Source: Cyclobacteriaceae bacterium (GTDB lineage: Bacteria; Bacteroidota; Bacteroidia; Cytophagales; Cyclobacteriaceae). From it: a stretch of 64,000 nt of DNA. The notes under the pieces were generated by a model. The model worked only from the letters and a program-made list of their open reading frames with translations, searched no databases and had not been told where the DNA came from. Location: the NCBI GenBank assembly GCA_016786585.1, contig JAEUUI010000006.1:62001-126000 (forward strand). The letters are read 5' to 3'. Below, in pieces: positions 1 to 64,000 of the stretch (within the stretch, counting starts at the first letter, position 1; each line of letters begins with the position of its first letter). The position numbers and the translations under genes were made by a program.

Positions 1-517
1 CGCTCCGGAAAATTACCAATCTTCCCGCCAGCGGAAGAAAATCTTTTGTTTGACCGGGCAAATACATGCGTAACTGGCCGCCATGCGAATCCTGCCAGTC
101 GTTGTTCAAATAAAGAATAACCGAAAGTTTCCGGTGATCGTCTTTTTTAAATTGATCGAGGTGCCTTTTGTAAAACGATCCGATCGGGTAAACCGTCATG
201 TGTACCTCAAAATCTTTTAAACTTAAAAACAATGCCCGGTTCAGATACTGGATCAGTTCGTCCAGCCGTTGCAGATAAACACGAACTGATTCCGGGGCAT
301 CATTGCGGTCGAGCCACTTAATGTAATCTCCGCGAATGCCTTCCTGAATCTGGAGTGATTGCTTGTTGCCGATTCCCGCCTTTTTGAATTCCGAATCTGC
401 TTTGAATCCACCTGCTTGCTGGATTGACTCAACTTCTTGTTGGCTTAAAAATTGATCTGCAACAGCGTATCCGCTCTCGGCTAACCCATCAGCAATTGAA
501 TCAAATACCGGATTCAT
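1..517 (-). CDS. 2OG-Fe(II) oxygenase (SM-20/prolyl 4-hydroxylase type), C-terminus cut by window edge
   Basis: I translated this from the minus strand, starting at the ATG at 517; the last part lies beyond base 1. About 172 residues are visible. The metal-binding HxD motif is seen as KRHLDQF (H119, D121), followed by a double-stranded beta-helix strand (KLSVILYLNNDW) and GGQLRMY, the usual order in SM-20/EGL-9-like 2-oxoglutarate and Fe(II)-dependent dioxygenases, which hydroxylate protein side chains. The distal iron His and the 2OG-binding Arg would follow in the missing part. The gene is divergent from the lipoprotein at 556 with only 38 bases between the two starts. Family call is confident; the substrate is unknown. 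Confidence 0.85.
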   Translation of the reverse strand, partial: MNPVFDSIADGLAESGYAVADQFLSQQEVESIQQAGGFKADSEFKKAGIGNKQSLQIQEGIRGDYIKWLDRNDAPESVRVYLQRLDELIQYLNRALFLSLKDFEVHMTVYPIGSFYKRHLDQFKKDDHRKLSVILYLNNDWQDSHGGQLRMYLPGQTKDFLPLAGRLVIFRS

Positions 518-555
518 GTAACAAATTTATAAATAGATTGTCTATACTTACTGAA

Positions 556-1008
556 ATGAGAAAGGTTAATCCGCTTTTATTGTTCGCAATCGTTTGGATC
601 ATGGCTACAGGCTGTGGCCCGAAAGAGGACATTGAGTTTAAATATGTAAAAGACGTTATCGTTGACGCGAATACTGAGCCGATGTTGAGGGGTAACGCTG
701 TTCTTTACAATCCTAACAGGCAGCGGATGAAGCTGCGTAAGATTAACGTAGACGTTTATGTTAATGATAAAAAAACTGCGCGTGTCGACCAGGAGCCCTC
801 GCTTCTTATTCCTTCCCAGTCTGAGTTTACGGTTCCGCTTGAAGTAAAACTAAACATGAAAGAACTGGGTTTTGCTGACACGCTCTTCGGAATGCTGGGT
901 GGAAAAAAGATGAAAATCCGGTATAAAGGAACAATCAGCATAACGTACAAAGGCATTCCGGTACGGGTACCCGTTGATTACGAGAGTACGGTTAATTTCA
1001 GATTTTGA
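556..1008 (+). CDS. LEA-type-2-like lipoprotein
   Basis: A 150-residue protein. The open frame continues further upstream, but I chose the ATG at 556 because it gives a clean lipoprotein signal: MRKVNPLLLFAIVWIMATGC, with the lipidated Cys at 20. The mature part has the alternating pattern of LEA14/WHy-type immunoglobulin-like domains (RGNAVLYNPNRQRMKLRKIN, then VPLEVKLNMKELG). Such lipoproteins are common in Bacteroidota and their role is unknown. The next gene, a histidine kinase, follows 28 bases later on the same strand. Confidence 0.75.
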   Translation: MRKVNPLLLFAIVWIMATGCGPKEDIEFKYVKDVIVDANTEPMLRGNAVLYNPNRQRMKLRKINVDVYVNDKKTARVDQEPSLLIPSQSEFTVPLEVKLNMKELGFADTLFGMLGGKKMKIRYKGTISITYKGIPVRVPVDYESTVNFRF

Positions 1009-1036
1009 TTAATTTATCTCGCGAATTAATCAGCAC

Positions 1037-1786
1037 GTGAGCGAAAAAATCCATAATTCAGCAGACGCAGATGCATTGATTCAACAGATTGAAGCGCTGA
1101 ATGCAGAGAAGCAACAGCTTATCAGTCTTGTTTCACACGATCTTCGTTCTCCACTCAATCGCGCATTTGCGCTTTCTGAGTTATTGCTAATGGATGCCGA
1201 CAGCCTCACCGATTTTCAAAAAGACTATCTTGAAAGAATGCGGTTGGTTATTGCAGACGGTCTTTCCATGATGCGTAACCTTGTGGACTACCGGAATATC
1301 GAATTTAAAAGTGTTGATGTCATGAACGAGCGCATCAACCTTACGGATTTCCTGAACAGACTGGTTCGTGAGTTTCAGTCGGTGGCCGACAAGAAAAAAT
1401 TAATCATCGAGGTTACTCATTCAAGCCCCGACATCATTATCACAACGGACAAGCAATGCCTGGATCGTGTTGTCGGAAACTTACTTTCTAATGCCTGCAA
1501 GTTTTCCAGTCCAGATCAAAAGATTGTTCTCACCACAACTCTGACTGGTAAGAACCTGCAAATCGAAATTAAGGATGAAATTGGCGGCTTTACGCCCGAC
1601 GAATACCAAACGCTTTTTACCAAGTTCAAAAAATACAGTGCTCAGCCAACAGCCAACGAAAGTTCAACAGGTCTCGGATTATTTATTGCCAAATCAATGG
1701 CAAACCGGATTGGTGCATCGCTGGAATGTAAAACGGTGGAAGGAATTGGCAGTACGTTTATTGTAACATTGCCGGTAAGCAATTAA
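1037..1786 (+). CDS. Soluble histidine kinase without a sensor domain
   Basis: A 249-residue kinase starting at GTG. A short N-terminal helix leads directly into the dimerisation H-box (SHDLRSPLNR, phospho-acceptor H34), followed by an HATPase domain with N-box NLLSNACKFS (N152) and G2 box STGLGLFIAKS (near 212). The G1 box reads DEIGGF at 180-185 where DxGxGF is usual, so the first glycine is replaced by Ile. There is no membrane segment or PAS domain, so input must come from another protein. Its stop overlaps the stop of the response regulator on the opposite strand, a probable cognate partner. Confidence 0.88.
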   Translation: MSEKIHNSADADALIQQIEALNAEKQQLISLVSHDLRSPLNRAFALSELLLMDADSLTDFQKDYLERMRLVIADGLSMMRNLVDYRNIEFKSVDVMNERINLTDFLNRLVREFQSVADKKKLIIEVTHSSPDIIITTDKQCLDRVVGNLLSNACKFSSPDQKIVLTTTLTGKNLQIEIKDEIGGFTPDEYQTLFTKFKKYSAQPTANESSTGLGLFIAKSMANRIGASLECKTVEGIGSTFIVTLPVSN

Positions 1787-2160
1787 TCGAAAAGGTAGTA
1801 TTCATCTTCCTTACCTTCCAGGATTGCGGTAAGTGAATCAATGATTGTATTGTCTTTAATCACGTAGTCACGCACCCCGCGCTTGATAAAGCTGAGAACC
1901 ATGTTACCATCATCAATCGCACTCATCATGATGAGTTTGTTGTTTTCCTTGAGTTTGCTTTTGATTGCCTCGTAGAATTCAATGCCTGACTTTCCGGGGA
2001 GGTTATAGTCCACGATGTAGGCATCGGCCGTAGTTTGGCCGTTAGCCAGGCAGTCTTCAGCCGACTTAAAGGTTTTGATCTGGTATTTTGGGTTCTTGCT
2101 CAGGGAACGCAAAATAAACTCAGCATAGATTTCATCGTCCTCAATGAGGTACACCATCAT
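1783..2160 (-). CDS. Single-domain (CheY-like) response regulator
   Basis: A 125-residue receiver domain with no output domain. Acidic pocket EDD (residues 7-9), phospho-acceptor D51 in YIVDYNLPGKSG, switch residue S80 and conserved K102 (VIKD) are all present. It is encoded tail-to-tail with the soluble histidine kinase, the last four bases being shared, so the pair probably forms a small phosphorelay acting through protein contacts. Two adjacent Met codons allow starts at 2160 or 2157. The 136 bases between this gene and the orphan gene whose stop lies at 2297 contain nothing I can name. Confidence 0.9.
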   Translation of the reverse strand: MMVYLIEDDEIYAEFILRSLSKNPKYQIKTFKSAEDCLANGQTTADAYIVDYNLPGKSGIEFYEAIKSKLKENNKLIMMSAIDDGNMVLSFIKRGVRDYVIKDNTIIDSLTAILEGKEDEYYLFD

Positions 2161-2296
2161 GGCAGCACAATTAACCGGTATGCAATATAAAAATATTAGC
2201 GGAATGGCCGGTATACGCCAACCCCGATTTTAACCCGATTTCCGATACCAACCCTAACAGAAGCTATTTCAACCCTTTATCGACGTGCAGAAACCG

Positions 2297-3487
2297 TTAG
2301 TTCAAGGGATAACTGAAAATAATCATTAATCGCGTAAATGAGTTTTCAAAAATTTCATCTTTTCTGATTGTTTTAGTGGGTATGAATCGCAATTCTGTAT
2401 TCAGCTTTTTGAAAGAAAAACCTGCACCGTATGCGGTATTAACACGGACAAATAATTTCGGCTCGTATCCATACACATTAAAGTCTTCCTGATAATCCAG
2501 ATCAAACCGCGTGGGTTTTCCCGCTAATACAAAGGCGTTGAAAAAAATCTTGTTCCCGCCATGCAAAAACACGTAATAACGTGCTCCTGCTGCGAATTCT
2601 ACAGCAGCATACGTTGCTTTAAATTTCCCCTTAGATGGATTCTCGAAATTCCCGCTATTTGTACTGGACAAGTAGTACAAATCCGCAACAATACTCCAAT
2701 GGTTACTGTTAAAAGGCAACACCATTTCAAGTTCAGCACCAATGCGATACGTTGGGCCGTTTTTCATAACTAGCTTATCATATATATCGCTGTACGTGTA
2801 CTTCATGGTTGTTGCGCCAACGCCAAGGGTGGGCCTTATGAACATCGACTGTTTTGCAGGCGGAGCTATGGTTACATTACCGCTTCCCGAACACGCATTA
2901 TAATTTGTAAAGTAAGTCAATAGGTCACTTTTTTTATACGCTGTCCGTTTTACTTCATCTTCCGTATTGTTGCAATTTATTTTTGTTACCAAGTCTTGCT
3001 GATACTCGTTGTTTTCTAAGACCTTTCCTGAGGCCGAATGGTACATCTTATAAACTAGTTGTCGAATGTTTCCCCTATCAATTGAATAAAAGAATCGAAC
3101 CACGTTTTGGTTTTCATGCATTAACAACATGGCCCTACCTTCCACAAGAACTTTTAGTGCTAATGTTTTTGTTTCAAACTCAGCGTTTCGTTGGCGACTT
3201 AACGCATTCAAACTTACAGGCGACTTGTCAATCTGAACCTCGGCCACCACATACTTCGACTTTCCGTAAACCCCAAACTCCTTCACGTCCGGAACGGGCA
3301 TTGAGCTGATTTTATCTAAGATTTTGTATTCGAATTCAATCGGATTATTCCGCCAATCTCTGTTCTTTATTTCACATTCGGTGCGTTGGCCAAGCGTGTC
3401 GATGAAATAGCCCCTTTCAAAACTTATCTGGCCTAACGCAAAATGACTGGCAAGGACTAAGAGCAGAACTGGTAGACAGGTTTTCAT
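2297..3487 (-). CDS. Secreted protein with probable C-terminal outer-membrane beta-barrel
   Basis: A 396-residue protein. I start it at the internal ATG at 3487, because MKTCLPVLLLVLASHFALGQ is a good signal peptide; the frame extends ten codons further upstream. The first half (after FERGYFIDTLGQRTECEIKN) is a mixed domain seen in many Cytophagales proteins of unknown role. From about residue 215 the sequence alternates aromatic and polar residues, ending in ...FSYPLN, typical of a small outer-membrane barrel. Function not recognised. It is divergent from another barrel-like protein at 3614. Confidence 0.6.
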   Translation of the reverse strand: MKTCLPVLLLVLASHFALGQISFERGYFIDTLGQRTECEIKNRDWRNNPIEFEYKILDKISSMPVPDVKEFGVYGKSKYVVAEVQIDKSPVSLNALSRQRNAEFETKTLALKVLVEGRAMLLMHENQNVVRFFYSIDRGNIRQLVYKMYHSASGKVLENNEYQQDLVTKINCNNTEDEVKRTAYKKSDLLTYFTNYNACSGSGNVTIAPPAKQSMFIRPTLGVGATTMKYTYSDIYDKLVMKNGPTYRIGAELEMVLPFNSNHWSIVADLYYLSSTNSGNFENPSKGKFKATYAAVEFAAGARYYVFLHGGNKIFFNAFVLAGKPTRFDLDYQEDFNVYGYEPKLFVRVNTAYGAGFSFKKLNTELRFIPTKTIRKDEIFENSFTRLMIIFSYPLN

Positions 3488-3613
3488 GGGGATTGCTTTA
3501 AACTCAAAGATATTCAATAAAAGTTTTTGGGCGATATCTGTTAAAGAGTCGGATGCAAAGGGTTTGTTGGGTATAGTTTTTGTTTACTTTTCGACTCTAG
3601 CCCCATACATCGT

Positions 3614-4735
3614 ATGAAATTACTGTTAATCATTCTGGGTTGTTGCATTCTCTGTGATGTTGCAGCTCAAAGCTTCGATGATATCATTTCGAAAAAGAAG
3701 TATGTCGACTGCAAAGACGTCAGCTTTAATGCTCCGGGCATGATTCACTCGCTTTATGCGAAAGGGGAGACTGACAGTCTGTATAGTTTTCTCGACTACT
3801 GGCAAACAAAGTGCGGGGAGCAGGAGTATGTCTTTGCGATTCGCACGCTGCTCGATATTAAAACCGCGAACTTTGATTCCGCAGATATAAATGAACGGTT
3901 GTTTAATAACCTCATTGCGTACAAACAAAGAAATCAGCTGATCGACTATCCGGGCTATGGTGCCGGATACGAGTTCACGCAATTTTATAATGAACTTCAG
4001 CGCGAGACGCGGCTGATCGCTTCCTCCATAGAACAAACATATTCAACTGACGAGGCCCTGATTACCGCTTTTTACGAAAGCGATACAGCCTCGTTCCACA
4101 AAATCAAAACCTCCTCATCAAATGAGAGTAAATTGAAAAGACTTTACAATGAACGAGTTGACTATGCCCTAGGTCTGCCGCAACTTCACATGGCCTTTTT
4201 CCTCAGTTATTACCAACCTTTTGGCAAGCTTGATGTTTTCGGACCGCATGTGGGAGTAGGTGGTATTTTTGGAGTAAATCAGCTGCGGCACAACTTGGAT
4301 TTTGCAATCGATATTCGTTTCGGTCACTCCGCTGACGAATACAAATTTGTATACAAAGGAAATTTGCTGACGGACAATAAATGGACAAGCGTTTATCTGG
4401 GACTGGAATACACCTACGATATCGTTTCGTCAAAAAAATTCAGACTTGGAATTTCTCCCGGGGTCGGATATAACGGCATAACAGCCGTACCCGCGGAAGA
4501 CGATGATGACGATCCCAAAATTCTGCCAGCGTTAGACATCAACGCGGGTTTTTCAATGAAGTATGTGTTTGGTAAAAACGGAGGTTACATTGGCTTGCAA
4601 CCACGGTTTCATTGGGTTGATCACCGCAACCCCGGAGGAACAGAATTGTACGGAAACTACTTCAGTCTTCGCATGACAATCGGATCCATTTTCGGCTATG
4701 AGCGACAGTATCAGTTATCGCGGCTCGACTATTAA
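3614..4735 (+). CDS. Secreted protein with probable outer-membrane beta-barrel
   Basis: A 373-residue protein with signal peptide [20 protein letters not shown]. The N-terminal half (about residues 20-180) is soluble and alpha-helical in character; the C-terminal half has repeated amphipathic strands with aromatic girdle residues ([28 protein letters not shown]) and an acidic loop EDDDDDP near residue 296. I do not recognise a family beyond an outer-membrane barrel. Its TAA stop overlaps the stop of the convergent sugar symporter gene. Confidence 0.6.
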
Positions 4736-6027
4736 ACGATTTTGTGACCGCGATATCCGTAGTATGCGATAAACATATAGCATAAAACCGGAATAAAGAA
4801 CGCGTGCTGTATACCAATTCTATCGGCAATAAAGCCTTGCAACAATGGAATCAGCGCTCCACCTACGATTGCCATACACAAGATGCCCGAGCCCTGACCA
4901 GTATGTTTGCCGAGTCCGGCAACTCCAAGTGAGAAAATACTCGGGAACATGATTGAGTTAAATAATCCAACGGAAAGAATCAGCCACATCGCTATCGAAC
5001 CTGAAGAAAGCATTGTTACTACAACGAGTAATGCGGCAACAACTGCTGCAACTGCAAGCACCTTACCCGGTTTTAGTTTTTGCATCACAACTGCTCCTAC
5101 AAATCGCCCGATCATTGCACCACCCCAGTAAAATGAAACATATTTTCCGGCATCTGCCTCTGCTAACCCGGCAATGTTCTTTTCGCCCAGAAAATTAACA
5201 AGGAAGCTTCCGATTGAAACTTCTGCACCTACATACACGAAAATTCCAATTGCCCCTAAAACAAGGTGTGGATATTTCCATGCGGACTCGCGTTCTCCGG
5301 CTGAACTACCGGAAATTTCTGCTGGGGTTGCTGCTTCGATTACAGGAAGTTTGATTACTGCGAACACGCCAGCAATTACAAACAACACCAATGCAAGAAT
5401 AACGTACGGATTTTGAACAGCTGCAGCTTCTGCTAACTGATACGTAGCAAGCTCGTCAGGTGTGAGGCCGCTTAATGCTTCGGCCGATTTAACCGCAACA
5501 GACAAAATCAACATCGATCCAAAAATGGGAGCAATGGTTGTACCGAGTGAATTAAAAGCCTGAGTAAGGTTCAACCGGCTTGACGCAGTTGCCGGGGGAC
5601 CGAGTATCGTTACATATGGATTTGCCGCTACCTGCAACAGCGTTATCCCGGATGCGAGAACAAAGAATGCTGTTAAAAACAAACCGTAAGAACGCATGCT
5701 TGCTGATGGATAAAACATCAAACAGCCAATACCCGCAATGATAAGACCCAGTACAATACCTTTTTTGTACCCTATTTTTTCAACGATGTATCCGCTCGGC
5801 AGCGACATAACAAAGTATGCCGTAAAAAAGCAGAACTGGATCAACATCGCCTGTGTGTAGTTGAGCGTGAAGACAGCCTTCAAATGAGGAATCAGAATGT
5901 CGTTTAGACAGGTAATGAAGCCCCACATGAAAAACAGCGATGTCAGGATCGACAGCGCAAATGTGTAGTTCTTGTTTTCACCGGTAGTGTTAAGGGGTGC
6001 ATTAGACGAAACAAATCCTCCTGCCAT
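4732..6027 (-). CDS. Sugar:H+ symporter of the FucP/GluP type (MFS)
   Basis: A 431-residue, twelve-helix major facilitator protein. The first helix region contains [18 protein letters not shown], the signature of the fucose/glucose-galactose symporter branch, and the family marker NPYVTILG follows near residue 135. Members import L-fucose, glucose, galactose or N-acetylglucosamine with protons across the inner membrane. No sugar kinase or isomerase is adjacent, so the substrate is not indicated. The gene ends convergently with the preceding barrel gene, sharing stop-codon bases. Confidence 0.88.
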
Positions 6028-6106
6028 AAAGAAATAGAGTTAGGTAAGGCTGATATCAGCTTCTAAAGCTGTAAAAATAAATTCGCTTCAGCAAGAGGAA
6101 CGGAGA

Positions 6107-6586
6107 CTACAATGGCCTGCTGTAAAAAATATCGCAAGCAAAATGACCGGTGTTTCCACAGGGGCCGCCAATTTTTTGAAAGTCATTTCGCTCATACAGC
6201 TTCATCGCCTGATTCATCGTATTGAACGTCTCGAGGTAGCATGTTTTATAACCCAGATTTCGCGCGGCATCCAGGCAGGCATTGAGAACTTTCTGCCCGA
6301 GACCCTTTCCACGACCTTCGCTCAGGAAATACATTTTTTTCAATTCGCATGTGTCAGGATCGCCACCTTTTAACGGCCCGATTCCGCCGCCGCCTAAAAT
6401 TTTCCCGTCTTCTTCAAACACGAAGTACGCATGCCGGTCCTGTGAATATGCCGAGTACATATCTTCTACTTCAGCATCGTGAATGGCAAAACCCTGGCCG
6501 CTCGCCCCAAACTCGGGCATTACCGTTCGTATGACGTTACGGATTGCCGGGTTATCAGTCGGTTGAATTGATCTTACTATACCCAT
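6107..6586 (-). CDS. GNAT family N-acetyltransferase
   Basis: A 159-residue protein with one GNAT domain. The acetyl-CoA pyrophosphate-binding loop is visible as GRGKGLGQKVLNACLDAA, preceded by a strand with CELKKMYFL and followed by YKTCYLETFNTMNQAMKLYE. The N-terminus (MGIVRSIQPTDNPAIRNVI) is the normal alpha-1 helix. The acetylated substrate is unknown. It is divergent from the S9 peptidase at 6654. Confidence 0.88.
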   Translation of the reverse strand: MGIVRSIQPTDNPAIRNVIRTVMPEFGASGQGFAIHDAEVEDMYSAYSQDRHAYFVFEEDGKILGGGGIGPLKGGDPDTCELKKMYFLSEGRGKGLGQKVLNACLDAARNLGYKTCYLETFNTMNQAMKLYERNDFQKIGGPCGNTGHFACDIFYSRPL

Positions 6587-6653
6587 CGTTCATGTAAAAG
6601 TAAGAACGCACGTTTCAAATGTTGGCTATCTTGAATCAAAATTTTTATAACAC

Positions 6654-9014
6654 ATGCGTTATCCGCGATTCCTCTTTGCCATTCTCCTGCTGGTTGCCGG
6701 GCTAAAAGCCCAAAGTCAGACATTAGGTGAACTAACCGTTGAAAAAATTATGCGCGATCCGAAGTGGATCGGATCATCTCCTTCCGGTGTCAGTTGGTCG
6801 CCCGACAGCAAAACGATTTATTTCTTCTGGAATCCGGATAAAGCCCCTGCCGACTCACTTTATAAAATCACCTTACAAAACCGCACACCACAGAAAGTTT
6901 CAAAAACTGAACGACTTGCCATGCCGCCTTCTAATGGCGTGTATAACCGGTCGTTCACGAAAATGATCTTTGAAAAGAATGGGGATCTTTTTCTTTACGA
7001 TATCCCAGGTGCAAAGCTTACGCAGATAACCAACACGGTATCCCGCGAAAGCGGAGCAACATTTTCCGGTGACGAGAAAAAAATCATCTACTCATTCGAT
7101 CAGAATCTTTATTCGTGGGAGATCGCTACCGGGAATTTTACGCAACTAACCGATTTCAGAAAAGGAAAGAAGAGTTCAACGCCTCCTTTAAGCGATCAGG
7201 AAAAATGGCTGAGACAGGATCAACTTGCGTACCTGCAGGTAGTGAAAGAGCGTAACGATCGCCAGAATACGCAACGCAAAATCCAAAAAGACGAACAGCC
7301 CAAACGGCCTAAAGAAATTTATACGGACGACAAATCGGTCGACATGTCGCGGCTTGCGCCTGATGGCAACTTCGTTGTGTTCAGACTTTCAAAAAGTGCG
7401 TCTGCGAAAAACACGATCGTCCCGAATTATGTAACGGTCTCGGGATTCACGGAAGACATCTCCGCCCGTACAAAAGTAGGCGCTCCGCTTGGCTCATCGG
7501 AGTTATTCGTTTACGATATCAAACGCGACACAGTGTTTCAGGTAAAAGCCGACAGCATTCCGGGTATAGCCGATGCTCCTGCTTACACAAAAGACTATCC
7601 GAAAAAAGAGGTTAAGAAAGACGGAAAGGATAAGAAGCCGGCCCTTCGGCAGATATCTTTCTCCAATCCTATTTGGTCTGACAATGGTCAGTACGTTGCG
7701 CTTCAGCTTCGCGCAGCCGACAATAAAGATCGTTGGATTGCATTATTGGATTTGGCGACACAAAAGCTAACGGTCGTAGATCGCCAGCATGATGATGCTT
7801 GGGTTGGCGGACCGGGCGGCTTCAGTCTCGGTTGGATATCCAATACACGGCTTTGGTTTGTATCGGAAGAATCGGGATACGCACAGCTTTACAGCTATGA
7901 TGTATCCACTAAATCGAAAAAAGCGCTCACCTCCGGAAAGTTTGAGGTTCAGCAGGCCGAATTGAATCGCAGTAAAAAATTCTTTTACATCACCACCAAT
8001 GAGGTCCATCCGGGAGAAAAACATTTCTATAAACTTTCGGTTGATGGCGGAAAGGCTGAACGCCTGACAACCATGACCGGTGCGCATGAAGTTGAAGTTT
8101 CGCCTGACGAAAAAATGCTCGCGTTCCGGTATTCATACTCCAACAAACCGTGGGAATTGTTTCTGATGGAAAACAAACCCGGAGCCAAGCCGCAACAAAT
8201 TACCAATTCCGTTTCAAATGAATTTAAATCGTATAACTGGCGTGACCCGTTAGTAACAACCTTTAAAGCGCGCGATGGTGCCGATGTTTACACACGCGTA
8301 TACAAACCTGCGAAACCCAATGGCGCTGCGGTAATTTTCGTTCATGGTGCCGGCTATTTGCAAAATGCACACAAATGGTGGAGCAGCTACTTTCGCGAAT
8401 ACATGTTTAACAATTTATTGGTTGACAAGGGCTATACTGTTTTGGATATTGATTATCGGGCGAGCGCGGGTTACGGTCGCGACTGGCGTACGGGCATCTA
8501 CCAGTTTATGGGTGGTAAAGATTTGACTGATCATGTTGATGCGGCAGCTTGGCTGGTGAAAGAATATGGTGTTGATGCGAAAAGAATTGGCATCTATGGT
8601 GGATCGTATGGCGGGTTCATCACATTAATGGGACTGTTTACAACTCCCGATGTTTTTGCTGCGGGTGCCGCCCTGCGCCCGGTTACTGACTGGGCACATT
8701 ACAATCACGGGTATACGTCCGCTATTCTTAACACGCCCTATGCAGACAGCGTTGCGTATGCGAAGAGTTCACCGATCTATCATGCCAATGGGTTGAAAGG
8801 TGCGTTGCTCATTTGTCATGGAATGGTTGATACCAACGTACACTTCCAGGATGTTGTGCGCTTGTCACAACGATTGATCGAACTCGGTAAAGACAATTGG
8901 GAGCTGGCTGTCTACCCGATGGAAGATCATGGATTTGTTGAGCCCAGCAGCTGGACAGACGAGTACAAAAGAATTCTAAGATTGTTTGAAGAAAATCTGA
9001 ATCAGAAAAAATAA
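6654..9014 (+). CDS. S9 family prolyl oligopeptidase-like peptidase (DPP IV branch)
   Basis: A 786-residue secreted serine peptidase with signal peptide MRYPRFLFAILLLVAGLKAQ. Residues about 40-530 form a WD-like beta-propeller (PDSKTIYFFWN, SPDEKMLAFRYSYSN) that filters peptides; residues about 545-786 are the alpha/beta hydrolase. The nucleophile elbow is GGSYGGF (Ser near 650), with Asp near 725 in HGMVDTNVH and His near 759 in EDHGF. It probably trims oligopeptides in the periplasm. A charged insert rich in Lys lies near residues 300-325. A hairpin at 9041-9064 follows. Confidence 0.9.
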   Translation: MRYPRFLFAILLLVAGLKAQSQTLGELTVEKIMRDPKWIGSSPSGVSWSPDSKTIYFFWNPDKAPADSLYKITLQNRTPQKVSKTERLAMPPSNGVYNRSFTKMIFEKNGDLFLYDIPGAKLTQITNTVSRESGATFSGDEKKIIYSFDQNLYSWEIATGNFTQLTDFRKGKKSSTPPLSDQEKWLRQDQLAYLQVVKERNDRQNTQRKIQKDEQPKRPKEIYTDDKSVDMSRLAPDGNFVVFRLSKSASAKNTIVPNYVTVSGFTEDISARTKVGAPLGSSELFVYDIKRDTVFQVKADSIPGIADAPAYTKDYPKKEVKKDGKDKKPALRQISFSNPIWSDNGQYVALQLRAADNKDRWIALLDLATQKLTVVDRQHDDAWVGGPGGFSLGWISNTRLWFVSEESGYAQLYSYDVSTKSKKALTSGKFEVQQAELNRSKKFFYITTNEVHPGEKHFYKLSVDGGKAERLTTMTGAHEVEVSPDEKMLAFRYSYSNKPWELFLMENKPGAKPQQITNSVSNEFKSYNWRDPLVTTFKARDGADVYTRVYKPAKPNGAAVIFVHGAGYLQNAHKWWSSYFREYMFNNLLVDKGYTVLDIDYRASAGYGRDWRTGIYQFMGGKDLTDHVDAAAWLVKEYGVDAKRIGIYGGSYGGFITLMGLFTTPDVFAAGAALRPVTDWAHYNHGYTSAILNTPYADSVAYAKSSPIYHANGLKGALLICHGMVDTNVHFQDVVRLSQRLIELGKDNWELAVYPMEDHGFVEPSSWTDEYKRILRLFEENLNQKK

Positions 9015-9018
9015 AACC

Positions 9019-10830
9019 TCATCGCGTTTTCATTTCACGAATGGCCTTGGAAAAGGCCATTTTTATTTCATGACCGTTAACATGGTGTTGATTCTTAACA
9101 ACCCACTTCCCGTTCACGATCGTGCCCAGATTTCTGCTTGAATCGGAAGTATAAACGATTGACGCAAGGCGATTTTTTTCGGAAGTGTCGGCCAGCAAAT
9201 GCGTGCCGGCATTGATAATCAATGCATCAAACCGTTGTCCGATTTCAAAATGGTCGTTGGTAATCCGACCCATAGCTTTTCTTCCCTGTGTAACCGCTTC
9301 ATTCACAAGATACGATGCCGCATCTCCCGGGAATGTATTCCGGAGATTAGTAACAAGCCGCTGCCGGTAATCAATCATCCTGAACTCTTCAAATGGATTC
9401 AATCCGATATGGCTGTCCGTACCAATTGTCCAATGTCCGCCAAGTTTCACATACTCTTTCATCCTGAAAATCCCGTCACCCAGGTTTCCTTCGGTAGAAG
9501 GACACAGAACAACATTGGCCTTTGATGCCGCCAGCCTTTTTACTTCTTCATCATTAAGATGCGTTGAGTGTACGAGATGAAATCGTTCGTTTATCGGAAG
9601 GTTTTGCAACATCCATTCCATTGGCCGCTTGCCGCAGTGCGCAAGACAGTCTTCCACTTCTTTCTTTTGTTCTGATACGTGAACGTGAAATGGAATATTT
9701 TTCGGGCCGTTCGTGTAGGTCGTTACAATGTCATTCAGGTTTACTGCGCGAAGCGAATGAACGCTAAATCCAAGGCTTGCAAGCGGTTGATCGATAATTG
9801 CATGCGCTGAATCATCCAACAGCTGAAAATAATCTTCAACTGTTTTAGAAATAAAGCGTCTTTGTCTAGGCTGGGGATCTTTTCCAAATCCGCCTTTTTG
9901 ATAAAAGACCGGAACAAGCGTAATCTTTATCCCGGCAGTTTTGGCCGCCTCCACCATGCGCAGGCCCATCTCGGCAAGGTTGCTGTAAGGCTTACCGTCT
10001 TTATCATGATGCAGGTAATGGAACTCCGCAACATGCGTGTAGCCATGCCGGGCCATCTCGGCATACAACATTGCAGCAATTGCCTGTGCCTGGTCCGGAT
10101 CAACGCTCAGCGCGCACTTGTACATCTCTTCACGCCACGTCCAGAAATCATCGTCTGTTCCGGCAGCATGTATTTCCGCCAAGCCAGCCATGGCATATTG
10201 AAATGCATGCGAGTGCGCATTCTGAAATCCCGGTAATGCAAAACCATTTACTGATTCGATAGCAACGGCTTCCGCAGGAGCCTGTTCAGACAAATATTGA
10301 ATGATTCCGTTTTGATCAACGCCCACAAAAGCAGGTGTCATCCAGCCGGTTTGCAAAAGGAGGGATTGGAATTGAAAATAATTAAGTCCCTCACTCCTGC
10401 CCCTCTCCCCAGGGAGAGGGGTGTCCAACGGACGGGGTGAGGGACTTAAACGTTCTTCTATGTTCTGTCTTATGTTTTTCAAAATCTCATCTGTCTTATT
10501 AGTCACATCTTCATTCGAAAACCGAATAATCTCGATACCGAATTCGCTTAGAAACTGTGTTCGTTGCTCATCATAGTCCTTGACTTCCTTTAAAGAATGG
10601 ATTGATCCGTCCAGCTCAATACCAAGTTTCGCTACATCACAATAAAAGTCAAGGATGAAACCTTCCATCGGTTGTTGCCTTCTGAAGTTGAATCCCGCCA
10701 ACTTGCAGTCCCGCAGATATGACCATAACAGTTCTTCTGCTTTTGTCATTTCTTTGCGCAAGTCTCTGGCATTTTTCAATAAGCTATCCGATACTTTATC
10801 GCGCGTCCATTCACGTTTGAAGTTCTGCAT
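9019..10830 (-). CDS. hutF: DUF559 nuclease-fold domain fused to formimidoylglutamate deiminase (HutF)
   Basis: A 603-residue fusion. Residues 1-127 are a complete DUF559 domain (Vsr-like, PD-(D/E)XK fold): TKAEELLWSYLR, FRRQQPMEGFILDFYC (D61), LGIELDGSIH (E72, D74, H78) and IIRFSNEDV. Residues 128-149 are a Pro/Arg/Gly linker read from a nested palindrome. From N150 (NYFQFQSLLLQTGW) the rest, about 454 residues, is normal-length HutF, an amidohydrolase converting N-formimidoyl-L-glutamate to N-formyl-L-glutamate; its metal ligands are in NAHSHAF (206, 208), HVHVSEQ and GTDSH. HutF lacks its own start codon: the domain replaces it. The start follows the hutG stop by three bases. No stop codon separates the parts. 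Confidence 0.88.
   Translation of the reverse strand: MQNFKREWTRDKVSDSLLKNARDLRKEMTKAEELLWSYLRDCKLAGFNFRRQQPMEGFILDFYCDVAKLGIELDGSIHSLKEVKDYDEQRTQFLSEFGIEIIRFSNEDVTNKTDEILKNIRQNIEERLSPSPRPLDTPLPGERGRSEGLNYFQFQSLLLQTGWMTPAFVGVDQNGIIQYLSEQAPAEAVAIESVNGFALPGFQNAHSHAFQYAMAGLAEIHAAGTDDDFWTWREEMYKCALSVDPDQAQAIAAMLYAEMARHGYTHVAEFHYLHHDKDGKPYSNLAEMGLRMVEAAKTAGIKITLVPVFYQKGGFGKDPQPRQRRFISKTVEDYFQLLDDSAHAIIDQPLASLGFSVHSLRAVNLNDIVTTYTNGPKNIPFHVHVSEQKKEVEDCLAHCGKRPMEWMLQNLPINERFHLVHSTHLNDEEVKRLAASKANVVLCPSTEGNLGDGIFRMKEYVKLGGHWTIGTDSHIGLNPFEEFRMIDYRQRLVTNLRNTFPGDAASYLVNEAVTQGRKAMGRITNDHFEIGQRFDALIINAGTHLLADTSEKNRLASIVYTSDSSRNLGTIVNGKWVVKNQHHVNGHEIKMAFSKAIREMKTR
9041..9064 (+). terminator. Terminator-like hairpin overlapping the 3' end of hutF
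   Basis: Stem ATGGCCTT / AAGGCCAT (9041-9048, 9053-9060) with GGAA loop, then TTTT, 27 bases after the S9 peptidase stop. It lies in coding sequence of the convergent DUF559-HutF gene, so the two genes would share the element. Confidence 0.6.
10382..10449. repeat. Nested GC-rich palindrome inside the DUF559-HutF frame
   Basis: Perfect outer arms TTAAGTCCCTCAC (10382-10394) and GTGAGGGACTTAA (10437-10449) enclose a perfect inner hairpin CCCCTCTCCC / GGGAGAGGGG (10401-10410 region and 10412-10421) with a tiny loop. It is translated in frame as residues 128-150 (LSPSPRPLDTPLPGERG...). The same core and outer TCACCC/GGTGAG arms recur at 33112-33221, so this is an interspersed repeat family. Confidence 0.85.
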
Positions 10831-10833
10831 AGT

Positions 10834-11631
10834 TCAAAGCACTCCCGCCAAATTACGCAATGTTTTTTGCAGGAGTGCGCGCATCTCATTTGCTCGCGAT
10901 TCATCATAACGGGTTTCCGAATCATCCATATAATTCACCTTGCTCATCTCAAGTTGCAACGCATGTTCATTATTATTCGGATCACAGAACTGACGGGTGA
11001 TGTAACCGCCCTTAAACGGATGATTATGGCTTACCTCGTAGCGCGAGTCTTGAAGCGCAGTTAACGCAGTATCGATAACGGCTGACGAGGCCGATGTTCC
11101 ATCCGCGTCACCCAAAATCAAATCCGGGAACCTGTGTTTATAGATTGTTGGAACCACCTGCCGGATCGAGTGACATTCCCACAACAGTACTTTCCCGAAC
11201 TCCGACTTCAATCCATCAAGCAATTCACGTAGCTTATTATGATAGGGGGTGTAATATTGTTCTGTCCTCCGTTTTACTTCATCAGCCGATACTTCTTTTC
11301 GCTCATCCTGATAGATAGGCGTGCCGAAAAAATCCGTGGACGGACAAAGCGGGGTGATAATTCTGCCATCGTTGTACAATGGCTTGCTTTGCGGATCACG
11401 GTTTAAATCAATTACCCACCGACTGTACACCGCGTGAATGATCGTAATACCCATAGCGGGCGCAAAGTCGTACAGGCGATGAACAAACCAGTCGGTATCG
11501 TCTGGCGCCTGTATCATGTCTTGTTTATAGGTTGATTTTATCTCGTTCGGGAATTGTACACCGCAGTGCGGAATACTTAACAAAATCGGAACCCGCTTCG
11601 CGGTTGCTTCAACAATTTGAAAGGGTAACAC
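10834..11631 (-). CDS. hutG: N-formylglutamate amidohydrolase (HutG type)
   Basis: A 265-residue protein of the N-formylglutamate amidohydrolase family, starting at GTG with the bases TAGTG shared with the stop of the gene before it. Motifs include LLSIPHCGVQFPNE near residue 20, VIDLNRDP near 70, LLWECHSIRQ near 150 and the C-terminal LQLEMSK. It hydrolyses N-formyl-L-glutamate to glutamate and formate, the step immediately after HutF, which is encoded three bases downstream. Together they make the two-step ending of the five-step histidine degradation route; hutH, hutU and hutI are not in the window. Confidence 0.88.
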   Translation of the reverse strand: MLPFQIVEATAKRVPILLSIPHCGVQFPNEIKSTYKQDMIQAPDDTDWFVHRLYDFAPAMGITIIHAVYSRWVIDLNRDPQSKPLYNDGRIITPLCPSTDFFGTPIYQDERKEVSADEVKRRTEQYYTPYHNKLRELLDGLKSEFGKVLLWECHSIRQVVPTIYKHRFPDLILGDADGTSASSAVIDTALTALQDSRYEVSHNHPFKGGYITRQFCDPNNNEHALQLEMSKVNYMDDSETRYDESRANEMRALLQKTLRNLAGVL

Positions 11632-11900
11632 TATTTCGATTGATTTTTCTTTTTCTCGTACTCAAGCGTGTACATCAGCTCTTGCATGTAATTTGTCAAG
11701 TCTTCGTTTCGCACACTGCAACTGTCTAATTGAAGTTTATTGAGTTTCTCAATGAGTTCCACCCTCCGTTCAGCTTGCATACGCTGAATATTTGCATACA
11801 TGGCAAACATTATAGCCAACACGGTGATGGTTGACAGAAACAATGCTGTAGCCCGCGCCCTCTTTAGTTTGGCTTCCGTTATTGCTTTTTCTTCTGACAT
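11631..11900 (-). CDS. Small membrane protein with coiled coil
   Basis: An 89-residue protein not assigned to a family. A basic N-terminus (TEAKLKRARATALFL) leads into one transmembrane helix (about 18-38, FLSTITVLAIMFAMYA), then a charged helical segment (QAERRVELIEKLNKLQLD) with a short Cys-containing loop. Its start lies inside the end of the 149-residue gene (22-base overlap) and its stop overlaps the hutG start. It resembles the preceding protein in plan: basic N-tail, one helix, coiled coil. Confidence 0.65.
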   Translation of the reverse strand: MSEEKAITEAKLKRARATALFLSTITVLAIMFAMYANIQRMQAERRVELIEKLNKLQLDSCSVRNEDLTNYMQELMYTLEYEKKKNQSK

Positions 11901-12328
11901 TCTTCTAAAGCTTTTTTAGCTGCTGCTTCATTTAGTTTGGCAATGCTTTCCATTTGCCTGGCTCGCTTTTCGTTTTCAGCAGCTATTCTTTGGTTTTCCT
12001 CCGCAAGCTTACGCTGATTTTCAAGCTCCGCTTTCAATTTATCAATAGTTGGTTGTTGCTGAGCTTGGTCTGAGTGATGGTTTTGCGCCTCCTGGTATTT
12101 TTGTTCCGCTATTTCACGTTGCTGTAAAGCAGCTGCCAGCTGATGCTGAACCTCCGACTTTTCTCGTTGCGCCATCGTCTCCATACGCATAGCTTCCAAG
12201 TGATTACGATCCGCTTGCAGTTTTTGAACGTAAGCATAAATCAAAAACAGTGCGCAAAAAATGACAAGAACAAACATGGCAACTCTTGTGCGGGCCAGTT
12301 GCTTCCTGAGTTTAGCGGTTTCTTCCAT
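11879..12328 (-). CDS. Membrane-anchored coiled-coil protein
   Basis: A 149-residue protein. The N-terminus (MEETAKLRKQLARTRVAMF) is basic, residues about 17-35 form one membrane helix (MFVLVIFCALFLIYAYV), and nearly all of the rest is Gln/Glu/Lys/Ala-rich heptad-like coiled coil (LAEENQRIAAENEKRARQ). It lies 12 bases downstream of nagZ, whose own C-terminus has a similar coiled coil, which suggests the products associate. No enzyme motif seen; family not recognised. Confidence 0.7.
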   Translation of the reverse strand: MEETAKLRKQLARTRVAMFVLVIFCALFLIYAYVQKLQADRNHLEAMRMETMAQREKSEVQHQLAAALQQREIAEQKYQEAQNHHSDQAQQQPTIDKLKAELENQRKLAEENQRIAAENEKRARQMESIAKLNEAAAKKALEECQKKKQ

Positions 12329-12340
12329 AACGGATTGATT

Positions 12341-13612
12341 TTAGTTCTTCTTGCGCTTATTTTTTTTCTCTTTCTTATCGGTCATTTGTTTGACTTTCTC
12401 TAATTCAAGTTGTGCCTTTTCATAAGCAGCTTTCGCCATCTCTGCAGCACGTTCATTTTCATCTCTCATCGCGTTGATTTCTCGTTGCTTTTCGGCCAAC
12501 GATGAACGATAATATTCAGACCGGCCTCCGTTCAATTGCTGCTTGAGGCTCATGATTCTTTTGAACGATTGATCAATCCGTTCCCGGGAGATCGTTCCGT
12601 TCGTCACAAACTTTTTAATGATCTCATGCACCTTATCCACGGTGCGCTCCTGGCTGCCGGAAATATTATTCGAGAATGTGAGAATATCCACTCCGGCATT
12701 AATCGCCAGTTTGATAGCTTCTTCCAAACCATAGTGTTTTGTAATTGCATGCATTTGCATGTCGTCTGAAAAAATCACTCCACTGTAATGAAACCGTTTG
12801 CGCAACAAACTATCGATTACCAGTTTCGACAACGTGCCCGGGTTGCCCTTCGGATCAAGTTTTTTGTTAACAATATGGGCGGTCATAATGGCGTCAACTT
12901 CACCAGAGTCGATCAGCGTTTTGTATGGATCAAGTTCGCGTGCACTCCAGGTATTGGTAACATCTGCGATGCCTAAGTGCGTATCATTTTTAGAGCTCCC
13001 GTGCCCGGGAAAATGTTTAAGAACAGAGATTACACCCAACTTTCGGTGCTGACGAATCACCTCACGTGCAAACAATGTTACCGAATCGGCTTGTGCCGAA
13101 TACGCGCGTTCAGGTTTAACAATGGCTGGGTTGGTGGGCTCAACTGCCAGATCAACAACCGGGGCAAAGTTTACATTTATGCCCAATCCCGCTAATGTTG
13201 CTGCGGTCGTTTCGGCATAGAACTGCACAGAATCAAGCGTGAAGTTGCCGAGTTGAGCAGCTGATACCGATCTTGGAAAGCCGTACTTCTCCTTCAAACG
13301 ATTAACCTTTCCACCCTCCTGGTCAATTGAAATGAACAACGGGATGGGTGCCGCATGCTGGTACGTCCATGTGATCTTTTTTAACTCCGCAAAAGAATTT
13401 TTTGCCGGAATGTTCTTCTCGAAAATGATGATTGAACCAACTTTACCCTGACGGATCTCCTCCAAAACCTTATCGTCAACCTTTGATCCCGGGAATCCAA
13501 TCAAAATCATCTGGCCGATTTTTATATCAAGACTGTCGGCTGACTGGCCATAACCGTATCCTCCGAAGGCAAGCAAGGCGGTCAGACAAAAAAGTGTTTT
13601 ACGATTCATCAA
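12341..13612 (-). CDS. nagZ: Glycoside hydrolase family 3 beta-N-acetylhexosaminidase (NagZ-like) with coiled-coil tail
   Basis: A 423-residue secreted enzyme with signal peptide ending near YGYGQS. GH3 hallmarks are SIDQEGGKVNRLK near 96-107, the NagZ loop KHFPGHGSSKNDTHLG (199-214) holding the His general acid/base, and SDDMQM with probable nucleophile D284. NagZ enzymes release N-acetylglucosamine from peptidoglycan fragments; in Bacteroidota they are often exported. Residues about 355-423 are an additional Glu/Lys/Ala-rich coiled coil ending in a strongly basic KKEKKNKRKKN. Its start overlaps the dacB stop by four bases (ATGA), indicating translational coupling with the PBP4 gene. Confidence 0.85.
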   Translation of the reverse strand: MMNRKTLFCLTALLAFGGYGYGQSADSLDIKIGQMILIGFPGSKVDDKVLEEIRQGKVGSIIIFEKNIPAKNSFAELKKITWTYQHAAPIPLFISIDQEGGKVNRLKEKYGFPRSVSAAQLGNFTLDSVQFYAETTAATLAGLGINVNFAPVVDLAVEPTNPAIVKPERAYSAQADSVTLFAREVIRQHRKLGVISVLKHFPGHGSSKNDTHLGIADVTNTWSARELDPYKTLIDSGEVDAIMTAHIVNKKLDPKGNPGTLSKLVIDSLLRKRFHYSGVIFSDDMQMHAITKHYGLEEAIKLAINAGVDILTFSNNISGSQERTVDKVHEIIKKFVTNGTISRERIDQSFKRIMSLKQQLNGGRSEYYRSSLAEKQREINAMRDENERAAEMAKAAYEKAQLELEKVKQMTDKKEKKNKRKKN

Positions 13613-14895
13613 TAGTGCAGGTAAAGGTCTTTTAAAATTTTCTCCATCTCCGCCCGTACCGTGCCAGACGGTGCCGGATGGTTATTACTCATAAAGCTAA
13701 AAATAAGTGTTCGCCCCCTCTTTGTAACAAGGTATCCACTCAGACAATGATTGTTGCTCAGGGTTCCTGTTTTACAATACAAATAAGGCGGCTCGTTTTT
13801 ATAAGCCCGTTTAACAGTTCCGGTCTTTCCCCCAATCGCCAGGAGCGGAAATAATCTTTCGCGGGGAACACGCACATATATTTTCTCCCACAACTTCACG
13901 ATGCTTCGCGGTGTAAAAAGATTGTAACGCGAAAGCCCTGATCCGTCAACCCAGATTGGTTCATCCGGCAAATCCGCCAGGTAGTTTTTTTTCATAAAGC
14001 TGATAGCGATCTCTGGCTTCAGCGAATCGCTCAACACACCCGCACTCGTAAGCAAGAGCTGCTCGGCAATAAAGTTGTCACTCTCCTGCATCATTTCTTT
14101 GTAAAGAGAATCTGACGGAATAGTAAAAAGTGTTTTTGCTGACTTCGGAAGGACGCGATTTATGATTGTAATCTCTTTCTTTAATGTGTCAGACAGTAAT
14201 TTTGCCGTTAGCGCGATGTTTGTCTTGAAAGGTGTTTTCCACTGACCCGAAGAAGCTATTTTGCCTGGATAAAAATCCATTTTGTTCGATCCAATGTCGC
14301 GCTGAAGCAAAGCCTTTTCGGCACTATCCCGTACGGTCACATCAAATGAAAAATAAGCCGGTGTCGTGTTTATCTTGTTAGCGGATTGCCGCAAGGTAAT
14401 GTAGTTACCATAAATCGGTAGTGGCGAACGCTCAGACGAATACGTAAACGGTAAATCATCCCACGCCCAGCCCGGACCGAGCGCTTCGGTATAAAAGTTA
14501 CCGTCCGCGAGATAAAGTCTTTTATTGGTGCGGCTTAAAAACGAGAATGTCTTTCCGGGATCATAAATGTTTTCATATAACAGCGAAGGATCACCAGTTC
14601 CGGAAAAAATCAGTGAGTCACCCGATTCAACATAACGCAGACCGGGAATTGAGTCCCCCAATACAACAAGCGAGGTATAAAACGTAAAGATTTTTGTGTT
14701 GGATGCCGGGGTAAAGTATTTGTCCGACTGATATTCGTACAACTCCTTTTTTTCCGAAGGATCATACAATATAAAGCCCGTATGATCATGAAGCCGCGTT
14801 TCAAGCGAAATAAATCGTTTCGTCAGGGCATGTTTGGAAACCGGTGAACAACCTATAACCAGCAACCCGATCAGCAAAACGAAATACGATCTCAT
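13609..14895 (-). CDS. dacB: D-alanyl-D-alanine carboxypeptidase/endopeptidase (PBP4, S13 family), lipoprotein
   Basis: A 428-residue penicillin-binding protein. A lipobox (LLVIGC, Cys16) predicts membrane anchoring. Active-site motifs are SxxK as TPASNTKIF (S65, K68), SxN as ESDNFIAEQ and KTG as YCKTGTLSN near the C-terminus. PBP4 enzymes trim D-Ala-D-Ala stem peptides or cut cross-links. The gene overlaps dinB upstream and nagZ downstream by four bases each, so the three are very probably one transcript. Confidence 0.88.
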   Translation of the reverse strand: MRSYFVLLIGLLVIGCSPVSKHALTKRFISLETRLHDHTGFILYDPSEKKELYEYQSDKYFTPASNTKIFTFYTSLVVLGDSIPGLRYVESGDSLIFSGTGDPSLLYENIYDPGKTFSFLSRTNKRLYLADGNFYTEALGPGWAWDDLPFTYSSERSPLPIYGNYITLRQSANKINTTPAYFSFDVTVRDSAEKALLQRDIGSNKMDFYPGKIASSGQWKTPFKTNIALTAKLLSDTLKKEITIINRVLPKSAKTLFTIPSDSLYKEMMQESDNFIAEQLLLTSAGVLSDSLKPEIAISFMKKNYLADLPDEPIWVDGSGLSRYNLFTPRSIVKLWEKIYVRVPRERLFPLLAIGGKTGTVKRAYKNEPPYLYCKTGTLSNNHCLSGYLVTKRGRTLIFSFMSNNHPAPSGTVRAEMEKILKDLYLHY

Positions 14896-15410
14896 GATTT
14901 CAGATAGCGTTCTTTCAAAACATTCCGGTGGTGAGTTTCATGCCCCGCAATGATATACCCGATGTTAATTACCGATACAAGGTTTTTGTTTGCGGTGCCT
15001 TTACGTTGCAGCATATCAGTCGTAAAACTCGTAAACAAATCAATCGTGGTTTGCCGCAGACGTTGCGCTTCGTCTAACAGTTGATGCAACGTGCGCGCAT
15101 GAGCATTTGCCTCTGATGCATAATCGTTCTCCTCAAATCCGGGCAAATTGGTTGAGTCGTTTCGTGCAAAACGAAGCGCCCGGTATGCGAAAATTCTTTC
15201 GGCATCCATCATGTGGCAAATCAATTCCTTCACACTCCATTTGCCGGCTTCATATCTGTACTCTCCCATCTCCTCCGGAACACTGCTTAATAAACTTACC
15301 AATTGCTTTCCGGATTGTTCAAGCGCATCGATCAGGCTTTCGTTCTGCACAAGCATCACGTAGTGATGATAGTATTTTGGTAAAACGGAAAAGTCGGGAG
15401 TTGTTTTCAT
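14892..15410 (-). CDS. DinB-superfamily protein
   Basis: A 172-residue four-helix DinB/YfiT-like protein. The putative metal-binding histidines are in KELICHMMDAE (near 65) and AGHETHHRNVL (near 157-162), where three His are expected. Such proteins are metal-dependent transferases or hydrolases of mostly unknown substrate, for example bacillithiol transferases. Its last four bases overlap the dacB start. Confidence 0.85.
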   Translation of the reverse strand: MKTTPDFSVLPKYYHHYVMLVQNESLIDALEQSGKQLVSLLSSVPEEMGEYRYEAGKWSVKELICHMMDAERIFAYRALRFARNDSTNLPGFEENDYASEANAHARTLHQLLDEAQRLRQTTIDLFTSFTTDMLQRKGTANKNLVSVINIGYIIAGHETHHRNVLKERYLKS

Positions 15411-15447
15411 ACTGGCAAAGTACTGAAGAAAACGGGGTAAAGAAACG

Positions 15448-17736
15448 CTAATTATTCGGGAGGATAATTTTTATCTCGGTGCCTTTGCCAAAGGTGCTCT
15501 TAACGTGAATGGTGCCTTTGAGTTTATCGACAGCCTGCTTCACAATGTACATTCCCAATCCCGAGCCTTGCGATCGCTCGGTGGCGCGGTAAAACATATC
15601 AAAAATCTTGCGCAAATGTTCGCGTTTAATTCCAATGCCGTTGTCGCGGAAAATAAGCTGGGTTGATGCAGCGTTAACGGTTACGTCAACTTTCAACCGG
15701 CTTTTAACAACCGGGTTGTAATACTTGTATGCATTAGATATAATGTTGCCGATGATAATTCTGATCCGGAGTAAATCGCTTCTGAAAATCCGGTTATTCT
15801 TTTTTACCCGGACTTCCGTTTTAACCGCTGCAAAGTTTTCAAGGTGATCAAGTTCGCGGATGCAGTCGTGGATAAGTCTTTCCAACGCAATTTCCTCGAA
15901 ATGGATTTCACCCCGGTTAACACGTCCATAGTTAAGCATCGAGCGGATAAACTCGTCCAGTTTTTTTATGCGCCCTTCTATCTTGTTCAGATAGGTCAGA
16001 TAATTGTTTGGATCAAGATTGGCCAGGTTAACCAGGCCCAGAATGGAACTCAAGGGTGAGCGAAGATCGTGTGATGTTTTGTACATCAATTGATCCAGCT
16101 CAAAATTACGTTCTGAAAGTTCTTCCAGCGTTGATTTTAAATCTTCTTCCTGAATGGCCAGCTTGCGGTTTTGTGAAGCCAGGTCGTCATTCAAAATTTT
16201 AAGCTTCTCCTCCGACTTCCTTCGCTGCGTTACATCGCGTACAAAAACGGCCACCCCGGTAACGGTGTTCCTGGATCCGAAGATCGGGTTATACGTAGTT
16301 TCAATATACTTATCGCGGTAATGACTTTGGTTGATTCGCTGCTCCGAAACAAAGTTTTCTCCTTTTAGCGCACGCTTGAGTTCTGCAACCAACCAGCTTT
16401 CTTCTTTCGAGCCTTTCAGATAATCCACCGAACTGCCGCCGGCTTTTATGGTTGCTCCGTAAATCAGTTTAGCCATTCGGGCGTGGTTCTTATTAAACGC
16501 CACATATCGTAAGTTTGTGTCAATTGCGTAGATAGACTCCTGCGTACTCTCCATCACGCCCATCAGATTTGCATTGAGCGCGTTGATTTCCTCCTCATGC
16601 TTTCTGATCTCTGTGATATCCGTGATGAATCCGATTACAAACTTCTCACCTTCATCATTCACATACCGCGACTTAACGGTAAGCATGTGTTTAACCTTTC
16701 CGTCTTTAAGAGTGATCTTCTCGTGATTGAGAACAACTTTGCCGGTTTTAAGAACATGACTGTCAATCTTCCAGTACTCATCACAATCTTCTTTAGAGAA
16801 AAAATCATAATCCGTTTTTCCCAACAATTCTCTTCTCGACAAATCGGTAAACCAGCAAAAGGCATCATTAAACATCACATGCCGATGCTTGCTGTCTTTC
16901 ACGAAAATGGGAGCAGCCACCGTTCGCATCACGTTATCCAGAAAGTTGCGTGATTCATGAAGTTGCTTCTCCGCGAGTTTTTGACGTGTTATATCCTGAA
17001 CAGAACCAACAAAATATTCCCGGCCACCGTCACTGAAAGCTGTTAGAGAAATTGTTCCCCAAAAATTTTCTGAACCTTTGCGATTGAATAACGCCTGTTC
17101 ATTGCGAACGCTTTTGTTTCGCTTCAACTGATTTTTTATTTCGCTCCATCGCCTGGTTTGAACAAACAGATGGTATGGCTTCACGTTTCGCATCTGTTCC
17201 AGCGTTTCATAGCCGCTCAGTTTAAGAAACGCACGATTTACGTATTGAAACGATCCGCCCATAACGCCCAGAAAAATTCCGTCAGCAATGTTATCACTGA
17301 TGGTGCTCAGCAATTGCCTGCTGCGGGTAGCGTCCTCATAAGGTTTTTGTTGCAATCCCCGGATGTTCACAACAACACCTTTTACCGCTGGATTATTTAA
17401 CAGATTGGTTAACGTGTATTCAGTCCAGAACGGATCACCATTTTTATGGACCGAGCGTAATAAAAATACCGACCGTTCCTCGGCACGAATTGTATCAAGC
17501 TTGCTTTGCAGCAGCGAAATGTCTTCTTCGTAGGCTAATGATGAAAACGGTTTTCCGAGTATTTCCCGGGATGTGTACCCCAGAATATTTTTTAGGGATG
17601 TATTCGCGTATTGAATTTGACTGCGTGAATTGATGAGTACAATTCCGTCAGACGCGTAATCAACGATAGCTTCAAAGCTGCCGGCCTTGATTGAGGGTGT
17701 TGGTTTTACGTTTTTAGATTTTACCGGCTTACCCAT
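15448..17736 (-). CDS. Multi-PAS sensor histidine kinase
   Basis: A 762-residue kinase without obvious membrane helices. About four PAS modules are visible: near 20-130 (AIVDYASDGIVLINSRSQI), 140-255 (LSTISDNIADGIFLG), 265-385 (IFVKDSKHRHVMFND) and 390-510 (STQESIYAIDTNLRY), each followed by a PAC-like strand. A coiled coil (about 510-555) leads to the H-box YKTSHDLRSPLSS, then N-box NIISNAYKY, G1 DNGIGI and G2 GSGLGMYIVK. No receiver domain or regulator gene is adjacent. It lies 53 bases downstream of the propeller gene and may take its signal from it. Confidence 0.9.
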   Translation of the reverse strand: MGKPVKSKNVKPTPSIKAGSFEAIVDYASDGIVLINSRSQIQYANTSLKNILGYTSREILGKPFSSLAYEEDISLLQSKLDTIRAEERSVFLLRSVHKNGDPFWTEYTLTNLLNNPAVKGVVVNIRGLQQKPYEDATRSRQLLSTISDNIADGIFLGVMGGSFQYVNRAFLKLSGYETLEQMRNVKPYHLFVQTRRWSEIKNQLKRNKSVRNEQALFNRKGSENFWGTISLTAFSDGGREYFVGSVQDITRQKLAEKQLHESRNFLDNVMRTVAAPIFVKDSKHRHVMFNDAFCWFTDLSRRELLGKTDYDFFSKEDCDEYWKIDSHVLKTGKVVLNHEKITLKDGKVKHMLTVKSRYVNDEGEKFVIGFITDITEIRKHEEEINALNANLMGVMESTQESIYAIDTNLRYVAFNKNHARMAKLIYGATIKAGGSSVDYLKGSKEESWLVAELKRALKGENFVSEQRINQSHYRDKYIETTYNPIFGSRNTVTGVAVFVRDVTQRRKSEEKLKILNDDLASQNRKLAIQEEDLKSTLEELSERNFELDQLMYKTSHDLRSPLSSILGLVNLANLDPNNYLTYLNKIEGRIKKLDEFIRSMLNYGRVNRGEIHFEEIALERLIHDCIRELDHLENFAAVKTEVRVKKNNRIFRSDLLRIRIIIGNIISNAYKYYNPVVKSRLKVDVTVNAASTQLIFRDNGIGIKREHLRKIFDMFYRATERSQGSGLGMYIVKQAVDKLKGTIHVKSTFGKGTEIKIILPNN

Positions 17737-17789
17737 CGTAGCGGGGCTTACGATAAGGAAATTAACGAAAATACCTTGAAATGCCTTGG

Positions 17790-20447
17790 TCAGGATGCTT
17801 TATTTCTGGCAGCCTTGTTCTTCTCAATTGATTGAAGCATAAAGTTGCGCAGGAAGCCTTCTACAGGAAGCACGAGAAATGCAACAAAAACCTGCAGGAT
17901 GAAATCAACCACGGGGCCGCTGTTGAACGAAATGACCGAACCGGCAAAGGTTTGAATGAATTCGATCAGAATAATGATTGACAGTAGTGACAGGAGACGA
18001 CTCACCAAATTATAGCGGTGACTCAGCCTGAATGACAACAAAACAAGAGAGGCAAAAATTGCAAACTCAAGTGCGTAGAACCATACACGCTTCCAATACG
18101 GTGGAAGCACTTCAATGGCAACCGGCTCCATGTCACTTACCTTTCCGAAGAGATCTTTCGATTGAACCTTCAGCACATATTCGTTTGGCGGCAAGTACGG
18201 GAACACAAACTCGTAGTCTTTATTCGACCAGGCCGACCATTCCGTATGTAAGCCTTCCAGAAAATAACGATACTCTACCGCATTTGCACCCAGGTAATCG
18301 GGCTTAACAACATTTATTTTAAGCGAACTATTTTCCTGACTTACCTTGATACTGCTTCTCCGGAGGCTGGTTGCATCATTTTGAGAAATCGCTTTTAGGA
18401 ACAACGGATAAGCCGTTTCAATCGGTTTTGCTTTATCGCTGCTGAACCGAAGTAATTCATTGTTACCGGTAATGATCCATACATTGCTTGACTTCGCATC
18501 CGATGAAATGTAGCGAATATCAGTAAACAGGTTTAGTAGCTGGAGATTGGTTTTGCTTCCGCTGTTGCCGGCTATGTACCATTGATGTTCATCACGGAAC
18601 CAAAGATTTGAGTTATTGGCAAAGAATGCTTTAGGTGCCGCCAGCGTATCGGATTTCACGAGCGCTTTCTTACCCTTATCATAAAAATAGAAACCTCCGG
18701 ATGTAGCAATAATCACCTGACCATTCAGGCTAACGCCTACTGTTTTTTCGAAGCTTGGATTCAAAACATCCATGCTTTGCGCAGATCGTGTTAACCCATC
18801 ACCCGATTCCAGGCGGTAAATCTTGTCGAAGCTGCAGAACCAAATTGCGTCCGCGCCTTCTTCGAAAATGTAGTTTATTGGATCGTCAATATTTTGAATC
18901 AGGTTCTCATCGTTCCAGGTGTTTTTATTCAATGTAAGATGATGGAGTTTATCATCGTACGTGGATACATAAAGTGTTTTACTTCTGTCGGATGCTAATA
19001 AAAATCGCACCGGATCTTCCAGTATTGTTTTTGAAGTCAGTTGATTGATTTCAAAAGCTCCTTCCAGTCCGGATGCAATCAATTTACTTTGCCACAACAC
19101 AAGCTGGGCGATCTTGGCATTAATGCCCTTAACCTTCTTATAACTGTAATACCTTGAGCGAAGGATTTTTTTGGTTTGTTTCTCTTTTTTATACCGGACT
19201 TTCTTTTGTGATGCAGTTGACTTTTCTGTTGAGCTGGTTGATGTTGTTTCAGTTTTTTTACGCCTTAAAAATGAAAAGAGGCCTTTCTTTTCAGGCTTAT
19301 CAGTTTCCGTTTTAGCGGGCGCTTCTTTTTCTTTCCTGGACTTAACCGGAACATCAACATAAAAAGTTATTTCATCGTAAGAATCCTCCTTTTCGAGTTT
19401 ATACAAACCAAGGGAAGTCCCTACGTAAACATTACCCTGATAATTTGCGGCGCATAATAAGTTGCCTTGCAGGCCCGGATAATGCTTGAACGAACGGAAA
19501 GGAAGATCAGGTGCAATGCGGGTATACCCATACGTGTGCGCCACCCAAACATTGCGGTCCATATCGCTGCTGATTGCATAAATTTCGTTGTCAGGCAACC
19601 CGGTATCGTAGTTCACAATCTCGATCGTGTTCCCTGTAACCGGATCGACAAAAATTACCCCACCGCGCAGCGTTCCCAGCGCTATTAGATTCTTCGAAAC
19701 CCAGGTTGCGTTAATAATAACACTTGCGTTCGCATAGCCGGGATCTTTCAATTGCAACTCCCGAAGTCGCATTTTGTCGTTAAACAAATACAGCTTGTTC
19801 TGCGATGTTCCGAGCAAATAGGTATTCTCAAACCGGGATGAAAAAACTATCTGTGTGCTGTCGGGCAGTGCAAGCTTTGACTTCGACAATTGACTTCCAC
19901 TTTGCCTGAAAAGACCTTGCGTTTCCGTACTGATGTAAACGGATCCGAATAATTCGGTTAATCCTACAAACGGCCCGGTTACTGCGCTGGATGAAAATGT
20001 TGTGGTGCTGTCGGTCGCAGCGCTGTAGACAAAAAGATTTCGCTCGTTAAGAAAGTATACTTTATCCTTTACTGCTGTAATCTGAAAAATGTATTCTGAA
20101 CCAGGCTTATCATACAGCAACTGGAAACTCTCCAACCCGTTTTTATCCGGAGCTATTTTTCCAAAACCTTTTGGGCCCGCTACATAAACCTCACCATTAT
20201 CAGCCAGTTCAATAGAGTAAGCAGCTCCATTGGTGTGGATCAAATCCCAACTGCGGCCATCATATTGAAGAATGCCTGCCTGCGTTGCGAAATAAAAAAC
20301 TCCGCGCGCATCCTGCGCCATGTCGAAACATACGTTTTCCGCGAGGTCAGTATTTGGAGAAAAGTTTGAAAGAAAATAATTACCCTGTTGCGCAAAGCTG
20401 CTCACAACGATGAACAGCGAAAGCCATAGGATATTAACTTTTTTCAT
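17790..20447 (-). CDS. Reg_prop/triple-tyrosine-domain membrane protein lacking a kinase
   Basis: An 885-residue protein: signal peptide (ILWLSLFIVVSSFAQQ), a periplasmic beta-propeller with Reg_prop-type repeats (about 25-700), a Y_Y_Y domain (about 705-775, YRYFLEGLHTEWSAWSNKDY), then three hydrophobic helices (about 780-870) and a short basic tail. In hybrid two-component systems of Bacteroidota this ectodomain is normally fused to a kinase; here the kinase is missing and a PAS kinase gene follows. A Lys/Ser/Thr-rich insert (about 365-430, containing RRKKTETTSTSSTEKS) interrupts the propeller. Confidence 0.78.
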   Translation of the reverse strand: MKKVNILWLSLFIVVSSFAQQGNYFLSNFSPNTDLAENVCFDMAQDARGVFYFATQAGILQYDGRSWDLIHTNGAAYSIELADNGEVYVAGPKGFGKIAPDKNGLESFQLLYDKPGSEYIFQITAVKDKVYFLNERNLFVYSAATDSTTTFSSSAVTGPFVGLTELFGSVYISTETQGLFRQSGSQLSKSKLALPDSTQIVFSSRFENTYLLGTSQNKLYLFNDKMRLRELQLKDPGYANASVIINATWVSKNLIALGTLRGGVIFVDPVTGNTIEIVNYDTGLPDNEIYAISSDMDRNVWVAHTYGYTRIAPDLPFRSFKHYPGLQGNLLCAANYQGNVYVGTSLGLYKLEKEDSYDEITFYVDVPVKSRKEKEAPAKTETDKPEKKGLFSFLRRKKTETTSTSSTEKSTASQKKVRYKKEKQTKKILRSRYYSYKKVKGINAKIAQLVLWQSKLIASGLEGAFEINQLTSKTILEDPVRFLLASDRSKTLYVSTYDDKLHHLTLNKNTWNDENLIQNIDDPINYIFEEGADAIWFCSFDKIYRLESGDGLTRSAQSMDVLNPSFEKTVGVSLNGQVIIATSGGFYFYDKGKKALVKSDTLAAPKAFFANNSNLWFRDEHQWYIAGNSGSKTNLQLLNLFTDIRYISSDAKSSNVWIITGNNELLRFSSDKAKPIETAYPLFLKAISQNDATSLRRSSIKVSQENSSLKINVVKPDYLGANAVEYRYFLEGLHTEWSAWSNKDYEFVFPYLPPNEYVLKVQSKDLFGKVSDMEPVAIEVLPPYWKRVWFYALEFAIFASLVLLSFRLSHRYNLVSRLLSLLSIIILIEFIQTFAGSVISFNSGPVVDFILQVFVAFLVLPVEGFLRNFMLQSIEKNKAARNKAS

Positions 20448-20480
20448 AGAGGGAAGGTAAATTTAATAATTCCCGTCAGA

Positions 20481-22574
20481 TCAACTGATCTTGCTCCAGT
20501 TAACGACCGACTTTTTCGTTCGCTCAACCTGAGCGAGAATCACATTATTTTCAGGTTTTTTCAATTCCGGATCATCTTCAAGTAATCGGATAACAGTTTC
20601 ACGTGCCGCCTGAAGAATTTTTCCATCCTTCCCTAAATCGGCAATCATCAGATCAAGCGCTCCGCTTTGCTGCGTTCCCATCAGGTCGCCCGGCCCCCTT
20701 AACTTCAAATCTGTCTCCGAAATTTCGAACCCGTTGTTGGTTCGCACCATTGTATCAATTCGAATTTTAGAATCGGCCGACAGTTTAAAGCTTGTCATTA
20801 ATATACAGAACGACTGCTCAGCCCCGCGGCCAACGCGGCCGCGTAGTTGATGAAGTTGCGACAAGCCAAAACGTTCAGCATTTTCAATTACCATAACCGA
20901 TGCATTCGGCACATCCACACCAACTTCAATTACCGTGGTGGCAATCATAATGCTCGTTTCCTTTTTCAGGAACCGCTTCATCTCAAAATCTTTCGCATCG
21001 GGCTTCATTTGACCATGTACAATACTAATGGCCTCGTCGGGAAACGCCCGGCTGATGCTTTCATACCCATCCATCAAATGTTTCAGATCGAGTTTTTCTG
21101 ATTCTTCAATCAGCGGGTACACAATATAAACCTGGCGACCGGTGGCAATCTGTTCTTTTAAAAACTGATTGACTTGCAGCCGGTGCGAATCATACTTGTG
21201 AATTGTTTTGATTGGCTTTCGGCCTGCCGGCAACTGATCAATAACCGAAATGTCAAGGTCGCCATATAACGTCATCGCCAGTGTTCGTGGAATCGGTGTT
21301 GCCGTCATCACGAGCACGTGCGGATATAGCCCGGCATTTTTGTTCCAAAGTTTGGAGCGTTGTGCTACACCAAAGCGATGTTGCTCATCAATTATCGCGA
21401 GGCCTAAATTCTGAAACTTAACTTCTTCTTCCAGCAAAGCGTGCGTACCAATCAAAATTTTTAATACACCACTCTGCAATGCCTCATGAATCTGTTTGCG
21501 CTCGCTTTTTTTTGTTGACCCGGTTAGCAAGGCAATCGGAATTTTCATTAGCGATGCGTACTTGCTCAGGTTATTAAAATGTTGTTGCGCCAGAATTTCC
21601 GTTGGCGCCATCAACGCGCATTGCGCTCCGCCTCCAATGGAAATCAGCGCACACACAAAGGCAACAATAGTTTTTCCGCTGCCCACGTCACCTTGCAGCA
21701 ACCGATTCATTTGCTTGCCCGATTTCAGATCGGCATAGATCTCCTTGATAACTTTCTTTTGGGCATCGGTTAGTGGGAACGGAAGAAATTCCTGGTAAAA
21801 CTTCGTCAGTAATGTCGCATCATTAAACACCTGGCCTTTAAATGAATCCTGCCGGATCAGTTTCATTTTTAAAAGACGCAGCTGAATGTAGAACAACTCT
21901 TCAAACTTTAAGCGGTTCTGTGCAGCTGCCATCAACTCCACGCTTTGCGGAAAATGAATATTGATCAGTGCCTGCTGCTTACCGATCATCTTAAACTGAC
22001 TGATCATCTTTGCCGGAAGCGTTTCGCGTATTTTGTCTTTCGCGAGTACGAGCAACTCGCGCAACAGTTTCGAAATCGCTTTGCTGTCGATATAGCGTGC
22101 TTTTAACTTTTCAGTAAGCGGGTAAACAGGTTGCAGATAACCTGTCGGATTACCTTCCATCGTTACGGGATCGATTTCCGGATGAGCAATACTCAGCTTC
22201 TTTCCAAACCGGTTTGGTTTTCCAAAAACGATGTATTCAACGCCCGGCATTAACTTTTCCTGGGCCCATTTTATACCCTGAAACCAAACCAGCTCGATTT
22301 CCCCGGTCTTATCCTGAAATTGAGCAACGAGTCTTTTTTTCGCTCCGACTCCGATAAGTTCCCTTCGGGTGATAACTCCCTTTATCTGAACGTAGGGCAT
22401 CTCATCGCTGATCTCTTGGATGGTGTAAAACTTCGTGCGATCCTCGTATCGAAATGGATAGTATTGAATCAGGTCACCGAAGGTGAAGATGTTCAGCTCC
22501 TTGTTTAACAGGGATGATCGCTGTGGGCCAACCCCTTTCAGAAATTCAACGGGAGTATCGAAAAAGCCTGACAT
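20481..22574 (-). CDS. recG: ATP-dependent DNA helicase RecG
   Basis: A 697-residue helicase, normal for the family. An N-terminal wedge/OB domain (about 50-170, YVQIKGVITRRELIG) is followed by two RecA-like domains: Walker A GDVGSGKTIVAF near 295, DEQHRFGVAQR near 393, motif III TATPIPRTLAMTLYGD and motif VI QLRGRVGRGAEQSF. RecG reverses stalled replication forks and branch-migrates Holliday junctions. It appears to be the first gene of the long minus-strand run reaching to 9019, with 33 bases to the next gene. Confidence 0.96.
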   Translation of the reverse strand: MSGFFDTPVEFLKGVGPQRSSLLNKELNIFTFGDLIQYYPFRYEDRTKFYTIQEISDEMPYVQIKGVITRRELIGVGAKKRLVAQFQDKTGEIELVWFQGIKWAQEKLMPGVEYIVFGKPNRFGKKLSIAHPEIDPVTMEGNPTGYLQPVYPLTEKLKARYIDSKAISKLLRELLVLAKDKIRETLPAKMISQFKMIGKQQALINIHFPQSVELMAAAQNRLKFEELFYIQLRLLKMKLIRQDSFKGQVFNDATLLTKFYQEFLPFPLTDAQKKVIKEIYADLKSGKQMNRLLQGDVGSGKTIVAFVCALISIGGGAQCALMAPTEILAQQHFNNLSKYASLMKIPIALLTGSTKKSERKQIHEALQSGVLKILIGTHALLEEEVKFQNLGLAIIDEQHRFGVAQRSKLWNKNAGLYPHVLVMTATPIPRTLAMTLYGDLDISVIDQLPAGRKPIKTIHKYDSHRLQVNQFLKEQIATGRQVYIVYPLIEESEKLDLKHLMDGYESISRAFPDEAISIVHGQMKPDAKDFEMKRFLKKETSIMIATTVIEVGVDVPNASVMVIENAERFGLSQLHQLRGRVGRGAEQSFCILMTSFKLSADSKIRIDTMVRTNNGFEISETDLKLRGPGDLMGTQQSGALDLMIADLGKDGKILQAARETVIRLLEDDPELKKPENNVILAQVERTKKSVVNWSKIS

Positions 22575-22704
22575 CTAAAAGCTCAAAAAATGCGAATCCT
22601 TTAAAAATACTTACATTTTCACAACTCAACACTAAACCATTCGTAAACTTGCAAGTCAAAACGGCCCAAGGTTACCATTTTTTTGTTTAGACCATTAATT
22701 ACCG

Positions 22705-22968
22705 ATGAAAGTTCAGGCCACTATATTTAAAGGAATTGAATTTGTTAACCTGCAGGACTTGCCAGCCGATCAGCAAACGCTGCTGCAACATAACAACGAG
22801 ATTGAGCGAATTAAAATCCTGATTGATGGTAAAGTTACCAGTAACTGCATTCAATATAAGGACTATGGCTATTGGTATTCGATGGTCTACCTTAAATCCA
22901 TTGATGTCGTTGAAAGTCCTGTTAAGATACCGGTGCACCTAACGGAGATAGCAGTTACGAAAGTTTAA
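22705..22968 (+). CDS. Small hypothetical protein
   Basis: An 87-residue protein (MKVQATIFKGIEFVNLQDLP...) with good codon structure, alternating strand/helix pattern and no membrane segment or signal. A near-match to the Bacteroidota promoter element (TAAACTTG) lies about 50 bases upstream. A same-length frame exists on the opposite strand but has poorer composition. It ends convergently with the VOC gene with a four-base overlap. Family not recognised. Confidence 0.6.
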   Translation: MKVQATIFKGIEFVNLQDLPADQQTLLQHNNEIERIKILIDGKVTSNCIQYKDYGYWYSMVYLKSIDVVESPVKIPVHLTEIAVTKV

Positions 22969-23357
22969 TCCCAGATGCCGGCTTCCGGAACAATCTCCAG
23001 CACATTCCCTTCCGGATCTTCAAAATAAAAAGACTCAGTATTACTCTTCCAGGTAACGGTATCCGTTATCGTAATGCCTTTACGTGTAATCCACGCTTTC
23101 ACGGATTGATAGTCAACATTACTCACTTCAAACGCAAAATGTTGTTTGCCTCCCCCGTAGTGTGCAGGCGGACTTTTTTTCAATTTCGAATCGTCAGGAT
23201 TAAAGCATAATAGCACAGATGATCCGGCCCTGAAAAAAATATGCTTTCCTTCCACGTAACTGATCAGCGGAAGCTCAAGGATTTCATGATAAAATTCTCT
23301 TGCCCGTTCAAGATCTTTAATATACAGACACGTTTCCTTGATCTTAATGAAATTCAT
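22965..23357 (-). CDS. VOC (glyoxalase/bleomycin-resistance) family protein
   Basis: A 130-residue protein with one vicinal-oxygen-chelate domain: KETCLYIKDLERAREFYHEI at the start, HFAFEV in the middle and YFEDPEGNVLEIV at the end, which carry the typical metal-ligand positions His and Glu. The frame extends upstream, but I use the ATG at 23357 because it overlaps the stop of the nitronate monooxygenase gene as ATGA. Reaction unknown. Confidence 0.85.
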   Translation of the reverse strand: MNFIKIKETCLYIKDLERAREFYHEILELPLISYVEGKHIFFRAGSSVLLCFNPDDSKLKKSPPAHYGGGKQHFAFEVSNVDYQSVKAWITRKGITITDTVTWKSNTESFYFEDPEGNVLEIVPEAGIWD

Positions 23358-24310
23358 TGCCGGCAAAGTTTGCTTTTGGTGGTCAAATAATCCTGCCAAA
23401 GATTTTTCAGGATATCCGCTGCCGGAAGAATCTCTTTAATAGTTGCCGAAACTTGTCCGATTTCCAATTCCCCTTCATCCATATCTCCCTCGAACATTCC
23501 TTTTTTTGCGCGTGCCCGTCCGAGAAGTTTCATCATTTCTTCGTTGTTTGCTCCTCGTTGTTCAGCGGCAATCACATCGTGAAAGAATTTGTTTTTGATA
23601 AGCCGCACCGGTGTGAGTTGCTTCATGGTGAGTTGCGTATCGCCTTCGGTTGAGTTAATAATGCGTTGTTTAAAATTCTCGTGAGCCGAAGATTCCAAAC
23701 TGGCAGCAAAAGCACTCCCGACTTGAACACCTTCCGCGCCCAGCGCCTCTACAGCTGCTATGGCTCTGCCGCCAGCAATCCCTCCCGCTGCGATTAACGG
23801 AATAGAAATGGAATCACGAACCATTGGGATTAACACCAGCGTAGTTGTTTCTTCGCGCCCGTTGTGGCCACCGGCTTCAAAACCTTCTGCTACCACGGCA
23901 TCAACTCCGGCTTGCTCCGACTTCTTCGCGAATTTTACACTTGATACAACATGGACTACAGTAACTCCTTTTTCCTTAAGCTTACCGGTCCACAGTCCGG
24001 GGTTGCCGGCTGATGTAAAAACGATTTTTACACCCTCTTCTATAATGATGTCCATCAGTACCGACATCTCCGGGTATAGTAAAGGAACATTTACTCCGAA
24101 GGGGCGGCTGGTAGCTGCCTTACACTTTTTAATATGCTCCCGAAAAGTATCCGGGTACATCGATCCGGCCCCGATCAACCCGAGACCACCGGCATTACTT
24201 ACAGCCGAAGCAAGCCGCCAGCCACTGCACCAAACCATACCCGCCTGAATTACAGGCACATCTAATCCAAAGAGCTTTTTTACCCTGTTTTCGGAATTGT
24301 TCATGGGCAA
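23354..24310 (-). CDS. Nitronate monooxygenase (2-nitropropane dioxygenase family)
   Basis: A 318-residue FMN-dependent TIM-barrel enzyme. Seen are PVIQAGMVWCSGWRLASAVS near the start, GLIGAGSM, the flavin-site stretch VAEGFEAGGHNGREETT (catalytic His in AGGHNG, near 150) and IAAGGIAGGRAI with VQVGSAF. Nitronate monooxygenases oxidise toxic alkyl nitronates such as propionate-3-nitronate. It is coupled by ATGA to the downstream VOC gene, so the two may share a detoxification role. Two Met codons (24310, 24304) are possible starts. Confidence 0.88.
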   Translation of the reverse strand: MPMNNSENRVKKLFGLDVPVIQAGMVWCSGWRLASAVSNAGGLGLIGAGSMYPDTFREHIKKCKAATSRPFGVNVPLLYPEMSVLMDIIIEEGVKIVFTSAGNPGLWTGKLKEKGVTVVHVVSSVKFAKKSEQAGVDAVVAEGFEAGGHNGREETTTLVLIPMVRDSISIPLIAAGGIAGGRAIAAVEALGAEGVQVGSAFAASLESSAHENFKQRIINSTEGDTQLTMKQLTPVRLIKNKFFHDVIAAEQRGANNEEMMKLLGRARAKKGMFEGDMDEGELEIGQVSATIKEILPAADILKNLWQDYLTTKSKLCRQ

Positions 24311-24647
24311 AAAATAGAAAAAGCCCGTCAGAATAGTACGCTATGAATCTGAATATCTGCCAATTGTAGAGGATGCCGGGATGGCCTTTGGTTTTTATGG
24401 CTTTAGAAGTTGTCCACAAAGAAACGATTGATTTTACAGGCCTTAACTTACTGATTAATAGTACTTTAATGCTAAATATTGGCGTAATGTGGATAAGTGG
24501 TTCATTTTGTGGGATTCTTTTTTGCCGCTTTTTTGGTGGATTGCAAGTGCCTGAATTTTAGGCATTTTCGGTATCCACTGATCAAACCTTACAAACCGTT
24601 TATCGAAATTTCGGAACTACATTTGCTCTCCTCGGTTAATTAGTATT
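24311..24647. other. 337-base intergenic region with two DnaA-box-like sites
   Basis: No convincing gene. On the plus strand it has TTGTCCACA at 24410-24418 (one mismatch to the DnaA box TTATNCACA) and TGTGGATAA at 24488-24496 (exact complement of TTATCCACA), 70 bases apart, in AT-rich sequence. The right end holds the promoter of the thioredoxin gene. A 62-codon frame here has no family resemblance and I do not call it. Confidence 0.45.
24618..24625 (+). promoter_or_regulatory. Bacteroidota -7 element TACATTTG
   Basis: Exact match to TAnnTTTG, 22 bases before the ATG at 24648. No clear -33 TTG at the usual distance, so only moderately supported. Confidence 0.4.
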
Positions 24648-25124
24648 ATGTCGAGATTCTTAATCCTCCTTCTCATCATTTGCGCATTTGTTGCGAAAGC
24701 ACAGGAACGGGCTAAAATTGTAAAGCTGCCGGAGCTTCAGGAGATGATTGCTGCGAAAAGCGACCAGATTAAAGTGATCAATTTCTGGGCTACCTGGTGT
24801 GCCCCGTGTGTAAAGGAAATGCCTTTATTCGAAAAAATCGGCATGGAACGGCAGGATGTAAAAATCACGTTCGTGAGCATGGACCTTGATCTGGATCCCG
24901 ATCCTACAAAGGTTTACAAATTCGTTACCCGGAAAAAAATCCAGTCGCAAGTGGTTATTCTGGATGAGAAGAATCCCAATTTGTATATCGACCTGATCGA
25001 TAAGTCATGGTCGGGAGCGCTGCCGGCTACCATCGTGGTGAATACTAAAACCGGTCAAAGAAAATTTGTTGAAAAAGAGCTTCACGAAGGTGAACTTGAG
25101 AAACTGATTGCTGAAGTACAATAA
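24648..25124 (+). CDS. TlpA-like periplasmic thiol-disulfide protein
   Basis: A 158-residue thioredoxin-fold protein with signal peptide MSRFLILLLIICAFVAKAQE. The active site is INFWATWCAPCVKEMP (C51, C54) and the cis-Pro region reads GALPATIVVN. Such proteins reduce or exchange disulfides in the periplasm, for example in cytochrome c maturation. A redoxin gene follows on the same strand after 88 bases, and the two may act together. Confidence 0.9.
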   Translation: MSRFLILLLIICAFVAKAQERAKIVKLPELQEMIAAKSDQIKVINFWATWCAPCVKEMPLFEKIGMERQDVKITFVSMDLDLDPDPTKVYKFVTRKKIQSQVVILDEKNPNLYIDLIDKSWSGALPATIVVNTKTGQRKFVEKELHEGELEKLIAEVQ

Positions 25125-25212
25125 ATAAAATTCGCGGCTGGAGTGGATTGCGCTCAACGAGCCGCGAATCTTGAACCTGAAAAGTGAAACTTTGAATTTT
25201 AACCATAAGAAT

Positions 25213-25821
25213 ATGATCCGATCAATGTTAGTTGTTGCCGTCTGCATGTTTGTGCTGGTGGCTGCGAGTCCTGTGCGCGTGGGCTATGAAGTGGGCGATA
25301 CCGTTGCCGACTTCAAGCTGAAGAATACAAACGGTAAGATGGTTGCGTTAAGCGACTATAAGGATGCTAAAGGTGTACTCGTAATCTTCGACTGCAACAC
25401 CTGTCCGTATTCAAAAGCATACAACGACAGAATCATTGCCCTTAGCAAAAAGTATGGCGCAAAATTTCCGTTAGTGCTTGTTCAATCAAACGATCCAAGC
25501 ATTTCACCAGGAGATTCTTATGAAGAAATGGTGGATCACGCAGCATCTCATGGCTACGATTTCCCGTATTTGTTTGATGAAACTCAAAACGTGGCAAAAG
25601 CATTCGGTGCGACCAACACACCACATGCATTTGTGTTAAAGAAAGAAGGTACCGCGTTTAAGGTGATTTACATCGGTGCGATTGATGACAATGCAAGAGA
25701 CGCTTCGGCTGTTACAAAAAGATACGTTGAGGACGCTGTTGACGCGGCGTTAAATAACAAGGCCGCAACCACAACCAAGACCAAAGCGATCGGCTGCACT
25801 ATCAAGTGGAAGAACGCTTAG
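25213..25821 (+). CDS. Secreted redoxin (AhpC/TSA-like thioredoxin fold)
   Basis: A 202-residue protein. The frame opens earlier with TTG, but I place the start at the ATG at 25213, which yields a signal peptide (MIRSMLVVAVCMFVLVAASP). The domain begins VGDTVADFKLKNTNGK and the redox site is IFDCNTCPYSKAY (C61, C64), with cis-Pro in TNTPHAF. This CxxC redoxin type is common in Bacteroidota. Another Cys lies near the C-terminus (AIGCTIKW). A terminator follows. Confidence 0.88.
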   Translation: MIRSMLVVAVCMFVLVAASPVRVGYEVGDTVADFKLKNTNGKMVALSDYKDAKGVLVIFDCNTCPYSKAYNDRIIALSKKYGAKFPLVLVQSNDPSISPGDSYEEMVDHAASHGYDFPYLFDETQNVAKAFGATNTPHAFVLKKEGTAFKVIYIGAIDDNARDASAVTKRYVEDAVDAALNNKAATTTKTKAIGCTIKWKNA

Positions 25822-25843
25822 TCAGTTAAATTTCCAGAAATAA

Positions 25844-25869
25844 AAGCCCGGAACTTGCCGGGCTTTTTT
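25844..25869. terminator. Intrinsic terminator
   Basis: Perfect stem AAGCCCGG / CCGGGCTT (25844-25851, 25858-25865) with loop AACTTG and a following T-run, just after the redoxin stop. The A-run before it means it could also serve the convergent SMR gene. Confidence 0.85.
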
Positions 25870-25871
25870 AT

Positions 25872-26192
25872 TTAATGTGCCGACACCAGTTTCAATCCGA
25901 TGATTGATCCGATCAACAGGAAAATAAAAAAGACGCGCCAGAAATCAGACGCTTCGTTGAACAGGATAATGCCCATGATGGCCGTGCCAACAGCGCCAAT
26001 GCCCGTCCATACTGCATATGCTGTACCGATGGGTATTTTTTGAATAGCTTCATTCAAGAAATGAAAGCTTAAGAAGATGCAGATGAAAAATCCGACCGAC
26101 CATTTCCAGTTCGAAAAGTTGTTGCTGAATTTCAAACAGGTTGTAAAGCCTACCTCAAACAATCCTGCAATCACCAGGTAAATCCAAGACAT
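25872..26192 (-). CDS. sugE: SMR family exporter, SugE/Gdx branch
   Basis: A 106-residue, four-helix small multidrug resistance protein. I start at the ATG at 26192 (MSWIYLVIAGLFEVGFTTCL), which places the essential proton/substrate Glu at 13, as in the family; the frame extends eight codons upstream. The stretch IPIGTAYAVWTGIGAVGTA is typical of the SugE/Gdx branch, whose members export guanidinium or small quaternary ammonium ions as dual-topology dimers. I see no guanidine riboswitch upstream. Confidence 0.9.
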   Translation of the reverse strand: MSWIYLVIAGLFEVGFTTCLKFSNNFSNWKWSVGFFICIFLSFHFLNEAIQKIPIGTAYAVWTGIGAVGTAIMGIILFNEASDFWRVFFIFLLIGSIIGLKLVSAH

Positions 26193-26245
26193 ACGCTTTT
26201 GTTTTTTGCTGAACAAAGATATGGTGTTTCAATGATACCAGGTCG

Positions 26246-26986
26246 CTACTTGTAGGCAACGAGGTATGTCATTCCGGAAATAACTTCTTTCTTAACCAGT
26301 GAAAGTCCGTGCTTTTCAAACAAAGAGATAACACGCGAAACCGGAATACGCAGTTTAGGGTACCAGCTTACGGTTTGTTTCCATTTTGCGCCTTCGCGTT
26401 CGAACAGAATATCAAACACTTTTACGTATCCCGGAAGGTATTCCAGGTAGCAGGTGTGAATGCGATTCTCATCACTGTTAACAGGGATAAACCGCTTTTC
26501 ATTTGTGAGTTCGTTAACCAGTTCCCGGTAGGAAATAACAAGCTTGCCTCCGCGTTCGAGCTTCTGCGCGCTTAATGCAATCAGTTCTTCTACCTGATCC
26601 GGCCCGGAAAGATGCGTTAGCGTATCGCCCATGCAAACAATCAGTTCAGCTTTTGTGCGAACAGCATATAAGTATTCGAGCAGGTGTGCATCGATCGCGT
26701 CAATCTTCCGATGTTCCGTGCGCGCTTTCAGTTCATCCAGCAATTGCAGATTGAAATCTATTGCGCGAACAGAAAATCCGAGGTTTGCTAACGCGATTGA
26801 GTTGATTCCATGGCCGCAACCCAAATCAAACGCAAGGCCGGAAATACCCGGTGTAATTTCGTTTTCCAGGAAGAACTTCTCCTGCATCAGCTGTATTTCG
26901 GTAAAATCACCTACCGTCCACGAATAAAAATTGCCCAAATACCGGTCGTAATGATCTTTTACCGTCATCTCAAATCCTAAAACCAA
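26246..26986 (-). CDS. Class I SAM-dependent methyltransferase
   Basis: A 246-residue protein with the Rossmann methyltransferase signature: motif I GLAFDLGCGHGINSIALA near 55-70, motif II acidic residue in VRAIDFN, and ELIVCMGDTLTHL as motif IV. Starts at 26986 or 26968 (MTVKDHYDRYL) are both possible. Substrate unknown. It precedes the SMR gene by 53 bases on the same strand. Confidence 0.85.
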   Translation of the reverse strand: MVLGFEMTVKDHYDRYLGNFYSWTVGDFTEIQLMQEKFFLENEITPGISGLAFDLGCGHGINSIALANLGFSVRAIDFNLQLLDELKARTEHRKIDAIDAHLLEYLYAVRTKAELIVCMGDTLTHLSGPDQVEELIALSAQKLERGGKLVISYRELVNELTNEKRFIPVNSDENRIHTCYLEYLPGYVKVFDILFEREGAKWKQTVSWYPKLRIPVSRVISLFEKHGLSLVKKEVISGMTYLVAYK

Positions 26987-27046
26987 ATTGTTTACGTTAT
27001 TCGGGTAAACATGGTTATTTAATTCATCACGATAACTTCAAAAAGC

Positions 27047-27592
27047 ATGAAAAAAGCACTCACGCTTGCATTTGCATTGATCAGTACCGCATACGTTGTA
27101 ACGGCCCAGGTTAATGGAAAAACTTTTCCAAACATGACAGCCGAAACGGTTGATGATAAAAAAATTGACTTGCCCCAGAGTGTTGCCGGAAAATATACGT
27201 TGCTGGGACTGGCGTATTCGAAGAAATCAGAGGATGAATTGAACACCTGGTTTCAGCCTATCTTTGAAAAATTCATTCAAAAGAGCAAGGGCAGTGTGTT
27301 TGATGGTTTTACGTATGACGTGAATGTGTATTTCGTGCCGATGTTTACCGGCATCAATGCCGCAGCGACCGGAACTGCGAAGAAAAAAGCGTTGAAGAAT
27401 GTCGATCCGAACCTGTTACCCTACATTCTGTTTTACAAAGGGGAACTGAAGCCGTACAAAGAAGCGCTTGATTTCGAGAAAAAAGACATTCCCTATTTCT
27501 TTGTACTCGATAAGGAAGGCAAAATCATTTACGCAACATCGGGCAAATTTTCAAAGGCAAAAATGGACGAGATCGAGGAAGTACTCGAATAG
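27047..27592 (+). CDS. Secreted thioredoxin-fold-like protein without active-site cysteines
   Basis: A 181-residue protein with signal peptide MKKALTLAFALISTAYVVTAQ. The arrangement (TFPNMTAETVDDKKIDLPQ, YTLLGLAYSKK, then DIPYFFVLDKEGKIIYATSG near the end) resembles redoxin/ATP10-like domains, but no Cys is present in the predicted active-site position or elsewhere. It is probably a structural or chaperone-like member rather than a redox enzyme. prsW follows after 28 bases. Confidence 0.65.
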   Translation: MKKALTLAFALISTAYVVTAQVNGKTFPNMTAETVDDKKIDLPQSVAGKYTLLGLAYSKKSEDELNTWFQPIFEKFIQKSKGSVFDGFTYDVNVYFVPMFTGINAAATGTAKKKALKNVDPNLLPYILFYKGELKPYKEALDFEKKDIPYFFVLDKEGKIIYATSGKFSKAKMDEIEEVLE

Positions 27593-27620
27593 TGTTATCT
27601 TGCCTTGAATTTAATTTACA

Positions 27621-28322
27621 ATGCTTCTCCTCGCGTTAGCGCTGGCCCCGGGAGCCGCCATTGCTCTCTACATTTATTTGAAAGACAAGCACGAACGTGA
27701 GCCGTTAGGTTTACTGCTGCTAAGCTTCTTTTATGGCGCCCTCAGCGTGATTGTTACACTATTGATCAGTATGCCGCTGGAGGTAATTTTGATTAACAAA
27801 CAAAGTGCGGCTGAATTATTTGCTGACGCCTTTTTTAAAGTTGCGCTGGTAGAAGAGTTCAGCAAATTCATTTTCATTCGCTTTATCTTATTCCGGAATA
27901 AAAATTTTAACGAGCCTTTCGATGGTATAGTTTACGCAGCGATGGTGGGGATGGGCTTCGCTACGCTTGAGAATATTCTGTATGTCTATCAGTTTGGTAT
28001 TCCTACAGGCATTATGAGAATGTTCACCGCCGTACCGGCTCATGCGTGCTTCGCAATCCTGATGGGCTACTATCTGGGCCGGGCGAAATTCACACCGCAC
28101 CGAAAGCTGTACTACAGTTTGCTTGCACTTATCTCGGCAACGGTGTTTCACGGATTGTACGATTACTTCCTGTTCATCACGTTCGTTCCGGGAATCTGGA
28201 TTGGTGCGGCAGTATCGCTTATCGTGATGTTGATCTTGTCAAGAAAGGCAATCAAAATTCACCAGGCGGCATCGCCATTTATTAATCCACCACCTGACCG
28301 GCCTGATTTGACGAAGCAATAA
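27621..28322 (+). CDS. PrsW family intramembrane metalloprotease
   Basis: A 233-residue polytopic membrane protein. The conserved motifs of the PrsW/CAAX-like group are present: ALVEEFSKFIFIRF (EExxK, near 75), YAAMVGMGFATLENILY, PAHACFAILMGYYLG and the late FHGLYDYFL. PrsW in Bacillus cleaves an anti-sigma factor within the membrane; the target here is unknown. The C-terminal tail is Pro-rich. Confidence 0.9.
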   Translation: MLLLALALAPGAAIALYIYLKDKHEREPLGLLLLSFFYGALSVIVTLLISMPLEVILINKQSAAELFADAFFKVALVEEFSKFIFIRFILFRNKNFNEPFDGIVYAAMVGMGFATLENILYVYQFGIPTGIMRMFTAVPAHACFAILMGYYLGRAKFTPHRKLYYSLLALISATVFHGLYDYFLFITFVPGIWIGAAVSLIVMLILSRKAIKIHQAASPFINPPPDRPDLTKQ

Positions 28323-28367
28323 ATGACTGGTCACGCTGGTAAAGCGAGGTATTTGTATACTATTTAC

Positions 28368-28394
28368 CGTCATGCTGAGCGAAAGCGAAGCATC
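28368..28394. repeat. CGTCATGCTGAGCG...GAAGCATC repeat unit
   Basis: In the 181-base gap after prsW lies CGTCATGCTGAGCGAAAG followed by CGAAGCATC, a sequence I recall as an interspersed repeat in many bacterial genomes. A degraded inverted partner (CATCGCTCTTCGACTCATTCC) follows at about 28408-28430. Compare the hairpin at 37912-37962. Confidence 0.55.
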
Positions 28395-28450
28395 CCCAAT
28401 TAAGAAGGCAACCTTTTCATCGCTCTTCGACTCATTCCTCAAGATTGCAT

Positions 28451-28480
28451 AATAAAAAAGTCCGGCTCACCACCGGACTT
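28451..28480 (-). terminator. Intrinsic terminator of rng
   Basis: Stem AAGTCCGG / CCGGACTT (28458-28465, 28473-28480). Read on the minus strand it is followed by TTTTTATT and lies 24 bases after the rng stop. Confidence 0.75.
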
Positions 28481-28503
28481 CTTTGTTACTTAATTTTTAT
28501 GCA

Positions 28504-30057
28504 CTACGCTGTAAGCTGTATCTCTTCTCCTTCTTTATTCAGGAATTTGAATTCCGTTACGCCCAGCGAGGTGTCGGTTTCCATGTTTACCCACCGCTTG
28601 TATTTAAAGAACCATCTCATACGCGTTGAAATGAATCCTTTGGTAAAGAATGCATGCAGGTATGGGTGTACAGCAAGAACCAAATCTTTTTCATTCTGCT
28701 TAACCAGCAAATGATCGATTGTTTTCTCAATTAAATCGGAAACAAGAATCGATGCAGTGATCTTGCCGGTTCCGTTACAGGTCGGGCAAACTTCTTTCGT
28801 GATAATGTTCACCTGCGGGCGAACACGCTCACGGGTAATTTGCATGAGTCCGAATTTGGAAAGCGGGAGAACGGTCGATTTTGCCTTATCGCCATCCATC
28901 TCATCGCGCATGATTTTGTAAATCAGTTTTTTGTTATCCTGACTTCTCATGTCGATGAAATCGACTACGATAATTCCGCCCATATCGCGCAGGCGCAACT
29001 GGCGGGCAATCTCCTTGGCAGCTTCAATGTTCACGGAGAGCGCAGTTGTTTCCTGGTTCTCTTCGCGGTTCGACTTGTTGCCGCTGTTCACATCAATTAC
29101 GTGAAGCGCTTCGGTGTGCTCAATGATCAGATAACCACCGCCTTTCAGGCTAACGGTTTGGCCGAAGGCCGACTTGATCTGCTTCTCAACACCGTAGTGT
29201 TCAAATATTTTTGCACGGCCAGTATAAAACTTCACAATCTTCTCCTGTTCGGGAGAAATGTTCCGGATGTACGTGCGTGCCTCCTCATACATCTTTTTGT
29301 CATCAATGTGGATGTTGTCGAACGACTCGTTCAACAAGTCGCGAAGTAACGAGGAGGTTTTGTTAAGCTCGCCAATCAGTTTGTCGTTCGGCTGAGCATC
29401 CGGTAAACGGGTAATGCCGTCTTCCCAGGTTTTAACAAGGTTTCTTAAGTCACGGTCGAGGTCAGCCACTTCGGCTCCTTCGGCAACCGTGCGAACGATC
29501 ACACCAAAATTTTCGGGTTTGATCGATTGGATCAGGCGCAACAGGCGTTTACGCTCTTCGTTGCTGGTTATTTTTTTCGAAACGTTAACGGCTTTCGAAA
29601 ACGGAACCAGCACCAGGTAACGCCCGGCTAAGGATAACTCGCAGGATAATCGCGGCCCTTTTGTGGAGATGGGTTCTTTTACAATCTGTACCGGAAGCAC
29701 CTGGCCTTTGGCCAATTGCTGGCCAATTTTGCCGTGCTTGTCAATGTCCGGTTCAAGGGTAAATTTTTCCAGCTTGCCGAAAATCTTTTTACCGCGGGTC
29801 AGTTTGGTGAACTTGTTCAATGAACTGAACTGCGGTCCAAGATCGAGGTAATGCAGGAATGCATCTTTGTCGTAGCCAACATCAATAAATGCGGCATTGA
29901 GACCTGGCACCACCTTTTTCACGGTGCCCAGATAAATGTCTCCGACCTGAAATTTGCTTCCTTCCTCTTCCTGGTGAAATTCTACGAGCTGCTTATCTCG
30001 AAGAAGGGCTATACGACATCCGTCTTGAGTGCTACTAATAATTAGTTCGTTGCTCAA
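28504..30057 (-). CDS. rng: Ribonuclease G/E family protein
   Basis: About 517 residues. The open frame has an ATG at 30102, but the family's N-terminus is normally (M)SNELII..., so I start at the TTG at 30057. An S1 RNA-binding domain lies at about 35-110 (GDIYLGTVKKVVPGLNAAFI), then the RNase domain with the metal-binding catalytic stretch ALHVIDVNSGNKSN and IIVVDFIDM, and the Zn-link CPTCNGTG near 415. RNase G makes endonucleolytic cuts in mRNA and 16S rRNA precursors. It is last in the HU-TPR-COX24 run. Confidence 0.92.
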   Translation of the reverse strand: MSNELIISSTQDGCRIALLRDKQLVEFHQEEEGSKFQVGDIYLGTVKKVVPGLNAAFIDVGYDKDAFLHYLDLGPQFSSLNKFTKLTRGKKIFGKLEKFTLEPDIDKHGKIGQQLAKGQVLPVQIVKEPISTKGPRLSCELSLAGRYLVLVPFSKAVNVSKKITSNEERKRLLRLIQSIKPENFGVIVRTVAEGAEVADLDRDLRNLVKTWEDGITRLPDAQPNDKLIGELNKTSSLLRDLLNESFDNIHIDDKKMYEEARTYIRNISPEQEKIVKFYTGRAKIFEHYGVEKQIKSAFGQTVSLKGGGYLIIEHTEALHVIDVNSGNKSNREENQETTALSVNIEAAKEIARQLRLRDMGGIIVVDFIDMRSQDNKKLIYKIMRDEMDGDKAKSTVLPLSKFGLMQITRERVRPQVNIITKEVCPTCNGTGKITASILVSDLIEKTIDHLLVKQNEKDLVLAVHPYLHAFFTKGFISTRMRWFFKYKRWVNMETDTSLGVTEFKFLNKEGEEIQLTA

Positions 30058-30114
30058 AACGATAAATGTTAAGTGTAAAAAATGTGTGTATAGCGCTAAC
30101 AAGGAGCAAGCCCT

Positions 30115-30134
30115 TCCCGATGCGATGATCGGGA
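30115..30134 (-). promoter_or_regulatory. Hairpin in the rng leader
   Basis: Seven-base-pair stem TCCCGAT / ATCGGGA (30115-30121, 30128-30134) with a six-base loop, between the stop of the 29-residue gene and the rng start. It lacks a T-run, so it is not a terminator; it may affect rng mRNA processing. Confidence 0.35.
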
Positions 30135-30141
30135 ATCGGGA

Positions 30142-30231
30142 TTACTTCTTCTTATGTCTGTTCTTTCTCAAACGCTTCTTGCGCTTGTGGGTAGCCATTT
30201 TGTGCTTTTTTCTTTTCTTTCCGCTTGGCAT
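30142..30231 (-). CDS. 29-residue basic protein, AURKAIP1/COX24-domain type
   Basis: I read this directly from the minus strand: MPSGKKRKKHKMATHKRK followed by KRLRKNRHKKK and TAA. Thirty codons including the stop. The extreme Lys/Arg/His content and the MATHKRKKRxRKNRHKKK core match the tiny COX24/AURKAIP1-domain proteins annotated across Bacteroidota, which resemble mitochondrial small-subunit ribosomal proteins. It is probably a ribosome component. It lies between the TPR gene and rng. Confidence 0.85.
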   Translation of the reverse strand: MPSGKKRKKHKMATHKRKKRLRKNRHKKK

Positions 30232-30281
30232 AAATGCTCGGGTTTGTTGCTTGCGTGGCAGGCACCGCGCAGGCTTTGTTG

Positions 30282-31091
30282 TTATTTATTTAAATCCTTC
30301 AGATAAGAATCGACAGCTGCCTGTACTGCCGGATCCTTGTCCATATCTTTTACTTTTTCAAACTGCTCTTTCGCCTTCTTCTTCTCGCCCGTGTTCATGT
30401 AGGCCAGTCCAAGAAGGAGTGTTCCCTGCGTATGCGCAGGATTCACTTCAACCAGCCGGCTCAGCCAGCTGACTGCTTTTTCATTTTGTCCGGACTGAAT
30501 CGAGAGCATCCCCAGGTTGAACAGCGCGAGTTCATTTTTAGGGTCAGCCTCAATTACCTCTCTCAGCATTCCAACGCCTTTCATCGGTGCACTTGACAGG
30601 TAGGTCATGGCCATCTTCGTTTTCGCAGCCAGGTTGTTCGGATTGATATCCAAAACCTTCTGGAACAGCTCCCGGCTCTTTTCGCCCAGATTGCCCTGTT
30701 TGTTCGCGTTAAGCGCGAATGTGTATCCCTGATAGTAGCTGTCACCAGCTTTAAACCAGCTTTCCTCAGTCTTAAAGAACGATGCGGCCTCTTCTGCAAA
30801 GACTCCGGCACTGTCAAAACGGCCGGCCTCGGCATATAAAGTGGCCAAAGAATCCGCAAAGATAGCTTTTTTTTGCTGTTCGGTGGCACTGGCGTGCTCG
30901 CCCCGGATGTGAGCGATGTGCTTCACCAGACCTTCAGGTGCTGAGGAATGCGGATCGGTTTGCGCCTGGACAGTATCTGCCTGCTCCGCCAGTGGTTTGT
31001 TTTCGTTATTCACCACCACTTTGGGCAGCAGGAACAATCCAACAACAACCAGCGCACTAACTACGACAAGAATGATTCGATTTTTAAGCAT
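30282..31091 (-). CDS. Membrane-anchored TPR protein
   Basis: A 269-residue protein. An N-terminal signal anchor (MLKNRIILVVVSALVVVGLF) is followed by a linker and about four tetratricopeptide repeats (about 105-260; NPNNLAAKTKMAMTYL, DPKNELALFNLGML, NPAHTQGTLLLGLAYMNTG). It probably scaffolds a periplasmic or membrane complex. It sits between the HU gene (24 bases upstream) and the COX24-type gene, a neighbourhood I associate with Cytophagales. Confidence 0.85.
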   Translation of the reverse strand: MLKNRIILVVVSALVVVGLFLLPKVVVNNENKPLAEQADTVQAQTDPHSSAPEGLVKHIAHIRGEHASATEQQKKAIFADSLATLYAEAGRFDSAGVFAEEAASFFKTEESWFKAGDSYYQGYTFALNANKQGNLGEKSRELFQKVLDINPNNLAAKTKMAMTYLSSAPMKGVGMLREVIEADPKNELALFNLGMLSIQSGQNEKAVSWLSRLVEVNPAHTQGTLLLGLAYMNTGEKKKAKEQFEKVKDMDKDPAVQAAVDSYLKDLNK

Positions 31092-31115
31092 GTGTTCGGT
31101 TTAAAAACCGGGGGA

Positions 31116-31424
31116 CTATGCTTTCTCAGCCAACTCTTTTACTTTATCGCTGTTCTTGATTTTGTTAACAAAAATCTTGGCAGGCTTAAAGCTGGGTACA
31201 AAGTGTTCGTCAATTACCAGGGCTGTGTTACGGGAAATATTGCGAGCGATTTTCTTCTTACGCTTTTTATTGATGAAACTTCCGAAACCGCGAATGTAGA
31301 TGTTCTCACCGCTGGCCATATTTTGCTTGATCACGCTGAAGAAAGCCTCTACCGAAGCAGTAACATCTGCTTTGTCCACGCCTGTCTTTTCAGAAATTTC
31401 GTTGATTACGTCTGCCTTGGTCAC
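31116..31424 (-). CDS. HU/IHF family DNA-binding protein
   Basis: A 102-residue histone-like protein. The dimer core starts MTKADVINEISEKTGVDKAD and the beta-arm region contains IYIRGFGSFINKKRKKK with the usual PSFKPAK strand. HU bends and compacts DNA. A basic Lys-rich arm and an extra 10-residue tail (DKVKELAEKA) are present. The gene is divergent from mutY. Confidence 0.94.
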   Translation of the reverse strand: MTKADVINEISEKTGVDKADVTASVEAFFSVIKQNMASGENIYIRGFGSFINKKRKKKIARNISRNTALVIDEHFVPSFKPAKIFVNKIKNSDKVKELAEKA

Positions 31425-31462
31425 GTTGTATATTTTTAGGTGTTTGTTTTTTTAAGGGAGGG

Positions 31463-31470
31463 CAAATTTA
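31463..31470 (-). promoter_or_regulatory. -7 element TAAATTTG for the HU operon
   Basis: On the minus strand TAAATTTG matches TAnnTTTG exactly, about 39 bases upstream of the HU start; no clear -33 TTG is seen. Confidence 0.4.
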
Positions 31471-31524
31471 ATTTGTGAGCCGAATATTAAAAATGAATAT
31501 TGAAAAAATCTGATAATCAAGGGG

Positions 31525-32583
31525 ATGGATAGTCGATATTTCTCTAAAAAGGTCGTCCAATGGTTCGAAAAAAATAAACGCGACCTCCCCTGGCGTGAAA
31601 CAAAAGACCCTTATCGCATCTGGTTATCAGAAATTATTCTTCAGCAGACGCGCGTTAGCCAGGGCTTGCCCTATTACCTGAAATTCATCGAAACATTTCC
31701 CTCAGTATATGATTTAGCGAACGCTCCTGAACAAAAAGTACTCCGATTGTGGCAGGGGCTGGGCTATTACACCCGTGCGCGGAATCTTCATAAGTGTGCG
31801 AAGGAAGTTGTGACACGTTTTAATGGAAAATTCCCACAAACATTCGAAGGGTTAAAGACATTGCCCGGCATTGGCGACTATACCGCAGCGGCAATTGCGT
31901 CAATTGCGTTCGGAGAATCTGTTGCCGTAGTTGACGGAAATGTGTTTCGGGTACTGTCAAGAATTTTTGGCATTGAAACGCCTATTAACACACCGGAAGG
32001 GAAAAGGATTTTCTCAAAACTCGCGAATGAACTGGTACCACAAAAAAATCCTGATGCCCATAACCAGGCGATGATGGAATTCGGAGCACGGTTTTGTACG
32101 CCACGAAACCCGTGTTGCGAAACATGCGTGTTCCAAAAGGACTGCTTCGCATTTAAAAATGCATTGCAGCATCAATTGCCCGTAAAACTTCAGCTCAAAA
32201 AAGCACGCAAGCGCTACTTCTACTATTTCGTGATTCAAAAAGGCAACTCGTTCCTGATGAAGAAGCGCGAAGAAAAGGATATCTGGAATGGCTTGTACGA
32301 TTTCGTGTTGATTGAAACCAAACGCCCGGTTGATCCGGAAAAGCTGTTCATGGAAAATGAAAGTCTGCAAAAGTTTCGCAACGGAAAGCTGTCGGACATC
32401 AGCGGAATGTATAAACACATCTTAAGTCACCAATTGATTTATTCGAGGTTCGTTCAGGTTTCGCTTTCGAGGGATGTTTCACTCAACGGATCCGGGTTGA
32501 AATTTTATTCATTGAAGAAAGTTGCCGACCTGCCCAAGCCGGTTTTGATCAGCAAATTCCTGTCGGATTACGGCATTTTATAA
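31525..32583 (+). CDS. mutY: A/G-specific adenine glycosylase MutY
   Basis: A 352-residue DNA repair enzyme that removes adenine paired with 8-oxoguanine. Visible are WLSEIILQQTRV (catalytic Glu), the helix-hairpin-helix LPGIGDYTAAAIASIAFG, the catalytic Asp in AVVDGNVFRV, and the [4Fe-4S] ligands CTPRNPCCETCVFQKDC. The C-terminal NUDIX-like domain (about 225-345) reads the oxidised guanine. It heads a mutY-ssb-gldD run, a gene order typical of Bacteroidota. Confidence 0.96.
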   Translation: MDSRYFSKKVVQWFEKNKRDLPWRETKDPYRIWLSEIILQQTRVSQGLPYYLKFIETFPSVYDLANAPEQKVLRLWQGLGYYTRARNLHKCAKEVVTRFNGKFPQTFEGLKTLPGIGDYTAAAIASIAFGESVAVVDGNVFRVLSRIFGIETPINTPEGKRIFSKLANELVPQKNPDAHNQAMMEFGARFCTPRNPCCETCVFQKDCFAFKNALQHQLPVKLQLKKARKRYFYYFVIQKGNSFLMKKREEKDIWNGLYDFVLIETKRPVDPEKLFMENESLQKFRNGKLSDISGMYKHILSHQLIYSRFVQVSLSRDVSLNGSGLKFYSLKKVADLPKPVLISKFLSDYGIL

Positions 32584-32664
32584 TGTACTTTTGAGAGCAT
32601 CGTTATGTCACAAGATGACATTTTCCCATGCATACCTTTACATTGAAAAGAAATACCTACACAT

Positions 32665-33111
32665 ATGGCTGGAGTAAATAAAGTAATCCTGGTCGGCCGC
32701 TTAGGCAAAGACCCTGAAGTTAGAAACCTTGAAAACGGAGCTGTTGTTGCCAACTTTACGATGGCAACTTCCGAAACTTATAAAGACCGCGTGACGGGCG
32801 AGAAAAAAGAAATCACCGACTGGCATAACATCGTTCTTTGGCGCGGGCTTGCCGAGATCGCCCAAAAGTATCTTCACAAGGGTGACATGGTGTACATCGA
32901 AGGCAAAATGAGAACCCGTTCGTGGGAAAAAGATGGTGTTACACGTTATACCACAGAGGTTATTGGCGATAATATGACCATGCTTTCAACACAACGCAGC
33001 GGCAACAGCGGTGGAGGTAACTATTCATCAGAAGGCGGTTACTCTGGTGCAAGCAAGCCACAGGAAAATTATGCTGCAGATTCATCCGGAACAGACGATC
33101 TCCCGTTCTAG
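32665..33111 (+). CDS. ssb: Single-stranded DNA-binding protein
   Basis: A 148-residue SSB: OB fold at about 1-105 ([40 protein letters not shown]), a Gly/Ser-rich flexible linker and the acidic partner-binding tip DDLPF. It coats single-stranded DNA and recruits replication and repair proteins. The final G of its TAG stop directly abuts the palindromic repeat at 33112. Confidence 0.96.
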
Positions 33112-33221
33112 CCCTCACCCAAATGAACACCGTTTATAAAAATATAGTTAGCAACTGCCCTCTCCCAAGGGAGAGGGTACAACGTTTTGAATCGTCACAC
33201 GTACAATTTTAGGGGTGAGGG
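33112..33221. repeat. Nested palindromic repeat, related to the one in hutF
   Basis: Outer arms CCCTCACCC (33112-33120) and GGGTGAGGG (33213-33221); inner perfect hairpin CCCTCTCCC / GGGAGAGGG (33158-33166, 33169-33177) with loop AA. Core and arms match those at 10382-10449, but no protein is encoded between them. It fills nearly all of the ssb-gldD gap. Confidence 0.85.
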
Positions 33222-33232
33222 TAAATAAGGCG

Positions 33233-33814
33233 ATGAGACGAATAATCTATTTGAGTGCGATAATCTTTGTTCTCACCACCAGTGTTAGTTGCGAGCGGGA
33301 ATATCTTCCAAAACCTTTGGGCTATAACCGCTTGGTTTTGCCAGCGCCTGCTTACCACGCACTGCCGGATACGTTGCCTTACACGTTTGAGTATTCGAAA
33401 CATGCAAGACTGTTGGCTGATACGTCCTGGATTCGCGAAAAATTCTGGGTTGAAATTTATTACCCTGAACTGAAGGCCAACATCCACGTCACGTATAAGA
33501 AAATCATGAACAACGAGCAGTTGCTGAAAGAGTTTCTGAACGATGCTTACGTGCTTACCTCCAAGCACCAGATCAAAGCTTATGCTATTGATGAAGTGAT
33601 TACGCACAATCCAAAAGGACATACCGCGGTTGTGGTTGAGCTGGATGGCGAAGTGCCAAGCCAAATGCAGTTTACCATTACCGATTCCACGAAAAACTTT
33701 CTGCGTGGCGCGTTGTACTTCAATACGAAAGTTCAAAACGACTCGCTCAAGCCAGCGATTGAATACATGAAAAAAGACATCATGCATTTAATCAACACAT
33801 TCGACTGGAAATAG
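33233..33814 (+). CDS. gldD: Gliding motility lipoprotein GldD
   Basis: A 193-residue lipoprotein. I use the ATG at 33233, since the open frame from 33215 lies in the repeat and this start gives [12 protein letters not shown]...TTSVSC with the lipidated Cys near 21. The mature part has the GldD pattern [30 protein letters not shown] and a long mixed domain. GldD is needed for the Bacteroidota type 9 secretion/gliding apparatus. In Flavobacterium gldE lies between ssb and gldD; here no gldE frame exists, only a repeat. Confidence 0.88.
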
Positions 33815-33819
33815 TAAGG

Positions 33820-33855
33820 CGTTATTAGTTATCCGTTAACCGGATGCTAATAACG
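33820..33855. repeat. Strong palindrome between gldD and the PLP enzyme gene
   Basis: Arms CGTTATTAG / CTAATAACG (33820-33828, 33847-33855) with inner pair ATCCG / CGGAT and loop TTAAC. No clean T-run follows, so it looks like an interspersed palindrome or an mRNA stem rather than a standard terminator. Confidence 0.6.
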
Positions 33856-33881
33856 ATTAACTTTTAACTGTTGACTAACCC

Positions 33882-35033
33882 ATGCTTACCTCCAAACGCT
33901 CACAGTTCAGTCTGCCTCCGCAAATCACGTATCTCAATTGCGCATACATGTCGCCCCTGATGAAAGATGTTGAGAAGGCGGGCATTAACGCGATGCGCAA
34001 AAAGCGAAATCCTGTTACGATTCCACCAGCGGATTTTTTCAATGAGTCGGAAATTTTACGCGAAGAGTACGCGAGGTTGATCAATGCTTCAGAACCTCAG
34101 CGCATGGCTATCATCCCTTCCGTTTCCTACGGGATGGCTAACGTAGCCGCAAATCTCAACCTAAAAAAAGATCAAAATATTGTCGTTACCGCTGAGCAGT
34201 TTCCGAGCAACTACTATTCCTGGAAGAACGTTGCCGAAGACGCGGGCGCATCAATCAAAAGCGTTTTACCTCCGGATGAATTTGCCGATCGAGGTAAAAA
34301 ATGGAACGAGCGCATTCTTGATGCAATCGATAAGAACACGCGTGCCGTTGCCATACCGAATGTTCATTGGGTTGATGGAACAAGATTCGACCTTGAGGCA
34401 ATCCGTAAACGCACGAACGATGTTGGCGCATTGCTGATTATTGACGGAACGCAATCCGTTGGTGCGCTGCCGTTCGATCTTCAAAAAATAAAACCCGATG
34501 CATTGATCTGCGCAGCCTATAAATGGTTGCTGGGACCTTATTCGATCGGCATCGGATATTATGGCGAATATTTCGATAATGGTAAGGCCATTGAAGAAAG
34601 CTGGATGAACCGGCTTGGCAGTGAAAATTTTTCGGATGTAAGCTACAAGCCAAAATACAAGTCGGCAGCATTGCGCTACGAAGTTGGAGAACACAGCAAC
34701 TTCGTTCACGTGCCCATGCTGATTGCCTCGCTAAAACAATTGAATAGGTGGAAGCCTGAACGCATCCAGGAATATTGTGCGGGCATCACGGCAAACAGCA
34801 TTGAAAGATTACGTGCGAACGGATTTTTTATTGAAGATGAATCCTGGCGCGGAGCACACATGTTCGGAATCCGGTTGCCTCAACATGCTGATCTGGAGAA
34901 GATAAAAGCATCGCTGCTTAAGCATAAAATTTATGTTTCTGTCCGCGGAAGCGCGATACGCATTGCTCCGCATTTGTATAATCGCGAAGCTGATATGGAA
35001 AGATTTACAAAAGTTTTAATTAAAGCATTATGA
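33882..35033 (+). CDS. Class V aminotransferase-fold PLP enzyme
   Basis: A 383-residue fold-type I PLP enzyme. The cofactor Lys is in ICAAYKWLLGPYS (near 211), preceded by IIDGTQSVGALPFDL (PLP-ring Asp and the substrate His equivalent Gln). N-terminal YLNCAYMSPLM resembles cysteine desulfurase/isopenicillin epimerase-like members. The reaction is unknown. Its stop overlaps the YciI gene start (ATGA). Confidence 0.88.
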   Translation: MLTSKRSQFSLPPQITYLNCAYMSPLMKDVEKAGINAMRKKRNPVTIPPADFFNESEILREEYARLINASEPQRMAIIPSVSYGMANVAANLNLKKDQNIVVTAEQFPSNYYSWKNVAEDAGASIKSVLPPDEFADRGKKWNERILDAIDKNTRAVAIPNVHWVDGTRFDLEAIRKRTNDVGALLIIDGTQSVGALPFDLQKIKPDALICAAYKWLLGPYSIGIGYYGEYFDNGKAIEESWMNRLGSENFSDVSYKPKYKSAALRYEVGEHSNFVHVPMLIASLKQLNRWKPERIQEYCAGITANSIERLRANGFFIEDESWRGAHMFGIRLPQHADLEKIKASLLKHKIYVSVRGSAIRIAPHLYNREADMERFTKVLIKAL

Positions 35034-35665
35034 AAAAACTTCTTGTTCTATTCGCTTTCATAACGATCCACGTTACTGCGTTTGCGCAGAGCAAGTCGTA
35101 CACGTTCGTCTTTTTAAATAACAAGCCTGACAAAGAAGTGTTGTCGAAGGAAAAATCCGACAGCATCATGCAGGGCCACATGAACAATATCGGGCGTTTA
35201 GGAAAAGAAGGAAAGTTGCTGGCGGCAGGCCCGTTCGAAGGTGGTGGTGGGCTTTTTGTTCTTAACACAACTTCGGTTGATGAGGCGAAGCAGTGGCTTG
35301 AAACCGATCCGGGTGTGAAGGCTAAACGCTGGAACATTGAGATGTTTCCGTTTACGCCAACCGTTAATTCGATTTGCCCAGTTGGTGAGAAATTCGAAAT
35401 GGTATTTTATCAGTTCGTTCGTTTCACAAATGCAGGCGCCCAAGCCGATGCAATCAGTCAGCATAACGCTTTTGTTCAAAAACTTAATGAGAACAACCTT
35501 GTAATCGGTGCCGGCAATTTCGACAACACTGGAAACGGCATCCTGATTCTGAAAGCTGATGTTACGAAAGAACAGGTTGAAGCAGATCCGCTTATTGCTT
35601 CGGGAAAATTGAAATTCGAAATGAAAAAGCTCTACATCGCCAAGGGATCGTTCTGCGAAAAGTAG
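35030..35665 (+). CDS. Secreted protein with two YciI-like domains
   Basis: A 211-residue protein with signal peptide MKKLLVLFAFITIHVTAFAQ. The first domain has SDSIMQGHMNNIGRLGKEGK and AGPFEGGGGLFVL, the usual YciI ferredoxin-like pattern with a His; a second, weaker copy follows (AISQHNAFVQKLNENNLVIG). YciI domains are usually cytoplasmic and of uncertain function; an exported tandem form is common in Bacteroidota. It is coupled by ATGA to the PLP gene. Confidence 0.8.
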   Translation: MKKLLVLFAFITIHVTAFAQSKSYTFVFLNNKPDKEVLSKEKSDSIMQGHMNNIGRLGKEGKLLAAGPFEGGGGLFVLNTTSVDEAKQWLETDPGVKAKRWNIEMFPFTPTVNSICPVGEKFEMVFYQFVRFTNAGAQADAISQHNAFVQKLNENNLVIGAGNFDNTGNGILILKADVTKEQVEADPLIASGKLKFEMKKLYIAKGSFCEK

Positions 35666-35719
35666 AATGGTGGTCGTCATCGTGGCCATCTCGAATCCCT
35701 CCCGATAACGTTACTGGTA

Positions 35720-36283
35720 TTAATTCGCCAACGGAAGGACCTTGAGTATTTCCCACACTTTCCCATCATGCTTTAGTAATGCGATTGAGCTAACCCTGAA
35801 AGTTGCTTCAAAACTTTTAGTGCGGAATTCTTCCCACGCTTTATAAAACTGGGGTTTCTTCAAATCACGAAATGCCAGCGTTATATGCGGATTGAAACCC
35901 AGGTCTTTATAGTCTGCGTTGAATAAATTCAATTCGATCCTGCAAAATCGTTTCAATTGCTTCTGGAGTTCATCCAGCGCTTCACTTCTCGCCACATCAA
36001 TAAAAATTACCCGCGGTTCGAAGGACGAGAACCCAGTCAGCCTGATTTCAAATTGACTTTTTGTTGCTGCGAATTGCTTCAGCGATGCTACAAGACCCTG
36101 TTCGCGATCCTTTCTCCAGCGGAAAGGCATATGCAGGGTGATGTGCGGAGGTGAATTAAGTGATGCCTTACTGTTATACTGCTCGCGGAAGTAGTGCTTG
36201 AGTTGCAGGGCTTCTGAATGAACAGGTTCCGGAGGGACAATCGCGATGAAATATTGCGCTTCAGAATTTTTGTCGATCGTCAT
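35720..36283 (-). CDS. 2'-5' RNA ligase (LigT/2H phosphoesterase) family protein
   Basis: A 187-residue 2H phosphoesterase. Both catalytic HxT motifs are clear: PPHITLHMPF (H47) and NPHITLAF (H133). Members hydrolyse cyclic 2',3'-phosphates or act as 2'-5' RNA ligases. No tRNA-ligase partner is adjacent, so a more exact role is not supported. Confidence 0.88.
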   Translation of the reverse strand: MTIDKNSEAQYFIAIVPPEPVHSEALQLKHYFREQYNSKASLNSPPHITLHMPFRWRKDREQGLVASLKQFAATKSQFEIRLTGFSSFEPRVIFIDVARSEALDELQKQLKRFCRIELNLFNADYKDLGFNPHITLAFRDLKKPQFYKAWEEFRTKSFEATFRVSSIALLKHDGKVWEILKVLPLAN

Positions 36284-36409
36284 ATCAGCTGGTCGCGCTC
36301 CGGTCGTTTACAGTGCAGCGCGAGGAAGAACGGGATAAATTTCGCATCTTGCGCCCGAATTTGAACAAAAAAGCCCGTTTTTGGGTTATTTACTGTAAAA
36401 AGAAAACAC

Positions 36410-36631
36410 ATGGGAAGACCACCAACCTTACCGTTAAAGAAAAAAGACGGCTGGTATCTTGAAGTCCGCAACAAAGGCGCGAAAACAGGCACTGTACTAA
36501 TCCGCGATACCGAAGAGGCCATGCACCTGGCAGCCCGTCTGTATCAAAATACAAAAGACGTTATCATCCTGGGCGAACACCGCAACGGGAAAAAAGTAGA
36601 AGGCGAGAAAAAGAAAGCTAAAAAAGGCTAA
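36410..36631 (+). CDS. Small basic hypothetical protein
   Basis: A 73-residue protein starting MGRPPTLPLKKKDGWYLEVR with a folded-looking centre (KTGTVLIRDTEEAMHLAARL) and a Lys-rich tail (EGEKKKAKKG). Cytoplasmic, no membrane helix. Its stop overlaps the convergent ispH stop. A frame on the opposite strand covers part of the same region but is much less protein-like. Family not recognised. Confidence 0.6.
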   Translation: MGRPPTLPLKKKDGWYLEVRNKGAKTGTVLIRDTEEAMHLAARLYQNTKDVIILGEHRNGKKVEGEKKKAKKG

Positions 36632-37854
36632 GCTTTTTCAAATTCCATAAGCACGCTTTCCACCGGCTTTGAGCCACTGAAATAGCTTAAAAGCTTTACC
36701 ATCACTCTATCCACCAGCGTATCGGGGCATGACGCCCCGCTGGTCAGGATAATCTTCACCGGGTTTTTCTCCGGCAGATAATTCATCGTAACACGTTTTT
36801 CTTTTTTGGGATAATCAAAGTGATGAATCTCCTGCTTTGATTTGATCTCTGTATCGGAATTAATAAAGTATGTCGGGAATTTGCGCTCACACAGTTCTAC
36901 AATGTGCGAGGTGTTCGAGCTGTTGTACCCTCCTACTACAATTGCCAAATCGGCATCGGTTTCCAGCAGGCGATAGGTAGCATCCTGATTATCATTCGTA
37001 GCATAACACAATGTATCGCGTGTATCGGCAAAGTGCTCTTTCACGTTTTCCACTCCAAACTTGCCAATCATTGTCTGTTTGAAATAATCTGCAATCGCCT
37101 GTGTCTCGGTTGCCAGCATGGTTGTTTGGTTCACAACCCCTACGCGTTGCAAATCTCTTTCGGGATCAAAGTCTTTGGAATACTTTCCTGCAAACTCGGT
37201 ATAAAACTTTTCTTTCGTTTTTGTTCCGCTTATATATCCTGCAAGCCGCTGCGCATCTTCCATGTCGCGCACAATCACCGAAGCTCCGTTGCTCGCGCTG
37301 TGCGAAAATGTCGCCCGTGTTTCTTCGTGTTTCGGTTTCCCGTGAATAATAATTGTATAGCTTTCCTTGCCAAGCTTTTCAGACCGATTCCATACTTTCT
37401 CAACAAACGGGCATGTGGTGTTGTACTTGTGAACCTCTACACCTTTGTCGAGCAAAAGGTTCTCGATTTCAATGGTTGTTCCGAATGCGGGTATAATCAC
37501 AACGTCTTCCGCATGAACTTCATCCCAGGTGATAAGCTGCGTGCCATCCGTATCCATAATAAACTTAATACCGCGGCTCTGCAGATCGTTATTCACTTCC
37601 TGGTTGTGAATCATCTGGCTGAGCAGGTAAACTTTCTTATCAGGATTTTCCTCAATGGCTTTGTAGCTGATTTCAATCGCATTCTCTACACCGTAGCAAA
37701 AGCCAAAGTGACGCGCCAGGTAAAACTGAACCGGTCCGAAATCAAGATGTGTTGGTGAAAAATCCTGCTTGCGTAAATCCTTTACTCTACGCGATTCTTT
37801 GATCTTGCCGGTAACAGACGACCGGTAATATGCAGGGATGTCGAATTTTTTGAT
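36628..37854 (-). CDS. ispH: 4-hydroxy-3-methylbut-2-enyl diphosphate reductase, start codon unclear
   Basis: Last enzyme of the MEP isoprenoid route, an iron-sulfur reductase. The cluster cysteines are in HFGFCYGVENA, NTTCPFVEKVW and TSGASCPDTLVD. The first ATG (37614) comes after the first of these Cys, so translation must begin further upstream, yet between the in-frame TAG at 37873-37875 and that point I find no ATG, GTG or TTG. The best homology-like start is the ATC at 37854, giving 408 residues and an N-terminus (I/M)KKFDIPAYYRSS that fits the long Bacteroidota form. A mutation or sequence error cannot be excluded. Confidence 0.85.
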   Translation of the reverse strand: MKKFDIPAYYRSSVTGKIKESRRVKDLRKQDFSPTHLDFGPVQFYLARHFGFCYGVENAIEISYKAIEENPDKKVYLLSQMIHNQEVNNDLQSRGIKFIMDTDGTQLITWDEVHAEDVVIIPAFGTTIEIENLLLDKGVEVHKYNTTCPFVEKVWNRSEKLGKESYTIIIHGKPKHEETRATFSHSASNGASVIVRDMEDAQRLAGYISGTKTKEKFYTEFAGKYSKDFDPERDLQRVGVVNQTTMLATETQAIADYFKQTMIGKFGVENVKEHFADTRDTLCYATNDNQDATYRLLETDADLAIVVGGYNSSNTSHIVELCERKFPTYFINSDTEIKSKQEIHHFDYPKKEKRVTMNYLPEKNPVKIILTSGASCPDTLVDRVMVKLLSYFSGSKPVESVLMEFEKA

Positions 37855-37879
37855 AACAGGTGGTTTAGCTGACTAACAC

Positions 37880-37887
37880 CAAAGTTA
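37880..37887 (-). promoter_or_regulatory. -7 element TAACTTTG for ispH
   Basis: On the minus strand TAACTTTG matches TAnnTTTG exactly; TTTA occurs about 20 bases further upstream. The predicted transcript would begin near 37873, only about 20 bases before the ATC candidate start. Confidence 0.5.
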
Positions 37888-37911
37888 GCAGATTTGTTTG
37901 GGAAGGATAAA

Positions 37912-37962
37912 CGTCAGGTTAAGCGGGGCGAAGCACGAATACTTCGCCCGCGCCGGATGACG
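37912..37962. repeat. CGTCA...TGACG hairpin repeat
   Basis: Outer CGTCA / TGACG and inner stem GGGCGAAG / CTTCGCCC separated by eight bases, with partly paired sequence between. It resembles a decayed, closed form of the repeat at 28368-28394. It lies between ispH and the small gene at 37970. Confidence 0.6.
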
Positions 37963-37969
37963 TGTACAA

Positions 37970-38143
37970 TCAGGCTGCTTTCGACAGCTTATCTTCCTTT
38001 ACCGTATTGGTATGGACCTCTTTTGATTCGAGATCAAACCACTTCACTTCAACAATGTTACTTTTCAGATACCGCAACACTTCCATCACTTTCCCATCAA
38101 TCTTGTTGCGCACCCGCTCTCCTTTTCTAAACAGTCTTCTCAT
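37970..38143 (-). CDS. 57-residue YodC/DUF2158-like protein
   Basis: Read directly from the minus strand: MRRLFRKGERVRNKIDGKVM, then a middle with VEVKWFDLESKEVHT and end EDKLSKAA. The pattern KGxxVRxKxxGxxMxV...VxVxWFD resembles small YodC/DUF2158 proteins of unknown role. It lies 17 bases downstream of htrA on the same strand and is probably co-transcribed. Confidence 0.7.
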   Translation of the reverse strand: MRRLFRKGERVRNKIDGKVMEVLRYLKSNIVEVKWFDLESKEVHTNTVKEDKLSKAA

Positions 38144-38160
38144 ACAATCAATAAAACATT

Positions 38161-39627
38161 TTACATTCTGAACGCATAGTTGAACTCCCGCGGAAGATCT
38201 TCATACGTTCCTGTTAAGATAACTAAATCTCCGGCATTTTTCGACTTCAGTGCTTCGTTGAATTCTTTAATGGATTTTACCGGTTTGTCATTTACTTTCG
38301 TCACAATGAAGCCTTCGCGCACATCGGTGAACTTTGCCAGCTTTCCGTTCTCCAGACTTTTAATCTTCACTCCGTTTGTAAGATTAAGCGCCTTCAATTC
38401 TTTAGCAGCTACCTCTTCAAGTGTTACTCCCAATGACGCGTAACCTGTTTTTTCTTCGCGCTTAATAGTTTCTTCATTTCCATCGCGGTTCTTTAACACT
38501 ACGGGAATCGTAATTTCTTTTCCGCCACGGTTTACGGTGATGTTGAGCTTATCGCCAGGGCGATGGCTGCCAACTGTTTCAATTAATGCCGAGCTGGAGC
38601 GAATTGGCGTGTCATTAATTTTTACAATCACGTCTCCTTCTTTAATGCCTGCGGCCTTTGCTGAACTTTTAGCAGCGAATGTCGACACATACGCGCCTTC
38701 ATTTACTTCCAGTGAATGTTCTTTAACCAAGTCACTGTTTACGCTCGCAATGGATACTCCCAACCAGCCACGTTGTACAGCGCCAAACTTGATCAGATCT
38801 TCCACTACTTTGCTCACGATGTTTGAAGGTACAGCAAATCCGTAGCCATTGTATGAACCTGTGTTGCTCGCGATTGCTGTATTGATACCCAGCAAGCCTC
38901 CGCTCATGTCAACCAATGCGCCACCGCTGTTGCCAGGATTGATCGCAGCGTCCGTTTGGATAAACGATTCAATCCCAACATTACCCTCCTCTGTCTGGCG
39001 ATTGATAATATTGATGTTCCGGCTCTTGGCACTAATGATACCTGCGGTTACGGTTGATGTTAAATTGAACGGGTTACCCACGGCAACTACCCATTCACCG
39101 ACTTTTGAATGATCGGAGTTTACAAACGCCATATACTTCAATCCCGTAGCATTGATCTTGATAAGCGCCAGGTCCGTATCCGGATCGGTTCCAATAACTT
39201 CTGCCCTAAAGGTGCGGTTGTCGTTTAATGTTACATCGACCGCATCGGCATTATCCACCACGTGATTATTGGTAACGATGTATCCGCCTTCGCTGATAAT
39301 AACTCCTGAACCTGAGCTGACACTCGGGCCTGACGGTCCGCGGTATCCGAAAAACTGCCGGAGTTCTTCCGGAATTTCAGATTGGCGCGAGCTGTTGGAC
39401 TGTGTCGATTTGATATAGACTACTGCGGGGGTTGCGGCTTCGGCAATGGCTGTAAAATCGAGGGGGACTTCGCGCCCGGTTTCATCGTGCGTGTAGGAAA
39501 CTTTTTGAACAGGCGTTTCGGCCATGTACGCAAGTGCCACCTCATCCTTTTTAAAGTACTCAACTGCACCGATTGTGCAAAGGCTGCCCAGAATGGCCGC
39601 CATAAAAAATGTTGCAAACCTTTTCAT
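38161..39627 (-). CDS. htrA: Periplasmic serine protease of the DegP/HtrA type
   Basis: A 488-residue S1C protease. N-terminal signal anchor (FATFFMAAILGSLCTIGAV); catalytic triad H122 (TNNHVVDNA), D152 (DTDLALIKI) and S234 (PGNSGGAL); then two PDZ domains (about 275-370 and 390-485). It degrades or refolds damaged envelope proteins. The N-terminal region (QSNSSRQSEIPEELRQFFG) has the usual LA-loop-like insertion. Downstream is the small YodC-like gene. Confidence 0.94.
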   Translation of the reverse strand: MKRFATFFMAAILGSLCTIGAVEYFKKDEVALAYMAETPVQKVSYTHDETGREVPLDFTAIAEAATPAVVYIKSTQSNSSRQSEIPEELRQFFGYRGPSGPSVSSGSGVIISEGGYIVTNNHVVDNADAVDVTLNDNRTFRAEVIGTDPDTDLALIKINATGLKYMAFVNSDHSKVGEWVVAVGNPFNLTSTVTAGIISAKSRNINIINRQTEEGNVGIESFIQTDAAINPGNSGGALVDMSGGLLGINTAIASNTGSYNGYGFAVPSNIVSKVVEDLIKFGAVQRGWLGVSIASVNSDLVKEHSLEVNEGAYVSTFAAKSSAKAAGIKEGDVIVKINDTPIRSSSALIETVGSHRPGDKLNITVNRGGKEITIPVVLKNRDGNEETIKREEKTGYASLGVTLEEVAAKELKALNLTNGVKIKSLENGKLAKFTDVREGFIVTKVNDKPVKSIKEFNEALKSKNAGDLVILTGTYEDLPREFNYAFRM

Positions 39628-39668
39628 ATTCTGTCGATAGTTTAACGTGTTTCATCTTATGCAAAAAG

Positions 39669-39684
39669 CGGGCAGAAATGCCCG
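39669..39684. other. Small GNRA-loop hairpin upstream of htrA
   Basis: CGGGCA / TGCCCG around a GAAA loop, in the 232-base gap between htrA and the rRNA methyltransferase gene. No T-run; probably an mRNA leader stem or chance. Confidence 0.3.
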
Positions 39685-39859
39685 AAAGGAAAATTTGTCA
39701 GTTTTCAACGCGCTGATCATGACTTTCTTATCGTTCTGCGCCTGCGTTTTGGATAGTATACTAAATACGATTTGTCAGGCCCTTTGGTTCAACTACCAAA
39801 GACGGCTTTAGCCGGCCAAATAGTTTGAAAACCGCTCCTGTTTTTTCGTACTTCGCGGC

Positions 39860-41044
39860 ATGATACAAGGCCGGGTTTTACTTAAAAAGGGAAAAGAATT
39901 CTCCATTCAGCGGTTTCACCCGTGGATTTTCTCGGGGGCAATCGCGAAGCTGGAGGGTGCGGTTTCCGATGGCAACTGGGTAACGGTTGTTTCCGGTGCC
40001 GGCAAGGTATTGGGGCACGGCCACTATCAAAACGGATCGATCGCTGTTCGTGTGCTGAGCTTCCTGGAACAGGAACCGTCCGCTGACTTGTATGTCGAAA
40101 AAATTGCTGCTGCCTACACGTTGCGTGAAAAAGCCGGCATCATCTCGAACGACACTACCGCGTTTCGCTTGATCCATGGTGAAGGTGACGGGCTGCCCGG
40201 ATTGATTATCGATTTTTATGAAGGCGTAGCTGTCGTTCAGGCGCACTCTTTTGGAATGCATACCGACCGGAATCTGATTTCGGAGGCTTTGCAAAAAGTG
40301 CTCGGCCAGAAATTAGTAGCCGTATACTATAAGAGTAAGGCCACACTTCCCGGTAAGGTTAAAGAAGCTCAGCAAGATGGATACTTGTTCGGGATGGCCG
40401 CAGTACCGCATGTTGTGCTGGAGCATGGTCATAAATTTCTTGTTGACTGGGAAGAAGGTCAGAAGACAGGTTTCTTTCTTGATCAGCGTGAAAACAGAAA
40501 ACTATTGAGTGAGTTCGCGTCAGGCAAAAAAGTATTGAATACGTTTTGTTACACCGGTGGGTTTTCAGTTTACGCGTTGCAGGGATCGGCTGGCCTGGTT
40601 CACTCAGTTGATGCTTCACAAAAGGCAATCGAGCTCACGCGAAAAAATATTGAGTTGAACGGTTTCAGTGCGTCACAGCATGAATGTTATGCAATCGATA
40701 CGTTCGAATTTCTCAAAGACAAAAATGATGTGTACGATCTGATTATTCTGGATCCCCCTGCATTTGCCAAGCATCGCGATGCCCGCCACCAGGCAGTAAA
40801 AGGTTATCAGCGACTTAATGCAGAGGCGATGAAGGTTATCAGAAAAGGCGGGATACTTTTTACGTTTTCCTGTTCACAAGTTGTCGACCGGCAACTATTT
40901 TATGATACGGTCGTGTCCGCGGCAATTCAGGCGGGGCGCGATGTAAAAGTTCTGTATCAGCTCACGCAATCACCCGACCATCCTGTTTCCATGTTTCACC
41001 CGGAAGGTGAATATCTCAAAGGACTGGTGCTGTACGTGGCTTAA
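39860..41044 (+). CDS. RlmI-like class I rRNA cytosine-5 methyltransferase
   Basis: A 394-residue protein. An N-terminal PUA-like RNA-binding domain (about 1-75, FHPWIFSGAIAKLEG) is followed by a Rossmann methyltransferase: motif I VLNTFCYTGGFSVYA near 224, motif IV LIILDPPAFAK near 297 and the late cysteine region FTFSCSQ. RlmI methylates C1962 of 23S rRNA; the exact base here is inferred only from family. Confidence 0.88.
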   Translation: MIQGRVLLKKGKEFSIQRFHPWIFSGAIAKLEGAVSDGNWVTVVSGAGKVLGHGHYQNGSIAVRVLSFLEQEPSADLYVEKIAAAYTLREKAGIISNDTTAFRLIHGEGDGLPGLIIDFYEGVAVVQAHSFGMHTDRNLISEALQKVLGQKLVAVYYKSKATLPGKVKEAQQDGYLFGMAAVPHVVLEHGHKFLVDWEEGQKTGFFLDQRENRKLLSEFASGKKVLNTFCYTGGFSVYALQGSAGLVHSVDASQKAIELTRKNIELNGFSASQHECYAIDTFEFLKDKNDVYDLIILDPPAFAKHRDARHQAVKGYQRLNAEAMKVIRKGGILFTFSCSQVVDRQLFYDTVVSAAIQAGRDVKVLYQLTQSPDHPVSMFHPEGEYLKGLVLYVA

Positions 41045-41056
41045 CCTCCTTTTAAA

Positions 41057-41064
41057 TATCTTTG
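41057..41064 (+). promoter_or_regulatory. -7 element TATCTTTG
   Basis: Exact TAnnTTTG match, 24 bases before the epimerase ATG at 41081; -33 element not clear. Confidence 0.45.
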
Positions 41065-41080
41065 CGCTTTAATTCTTAGC

Positions 41081-42067
41081 ATGAAAATTCTGGTTACCGG
41101 TGCAGATGGTCTTTTAGGGAGTAATCTTGTTCGTGAGTTGCTGTCGCGTGGTCATGCTATTCGTGCGTTTGTTCAGCCTGGGCGCCAGCAGAAAACACTG
41201 GAGGGCTTAATCATTGAAAAATCTGCGGGCAACCTGCTCAATCCCGATGAGGTGATAAAAGCTGCTGAGGGATGTGAAGCAATCATCCATTGTGCCGCGA
41301 GCACCGCGGTATGGCCAATCCGCTCGGAGATCATCAATAAAGTAAACATAGACGGCACGAAGAACATCATTCAGGCTGTATATAAGAACAACATTCATCG
41401 GTTGATTTATGTTGGTACCGCAAACTCGTTTGGATTCGGATCAAAAAGGCAACCCGGTGTTGAAGGCAATCCGTATAAGTCGGCCACGTACGGACTCGAC
41501 TACATGGATTCGAAGTACAAAGCTATGCAGGTTGTATTGGAGGAAGTGAAGACCAATAGATTACCGGCCGTGATCGTCAATCCAACGTTTATGTTCGGGC
41601 CGTACGATTCAACGCCAAGTTCAGGTGCAATGATTGTGGCGTTGTACAAAGGCAAAGTTCCCGGTTATACAAAAGGTGGAAGAAATTATCTGTGTGCGAA
41701 AGATGCAGCAGTTGCTATCGCGAACGCATTAACGAAAGGAAGCGTTGGTGAATGCTACATTCTGGGTAACGAAAATTTATCCTACCGGGAAATCTTTACA
41801 AAAATTTCGAACACGATTGGTGTAAAGCCGCCATCACTTGCGATTCCATCGGTGTTTGCAAAGCTGTACGGGCGCATCGGTTCAATTATAGGTAACGTTA
41901 CAGGCAATGCCCCTGCAATCAGTTATCCGCTTGCGCGGATTTCGGCAGATGAACATTATTACAATCCCGCGAAAGCGAGAAAAGAACTTGAGCTCCCACA
42001 AACTCCGGTTGAAACCGGAATTCGCGAATCATTTGAGTGGTTGAAAGAAAACGGATATTTAAAGTAG
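41081..42067 (+). CDS. NAD-dependent epimerase/dehydratase (extended SDR)
   Basis: A 328-residue Rossmann enzyme. The nucleotide-binding motif is VTGADGLLGSNLVREL near 5-20; the YxxxK catalytic pair is in LDYMDSKYKAM near 145. It resembles 3-beta-HSD/dihydroflavonol-reductase-like members that act on sugars or lipids. A short-chain dehydrogenase gene starts one base after its stop, so the two are likely one operon. Confidence 0.86.
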   Translation: MKILVTGADGLLGSNLVRELLSRGHAIRAFVQPGRQQKTLEGLIIEKSAGNLLNPDEVIKAAEGCEAIIHCAASTAVWPIRSEIINKVNIDGTKNIIQAVYKNNIHRLIYVGTANSFGFGSKRQPGVEGNPYKSATYGLDYMDSKYKAMQVVLEEVKTNRLPAVIVNPTFMFGPYDSTPSSGAMIVALYKGKVPGYTKGGRNYLCAKDAAVAIANALTKGSVGECYILGNENLSYREIFTKISNTIGVKPPSLAIPSVFAKLYGRIGSIIGNVTGNAPAISYPLARISADEHYYNPAKARKELELPQTPVETGIRESFEWLKENGYLK

Positions 42068-42068
42068 A

Positions 42069-42881
42069 ATGTCATACTTCAAAGACAAGGTTGCGATCGT
42101 CACAGGTTCGGGAATGGGCATCGGTAAAGCCACCGCGCTTGAACTTTGTTCGCACGGTGCGAAGGTTGTTTTAAACGGAAGAAACCCGGAGCGTCTTCAA
42201 AAAACGTTGGAAGAATTTAAGGGAAAAGGATATGATGTCACAGCGATTTCGTGTGATATTACCTCCTCGACAGATTGCGAAAAGCTGATCAACCAAACGA
42301 TAGAGACGTACGGCCGGCTCGACATACTGATAACCAACGCCAGCGTAAGCATGCGCGAGAAATTTGAAAAGCTTCAGCCGGAAGTTTTCGCACAGATCAT
42401 TCACAGCAACGTCAACGGTTCTGCGTTTCCCGCCTGGTATGCACTTCCGCACCTTAAAAAGACGAAGGGCAGTATCACATTCATTTCAAGTGCGGCCGGT
42501 ATGATCGGTATGCCTACGGGTTCGGCATACAGTGCAGGCAAGATGGCACTTACCGCGCTGGCCCAATCGATGAAAATCGAACTTGACGGTTCAGGTGTAC
42601 ACGTGGGTATTGTGCATGTCGGCTTTACGCAAAATGAAGATGAAAAACGCGTGCTGAATGCTAAGGGTGAACTGGTACCAGTGGCCTCTCGCCCGGCCTA
42701 TCTGCAACAAACCCGTGAACAAGTTGCGAAAGCAATTCTGCGGTCAATTAAAGGCCGTCAGTTTAAAACGGTTCTCACAGTTATCGGAAAAATGAACGCG
42801 TTCATGGTACGATTTTTCCCGGGCCTTGTTATTCGCATTATCACTTATTCGCAAAAGCGGATGAAGGATATGTACGAGTAA
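42069..42881 (+). CDS. Short-chain dehydrogenase/reductase
   Basis: A 270-residue classical SDR: cofactor motif VTGSGMGIGKATALELC, NAS-type motif ITNASVSM, catalytic Ser in TFISSAAG and YSAGKMAL. The C-terminus (VRFFPGLVIRIITYSQKRM) has a hydrophobic segment, as in membrane-associated DHRS7-like members. It is directly downstream of the epimerase gene and ends convergently with the M20 gene. Confidence 0.88.
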   Translation: MSYFKDKVAIVTGSGMGIGKATALELCSHGAKVVLNGRNPERLQKTLEEFKGKGYDVTAISCDITSSTDCEKLINQTIETYGRLDILITNASVSMREKFEKLQPEVFAQIIHSNVNGSAFPAWYALPHLKKTKGSITFISSAAGMIGMPTGSAYSAGKMALTALAQSMKIELDGSGVHVGIVHVGFTQNEDEKRVLNAKGELVPVASRPAYLQQTREQVAKAILRSIKGRQFKTVLTVIGKMNAFMVRFFPGLVIRIITYSQKRMKDMYE

Positions 42882-44192
42882 TTATTTAGTGGGTGCGTAC
42901 ATGTAATCCAGCGTTAGCTGCAGCATGGCTTTCAATCCGACCTCCATGCTTCCTTCGTCCATCATAAAATCAGGTGTATGGTGTGAGGGCGCTTTCGCGG
43001 GATCAACATCGGGCGGACACGCGCCAACGAAAAAGAACATTCCGGGAACCTTCTCAACATAAAAAGCAAAATCTTCGGAACCGGTATCAGGCGGAATCTC
43101 AACTACGCTATCATTGCCTGCGGCACGCTTTAAACTGCTCACCATTTGTTTAGTCAGCTTTTCGTTATTGAACGTCACCGGCATTTTCTTGTCGATAATA
43201 ACCTCTGCACGTGCCCCTGCACTTTCTGCAATGTTTGTTGCAGTAAGATTTATTTTTTCGTGAATGATTTTCTGCATCTGCGGATCGAAAGTTCGGATAG
43301 TGCCTGACATTTCAAGTGTTTCCGGAATGATGTTCTCGCGAATGCCCGAATTAATTCTTCCGATACTGATCACGGCTGCCGCCTGTGTGAGGTCCGTCTG
43401 CCGACTAACAATAGTTTGAAGCCCTGCAATGATTTGCGATGACACTACAATCGGGTCAATACCAAGCCAGGGCCGCGAGCCATGCGATTGTTTACCATGT
43501 ACTTTAATGGTAAACCAGTCGGACGCAGCCATAAATCCTCTTGGGCGATATTCAATGACACCAAGTTTTGTAATCGAACGAACGTGTAGTCCGAAGATCA
43601 CATCTACTTTAGGATTATCAAGTACTCCTTCCTCCACCATTAATCCGGCTCCACCTTTCTCACCTGCAGGTGCACCTTCCTCGGCAGGTTGAAAAATAAA
43701 TTTGATCGTGCCCTTTAGATCATTTTTGTTCTTCGCTAAAACTTCCGCAACACTCATCAGGATAGCCACGTGTGCATCATGTCCGCATGCATGCATCACA
43801 CCGGTTTCAAGCCCGTTAAACGTTGTTCTTTCTTTGGATGCAAACGACAGGCTGTTTCGTTCGGTTACTGGTAAAGCATCCATATCTGCACGAAGCGCGA
43901 TAACAGGACCGGGTTTTCCGCCTTTTAAGATGCCGACGACTCCGGTGTGTGCAACTCCGGTTTGAACTTCAATGCCGAGTGCTTTTAGATGTTCGGCAAC
44001 TTTTGCGGCTGTTTTGAATTCACGATTCGAGAGTTCGGGGTTTTGATGGAAATCTCTTCGCCATTGAATCATTTTTGTTTCTATCTCCTTTGCCTGTTTG
44101 TCGATCTTTCCCTGCAGCGAAGCGGTTACTTGCGCGTTCGATACAATCGCCAGCATCAGCAAAGCAATTACAATAAGAGACAATCTTGACAT
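42882..44192 (-). CDS. M20 family amidohydrolase/carboxypeptidase, secreted
   Basis: A 436-residue metallo-amidohydrolase with signal peptide ending near VSNAQ. Metal-binding motifs are ADMDALPV, MHACGHDAHVAIL and QPAEEGAPAGEKGG, and the dimerisation domain lies in the middle (about 205-325). Family members cleave N-acyl amino acids or hippurate. Substrate not predictable from the window. Confidence 0.9.
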   Translation of the reverse strand: MSRLSLIVIALLMLAIVSNAQVTASLQGKIDKQAKEIETKMIQWRRDFHQNPELSNREFKTAAKVAEHLKALGIEVQTGVAHTGVVGILKGGKPGPVIALRADMDALPVTERNSLSFASKERTTFNGLETGVMHACGHDAHVAILMSVAEVLAKNKNDLKGTIKFIFQPAEEGAPAGEKGGAGLMVEEGVLDNPKVDVIFGLHVRSITKLGVIEYRPRGFMAASDWFTIKVHGKQSHGSRPWLGIDPIVVSSQIIAGLQTIVSRQTDLTQAAAVISIGRINSGIRENIIPETLEMSGTIRTFDPQMQKIIHEKINLTATNIAESAGARAEVIIDKKMPVTFNNEKLTKQMVSSLKRAAGNDSVVEIPPDTGSEDFAFYVEKVPGMFFFVGACPPDVDPAKAPSHHTPDFMMDEGSMEVGLKAMLQLTLDYMYAPTK

Positions 44193-44241
44193 AACAGTAA
44201 GTTTGCAATCAAGTTGAGAAAAAACGTGATCTTCGCAAAGT

Positions 44242-44562
44242 ATGGAGTGGTTGAAGGTCTTTTCAGGCGAGCAAGAGGCATTGCAGCGAGTGGTTCATAA
44301 CAAACCCCAACTCGTGATTGCGAACGGTGAGCGCATTTGCCTCATCAATCACAATAACCGCTTCTTCGCAGTGCAGGATTCATGCACGCACAGCGGGGCT
44401 TCGCTCAGCCGAGGGCTGGTAAATTACTTAGGCGAGGTTATTTGCCCGCTGCACAATTACTGTTTCAATCTGCAAACAGGTCAGGAGCTTTCTTCGCGTT
44501 CGCGCGATTTAAAGACGTACCCCATTAAAATCGATGATTCAGGTTTTTTTATCGGCATTTGA
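44242..44562 (+). CDS. Rieske [2Fe-2S] ferredoxin
   Basis: A 106-residue protein with one Rieske domain; cluster ligands C48 and H50 (SCTHSGASLSRG) and C68 and H71 (CPLHNYCFN). It is similar to non-haem dioxygenase ferredoxins or NirD and transfers electrons in the cytoplasm. The partner oxygenase or reductase is not in the window. Confidence 0.9.
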   Translation: MEWLKVFSGEQEALQRVVHNKPQLVIANGERICLINHNNRFFAVQDSCTHSGASLSRGLVNYLGEVICPLHNYCFNLQTGQELSSRSRDLKTYPIKIDDSGFFIGI

Positions 44563-44605
44563 TACCTTGCTTAAAATACCTGCTGAAGGTTTGCGTTTAT
44601 CCATG

Positions 44606-45586
44606 ATGAGATTCGTTCTGCTGCTTTGTTTTCTTTTTCCTGCTTTCGCAGAAGCGCAGTTTCTTTCGGAAGAATCGTTGATTTCCCGGCTGAAGGCTGG
44701 TCCAATCCCGGAGGAAATTATGAGCAAGCGCACGGTGGTATTGCACACCGGTTCCATTACTGCAAAATATATAACTGTTGTTCATGAAGGTATGGTTCGT
44801 GCGGGCATAGATGCTGTTGCATACTTTCCGATCGACCAGGTGCTGGCCGGAGGCGATCCTGAGAAAGCATACAATAAATATTTCAACAGACGCGAGATTT
44901 CCTGCATTGTGTTTCTTCAAAAGAAATCATCCGGCTATGCAGCATACCTGACACTATACAACGGCAAAACAGATTTTGTCGATGCTGGTCAGGTTGCGTG
45001 GAGCACCACCGCATCAACGCTCTCACAACTGATGAATGATATTTATCGGTTCGCACTTTCTTCGTATCAAAAGAAAAACTTGCTGATCAATGAAGTTCCG
45101 GAAACCGAGTTGCCTGTAAAAACGGTAGAAGGTACGCGCAGCGAAACATTTACATACGATCTTAAAGTCGACAATCTGGCGGTTCCCAAGTTCTCTGATA
45201 CGGTGGCCACGCGTCAGCTAACGGAAATTTTTAAAAGCTATCCGTTACGGTATCAGTTAACGGAGAATACTGTGCCCGACAAAGATCTTCGCAGCAAAGG
45301 CTTTTTATATGTACTGTGCGTAATACACGCACGAAGTGGTATTGCAAAAGAACTTCTCGGCTACACGGTTTCTAAATCCGAGAGTGCGTTTGTTTCCGTA
45401 ACGTATCCATCAACGGAAATGCAATTGAAAAATATTCCGGCCGACACAGAGGTATATAAATTTTATGTACGGCACATCGATTCCGGCAATGTATATCTCG
45501 GGACGAAATGGGATGCTGATACCTCGTGGCAACAGGCTCTTCAAAACTTTATCAAAGGCATGAAGGCCGAGATGAAGCTCGATTAA
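44606..45586 (+). CDS. Secreted hypothetical protein
   Basis: About 326 residues. The frame opens at 44534, but overlapping the Rieske gene there is unlikely; the ATG at 44606 (or the adjacent one at 44603) gives a signal peptide MRFVLLLCFLFPAFAEAQ. The mature protein contains two related alpha/beta halves with no catalytic motif I recognise (KRTVVLHTGSITAKYI and RQLTEIFKSYPLRYQL). Confidence 0.65.
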   Translation: MRFVLLLCFLFPAFAEAQFLSEESLISRLKAGPIPEEIMSKRTVVLHTGSITAKYITVVHEGMVRAGIDAVAYFPIDQVLAGGDPEKAYNKYFNRREISCIVFLQKKSSGYAAYLTLYNGKTDFVDAGQVAWSTTASTLSQLMNDIYRFALSSYQKKNLLINEVPETELPVKTVEGTRSETFTYDLKVDNLAVPKFSDTVATRQLTEIFKSYPLRYQLTENTVPDKDLRSKGFLYVLCVIHARSGIAKELLGYTVSKSESAFVSVTYPSTEMQLKNIPADTEVYKFYVRHIDSGNVYLGTKWDADTSWQQALQNFIKGMKAEMKLD

Positions 45587-45685
45587 CACCTTATACAACT
45601 TACGCTGACTTTATTCGTTTAAAATGTAGTTGCCTTATGCTTGTTGTGGCATGAAGGTTGCATTTATTGACAAAACGAAGTTGTT

Positions 45686-46072
45686 ATGAAGCGGTTGGTA
45701 ATTGTCATGGTACTTGTTGCATCGGTTCAATCTGCGTTCGCCTATATCTCCGGCATTGCGATTCAAACTGAAAAAAATTCAAGCTTCCAGGTTTACATCA
45801 ATGGGCAGTTGCGCACTTCGCAGCCAAAATCTTTTGTCAGAATTAAAAGTAAACCCGGCTTGTACCATGTGATGGTGAAGGTGCTCAATCCGAATGACAA
45901 GGAGTGGTACGTGCTTCGCAAGGATGTTCGCGTAACAAAAGGATATGAATTCTACTACAAAGTTGATTTCTCAAAAGGAAAGCGGCCGGTGCTTCAACTG
46001 GTAAGGCGTTATCCGGTTTACAGTCATTACTTCTTAAATCCAGGCCTCTACAACAAACATCCGGTCTCTTAA
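45686..46072 (+). CDS. Secreted hypothetical protein
   Basis: A 128-residue protein with signal peptide MKRLVIVMVLVASVQSAFAY. The mature part is basic and strand-rich, resembling a small PEGA-like or SH3-like surface protein (EKNSSFQVYINGQLRTSQP). Function unknown. It ends one base before a convergent glycine-rich gene. Confidence 0.7.
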   Translation: MKRLVIVMVLVASVQSAFAYISGIAIQTEKNSSFQVYINGQLRTSQPKSFVRIKSKPGLYHVMVKVLNPNDKEWYVLRKDVRVTKGYEFYYKVDFSKGKRPVLQLVRRYPVYSHYFLNPGLYNKHPVS

Positions 46073-46369
46073 CTATTGCTTGCGACTTGTTGATTTTGCC
46101 AGCATCACGATGACGAATACAAGCGCAACCGCAAGAAGTGTGTTGCATCCGAACGATCCGTGCCAGCCGAACATTCCTCCAAAGGCCGACCCAATCCCAC
46201 CAACAAGGGCTCCGAAAACACCGGCTACGATACCAATGGCTGCTCCGATCAGTCCCATAACCAATCCGAATAAACCTCCTGCTAACCCGATCCAGATCGG
46301 GAAGGTGAAAATGATCAGGAGAACTATCAAAATGGTTGACGTTCCTGAACGGGTGTTTGATCGTGTCAT
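46073..46369 (-). CDS. Glycine-zipper membrane protein
   Basis: A 98-residue, very hydrophobic protein with a dense Gly/Ala-rich stretch (about 30-70, GGLFGLVMGLIGAAIGIVAG and GALVGGIGSAFGG) between an N-terminal helix and a C-terminal one. This is the pattern of glycine-zipper, packing-rich membrane proteins. No homologue name is recognised. Confidence 0.7.
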   Translation of the reverse strand: MTRSNTRSGTSTILIVLLIIFTFPIWIGLAGGLFGLVMGLIGAAIGIVAGVFGALVGGIGSAFGGMFGWHGSFGCNTLLAVALVFVIVMLAKSTSRKQ

Positions 46370-46480
46370 CGCTTAGTTGCTTTTATTGATATGTGTGCGA
46401 CAAAAACCGTTCTGATTACAAAAACGTCCAGAATGGTTGAATTTCAAGCCTTCTCAGTTGTAACCTGTTGAAAAATGAAC

Positions 46481-46502
46481 AGTACACATTACAAAAGTGT
46501 AC
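46481..46502. promoter_or_regulatory. Dyad upstream of the TlpA gene
   Basis: GTACAC (46482-46487) and GTGTAC (46497-46502) form a perfect dyad with a nine-base spacer, about 115 bases before the ATG at 46618. It could be an operator; this 248-base gap otherwise shows no gene. Confidence 0.35.
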
Positions 46503-46617
46503 ACTGACATTATCGGACAATGATTTGGATCAGAGCGAGAATTGACCCGTTCGGCATGCCCGGCAAAACTATTTTGAGTGGTTATTTCATCTACAGTCAG
46601 ATATAAATTCCTACGCC

Positions 46618-48063
46618 ATGATCAAGAAGTCTGTTCCTCTCCTGCTCCTGATGACTATCCTCGCATCTTCTTGCCAGGAAAAGAAAATAACAACAGCGCT
46701 GATTTCCGGTAAATACTCAGGCTTTGATACCACGCTCACATTTCTGGTACGCGATCACGGAAGCGAATTAAACTTCAGTATTCCACTTTACATCGATACG
46801 ATTACAACTTCGGCTGACGGACTATTTTTGTTTACGGTTGATGCGTCAACCCCGCGGGAGCTTTTGCTGGAGGCCAAGTCTCCCGATGGAAAGGGTAAGA
46901 TTTACCAGAGCCTTTTTGTTGAGGCTGGAGACAGCATCTATTATGAATCCGATGGGAAGTACCGGTCACCACTCAGAAATCTTCGCGGTCAGGGTAGTAA
47001 CAAACTTACGGTCATGGATTCCGCTGGAAGTTTTATCAGCGGGTTAGGCTTTTTTAAAATTATCGAGAAAAAAGACAGTGCTTTGGTTCTTGCTGACTTT
47101 CATGAACGCCTGAAAAAGTATGACGCTTATCTCGACAGCATCAAACCGCTTTTTTCGGAAGCCTTTACAGATCACCTGAAGGCAAGCAAGTTGCAGGAGA
47201 CGGCATACTTCTTACAAATTCTGACTTCGTACCTGAATGCTTACGGCTATCCATCTTTTGAAGTTGACACCGTTGAACGCGACAAAGCTTACCAGGCACT
47301 TTCATCGTTTTCCGTGAAAGGATACAGAAATTTTGATTTTGGTGAACAGCTTTATCAGTTATTGATGTCTAACCTTCCCAAAACCGACAGTGTCTCAAAA
47401 CGGATCGACAGTTACATAACACAGGTTGATTCGCTTCATCTTCCGGAAGAAGCACGACAGATCATGGTGGGAAAGGGTATACTCTCGTTTTTAAGACGCG
47501 GCAAGGTTCGGGAAATTGAACCTACACTCAAGGCATTTCACGCGCAATATCCTTCCTCCCGCTACAAGCAAACGCTTGACTCCCAGTTCGAAGAATGGGG
47601 TGCACTTTCAGCAGGAAAGCCCGCGCCCGATTTTGCTGCCACTCATTCTGACGGAAGTCCCTTCAAGCTGTCTGACCTAAAAGGCAAGGTTGTTTATATC
47701 GATATCTGGGCAACATGGTGCGGGCCTTGTCGCGCGGAGTTTCCGTACACCAAAGACATTAAGAAGCACTACCAGAAAAACAATGACATTGTGTTCCTGT
47801 ACGTGTCGGTGGATGAAGAAAAAGAAACATGGCTCAAATACCTGAAAGAAAACCCCGACTTCACCGGAATGCAGGTAAACGATCCGGGCAATTTCGATTC
47901 GGCTATTGCCAAAACGTACAAGGTGAATGGAATTCCAAGGTATATGATCATTGACCGCGATGGCAAGATATTTTCAAACGATGCGAAACGACCTTCAAGC
48001 GGAAAAGAACTGATCGCGCAACTGGATCAGGCGCTCGGCTACCAGGCGTACGTGAAGCGTTAA
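46618..48063 (+). CDS. TlpA-like lipoprotein with N-terminal DUF4369-like domain
   Basis: A 481-residue lipoprotein (lipobox ILASSC, Cys20). The N-terminal domain (about 25-130) is DUF4369-like (GKYSGFDTTLTFLV), followed by a helical region and a C-terminal thioredoxin fold with WATWCGPCRAEFPY and cis-Pro region NGIPRYMI. This architecture is typical of Bacteroidota periplasmic thiol proteins linked to nutrient uptake or c-type cytochrome maturation; the partner is not known here. A terminator follows. Confidence 0.86.
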   Translation: MIKKSVPLLLLMTILASSCQEKKITTALISGKYSGFDTTLTFLVRDHGSELNFSIPLYIDTITTSADGLFLFTVDASTPRELLLEAKSPDGKGKIYQSLFVEAGDSIYYESDGKYRSPLRNLRGQGSNKLTVMDSAGSFISGLGFFKIIEKKDSALVLADFHERLKKYDAYLDSIKPLFSEAFTDHLKASKLQETAYFLQILTSYLNAYGYPSFEVDTVERDKAYQALSSFSVKGYRNFDFGEQLYQLLMSNLPKTDSVSKRIDSYITQVDSLHLPEEARQIMVGKGILSFLRRGKVREIEPTLKAFHAQYPSSRYKQTLDSQFEEWGALSAGKPAPDFAATHSDGSPFKLSDLKGKVVYIDIWATWCGPCRAEFPYTKDIKKHYQKNNDIVFLYVSVDEEKETWLKYLKENPDFTGMQVNDPGNFDSAIAKTYKVNGIPRYMIIDRDGKIFSNDAKRPSSGKELIAQLDQALGYQAYVKR

Positions 48064-48069
48064 AGCAAT

Positions 48070-48095
48070 AAGGCCGGTACCGGCCTTTTATTTTT
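48070..48095 (+). terminator. Intrinsic terminator
   Basis: Perfect stem AAGGCCGG / CCGGCCTT with loop TA (48070-48087), then TTATTTTT, six bases after the TlpA stop. Confidence 0.8.
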
Positions 48096-48117
48096 ACATT
48101 TCTTCTGAAAAATAGAA

Positions 48118-48130
48118 ACTAATCATTAGT
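48118..48130. promoter_or_regulatory. Operator-like palindrome ACTAATCATTAGT
   Basis: Perfect six-base arms around one central base, 35 bases upstream of the PadR start. The location suggests PadR autoregulation. Confidence 0.4.
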
Positions 48131-48164
48131 GTTTCCGTTAAGGCCGTTGTAAAGGCTTGTTTCT

Positions 48165-48491
48165 ATGAAAACCTACCTCGGAGAATTTGAGGAACTCGTA
48201 TTGCTAACTGTGGCCTCGCTGGGTAACGATGCATACGGAGTATCCGTTCAGCTCGAAATCGAAAATCGTTGTAACCGAAGTATCAGCATTGGTGCGTTAC
48301 ATTCAACGATTACCCGCCTTGAAGAAAAAGGATTTTTGAAGTCGTGGCTTGGTGGAGCAACGCAACAGCGCGGTGGCCGCAGCAAACGATATTATGAAAT
48401 CACTCAGGCCGGTAAGAAGGCTGTGACAGAAACTAAAAGTATGCGGGATGAATTGTGGAGTTTGTCGAAGGTTAAACTTTCTGTAAAATGA
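48165..48491 (+). CDS. PadR family transcriptional regulator
   Basis: A 108-residue winged-helix regulator, LTVASLGNDAYGVSVQLEIE at the start and HSTITRLEEKGFLKSWL as recognition/wing. PadR proteins repress nearby transport genes in response to small molecules. Its stop overlaps the permease start (ATGA), so they form a regulator-transporter pair. A second pair lies at 57317-60351. Confidence 0.9.
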   Translation: MKTYLGEFEELVLLTVASLGNDAYGVSVQLEIENRCNRSISIGALHSTITRLEEKGFLKSWLGGATQQRGGRSKRYYEITQAGKKAVTETKSMRDELWSLSKVKLSVK

Positions 48492-51136
48492 AAACTCCTC
48501 AACCACCGAAGCTTGCCCGAAAACTTTTTGAATGGTACAGTGGCCAGGCAAACGTAAATGATTTGCTAGGCGACCTTGACGAATTGTTCTATTTAAATCT
48601 AAAAACCAAATCTGCATTCGCTTCCCGGTGGATTTACTGGCGGCAGGTAATTTCTTTACTATTCTCCTACGCGGTAAAAAAAAGAAAGAAGCAGGTACGG
48701 CCAAGTGCTTTTTCCGGTTCAACGTTTTCATTCGCGATACTCAACAACTACTTTAAGATTGCTGCACGAAATCTATACAAGCACAAATACTTCTCTATCG
48801 TAAATGTGCTTGGCCTGGCAATCGGCATGTCGGTGAGCTTGCTGCTGATTGTGCTTTACATTCACGTTTCCACGTTCGATAATTTTCATACAAACAAGGA
48901 CAACATCCATCGTGTTATTACCTCCCACGTCAATACGGAGCACGATTGGGGTCTCGCCTCAGCTCCTTTTTCGATAGCGGAAGAGATGAATCGTGGATTT
49001 GTCGGAGTAAAAAACACAGTCCGGATTAACGCTGGCTTTAGTGCTGATGCCGTTGCCGGAACCCTGGAAATTCCTGTTCGCGGTTTTTATACCGAACCAA
49101 ACTTCTTGCAAGTATTCACATACCCGCTTGTTAAGGGCAATCCAGCGACAGCGCTTAGCAAACCAAACAGTGTTGTGATTACCGAGTCTACCGCTTTAAA
49201 AGTTTTCAACTCAACCGATGTACTCGGAAGAATGTTCGAAATGAAAAATGTCCGGCAGGCAAAAGATTCCATTGCGGTTTATGAAATAACCGGTGTGCTA
49301 GCTGAGCCGCCCGCAAACTCCCACATGGCTTTCGAAGTATTGATTTCGTTTTCCACGCTGCCGGCTGAATATCAAACCTACACGGGTGACTTTAATGAGA
49401 TAGCGAGTTTTGGACCGCAATACGTGTATTTATTACTGGAGGATAACAAAGTAATTCCTACGCTGCAGAGTCTATTGAACGATCTTGGAAAAGAAGCAAG
49501 CAAACGGAGTGATACGAAAATCAGTTTCCGCCTCCAGGCATTAACCGCTATCGTTCCCGGAGAAGAACTGGTCACGTGGGGCGGGAGTCTTGGGCCGGTT
49601 TGGGAAAACACCGGTTTCATAATCTTTGGCGTAGTCTGCCTGCTGATTCTGTTGCCTGCCTGCTTTAATTACACAAACATTTCAATTGCCCGCGCGCTCA
49701 AACGTTCCAAAGAGATCGGCTTGCGAAAAACGATGGGCGGATTGAAGAAGCAAATCTTCTTTCAGTTCATTACTGAAACGGTGCTGATCACTTCTGTTTC
49801 ACTGTTAGGCGGATTGTTGATTTTCTATTTCATCCGAAGAGAATTTCAAAGTATAATGGTTAGCGGCTCATTACTCGACCTGTCGTTAACCTGGCAGATG
49901 GCGGTTGCGTTTGTTGCCTTCGCACTGTTTACTGGTTTCATTGCAGGATTTTTTCCTGCCCTGCATTTTGCCGGGTTAAATCCGATTCAGGCGCTTAAAA
50001 GCCAGTCGCACAAGCAGTCGTCCCAGGGACGCATTCGTCAAGGTTTAACCATCTTTCAGTTCGCGTTGTCATTCGGCTTTATTCTGGCTTTGATCGTGTT
50101 CGGCAGGCAGTATCGGTACAACCTGAATCACGACTTTGGCTTCGAACGCGAAAACATTCTCGATGTGCAGCTTCAGGGCGTAAAGCCTGAGCAATTCCGA
50201 AATCAATTTTCGCAGCTTGCCGCCGTACAAAACATGTCGATGTCGTCTCACGTCATGGGCATCGGTACGCGGTCGGAGTCGGTTACATCAGTCGATTCGC
50301 GCGATTCATTCGAAGTTTTCGAGATTTTCGCAGATCATAATTATATCAACGTACTGAAGCTTCATTTAATCGCTGGGAAGAATTTTCCAAATGAAGCCTG
50401 GGCTCGCGAAAAACACATTATCGTTAACGAGGAGTTTGTAAAAAAATTTAAACTCGGTAGTCCGCATGAAGCGCTGGGAAAACTATTCCGGATAAATGAT
50501 AACGATGTTGAAATAATCGGGGTGTTGAAAAATTTTAATTACACAAGTCTCATGCGACCGATAGAATCGTTCATGATTCGTGTCGATCCCCGTCAATATG
50601 AAGTAGCTAATCTCACCGTAACTTTTACAGATGCATATGCTTCGCTTGCGCAGATGGAATCTGCATGGAAAGCAATCGAACCGGATAAGAAATTTGAAGC
50701 GGAATTTTTTGATGAGGAAATCCGGCAGTCATACGATTTTTATATAAGCTTTCTCAAACTCGTTGGGTTCCTGGGTGTGCTGGCTATTTCAATTTCTTTA
50801 TTGGGCCTGTTGGGTATGGTAGTTTATACTTCCGAAACAAAAACGAAAGAAGTCGGAATCCGCAAAGTGATGGGTGCCACAACAACAAGCATTACGTTCC
50901 TGCTTTCGAAAGATTATTTTAAACTGATGATATGGGCTGCCGTGTTCGCAATTCCGATCACAGTATGGCTTGCTGATTTTATTTTGCCCCGATTACAGGA
51001 ATACCATGTGACGTTAAGATTCGCTGACGTTTTACTCAGCCTGCTTATCCTGCTTACCATGGGGTTGGTAACGATAGCTTCCCAAACTTTTAAAACAGCG
51101 TCTACCAATCCGGCTGAAACGCTGCGTTCCGAATAA
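48488..51136 (+). CDS. FtsX/MacB-type ABC transporter permease with N-terminal prefix domain
   Basis: An 882-residue permease. Residues about 1-70 are a permease prefix domain (KLARKLFEWYSGQANVNDLL). Then two FtsX-like modules: a helix near 105 (IVNVLGLAIGMSVSLLLIV), a long periplasmic domain (MacB_PCD-like), three helices near 380-490 (after LKRSKEIGLRKTMGG), a helix near 525, a second periplasmic domain, and three last helices (KEVGIRKVMGA). No ATPase gene is adjacent. Likely a MacB-like efflux or lipoprotein-related transporter. Confidence 0.9.
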   Translation: MKTPQPPKLARKLFEWYSGQANVNDLLGDLDELFYLNLKTKSAFASRWIYWRQVISLLFSYAVKKRKKQVRPSAFSGSTFSFAILNNYFKIAARNLYKHKYFSIVNVLGLAIGMSVSLLLIVLYIHVSTFDNFHTNKDNIHRVITSHVNTEHDWGLASAPFSIAEEMNRGFVGVKNTVRINAGFSADAVAGTLEIPVRGFYTEPNFLQVFTYPLVKGNPATALSKPNSVVITESTALKVFNSTDVLGRMFEMKNVRQAKDSIAVYEITGVLAEPPANSHMAFEVLISFSTLPAEYQTYTGDFNEIASFGPQYVYLLLEDNKVIPTLQSLLNDLGKEASKRSDTKISFRLQALTAIVPGEELVTWGGSLGPVWENTGFIIFGVVCLLILLPACFNYTNISIARALKRSKEIGLRKTMGGLKKQIFFQFITETVLITSVSLLGGLLIFYFIRREFQSIMVSGSLLDLSLTWQMAVAFVAFALFTGFIAGFFPALHFAGLNPIQALKSQSHKQSSQGRIRQGLTIFQFALSFGFILALIVFGRQYRYNLNHDFGFERENILDVQLQGVKPEQFRNQFSQLAAVQNMSMSSHVMGIGTRSESVTSVDSRDSFEVFEIFADHNYINVLKLHLIAGKNFPNEAWAREKHIIVNEEFVKKFKLGSPHEALGKLFRINDNDVEIIGVLKNFNYTSLMRPIESFMIRVDPRQYEVANLTVTFTDAYASLAQMESAWKAIEPDKKFEAEFFDEEIRQSYDFYISFLKLVGFLGVLAISISLLGLLGMVVYTSETKTKEVGIRKVMGATTTSITFLLSKDYFKLMIWAAVFAIPITVWLADFILPRLQEYHVTLRFADVLLSLLILLTMGLVTIASQTFKTASTNPAETLRSE

Positions 51137-51140
51137 CAAA

Positions 51141-51171
51141 AAACCCGGATGTAATTCCGGGTTTTCTTTTT
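51141..51171. terminator. Intrinsic terminator
   Basis: Stem AACCCGGA / TCCGGGTT (51142-51149, 51156-51163) followed by TTCTTTTTAT, after the permease stop; it is near the 3' end of the convergent acyl-CoA dehydrogenase gene as well. Confidence 0.8.
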
Positions 51172-51189
51172 ATCATTTTGTGCTAATTG

Positions 51190-52986
51190 TTAGAAAGGAT
51201 ATTTGCCTTTTTCGATCATGTAGTCGGCAACTTTTCTTCTTGCGTTCTTCAAATTGTAGGTTTCAATTTTCGTAAAGCGCTTCAATCCCAACAACATCAA
51301 CCGGAGCTCATCTCCTTCTGCGAACGAAGTTACAGCCGATTTACCTGCCGATGCTGCTTTCTCAATTGCCTCATGCAGGTAGATGATGGCCATCTCCTTT
51401 TCGATTTCACAAGCCTTCTCTCCGCGTTGCTGAATAAGCTTCTCCACACGCAATAACACAGACTCAGCGACATAACCCTCGATCAGCATATCGGCCAGGT
51501 TCATGAGAATCTCCTGTTCGTCCGACAGCTTCATCATGAATTTTTGAACCGCTGCTCCGGCCGCCATCAATCCTGCTTTCTTCAGATTTGCGAGCGCTTT
51601 CTTTTCTTTCACAAACAAGCCTTCTTCTTCACCTGCACCGAAATCCGGAATGCCCATGAGTTCCTTTTGAACAGCCATGGCAGGACCCATCAAATCGAGC
51701 GTGCCCTTCATCGCACGTTTCAATAGCATGTCGATCGTTAGCAGGCGGTTGATTTCGTTTGTTCCTTCAAAGATCCTGTTAATCCGCGCATCGCGGTACG
51801 CGCGATCCATCGGGCCTTCAGCGGAGAAGCCCATCCCGCCATACACCTGAACCCCTTCATCAGTTACATAATCGAGAACCTCTGATCCGTGAACTTTCAG
51901 AATAGCACATTCAATTGCGAATTCCTCAAGTGCCTTTAGTCGCGCTTTTCCGGATTCCATTCCACCGGCAATGAACGCATTGTAAGCGTCATCGATGTTC
52001 TGGCTTGCGCGATAGTGTGCTGACTCGGATGCATATATTTTTACTGCGCTTTCCGCGAGTTTGTATTTGATTGCTCCGAAGTTGGCAATTGACGTCCCGA
52101 ATTGCTTGCGCTCCTTTGCGTAGTTGATGGCTTTGCTCAGCGTTGCTTTCGATCCACCGATCGCGGCTACGCCAAGTTTAATCCGGCCAATGTTCAGAAT
52201 GTTCACCGCGATCTTGAAACCGTTCTCGCGTTCGCTCAACATGTTTTCTACCGGGACCGGGCAATCGTTGAAGAAAATCTGGCGGGTTGACGAACCCTTG
52301 ATGCCCATCTTCTTTTCTTCTTCGTTCATCGTGATTCCGCCGAACGATCTTTCAACAATAAATCCCGTAAGGTTTTTGTCGTTGTCGATCTTCGCGAATA
52401 CCACATAGATATCTGCGAAGCCACCGTTCGTGATCCACATTTTCTGCCCCGTGATCAGATAATGTTTTCCGTCTTTACTAAGGACTGCTTTTGTTTTTCC
52501 GGAGTTCGCATCCGAACCAGAATCAGGTTCGGTTAAACAGTAAGCAGCTTTCCATTCGCCCGAAGCAAGTTTTGGAATATACTTCTGCTTTTGCGCATCA
52601 TTTCCATAGTACAAAATTGGAAGCGTACCGATACCGGTGTGTGCCGATACCGCAACAGCAACGGAGTGACCTGCTCCCAGAACTTCCGCCACAAGCATAG
52701 ATGTGTTGAAGTCCATTCCGAATCCGCCCAGTTCCTGCGGAACAGAAGTTCCAAGCAAACCAAGTTCACCGGCTTTATCCAGAATCTCCGGCATCAGCCT
52801 GGGGTTTTTCATTGAATCAATTTCATCAAGCTTTGGCCATACTTCTTTCGCCAGGAAGTCTTCGCACTGCTGGCGAATCATTTTCTGTTCTTCATTGAAA
52901 TCTTCTGGGGTAAAAATTTCAGAAGCATGCGTATCGCGAATTAAAAATTCGCCTCCTTTTATCGCTGTGGTTTCTGTTGTTGTCAT
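51190..52986 (-). CDS. Acyl-CoA dehydrogenase
   Basis: A 598-residue FAD enzyme, longer than the usual 380 by a C-terminal extension of about 180 residues, as in the VLCAD-like branch. Visible are AAYCLTEPDSGSDAN and MWITNGGFADIYVVF (FAD contacts), YAKERKQFGTSI, and the catalytic Glu region NRIFEGTNEINRLL. It removes hydrogen from acyl-CoA to give enoyl-CoA, the first step of beta-oxidation. Last gene of the MarR-HAD-thiolase run. Confidence 0.92.
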   Translation of the reverse strand: MTTTETTAIKGGEFLIRDTHASEIFTPEDFNEEQKMIRQQCEDFLAKEVWPKLDEIDSMKNPRLMPEILDKAGELGLLGTSVPQELGGFGMDFNTSMLVAEVLGAGHSVAVAVSAHTGIGTLPILYYGNDAQKQKYIPKLASGEWKAAYCLTEPDSGSDANSGKTKAVLSKDGKHYLITGQKMWITNGGFADIYVVFAKIDNDKNLTGFIVERSFGGITMNEEEKKMGIKGSSTRQIFFNDCPVPVENMLSERENGFKIAVNILNIGRIKLGVAAIGGSKATLSKAINYAKERKQFGTSIANFGAIKYKLAESAVKIYASESAHYRASQNIDDAYNAFIAGGMESGKARLKALEEFAIECAILKVHGSEVLDYVTDEGVQVYGGMGFSAEGPMDRAYRDARINRIFEGTNEINRLLTIDMLLKRAMKGTLDLMGPAMAVQKELMGIPDFGAGEEEGLFVKEKKALANLKKAGLMAAGAAVQKFMMKLSDEQEILMNLADMLIEGYVAESVLLRVEKLIQQRGEKACEIEKEMAIIYLHEAIEKAASAGKSAVTSFAEGDELRLMLLGLKRFTKIETYNLKNARRKVADYMIEKGKYPF

Positions 52987-53052
52987 AAGACTTGAAATTT
53001 GAGTATTGAGAGTACTTGTTTGATACCTTTATTTTATAACACAGATGCTGAA

Positions 53053-54225
53053 TCAAAGCATCTCATAAATCCCGGCAACGCCCTGACCTCCGCCAACGCA
53101 TGCCGTAACCATTCCATACTTTTTGTTCTGACGTTTCAGTTCATTAAACAATTGCACCGACAACCGCGCACCGGATGATCCAAGCGGATGGCCCACTGCA
53201 ATTGCTCCACCATTAACATTGAGCTTGGAACGATCAATGTTCAGTTCTTTCACCACCGCCAGCGACTGTGCCGCGAAGGCCTCATTTAGTTCGATCAGGT
53301 CGATATCCTGCAATTTCATGTTGGCCAGTTTCAGTGCTTTTGGAATTGCTGCCACCGGACCGATGCCCATAATCCTTGGGTCAACACCCGCTGCCGCGTA
53401 GCTCACCATTCGGGCAATAGGCTTGAGGTTAAGCTGCTTGAGAATTTTCTCTGACACCACCATTACAAATGCTGCACCATCGGACGTTTGCGAAGAGTTC
53501 CCCGCTGTAACCGTTCCACCTGCAGCAAACACCGGCTTGAGTTTCGATAAGCCTTCCACAGTTGTATCCGCACGAATGCCCTCGTCCTTCTCTACCACCC
53601 ATTCGCGGGTTTTCTTTTTCATGTTCTCGTCAACGTAAACCTCCTTCACAGTAATCGGAACAACCTCGCCCTTAAACTTATTTTCTTTCCAGGCTGCGGC
53701 AGCTTTCATGTGTGATTCATATGAAAACTGATCCTGCTCTTCACGGGATATTTTGTATTGCTTGGAAACCTCTTCGGCCGTAAGTCCCATGCTGGTATAA
53801 TATGTTGGATGATTTTTCGCGATCTCGTAATTCAACGCGGTGCGAAACCCCATTACCGGAACGAGCGACATTGACTCAGTTCCGCCCGCGATAATGATAT
53901 CCGCCTGGCCAGCATGAATTCGCGCAGAAGCAATGGCTATCGCCTCAACACCCGATCCGCAGTAGCGGTTGATCACCATGCCAGGTGCATCCAGGCCAAG
54001 TGCCAGCAATGAGATCATACGGCCCATTTGCATTCCTTGTTCTGCTTCCGGCACAGCATTCCCAACGATCAGGTCATCAATCATACTGTTTTCAATTCCG
54101 GGTACCGACTTCACAAGGTATTTGATAACATCCGATGCAAGATCATCCGGACGTGTAAAACGAAATCCGCCTTTCTTTGCTTTGCCTACTGCTGTTCTGA
54201 ATCCAGCTACGATGTATGCGTTCAT
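53053..54225 (-). CDS. Acetyl-CoA C-acyltransferase (thiolase)
   Basis: A 390-residue thiolase. The nucleophile is C89 (NRYCGSGVEAIA), with H346 in NGGAIAVGHPLGSSGAR and C376 in VTACVGGGQGVAG. It carries out the last, CoA-dependent cleavage of beta-oxidation. It lies between the dehydrogenase/hydratase gene and the acyl-CoA dehydrogenase gene. Confidence 0.95.
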   Translation of the reverse strand: MNAYIVAGFRTAVGKAKKGGFRFTRPDDLASDVIKYLVKSVPGIENSMIDDLIVGNAVPEAEQGMQMGRMISLLALGLDAPGMVINRYCGSGVEAIAIASARIHAGQADIIIAGGTESMSLVPVMGFRTALNYEIAKNHPTYYTSMGLTAEEVSKQYKISREEQDQFSYESHMKAAAAWKENKFKGEVVPITVKEVYVDENMKKKTREWVVEKDEGIRADTTVEGLSKLKPVFAAGGTVTAGNSSQTSDGAAFVMVVSEKILKQLNLKPIARMVSYAAAGVDPRIMGIGPVAAIPKALKLANMKLQDIDLIELNEAFAAQSLAVVKELNIDRSKLNVNGGAIAVGHPLGSSGARLSVQLFNELKRQNKKYGMVTACVGGGQGVAGIYEML

Positions 54226-54239
54226 GTTTTTATCTTTTT

Positions 54240-54331
54240 TAGATGTAAGACATAAGTATTAAGTAGTAAGATCACGCACATCAGTAGTAGTCAAAATCAT
54301 CTTACTACTAACGTCTTGTGTCTTACGTCTA
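54240..54331. repeat. Long imperfect inverted repeat between the beta-oxidation genes
   Basis: Arms of 33 bases (54240-54272, starting TAGATGTAAGACATAAG; 54299-54331, ending TGTCTTACGTCTA) pair with several G-U pairs and five to seven mismatches around a 26-base loop. The far arm covers the TAG stop of the upstream HAD/hydratase gene and the near arm ends 14 bases before the thiolase start. Confidence 0.7.
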
Positions 54332-56728
54332 GTTTCTCAGAGGTTTACCCCCCGTGAGAATAGACTGTATCCGCTCAAGTGTTTTACGCTCTCCTGTCAG
54401 TGAAAGGAATGCTTCACGTTCCAGGTCAAGCAGATACTGTTCGGTTACTTCCTGTGGGGATGTTAAATCTCCTCCGCACATTACGTTCGCAATCCACTTG
54501 GCGATTTTCGCATCGTGTTCGGAGATGTACTTGCCCATCTGCATCCCTTGTAAGCCCGCCATAAACAATGCCTGGCCTGTGCGACCCTGAACTTTGATAT
54601 TCCTTGCCTGTTGCGGCATGGTGTAACCGGCTTCTACCAGATCAAGCACAGCCTGCTTGGCATCGGCAATCTGACGGTCCTTATTCATGCTAACACGATC
54701 CACCTTTTTAAGAATGCCAAGTTCGCGTGCCTCTTCTGCGGATGTTGCAACTTTTGCCGTGGCGATCGTCATAAATGCATTCTGAAGTGCGTTCAATTCA
54801 ACGTCACCTTCTTGTAATGAATCACTCACGCGCTTGGTGAATTCTTTCGTACCACCACCACCGGGAATCAGGCCCACGCCAACTTCAACCAAGCCGATAT
54901 AGGTTTCTGCTGCTGCCTGTGCGATGTCGGCATGCATTGTCATCTCACAACCACCACCCAGTGTTCTTCCCTGCGGAGCAACTACTACCGGAATGGATGA
55001 GTATCGCAAGCGCATCACCGAGTTCTGGAATGCGCGGATCATGAAATCGATCTCATCGTAATCCTGTTCGATCGCATACATGAACACAAGTCCGAGGTTT
55101 GCACCGAGTGAGAAGTCCGGGCCCTGGTGCCCTACCACTAACCCTTTGTAATCCTTTTCTGCAAGGTCGATCGCTTTATTCAAGCCCTCGATCACGCTGC
55201 TGCCGAGTGTATAACTCTTCGAGTGCCATGAGAAGTTAAGTACCCCGTCACCGATGTCGGTAACTTTTGATTCGGCATTCTTCCAGATAACACTGTCTTT
55301 CTTGCTTTCAAGAATGATAAATTCCTCGCGACCCGGAATCGGCTTATACGTTTTCGATGGGATGTCGTAGTACTTCTTAACACCGTTCTCAACTTTGTAG
55401 AACGATTTGTTTCCGGCATCAAGCATTTCGTAAACCCATTCGTTAGGTTTATAGCCTGCAGTCTCCATTAGCGGAATGCTTTTTTCAACTCCGATGGCAT
55501 CCCACGTTTCAAACGGACCAAGATCCCAGCCAAAGCCTCCGCTCACGGCATCGTCAATACGGAACAATTCATCACTAATTTCAGGAATGCGATAGCTCAC
55601 GTACTTGAATAAATCATAGAACATGTCGCGGTAGAAATCCCCTGCTTTATCTTTTCCTGCAAGCAGTGCTTTAAAACGATCTTTCAGATTGTCGATCGTC
55701 TTAGTCGTTTCCAGTGTTGCAAACTTGGCCTTCGCCTTTTCCTTGTACTCAAGTGTTTTCAGATCGAGTGTCAAAATCTCGGTCTGCCCTTTAGCGTTTT
55801 TGGTTTTTTTGTAGAAGCCTTGGCCTGTTTTATCACCAAGCCATTTATTCTGCTCAAGTTTGGCGACTACCTCCGGCAGTTTAAACATTTCACGGCCTTC
55901 ATCGTTCGGCAAACCTGCATATAGGTTGTTCGCAACTTTCACCAAGGTATCAAGACCAACAACATCAGATGTTCTGAATGTAGCTGACTTCGGCCGGCCG
56001 ATAACCGGTCCGGTTAATTTATCCACCTCATCTACGTTCAGGTCGAACTTGCGCATGGAGTCAATAACTTTCAGCAATCCGTAAACTCCAACACGGTTGC
56101 CAATAAATGCCGGTGTGTCTTTACACAACACGGTGGTCTTACCCAGAAACAAATCACCGTAATGCATTAGGAATCTAGTGACCTCCGGATCAGTCTTTCC
56201 CGTTGGAATTATCTCAAGTAGTTTTAAATACCGTGGGGGATTAAAGAAGTGTGTACCGGCAAAATGCTTTTGAAAATCTTCGCTGCGGTCTTCAGCCATC
56301 AGGTGAATCGGGATACCGGACGTGTTGGATGTGATCAGCGTTCCTGGTGTTCGGTATTTTTCAACTTCCTCGTAAACTTTTTTCTTGATGTCGAGATTTT
56401 CAACTACCACTTCAATGGTCCAGTCGTAGTTTTTGATTTTCGGCATATCGTCTGTAAAGTTTCCGAGCGTTATGCGCGAAGCAAATTTTTTACTGAACAG
56501 TGCTGCCGGGCTTGATTTAAGAGTAGATTCAAACGCTGCCGTAACAATGCGGTTCTTTACAGCAGGATGATCGAGCGTTAGGTTCTTTTTCTTCTCGTCT
56601 TCCGTTAATTCTTTCGGAGCGATGTCAAGCAACAATACTTGTACACCAATGTTGGCGAAGTGACACGCAATACGAGAGCCCATGATACCCGAACCCAGGA
56701 CTGCAACTTTGCGGATTGATCTATTCAT
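54329..56728 (-). CDS. 3-hydroxyacyl-CoA dehydrogenase/enoyl-CoA hydratase (FadN-like)
   Basis: A 799-residue two-domain beta-oxidation enzyme. N-terminal NAD domain: KVAVLGSGIMGSRIACHFANIG and SNTSGIP, HFFNPPRYLKLLEIIP, DTPAFIGNRVGVYG. C-terminal hydratase/isomerase fold (about 500-700) with SLGANLGLVFMYAIE and RTLGGGCEMTMHADI; one catalytic Glu is in GGCEM. Domain order is the FadN/FadJ-type reversed order of FadB. It hydrates enoyl-CoA and oxidises the hydroxyacyl-CoA. Its stop codon lies in the inverted repeat. Confidence 0.92.
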   Translation of the reverse strand: MNRSIRKVAVLGSGIMGSRIACHFANIGVQVLLLDIAPKELTEDEKKKNLTLDHPAVKNRIVTAAFESTLKSSPAALFSKKFASRITLGNFTDDMPKIKNYDWTIEVVVENLDIKKKVYEEVEKYRTPGTLITSNTSGIPIHLMAEDRSEDFQKHFAGTHFFNPPRYLKLLEIIPTGKTDPEVTRFLMHYGDLFLGKTTVLCKDTPAFIGNRVGVYGLLKVIDSMRKFDLNVDEVDKLTGPVIGRPKSATFRTSDVVGLDTLVKVANNLYAGLPNDEGREMFKLPEVVAKLEQNKWLGDKTGQGFYKKTKNAKGQTEILTLDLKTLEYKEKAKAKFATLETTKTIDNLKDRFKALLAGKDKAGDFYRDMFYDLFKYVSYRIPEISDELFRIDDAVSGGFGWDLGPFETWDAIGVEKSIPLMETAGYKPNEWVYEMLDAGNKSFYKVENGVKKYYDIPSKTYKPIPGREEFIILESKKDSVIWKNAESKVTDIGDGVLNFSWHSKSYTLGSSVIEGLNKAIDLAEKDYKGLVVGHQGPDFSLGANLGLVFMYAIEQDYDEIDFMIRAFQNSVMRLRYSSIPVVVAPQGRTLGGGCEMTMHADIAQAAAETYIGLVEVGVGLIPGGGGTKEFTKRVSDSLQEGDVELNALQNAFMTIATAKVATSAEEARELGILKKVDRVSMNKDRQIADAKQAVLDLVEAGYTMPQQARNIKVQGRTGQALFMAGLQGMQMGKYISEHDAKIAKWIANVMCGGDLTSPQEVTEQYLLDLEREAFLSLTGERKTLERIQSILTGGKPLRN

Positions 56729-56747
56729 GAATAGGTAATTAGGTTAG

Positions 56748-57200
56748 TCAGTGTTTTTGATAAATATTGTTCTTGTCGATGATCTGATTAATATTCTGTA
56801 CGACTTCAAAAAAAACATTCAGCTTCTCTTCCGGCAACTGTTCGCGAACAGCTTCATTAAATCTTAATACAGTTGCCTTTGAGTGTTCGCGTTGTTTCTT
56901 CCCCTCTTCCGTTAATTTGATTCGTACCGAGCGCTTATCGGTTTTATCGCTTTCGCGAAAGATTAATTTCTTTTCTTCCATCGAGCGTAGTAGCCTCGTA
57001 AGACTCCTCGCTTCAAGTCCCATCAGTGGGGCGATCTTCGTTGCCGGTGTGCCTTCGTCAGCATCAATATTGAGCAGCGCGAAGCCTATCGACATGGTAC
57101 CGCCATATTTCAAAGCCTGCTGGTTGTACATCCGCGCGATCGCATGCCAGGCTGTTTTGATATGATAATCTATGGTTTCTTCCTTTCGCATTCCACGCAA
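56748..57200 (-). CDS. MarR family transcriptional regulator
   Basis: A 150-residue winged-helix repressor (APLMGLEARSLTRLLRSMEEKKLIFRESDK). It starts the beta-oxidation run, 20 bases upstream of the HAD gene, and probably senses acyl-CoA or fatty acids. It is divergent from padR at 57317, so the short gap between them may hold operators for both. Confidence 0.88.
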   Translation of the reverse strand: MRGMRKEETIDYHIKTAWHAIARMYNQQALKYGGTMSIGFALLNIDADEGTPATKIAPLMGLEARSLTRLLRSMEEKKLIFRESDKTDKRSVRIKLTEEGKKQREHSKATVLRFNEAVREQLPEEKLNVFFEVVQNINQIIDKNNIYQKH

Positions 57201-57290
57201 TCGTTACCGAAGGTATAAAATATTTAGTATGCATGCCGAGCATCTTAAATTATTTTCTTTTTTCAGGCAACCCGGAAGGTAAGCTTAGCG

Positions 57291-57304
57291 TCTTATGCAT
57301 AAGA
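57291..57304. promoter_or_regulatory. Perfect 14-bp palindrome TCTTATGCATAAGA
   Basis: Perfect palindrome 12 bases before the padR ATG. The core TATGCAT recurs at 57228-57234 and at 57316-57322, the latter covering the start codon, so three sites span the marR-padR gap. Likely PadR or MarR operators. Confidence 0.5.
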
Positions 57305-57316
57305 GAATTAGGTATT

Positions 57317-57649
57317 ATGCATTCCACAGAACTGCTAAAAGGCACGCTGCAAACAATCATTCTTAAAACCCTGGCCGACCATGGCAAAATGTACGGCTAC
57401 GAAATCACCCAGCGGGTGAAGGAGCTTTCGGCTGGCACCATTGTGCTGACGGAAGGCGCCCTCTATCCAACACTTCATAAAATGGAAGCTGAGGGATTTC
57501 TGAAAACGGAGACAGAAGCAATTGGAAAACGAATCCGTAAATACTATTCACTTACTCCGGTGGGTAAGAACATTGTTGAAGACAAGGTGAGCGAATTCAT
57601 TGCTTTCATTAAAACGATGAGTACTGTATTAAATGTGTCGATGGCATAA
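57317..57649 (+). CDS. PadR family transcriptional regulator
   Basis: A 110-residue PadR protein. I use the ATG at 57317 (MHSTELLKGTLQTIILKTLA) rather than an upstream frame extension. The winged helix is complete (GALYPTLHKMEAEGFLKTET). Its stop and the next gene's start share TAATG. Confidence 0.9.
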   Translation: MHSTELLKGTLQTIILKTLADHGKMYGYEITQRVKELSAGTIVLTEGALYPTLHKMEAEGFLKTETEAIGKRIRKYYSLTPVGKNIVEDKVSEFIAFIKTMSTVLNVSMA

Positions 57650-60351
57650 TGCAACTCACGGCCGATCATATCGATTACATCATTAAAGATATCCACTATC
57701 GCGGTATCGTTGTCGATGGTTTGAAAGATGAACTGATCGATCATATCTGCAGTGCAGTTGAAACAGAAATGCAATCCGGCAAACGGTTTATCGATGCCTA
57801 TCATGAGGTGCTCAAATCGTTTGGTCATACCAGTGGCTTGCGCGAAGTACAAAAACAAACACTCCAGTTCGAAAATCAAAAAACGAAAATCATGTTAAAG
57901 AATTACCTGCTCATTGCGATTCGTTCGCTCAGCAAGCATCGTTTTTATTCGCTCATTAACATCGCTGGTCTTGCCACAGGCATTGCAGCATGTTTGATTA
58001 TCGTTCTCTTCATTCAGCATGAGCTCAGTTATGACAGGCATTACAACAATGCCGATCGCATTTATCGCCTCAATGGCGAAATCAAATTTGGCGGCAATCA
58101 CTACAAACTTGCAGTGGCATCCGCTCCGTTAGGGTCAACACTTGTACAGGGTTTTCCGGAAGTTGAAGCTGCAGTACGGTTCCGCGCGCGCGGATCATAC
58201 CTCGTAAAGCGCACCGAAACCTCCGACAACATAAAAGAGAACGATATCATCTGGACCGACAGCACGTTCTTCAACGTATTTTCAATACCGGTTGTTGCGG
58301 GAAATGCGTCAACTGCGTTGGCAGAACCAAACACAATCGCTATCAGCCGAAAGGCTGCAAAAAAGTATTTTCCAAATGAAGAACCTCTTGGGCAAACGCT
58401 CATTCTCGATAATCAACGGAGCGTAAAAGTTACAGCTGTGTTCGAAGACATGCCGAAAGCCTCGCACTTCCACTACGACTTTCTCATTGCCCTGGCGGGG
58501 CTTAACGAGGCACAGCAAACTAACTTCATGAGCAACAACTTCAACACGTACGTTTTGCTTCTCGCGGATGCTGATCCTAAAGAACTGGAAAAGAAGTTCG
58601 CACCTTATCTCGACAAATTTATGGGCCCGCAGGCCGCTGCTGTGCTGGGCGGTGATTTCACCATGGAGAAATTCAGGGCGGGTGGAAACATCTGGCAGTA
58701 CACGCTTATGCCGATTACGGATATTCATCTCCACTCCGATCTCACCGCTGAACTCGGCCCAAATGGAGATATCACATACATCTATCTGTTCTCCGCAATT
58801 GCGCTGTTTATCCTCGGTATTGCATGCATAAACTTCATGAACCTTTCTACGGCTAGGTCCGCAAATCGGGCAAAAGAAGTTGGTGTTAGAAAAGTGATGG
58901 GATCATTGCGCTCACATCTCGTTCGTCAGTTTTTGCTCGAATCCATTTTACTCAGCATGGCATCTTTTGTTTTTGCGGTTGCAGTAGCGTGGCTTGCACT
59001 TCCCGTTTTTAACTCGTTGTCGCAAAAAGAACTTGAACTGCCCCTGACAAATCCTGCTTTCTATTTGGTGCTCGGCTGCGCTTCGCTGTTCGTTGGTTTT
59101 CTTGCGGGGATCTATCCTTCGTTCTTCCTTTCTGCGTTCAAACCCGTTAATGTTTTGAAAGGCAATGTTGCGCTGGGCATGCGCAGCGGGTGGATCAGAA
59201 GCTCATTGGTGGTGTTTCAGTTTGTAATATCCATCTTCCTGGTGATCGCAACCATTACGGTTAACCGCCAGCTTAATTACATTCAGAACAAAAAAATCGG
59301 CTTTCAAAAAGATCAGGTGTTGGTCGTGAACGATGCATACGCATTGGGTAACAACGTTCAATCGTTCAAGACCGAAGTTCTTAAAAACAATTTTATTAAA
59401 AGCGGCAGCATCTCCGGATTCATCCCGGTAACGGGAGGCTGGAGAAATGATAACACGTTTTGGCCGGAAGGCTCTGAGCCAAACGAACAAACCATGGTGG
59501 GTCTTCAGAACTGGAGTGTTGATTATGATTATGTGAAGACGATGGGTATGAAAATTACGGAAGGCCGTGATTTTTCGGTTGACTTTCCATCCGATTCGTC
59601 GGCTGTTATTTTGAATCATGCCGCGCTGAAATTCTTTAACATGGAAAAAAATCCAATCGGGAAAAAGATCAGTACATTCAACGGAAACAATCCGGATGGT
59701 TCACCTGACCGGAGTTCGCTTCGCTCGTGGACAGTAATCGGGGTTCTCGAGGATTTTCACTTCGAATCCTTAAAGCAGAATATTTCTCCGTTAGGGTTAT
59801 TCCTCGACAACAGCACCGGCACCGTTATTTTCAGGTTCGAAGCAGCAAACTCCCAGGACGTGATCGCTGCTGTCGAAAAAACCTGGAAAAATCTTGCGCC
59901 CGGCCAGCCATTCCAATATTCCTTTTTGGATCAGGATTTTGCCCGAATGTATTCTTCCGAACAACGGCTGGGAAAAACCTTTGCAGTATTTGCGAGCCTG
60001 GCGATCATTATCGCATGTCTTGGACTGTTTGCCCTTACATCTTTTACAGCCGAGCAACGCACAAAAGAAATCGGCATTCGCAAAGTACTCGGTGCTTCCG
60101 TGAGCAGCATTGTGGTTCTTCTCTCAAAAGAATTCGGCAAGCTGATTTTAATTGCTTTTGTTTTGGCCGCACCGATTGCTTGGTACGCAGTAAACTGGTG
60201 GTTGAAAGGTTATACGTACAAGGTTGAAATCGGAATTATCGTTTACGCATTAGCCGGTGTTTTTGCTTTTGCGATTGCATGGATAACAATGAGCTATCAA
60301 TCTATTCGGGCCGCCAGAAATAATCCGGTAACATCGTTGAGAAGCGAATAA
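57649..60351 (+). CDS. FtsX/MacB-type ABC transporter permease with N-terminal prefix domain
   Basis: A 900-residue permease with the same plan as the one at 48488 but with a different prefix (ADHIDYIIKDIHYRGIVVDG, about 1-85). FtsX helices include LINIAGLATGIAACLIIVLF near 105, the first triplet near 375-490 (ANRAKEVGVRKVMGS) and the last triplet near 780-890 (KEIGIRKVLGASVSSIVVLL). As with the first module, the ATPase is not encoded nearby. Confidence 0.9.
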   Translation: MQLTADHIDYIIKDIHYRGIVVDGLKDELIDHICSAVETEMQSGKRFIDAYHEVLKSFGHTSGLREVQKQTLQFENQKTKIMLKNYLLIAIRSLSKHRFYSLINIAGLATGIAACLIIVLFIQHELSYDRHYNNADRIYRLNGEIKFGGNHYKLAVASAPLGSTLVQGFPEVEAAVRFRARGSYLVKRTETSDNIKENDIIWTDSTFFNVFSIPVVAGNASTALAEPNTIAISRKAAKKYFPNEEPLGQTLILDNQRSVKVTAVFEDMPKASHFHYDFLIALAGLNEAQQTNFMSNNFNTYVLLLADADPKELEKKFAPYLDKFMGPQAAAVLGGDFTMEKFRAGGNIWQYTLMPITDIHLHSDLTAELGPNGDITYIYLFSAIALFILGIACINFMNLSTARSANRAKEVGVRKVMGSLRSHLVRQFLLESILLSMASFVFAVAVAWLALPVFNSLSQKELELPLTNPAFYLVLGCASLFVGFLAGIYPSFFLSAFKPVNVLKGNVALGMRSGWIRSSLVVFQFVISIFLVIATITVNRQLNYIQNKKIGFQKDQVLVVNDAYALGNNVQSFKTEVLKNNFIKSGSISGFIPVTGGWRNDNTFWPEGSEPNEQTMVGLQNWSVDYDYVKTMGMKITEGRDFSVDFPSDSSAVILNHAALKFFNMEKNPIGKKISTFNGNNPDGSPDRSSLRSWTVIGVLEDFHFESLKQNISPLGLFLDNSTGTVIFRFEAANSQDVIAAVEKTWKNLAPGQPFQYSFLDQDFARMYSSEQRLGKTFAVFASLAIIIACLGLFALTSFTAEQRTKEIGIRKVLGASVSSIVVLLSKEFGKLILIAFVLAAPIAWYAVNWWLKGYTYKVEIGIIVYALAGVFAFAIAWITMSYQSIRAARNNPVTSLRSE

Positions 60352-60357
60352 AAAAAG

Positions 60358-60381
60358 AAGCCGCTGTTCGCGGCTTTTTTT
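60358..60381 (+). terminator. Intrinsic terminator
   Basis: Stem AAGCCGC / GCGGCTT (60358-60364, 60370-60376) with loop TGTTC and a T-run, directly after the permease stop. Confidence 0.85.
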
Positions 60382-60382
60382 A

Positions 60383-62242
60383 TTAACTCTGCGGAACAGG
60401 TGTGTCTTTAAAATCTCCGCGCAATACTCTGAATCGTTTACGCGCCTCTGCAGCGAATACAGAGCCCGGGTATTTATCCAGAAATGTGCGGTAAATCTCC
60501 ATGGCTTTATCTTTATTGCCTAAGTGTCTTTCGTAAATCTCGCCCTGCAAAAAGTATGCATCGTCAACGAGGATGTCGTCCGGATATTCATCCAGAATTT
60601 TCTGCAGCAACTCAATTGATTTGTTGAACTCACCGCGCTCCAGTTGAATGTTTGCCTCCAGCCAATACACATCATCTTTAATCGCATAATTCGAAATTCT
60701 GGAAATTGCACCTGACGTGGATGAGTCTGTTCTGGTCATTGCTCCGGCAGCCAGTTCCCCGAGCGCTTTTAATGCTTCGTCACGCTTGTTCTGATATAAC
60801 AACAACTCAACCTTTGCATACGCCTTCAGCGCTTCTCCCAGCGTGTCTTCCATCAGGTTTTCTTTGATCCGCAAACTCAGTTCCATCGCATCATTGGCAA
60901 TTTCACGGGTAGTTGCCTCTTTTAAAATATCAAGGTGTTCCTGGGCCAGCCTGAAATCGCCTTTGTAGTACGACAGTTTTGCATTCTTCAGTTTGGCCTC
61001 ATATCCCACAGGATTTTCCTCCAACGCTTTTTCGACTTGTGAATACAGAAGAGTTGACTCCCACGGTTCACCCTTCAACAGATAAATGTCACCGAGGTCC
61101 AGCTTTACTTTCGATCTTAATTGCAACGTTGTCTTAGGGTTCTTCACCAAATCTTCCAGCAACGCAATCGCCTGATCCTTTTTATCCAGATACGTTGCGT
61201 ATAACATGGCTTCGTTTCGTTGCGCATCCAGCGAATTCGCGTTATCAGGATATTTCATTACAAACTTTCTATAGTCCGTTGCGAGGTTTTTTACAGAGTC
61301 AAGATTCACGGGAAATGTATTCCTTACGCGTGCTTCACGTGTACGCAGTAAGCCGAGTTGCGCCTGGAGATAATATGGTCCGCCCGCGTATTCACGAATC
61401 ACATAACCGTAAGCCTTGCTGGCGGTTTCATAATCTTCGTTGTCGAGTGCGACTTTTGCAATCTCCAGGCTTTTCTCCCCAAAACGTTTGTACCTGCGGT
61501 CATAAGCCCGTGCCTGGTTGAACGATGCTCCAAAATTCTTCTGTTGCATAGTTACCCAGATCAGCAAATCGGAGTAGACATCGGCATCCGGGAATTTTTG
61601 AATACGGTCGTACAAAACTTTTTCCAGCGCATCAAGCTCTTCCGGTTTTGTGAGCAAAATCTGCATCATGTTCTTTGCATTCTGGATGGTACCGGAATTC
61701 TGACTCGCGAAGTTGAGATACTCCTCGATCATTTTTTCACGCTGACCTTTAAACCGATAAAGTGTTGCCAGTTCAAAGCTGAACAGCACAGGGTTTTCAA
61801 GTGTCTTGCGACTTTCGTTTAGCGCAATGATTGAATACTCACCTAATGATTTTGCCGACAGGTAGTCCGACAGCATCTTGATCATCGTCACGTTGTCTTT
61901 ATACTCGGCAATAAGATCCTTGAAATGTTTATCTGCCTTGGTTAAATCTCCCGTGCGCACGTATACGATACCCACATCGAGGTTATAAAAGATATTTTGC
62001 GGATCGCGTTTTAATTGTCGTTTTAAGTAAGCCTGGGCTTCCGCTGTTTCATTAAGATCCAGCAGGGTGTTTAAATAATTATTATGGATGAAGGGTATAT
62101 TAATTTCATCTTTAGCAAGATCACGGTAAACTTCAACCGCTTTTTTCTTGTCGCCTTTTAAAAGGTATTCATTCGCAAGTTGTATTTCCGATTGATTTTG
62201 CGAGTAGGTTGTAACGCCTGAGAGAATAAGAAGCATACACAT
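60383..62242 (-). CDS. Secreted TPR protein
   Basis: About 619 residues. The frame opens at 62299, but I prefer the ATG at 62242 (MCMLLILSGVTTYSQ), which is preceded by AAGGG and avoids using the very AT-rich stretch as coding sequence. At least eight TPR-like repeats run through the protein (GDKKKAVEVYRDLAKDE at the start, NKDKAMEIYRTFLDKYPGS near the end), resembling periplasmic YbgF/BamD-like scaffolds. Partner unknown. Confidence 0.8.
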   Translation of the reverse strand: MCMLLILSGVTTYSQNQSEIQLANEYLLKGDKKKAVEVYRDLAKDEINIPFIHNNYLNTLLDLNETAEAQAYLKRQLKRDPQNIFYNLDVGIVYVRTGDLTKADKHFKDLIAEYKDNVTMIKMLSDYLSAKSLGEYSIIALNESRKTLENPVLFSFELATLYRFKGQREKMIEEYLNFASQNSGTIQNAKNMMQILLTKPEELDALEKVLYDRIQKFPDADVYSDLLIWVTMQQKNFGASFNQARAYDRRYKRFGEKSLEIAKVALDNEDYETASKAYGYVIREYAGGPYYLQAQLGLLRTREARVRNTFPVNLDSVKNLATDYRKFVMKYPDNANSLDAQRNEAMLYATYLDKKDQAIALLEDLVKNPKTTLQLRSKVKLDLGDIYLLKGEPWESTLLYSQVEKALEENPVGYEAKLKNAKLSYYKGDFRLAQEHLDILKEATTREIANDAMELSLRIKENLMEDTLGEALKAYAKVELLLYQNKRDEALKALGELAAGAMTRTDSSTSGAISRISNYAIKDDVYWLEANIQLERGEFNKSIELLQKILDEYPDDILVDDAYFLQGEIYERHLGNKDKAMEIYRTFLDKYPGSVFAAEARKRFRVLRGDFKDTPVPQS

Positions 62243-62556
62243 GGGTATAGCCCTTATTATTAATGTATTTATATATATATTATAATTATTATTAGTCATG
62301 TTGAAATGTGTATAACTCTAGCCGCGCATGTCTTGTTTAGATCGTGTGAAATGGTTGTTTACAGTAATCTTCAATTAATCAGTTAGTTAGAACAATATCA
62401 ACAATTTTTCTGAGTGTGGATAAAAGACGTGTTGATTAAACGTAATGTTTTGATGTGTGGTTAAGTCTCGTTTTACCAACACTCAACCTATCGTTTTTCG
62501 CGTTTTATGAAAATTGAAGGAAAATGTGGGGTTCTGCTTGAGTTGTCCACACCGTC
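62243..62556. other. 314-base AT-rich gap with DnaA-box-like sites, candidate oriC
   Basis: No gene called. Exact DnaA-box complements TGTGTATAA (62307-62315) and TGTGGATAA (62415-62423), near matches TGTGGTTAA (62456-62464) and TTGTCCACA (62543-62551), and TTATCAACA (62565-62573) just inside the next gene. A run of alternating A/T (about 62268-62295, TATATATAT... ATAATTATT) could be a DNA-unwinding element. It may be the chromosomal origin, which needs confirmation. Confidence 0.5.
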
Positions 62557-64000
62557 TTAATAAGTTATCAACAGAGGTCCTAACGTCCAGTTGGCCTTTA
62601 GTGAAATGTCTTTTATTCCTTTTGGATTGTGGTAATAGATAATCGGCTCCGGTTCGGTTTTAGTTGAGAAGTTACCAGGATCCCATTTCCCGTTGTTGTT
62701 TAGATCTGCAATTAGCCGAAGCTGATATGTTTCGGGTGGCAGGTTTTCGAATGCAAACTTTTTCTGGTTTCGAACTTCATAAACAAGTTTACCCGTTTTT
62801 GTTACAAGTTGGACGATGAAGTTGCTATTCGTTTTTACTTCTGCTTCAACAATCGCGGTTGACTCGAGTGTAATGTATTTTATTGGGGTGTTCAAGATTC
62901 CCGAAGAATCCCCTTCCACTGAGATAAAAGTTTTTGGACGGGCTATCATTTGAGTAATTGCAGGCGATGCAGGTATCGGTTTGGTTGGTTTTGCGATTTG
63001 TTCTTTGCCGGCATTTTCTTTTATCCCGGGTCGCTTCATCGCAGCGGTGTCTTTTGGAAAGAGCCTGGTGAGATCGATTTTTTTACTAATTGTTAATCGT
63101 GTTTTGTTCTCGTTCCATGAGAAGTCGGTTGTTGCGAAAGGCAATTGCGTTAGTGAATCGATTTCAATGTAAATGCTGTCCGGATTGAATGTGGCAATTG
63201 GTTTGGCGAATGTTAGCTGAGCCGAGAGAATAGAATTGTTTTCATTGGCGTTTGCATACGTTATTCCCGCGGTGAACTTGTCTTTCGTTGCGTCTTTCTT
63301 AGGGAACTTGACGTACAGGAGGGTATCTACTGTAAAGTTCATACTGTCGACAGCATGGACCCTTACGCGAATGCTGTCAAGCGAAGGAAAGGTGTTAAAT
63401 ATTTTTAGTGTTGTCAGATCGGTTTCAAGAATCGAATATACTTGGGTTGAACTGTCAACTGCTGACAGGCTAAATTCCTGAAGGCTCTTTGAAAACCGCA
63501 GGTTGTAATATGCAAAGGTTTGTCTTGCGGTCATTAGCTTTAGCGGAGTGAGGTCAGCTTTGAATGTCCGGATTACCAGTGAGTCAAGGTTTTTTGTAAG
63601 GTCCAGGGGTGTTGATATGAAACCATAGGTTTCGGATTTACTGTCGACCAGCATGTTTTTGCTTTTGTCATTAAAGGCGTAGAGGAAGTACTTACCGGGC
63701 TTCAGGTTTTCCAGAGCAAACTTTCCTTTCTTATCGGTTTGCGTGATCCAGGATGCCGGGTGTTTGAAAATGTTGAAGGTGTCTGATTGTTCGGCCAGTG
63801 CAACGGTGTAACTCTTTGGAGGAATTTCTGAAATCGCGTCAATTATTTTTCCGGTGATTTTTAGCGAGTCGAGGTATGTACCGGTACTGAATGCAATTTT
63901 TTCATTAGCCGGATTTTTTTCTGTGAGATCCTGAACGGCTTCCCGTAGGTTAACGGTATAGGTTGTATTGGCCTGCAGGCGTTGCTTTAATTGTATCGTT
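62557..64000 (-). CDS. Ig-like domain (SbsA-type) lipoprotein, N-terminus cut
   Basis: The open frame continues past base 64000, so the true start is outside; 481 codons are visible. The sequence has TYTVNLREAVQDLTEKNPAN, FSTGTYLDSLKITGKIIDAI (Big_5/SbsA Ig-like), then a carboxypeptidase-regulatory-like segment (KKGKFALENLKPGKYFLYAF) and a long tail ending in ETYQLRLIADLNNNGKWDPG. Such proteins are anchored at the Bacteroidota cell surface or periplasm. They may be needed for envelope assembly; the role is unknown. Confidence 0.82.
   Translation of the reverse strand, partial: TIQLKQRLQANTTYTVNLREAVQDLTEKNPANEKIAFSTGTYLDSLKITGKIIDAISEIPPKSYTVALAEQSDTFNIFKHPASWITQTDKKGKFALENLKPGKYFLYAFNDKSKNMLVDSKSETYGFISTPLDLTKNLDSLVIRTFKADLTPLKLMTARQTFAYYNLRFSKSLQEFSLSAVDSSTQVYSILETDLTTLKIFNTFPSLDSIRVRVHAVDSMNFTVDTLLYVKFPKKDATKDKFTAGITYANANENNSILSAQLTFAKPIATFNPDSIYIEIDSLTQLPFATTDFSWNENKTRLTISKKIDLTRLFPKDTAAMKRPGIKENAGKEQIAKPTKPIPASPAITQMIARPKTFISVEGDSSGILNTPIKYITLESTAIVEAEVKTNSNFIVQLVTKTGKLVYEVRNQKKFAFENLPPETYQLRLIADLNNNGKWDPGNFSTKTEPEPIIYYHNPKGIKDISLKANWTLGPLLITY

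Follow-up and report, generated by a model that had tools for sequence, protein, structure and literature searches.

How did a DUF559 domain come to be translated as the first part of HutF, and what is the palindrome that encodes the linker between them? The window analysed here, a 64,000-nucleotide stretch of a Cyclobacteriaceae contig, holds this fusion beside hutG (Table 1). A reading made from the sequence alone had proposed that an element landed between hutG and hutF, replaced the hutF start codon and left the operon translated as one fusion, with DUF559 and the palindrome forming a mobile unit in which the nuclease perhaps acts on the palindrome, analogous to that of the REP-associated tyrosine transposases (RAYT).

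Results

A DUF559 domain joined in frame to HutF

Table 1. Positions of the fusion, its parts and related features in the window.
Feature	Position	Strand	Basis
DUF559-HutF fusion ORF, 603 aa, ATG start	9019..10830	-	ORF and domain matches
DUF559 nuclease domain, residues 18-124	10459..10779	-	Profile match, alignment, fold model
Right-hand nested palindrome	10382..10449	.	Outer arms 10382-10397/10434-10449, inner arms 10400-10409/10412-10421
Palindrome-encoded linker, residues 128-149	10384..10449	-	Translation and HutF alignment
HutF (formimidoylglutamate deiminase) part, from residue 150 onwards	9019..10383	-	Domain match, alignment
hutG, upstream neighbour of the fusion ORF	10834..11631	-	ORF and domain match
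Second, solitary palindrome of the type found at HutF, CCCTCACCC..CCCTCTCCC-AA-GGGAGAGGG..GGGTGAGGG	33112..33221	.	

The first part of the fusion matched Pfam PF04480 (DUF559) with an E-value of 1.5e-33 (115.3 bits for a gathering cut-off of 20.6), and residues 152-601 matched the HutF model TIGR02022 with 493 bits. The residues following the linker, LNYFQFQSLL, align with the native start of unfused HutF, MKYFQFKYLL, and the position of the native Met is occupied by Leu (CTT). The in-frame joining at the native HutF start described earlier is thus seen in the ORF, the domain matches and the HutF alignment, and the DUF559 domain is intact as claimed, with D61, E72, D74 and H78 all present. Only 3 nt separate the hutG stop codon from the DUF559 ATG. 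Scans of the fusion protein with Pfam and NCBIfam gave no transposase match, and a structure prediction of the full fusion (mean pLDDT 46 from 3 alignment rows) was too poor for use.

The outer arms of the nested palindrome (16 nt) are 94% complementary and the inner arms (10 nt) 100%; folded as single-stranded DNA it gave a z of -6.45, equalled by none of 200 shuffles. Upstream of DUF559 in the window copy we found no comparable hairpin, and the right-hand palindrome alone survives. The solitary palindrome follows an ssb-like gene directly after its stop codon, and no DUF559 accompanies it.

HutF loci in the genus

Among the 16 HutF loci of the genus, nine have a native start and no domain, three are intact fusions, one holds a DUF559 remnant, two carry palindrome scars and one was not parsed. 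An ancient, clade-wide functional HutF fusion was ruled out, because nine of the 16 loci keep unfused native starts. One relative (L206) has kept a palindrome on each side of DUF559, and in it TTG is read at the HutF Met position, adjoining the palindrome; in this relative and another (L153) it is HutG, not HutF, that carries the fused DUF559. The position at the junction agrees with an element between hutG and hutF, but as L206 with its TTG indicates, the element probably inserted next to the hutF start codon, which decayed later and was not replaced at once. Likewise, HutF is indeed fused, but the fusion is limited to HutF, or to HutG in relatives, and does not take in the operon. The window fusion appears to be one partly decayed copy of a mobile element.

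Conservation and fold of the nuclease

The conserved D, E-x-D and H of the window domain, which we regard as catalytic because they resemble those of Vsr-type enzymes, were invariant in a 23-row alignment. Nearly the same held for a wider set of 115 DUF559 domains, which comprises all loci collected, including 60 regions picked mostly for long frames, and which was also used for the hairpin, pairing, tree and selection analyses: the putative catalytic D, E and D were present in all 115 and the H in 114. In 15 of 16 pairs, hand-picked among close pairs, DUF559 dN/dS ranged from 0.006 to 0.138, the sixteenth being saturated at synonymous sites. Judged from these comparisons, purifying selection acts on the nuclease, and its putative catalytic residues are invariant. 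The fold model of the domain (pLDDT 85) matched structures 3HRL and 3R3P, the latter being I-Bth0305I (E 7e-4, TM 0.63/0.81), and its similarity to Vsr was weak.

Hairpins flank DUF559 genes as paired inverted ends

Hairpins with arms of at least 9 nt were found in 139 of 227 DUF559 flanks compared with 31 of 460 control windows. We then compared the two ends of each element in a set of 97 (the 115 domains minus 4 with short or masked flanks and 14 near-copies). The match of a left end to the reverse-complemented right end of the same element averaged 19.8, compared with 9.4 for ends of different elements (p 2e-22). Because the ends are nearly symmetric in themselves, the direct pairing outscored the inverted one in 32 of the 97. 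Terminal inverted repeats are a property of the set, and the window copy keeps one end; many elements, this copy included, have no recognisable hairpin on one side. The host loops that hold inserts vary too strongly for a target duplication to be defined. The Pro/Arg/Gly-rich tails attributed earlier to DUF559 proteins were found in other loci.

The association extended to whole genomes. In one draw of 291 genomes of the order, searched with one hairpin pattern, hairpins were present in 86 of 125 genomes with DUF559 and in 25 of 166 without it (OR 12.4; within-family permutation p 5e-5), with 1851 and 130 copies, respectively; 39 of the 125 DUF559-positive genomes had no hairpin of the searched pattern, while genomes rich in these hairpins, such as G300 and G306, hold more than 100. 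Flank enrichment, inverted pairing and genome-wide counts all agree with the expectation that DUF559 genes elsewhere would be strongly associated with palindromes. The proposed mobile unit of DUF559 plus palindrome is likewise supported, with one correction: it has two palindromes in inverted orientation, not one.

DUF559 inside unrelated host proteins

We found in-frame DUF559 domains in LeuRS (sites A and B), IleRS, MetH, MutS, AddA, AddB, RecQ and QueG, and further in SpoU-type, PurQ-like, HutG, HsdM, HsdR and Eco57I/PglX/ISP-type proteins, about fifteen unrelated host families in all. MetH has two insertion sites, and one locus (L130) holds two copies. In LeuRS and MetH, inserts occupy the same site across genera, and within one genus LeuRS sites A and B each serve as the empty control for the other. 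This comparison covered 15 of 17 genus genomes (the LeuRS of G006 is fragmented, and G010 gave none over the cut-off); each genome gave a single strong set of LeuRS matches with intact motifs, from which the host would seem to tolerate the insert. The palindrome itself is translated in frame in unrelated genes, namely in the HutF linker, in an rRNA methyltransferase of the same genome and in MetH. No intein domain was found by Pfam in 13 fused proteins scanned and no intron by Rfam in 14 loci.

Among the best 150 DUF559 matches by E-value in the order survey, 60 lie in open frames longer than 250 aa, which is a fairer figure than the long-frame share of the 115-domain set, unrepresentative because its 60 regions were fetched mostly for long frames. 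Frames above 250 aa hold 74 distinct DUF559 domains, and motifs place 49 of them at one of 11 host sites; for the other 25 an open frame alone is no proof of fusion, and the frame of L178, at least, appears spurious. No Vsr or Y1 transposase frame above 219 aa occurred among the matches listed in the same survey. Resolution of the host-site tree, built on 119 columns, was poor, with stars on 25 of 112 branches.

Inserts younger than their host gene in two LeuRS pairs

In one LeuRS pair (G002/G011) the insert differed at 4 of 44 fourfold sites and the rest of the gene at 141 of 300, a block over the end of the insert (4/30) being excluded from both counts, and the change in divergence falls at the predicted ends of the element. 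In a second LeuRS pair (G200/G192) the counts were 0 of 53 and 87 of 261. These two, both LeuRS, were the clear cases among five profiled pairs, also hand-picked among close pairs; the contrast was weak or absent in the other three. Synonymous divergence was lower for DUF559 than for the host stretch in all nine pairs with both values, but several of these values approach saturation and those of L115/L123 are nearly equal, so the claim rests on the two LeuRS pairs, in which the fourfold sites mark the insert as younger than its host.

Distribution beyond the genus

Palindrome-flanked DUF559 genes occur in Bacteroidota, Pseudomonadota, Cyanobacteriota, Deinococcota and one Clostridia MAG, and DUF559 inside host proteins in Bacteroidota and one cyanobacterium. 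The 16 non-Bacteroidota loci come from 14 of 42 plasmid-collection records with matches, hand-picked for organism spread, and 2 of 5 other loci. A DUF559 gene of S. meliloti (L267) has near-perfect terminal inverted repeats (score 94). An E. coli locus, kept outside the 16-locus counts, has an upstream arm of 7 nt and a downstream arm of 10 nt, with no matching upstream hairpin. Carriage of the element by phages has little support, from 2 phage records and, in three IMG/VR scans, 4 viral contigs.

Discussion

A probable mobile element and rival explanations

We consider it likely that DUF559 and the hairpin palindromes on its two sides make up a mobile element that persists in genes when in frame. 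The palindromes would be its ends, and the nuclease, of about 120 aa and with a Vsr/EDxHD fold, its only gene. Such an element would enter genes and gene junctions, and copies in essential genes would survive if they lie in the sense strand and frame of the host, since translation can run through the element and its Pro/Gly/Ser-rich palindromes and yield a flexible additional domain. Spread to the same site between lineages would be homing-like, the empty allele being cut and the element copied in during repair; it would also arise at new sites, leave solitary palindromes and decay to scars. At the hutG/hutF junction of the window, the left palindrome would have been lost and the hutF start decayed, HutF then being made as a DUF559-HutF fusion. 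The arrangement, the paired inverted ends, the host-site spread, the conserved catalytic residues, the younger age of the insert in two pairs and the scars can be read from the sequences themselves; DNA cutting by DUF559, its recognition of the hairpins or the empty target, and the route into new sites, are steps that we infer. Points against this reading are the elements and DUF559-positive genomes without a recognised hairpin, the hairpins in some DUF559-negative genomes, a weaker correlation of hairpins with Vsr (OR 3.0, p 2e-4), the E. coli locus, and the three profiled pairs with little or no contrast. We lean slightly towards a wider proposal, a class of mobile elements in which one small Vsr/EDxHD nuclease, bounded by hairpins, spreads by being translated without splicing within host proteins, also essential ones, and is the enzyme behind a large proportion of the bacterial GC-rich palindromes of CCCTC[AT]CCC type. 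We know of no reported mobiliser of palindromes of this type.

The fold match to the homing endonuclease I-Bth0305I and the LeuRS and MetH inserts at the same sites across genera would also be expected from pure homing, in which DUF559 cuts the empty allele, host recombination copies it in, and the palindromes are a safe translatable linker or a by-product of repair. So would the two pairs with a much younger insert and a sharp left edge, one of them with identity past the right end. We regard this explanation as unlikely, since it accounts neither for the inverted pairing of ends with matched loops, nor for the genome-wide tracking of DUF559 by solitary palindromes, nor for insertion into so many unrelated host families. 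A very unlikely explanation is that the palindromes are moved by another enzyme, such as a REP-type Y1 transposase, and that DUF559 rides between two copies. Palindromes are far more numerous than DUF559 genes, and in genomes without DUF559 hairpins were found in 19 of 85 with Y1 and 6 of 81 without. However, the Y1 (IS200-type) association with hairpins (OR 1.6, p 0.07) was far weaker than that of DUF559, which still predicted hairpins in genomes without Y1 (37 of 52 against 6 of 81, OR 31); Y1 added nothing among DUF559-positive genomes (49 of 73 with it, 37 of 52 without), and purifying selection on a nuclease with invariant catalytic residues also argues against a passenger.

We give hardly any credence to DUF559 being a Vsr-like mismatch-repair enzyme whose fusions are ordinary functional ones at recombination-prone palindromes. 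According to passages of PMC12907096, the DUF559 domain protein VsrA of Caulobacter is linked to mismatch repair and sets off a DNA damage response in the absence of the methylase ScmA, and there is the weak similarity of fold to Vsr. Against this stand the patchy presence, the changing host proteins, the scars, the young inserts inside one gene, and the absence of canonical Vsr from long frames among the survey matches listed.

Relation to known systems

The domain of the window fusion is that of the DUF559 family (PF04480), which includes 3HRL of Neisseria and, according to its paper, VsrA of Caulobacter. Among the papers listed in full-text searches of open-licence PMC, none connects the family with flanking palindromes or mobility. 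REPtrons with their RAYT and TIRtrons, as described in extracts of PMC3733652, share with the DUF559 element a nuclease gene between inverted palindromes, solitary copies elsewhere, and palindromes sometimes inside genes, repair genes being noted. The RAYT analogy holds for the arrangement only, because the DUF559 nuclease has a Vsr/EDxHD fold and not that of an HUH (Y1) tyrosine transposase; and, unlike in REPtrons, host proteins contain the translation of the whole element together with its gene. Rickettsia palindromic elements (RPEs) resemble it as palindromic DNA translated in frame in many unrelated genes; in extracts of PMC10969869 and PMC3733652 they are about 150 bp long and encode a conserved peptide, and CGTC repeats, some RPEs among them, apparently lack a dedicated transposase. 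The DUF559 element, unlike RPEs, has a nuclease of about 120 aa between its palindromes. Homing endonucleases of the I-Bth0305I (EDxHD) type share with it the fold, conserved in-gene sites and signs of lateral spread to the same site (extracts of PMC3943268), whereas the DUF559 element has hairpin ends and is translated as an extra domain, with no intein or intron in those scanned.

If the proposal is true, it would assign a family of unknown function to a widespread kind of mobile DNA, as its enzyme, and would provide a candidate mobiliser for an abundant class of palindromes in bacteria. A selfish nuclease would then be able to persist, through translation as a harmless loop domain, in essential genes present as single copies and without being spliced out; inteins and introns solve this problem of persistence in another way. 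The proposal would also account for the Pro/Gly-rich inserts and unusual additional domains of LeuRS, IleRS, MetH, MutS and AddA, and the inserts would be naturally occurring cases of tolerated domain insertion.

In S. meliloti, inverted units of ~100 nt with two palindromes each flank the DUF559 gene, and its record has many query-matching places. The Rhizobium-specific intergenic mosaic elements (RIME), known as intergenic repeats without a gene, are a candidate likeness to these units. CGTC-tagged REPs were dropped as the partner repeat of DUF559, because the CGTC tag is not consistently beside the flanking hairpins, which outside Bacteroidota are mostly CCCTC/GAGGG-like by eye. At the Neisseria locus, CGTC does adjoin the hairpins.

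The DUF559-HutF fusion and the history of the hutG/hutF junction

The sequence-only reading that a DUF559 (PF04480) nuclease domain is joined in frame to HutF through a translated palindrome was borne out, the linker of the fusion being the stretch that the palindrome encodes (see the table). The palindrome folds much more stably than its own shuffles, with a z of −6.45. The stop codon of hutG is followed three bases later by the DUF559 start, and for the DUF559 part the closest named relatives come from Cytophagales and Cyclobacteriaceae MAGs. The window's genome contains one DUF559 match and four hairpins of the searched pattern. The peptide read from the hairpin of the methyltransferase gene is almost identical to the HutF linker peptide. 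The names ssb, ftsZ and RlmD come from reading of the sequences, not from a profile search.

Features of the fusion and palindromes of the same genome
Feature	Position	Strand	Remarks
DUF559-HutF fusion ORF	9019-10830	−	603 residues, full HutF
DUF559 domain in fusion ORF	residues 18-124		
Nested palindrome in fusion ORF	10382-10449		encodes linker residues 128-149
Solitary nested palindrome of the fusion type	window 33112-33221		directly 3' of an ssb-like gene's stop codon; no DUF559 present
Hairpin in own genome			some 0.2 kb away from an ftsZ-like frame
In-frame translated hairpin of an RlmD/RumA-like rRNA methyltransferase gene (locus L005)	own genome, C30:158966-158985		peptide ..NSPSPRRSDTPLPGEREG..

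HutF was found in 16 of the 17 genomes of the genus. Among these 16 loci, the full fusion was present in G000, G014 and G006, a DUF559 remnant in G003, and in G002 and G011 DUF559 was lost, the palindrome remains were kept and the Met codon was gone; the HutF of G004 was not parsed. It had been proposed that an element landed here and replaced the hutF start codon, and nine genomes (G001, G005, G007, G008, G009, G012, G013, G015 and G016) retain the native ATG with no insert. Two named relatives (L204 and L205) carry HutF fusions. Locus L206 shows the order HutG-palindrome-DUF559, a second palindrome, and hutF with a start read as TTG, and at L153 DUF559 is fused to HutG and hutF keeps its own ATG. 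Taken together, the fused, remnant, scar and native states and the arrangements of L206 and L153 make it most likely that the element arrived at the junction flanked by two palindromes, one at either end, and that lineages retained different remnants.

DUF559 genes often lie between inverted palindromes

We looked for hairpins with exact arms of 9 nt or longer in the 210-nt flanks of 115 distinct DUF559 domains. Such arms were present in 67/113 upstream and 72/114 downstream flanks, compared with 31/460 control windows, and stand-alone DUF559 genes were flanked as well (24/39 upstream, 28/41 downstream). By eye, left and right ends were often reverse complements of each other, loop included. 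For 97 non-redundant elements, the left end scored a mean of 19.8 against its own inverted right end and 9.4 against those of others (p 2e-22); inverted pairing exceeded direct pairing in 61 elements, the reverse held in 32, and 4 were ties. The earlier idea of DUF559 plus palindrome as a unit was therefore upheld for the association and not for a single palindrome, since the ends often come as an inverted pair.

Arms of 10 nt or more were seen in 22/58 flanks versus 0/92 controls for 29 loci sampled across Bacteroidota, and 8 of these loci reached an inverted-repeat score of at least 15, versus 0.3% of shuffles. For 16 loci from other phyla the corresponding values were 16/32 flanks versus 0/44 controls, and 8/16 loci versus no shuffle. 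The S. meliloti locus L267 (CP090106.1) has a near-perfect inverted repeat of about 100 nt around DUF559. Each inverted unit of L267 is made up of two palindromes, and CP090106.1 has 39 places that match; these units are reminiscent of RIME. A Sphingomonas DUF559 gene with inverted palindromes (L259, NZ_CP155753.1) lies between sufB and sufC. At the E. coli DUF559 locus L275 (NZ_CP141089.1) no matching hairpin was found upstream; downstream, a 10-nt arm pair, TCACCCCAGC/GCTGGGGTGA, surrounds 43 nt.

Hairpins and DUF559 co-occur across genomes

The hairpin pattern CCCTCTCC-N(1-8)-GGAGAGGG gave 73 copies in 12/17 genus genomes and its reversed form, used as control, none. In G008, 7 of 14 hairpins are identical (CCCTCTCCTGCAGGAGAGGG), as if recently multiplied. 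Among the 291 genomes of the order survey, the hairpin was present in 86/125 DUF559-positive versus 25/166 DUF559-negative genomes (OR 12.4, p 3e-21), with 1851 versus 130 copies; the reversed pattern occurred in 6 genomes, with 1 or 2 copies each. The association held under permutation within families (p 5e-5). For the comparison families in the same genomes, the odds ratios with hairpins were 1.6 (p 0.07) for the Y1 transposase and 3.0 (p 2e-4) for Vsr, and that of DUF559 was 7.1 in genomes with Y1 and 31 in those without.

DUF559 is inserted in frame into many host genes

In-frame DUF559, bordered on at least one side by palindrome-like peptides, was found in many host families: LeuRS at two sites (A, before VFTTR; B, before TTMPGW), IleRS, MetH sites 1 and 2, MutS, AddA and AddB. 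The domain is N-terminal in RecQ, QueG and SpoU/RlmB-type proteins, C-terminal in PurQ-like and HutG proteins, and also occurs in HsdM, HsdR and Eco57I/PglX/ISP-type proteins, including an Eco57I-type protein of a cyanobacterial plasmid. In the order survey, DUF559 was detected at E <= 1e-15 in 125/291 genomes, and 60 of the best 150 matches by E-value lay in open frames of more than 250 aa. For 74 distinct domains located in frames of this length, motifs placed 49 at one of 11 host sites. The remaining 25 were C-terminal or without motif assignment; profile scans gave a name to some of these, and at least L178 is probably spurious. Matching surveys of Y1 transposase and Vsr gave no frame above 219 aa among the matches listed. 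Two MetH-like frames (L130 and L167) each have a pair of DUF559 domains surrounded by palindrome peptides.

In the 15 LeuRS genes compared across the 17 genus genomes, an insert occupies site A in G002, G011 and G015 and site B in G007 and G008; the others are empty or carry short scars, at B in G001 and perhaps also at B in G009 and at A in G012. Each insert-bearing genome has one set of strong LeuRS matches among the matches listed, and the genes with an insert retain HIGH- and KMSKS-type motifs, so that these LeuRS are very likely functional. The MetH of L142 and L167 carry a palindrome-only insert at one site and DUF559 at another. The palindrome-only inserts are at site 2 in L142 and at site 1 in L167, the latter being a tandem run of SPSFEGGEQK-type peptides.

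Signs of movement

On a poorly resolved tree of the 115 domains, 14 host classes required at least 35 changes, the least possible being 13 and the shuffled mean 69.8; host sites are thus also partly inherited. The genus LeuRS A and B inserts cluster (SH-aLRT 85), and in genome G107 a MetH and a LeuRS insert are sisters (SH-aLRT 82). Five pairs of inserts were profiled. Between G002 and G011, LeuRS fourfold sites differ at 4/44 positions in the insert (residues 301-420) and 141/300 in the rest of the gene, a count that omits the block across the insert's end (4/30); between G200 and G192 the values are 0/53 and 87/261. In G002/G011 the differences end 8 nt before GCCTCA on the left, and on the right they are few within the palindrome and resume directly after GAGGC, edges that match the ends predicted by the inverted repeat. 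The G200/G192 pair has a sharp left edge, with one difference within the left palindrome, and on the right identity extends beyond the insert end, as co-conversion would give. The contrast between insert and host was weaker or missing in G007/G008, G014/G006 and G059/G101. For DUF559 codons, dN/dS lay at 0.006-0.138 in 15 pairs, with a sixteenth saturated, and the catalytic residues are invariant; the nuclease thus appears to be kept active by selection.

A proposed mechanism and its rivals

The model of the DUF559 domain (pLDDT 85) matches both 3HRL, itself a DUF559 protein, and, at E 7e-4, the homing endonuclease I-Bth0305I; the Vsr match is weaker (E 0.13). The fused proteins and loci scanned showed neither a splicing domain nor an intron. 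In our best reading of these sequences, the element would spread in two ways: by homing to the same site, as the young inserts indirectly indicate, and by occasional entry into new sites via its hairpin ends, as the inverted ends, the solitary copies and the varied hosts suggest. Right-frame insertions would persist in genes that the cell needs, since the palindrome is translated as a Pro/Gly/Ser-rich linker; other insertions would be removed by selection or sit in intergenic DNA. Of the main rivals, pure homing leaves the ends unexplained and we hold it to be unlikely. Less likely still, and quite improbable, is a passenger model in which another enzyme moves the palindromes and DUF559 rides along, which leaves the DUF559-specific genome-wide link unexplained.

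Among the papers listed by searches of open-licence PMC full text, we found none tying DUF559 to palindromes or in-frame insertion. PMC3733652 describes palindromic repeats within genes and a CGTC palindrome superfamily said there to be without a dedicated transposase; in-frame RPEs are summarised in PMC10969869, EDxHD enzymes are treated in PMC3943268, and PMC12907096 links one Caulobacter DUF559 protein to a DNA damage response.

The hosts include DNA repair genes (MutS, AddA, AddB, RecQ) as well as aminoacyl-tRNA synthetase and restriction-modification genes, which may reflect either target choice or tolerance.
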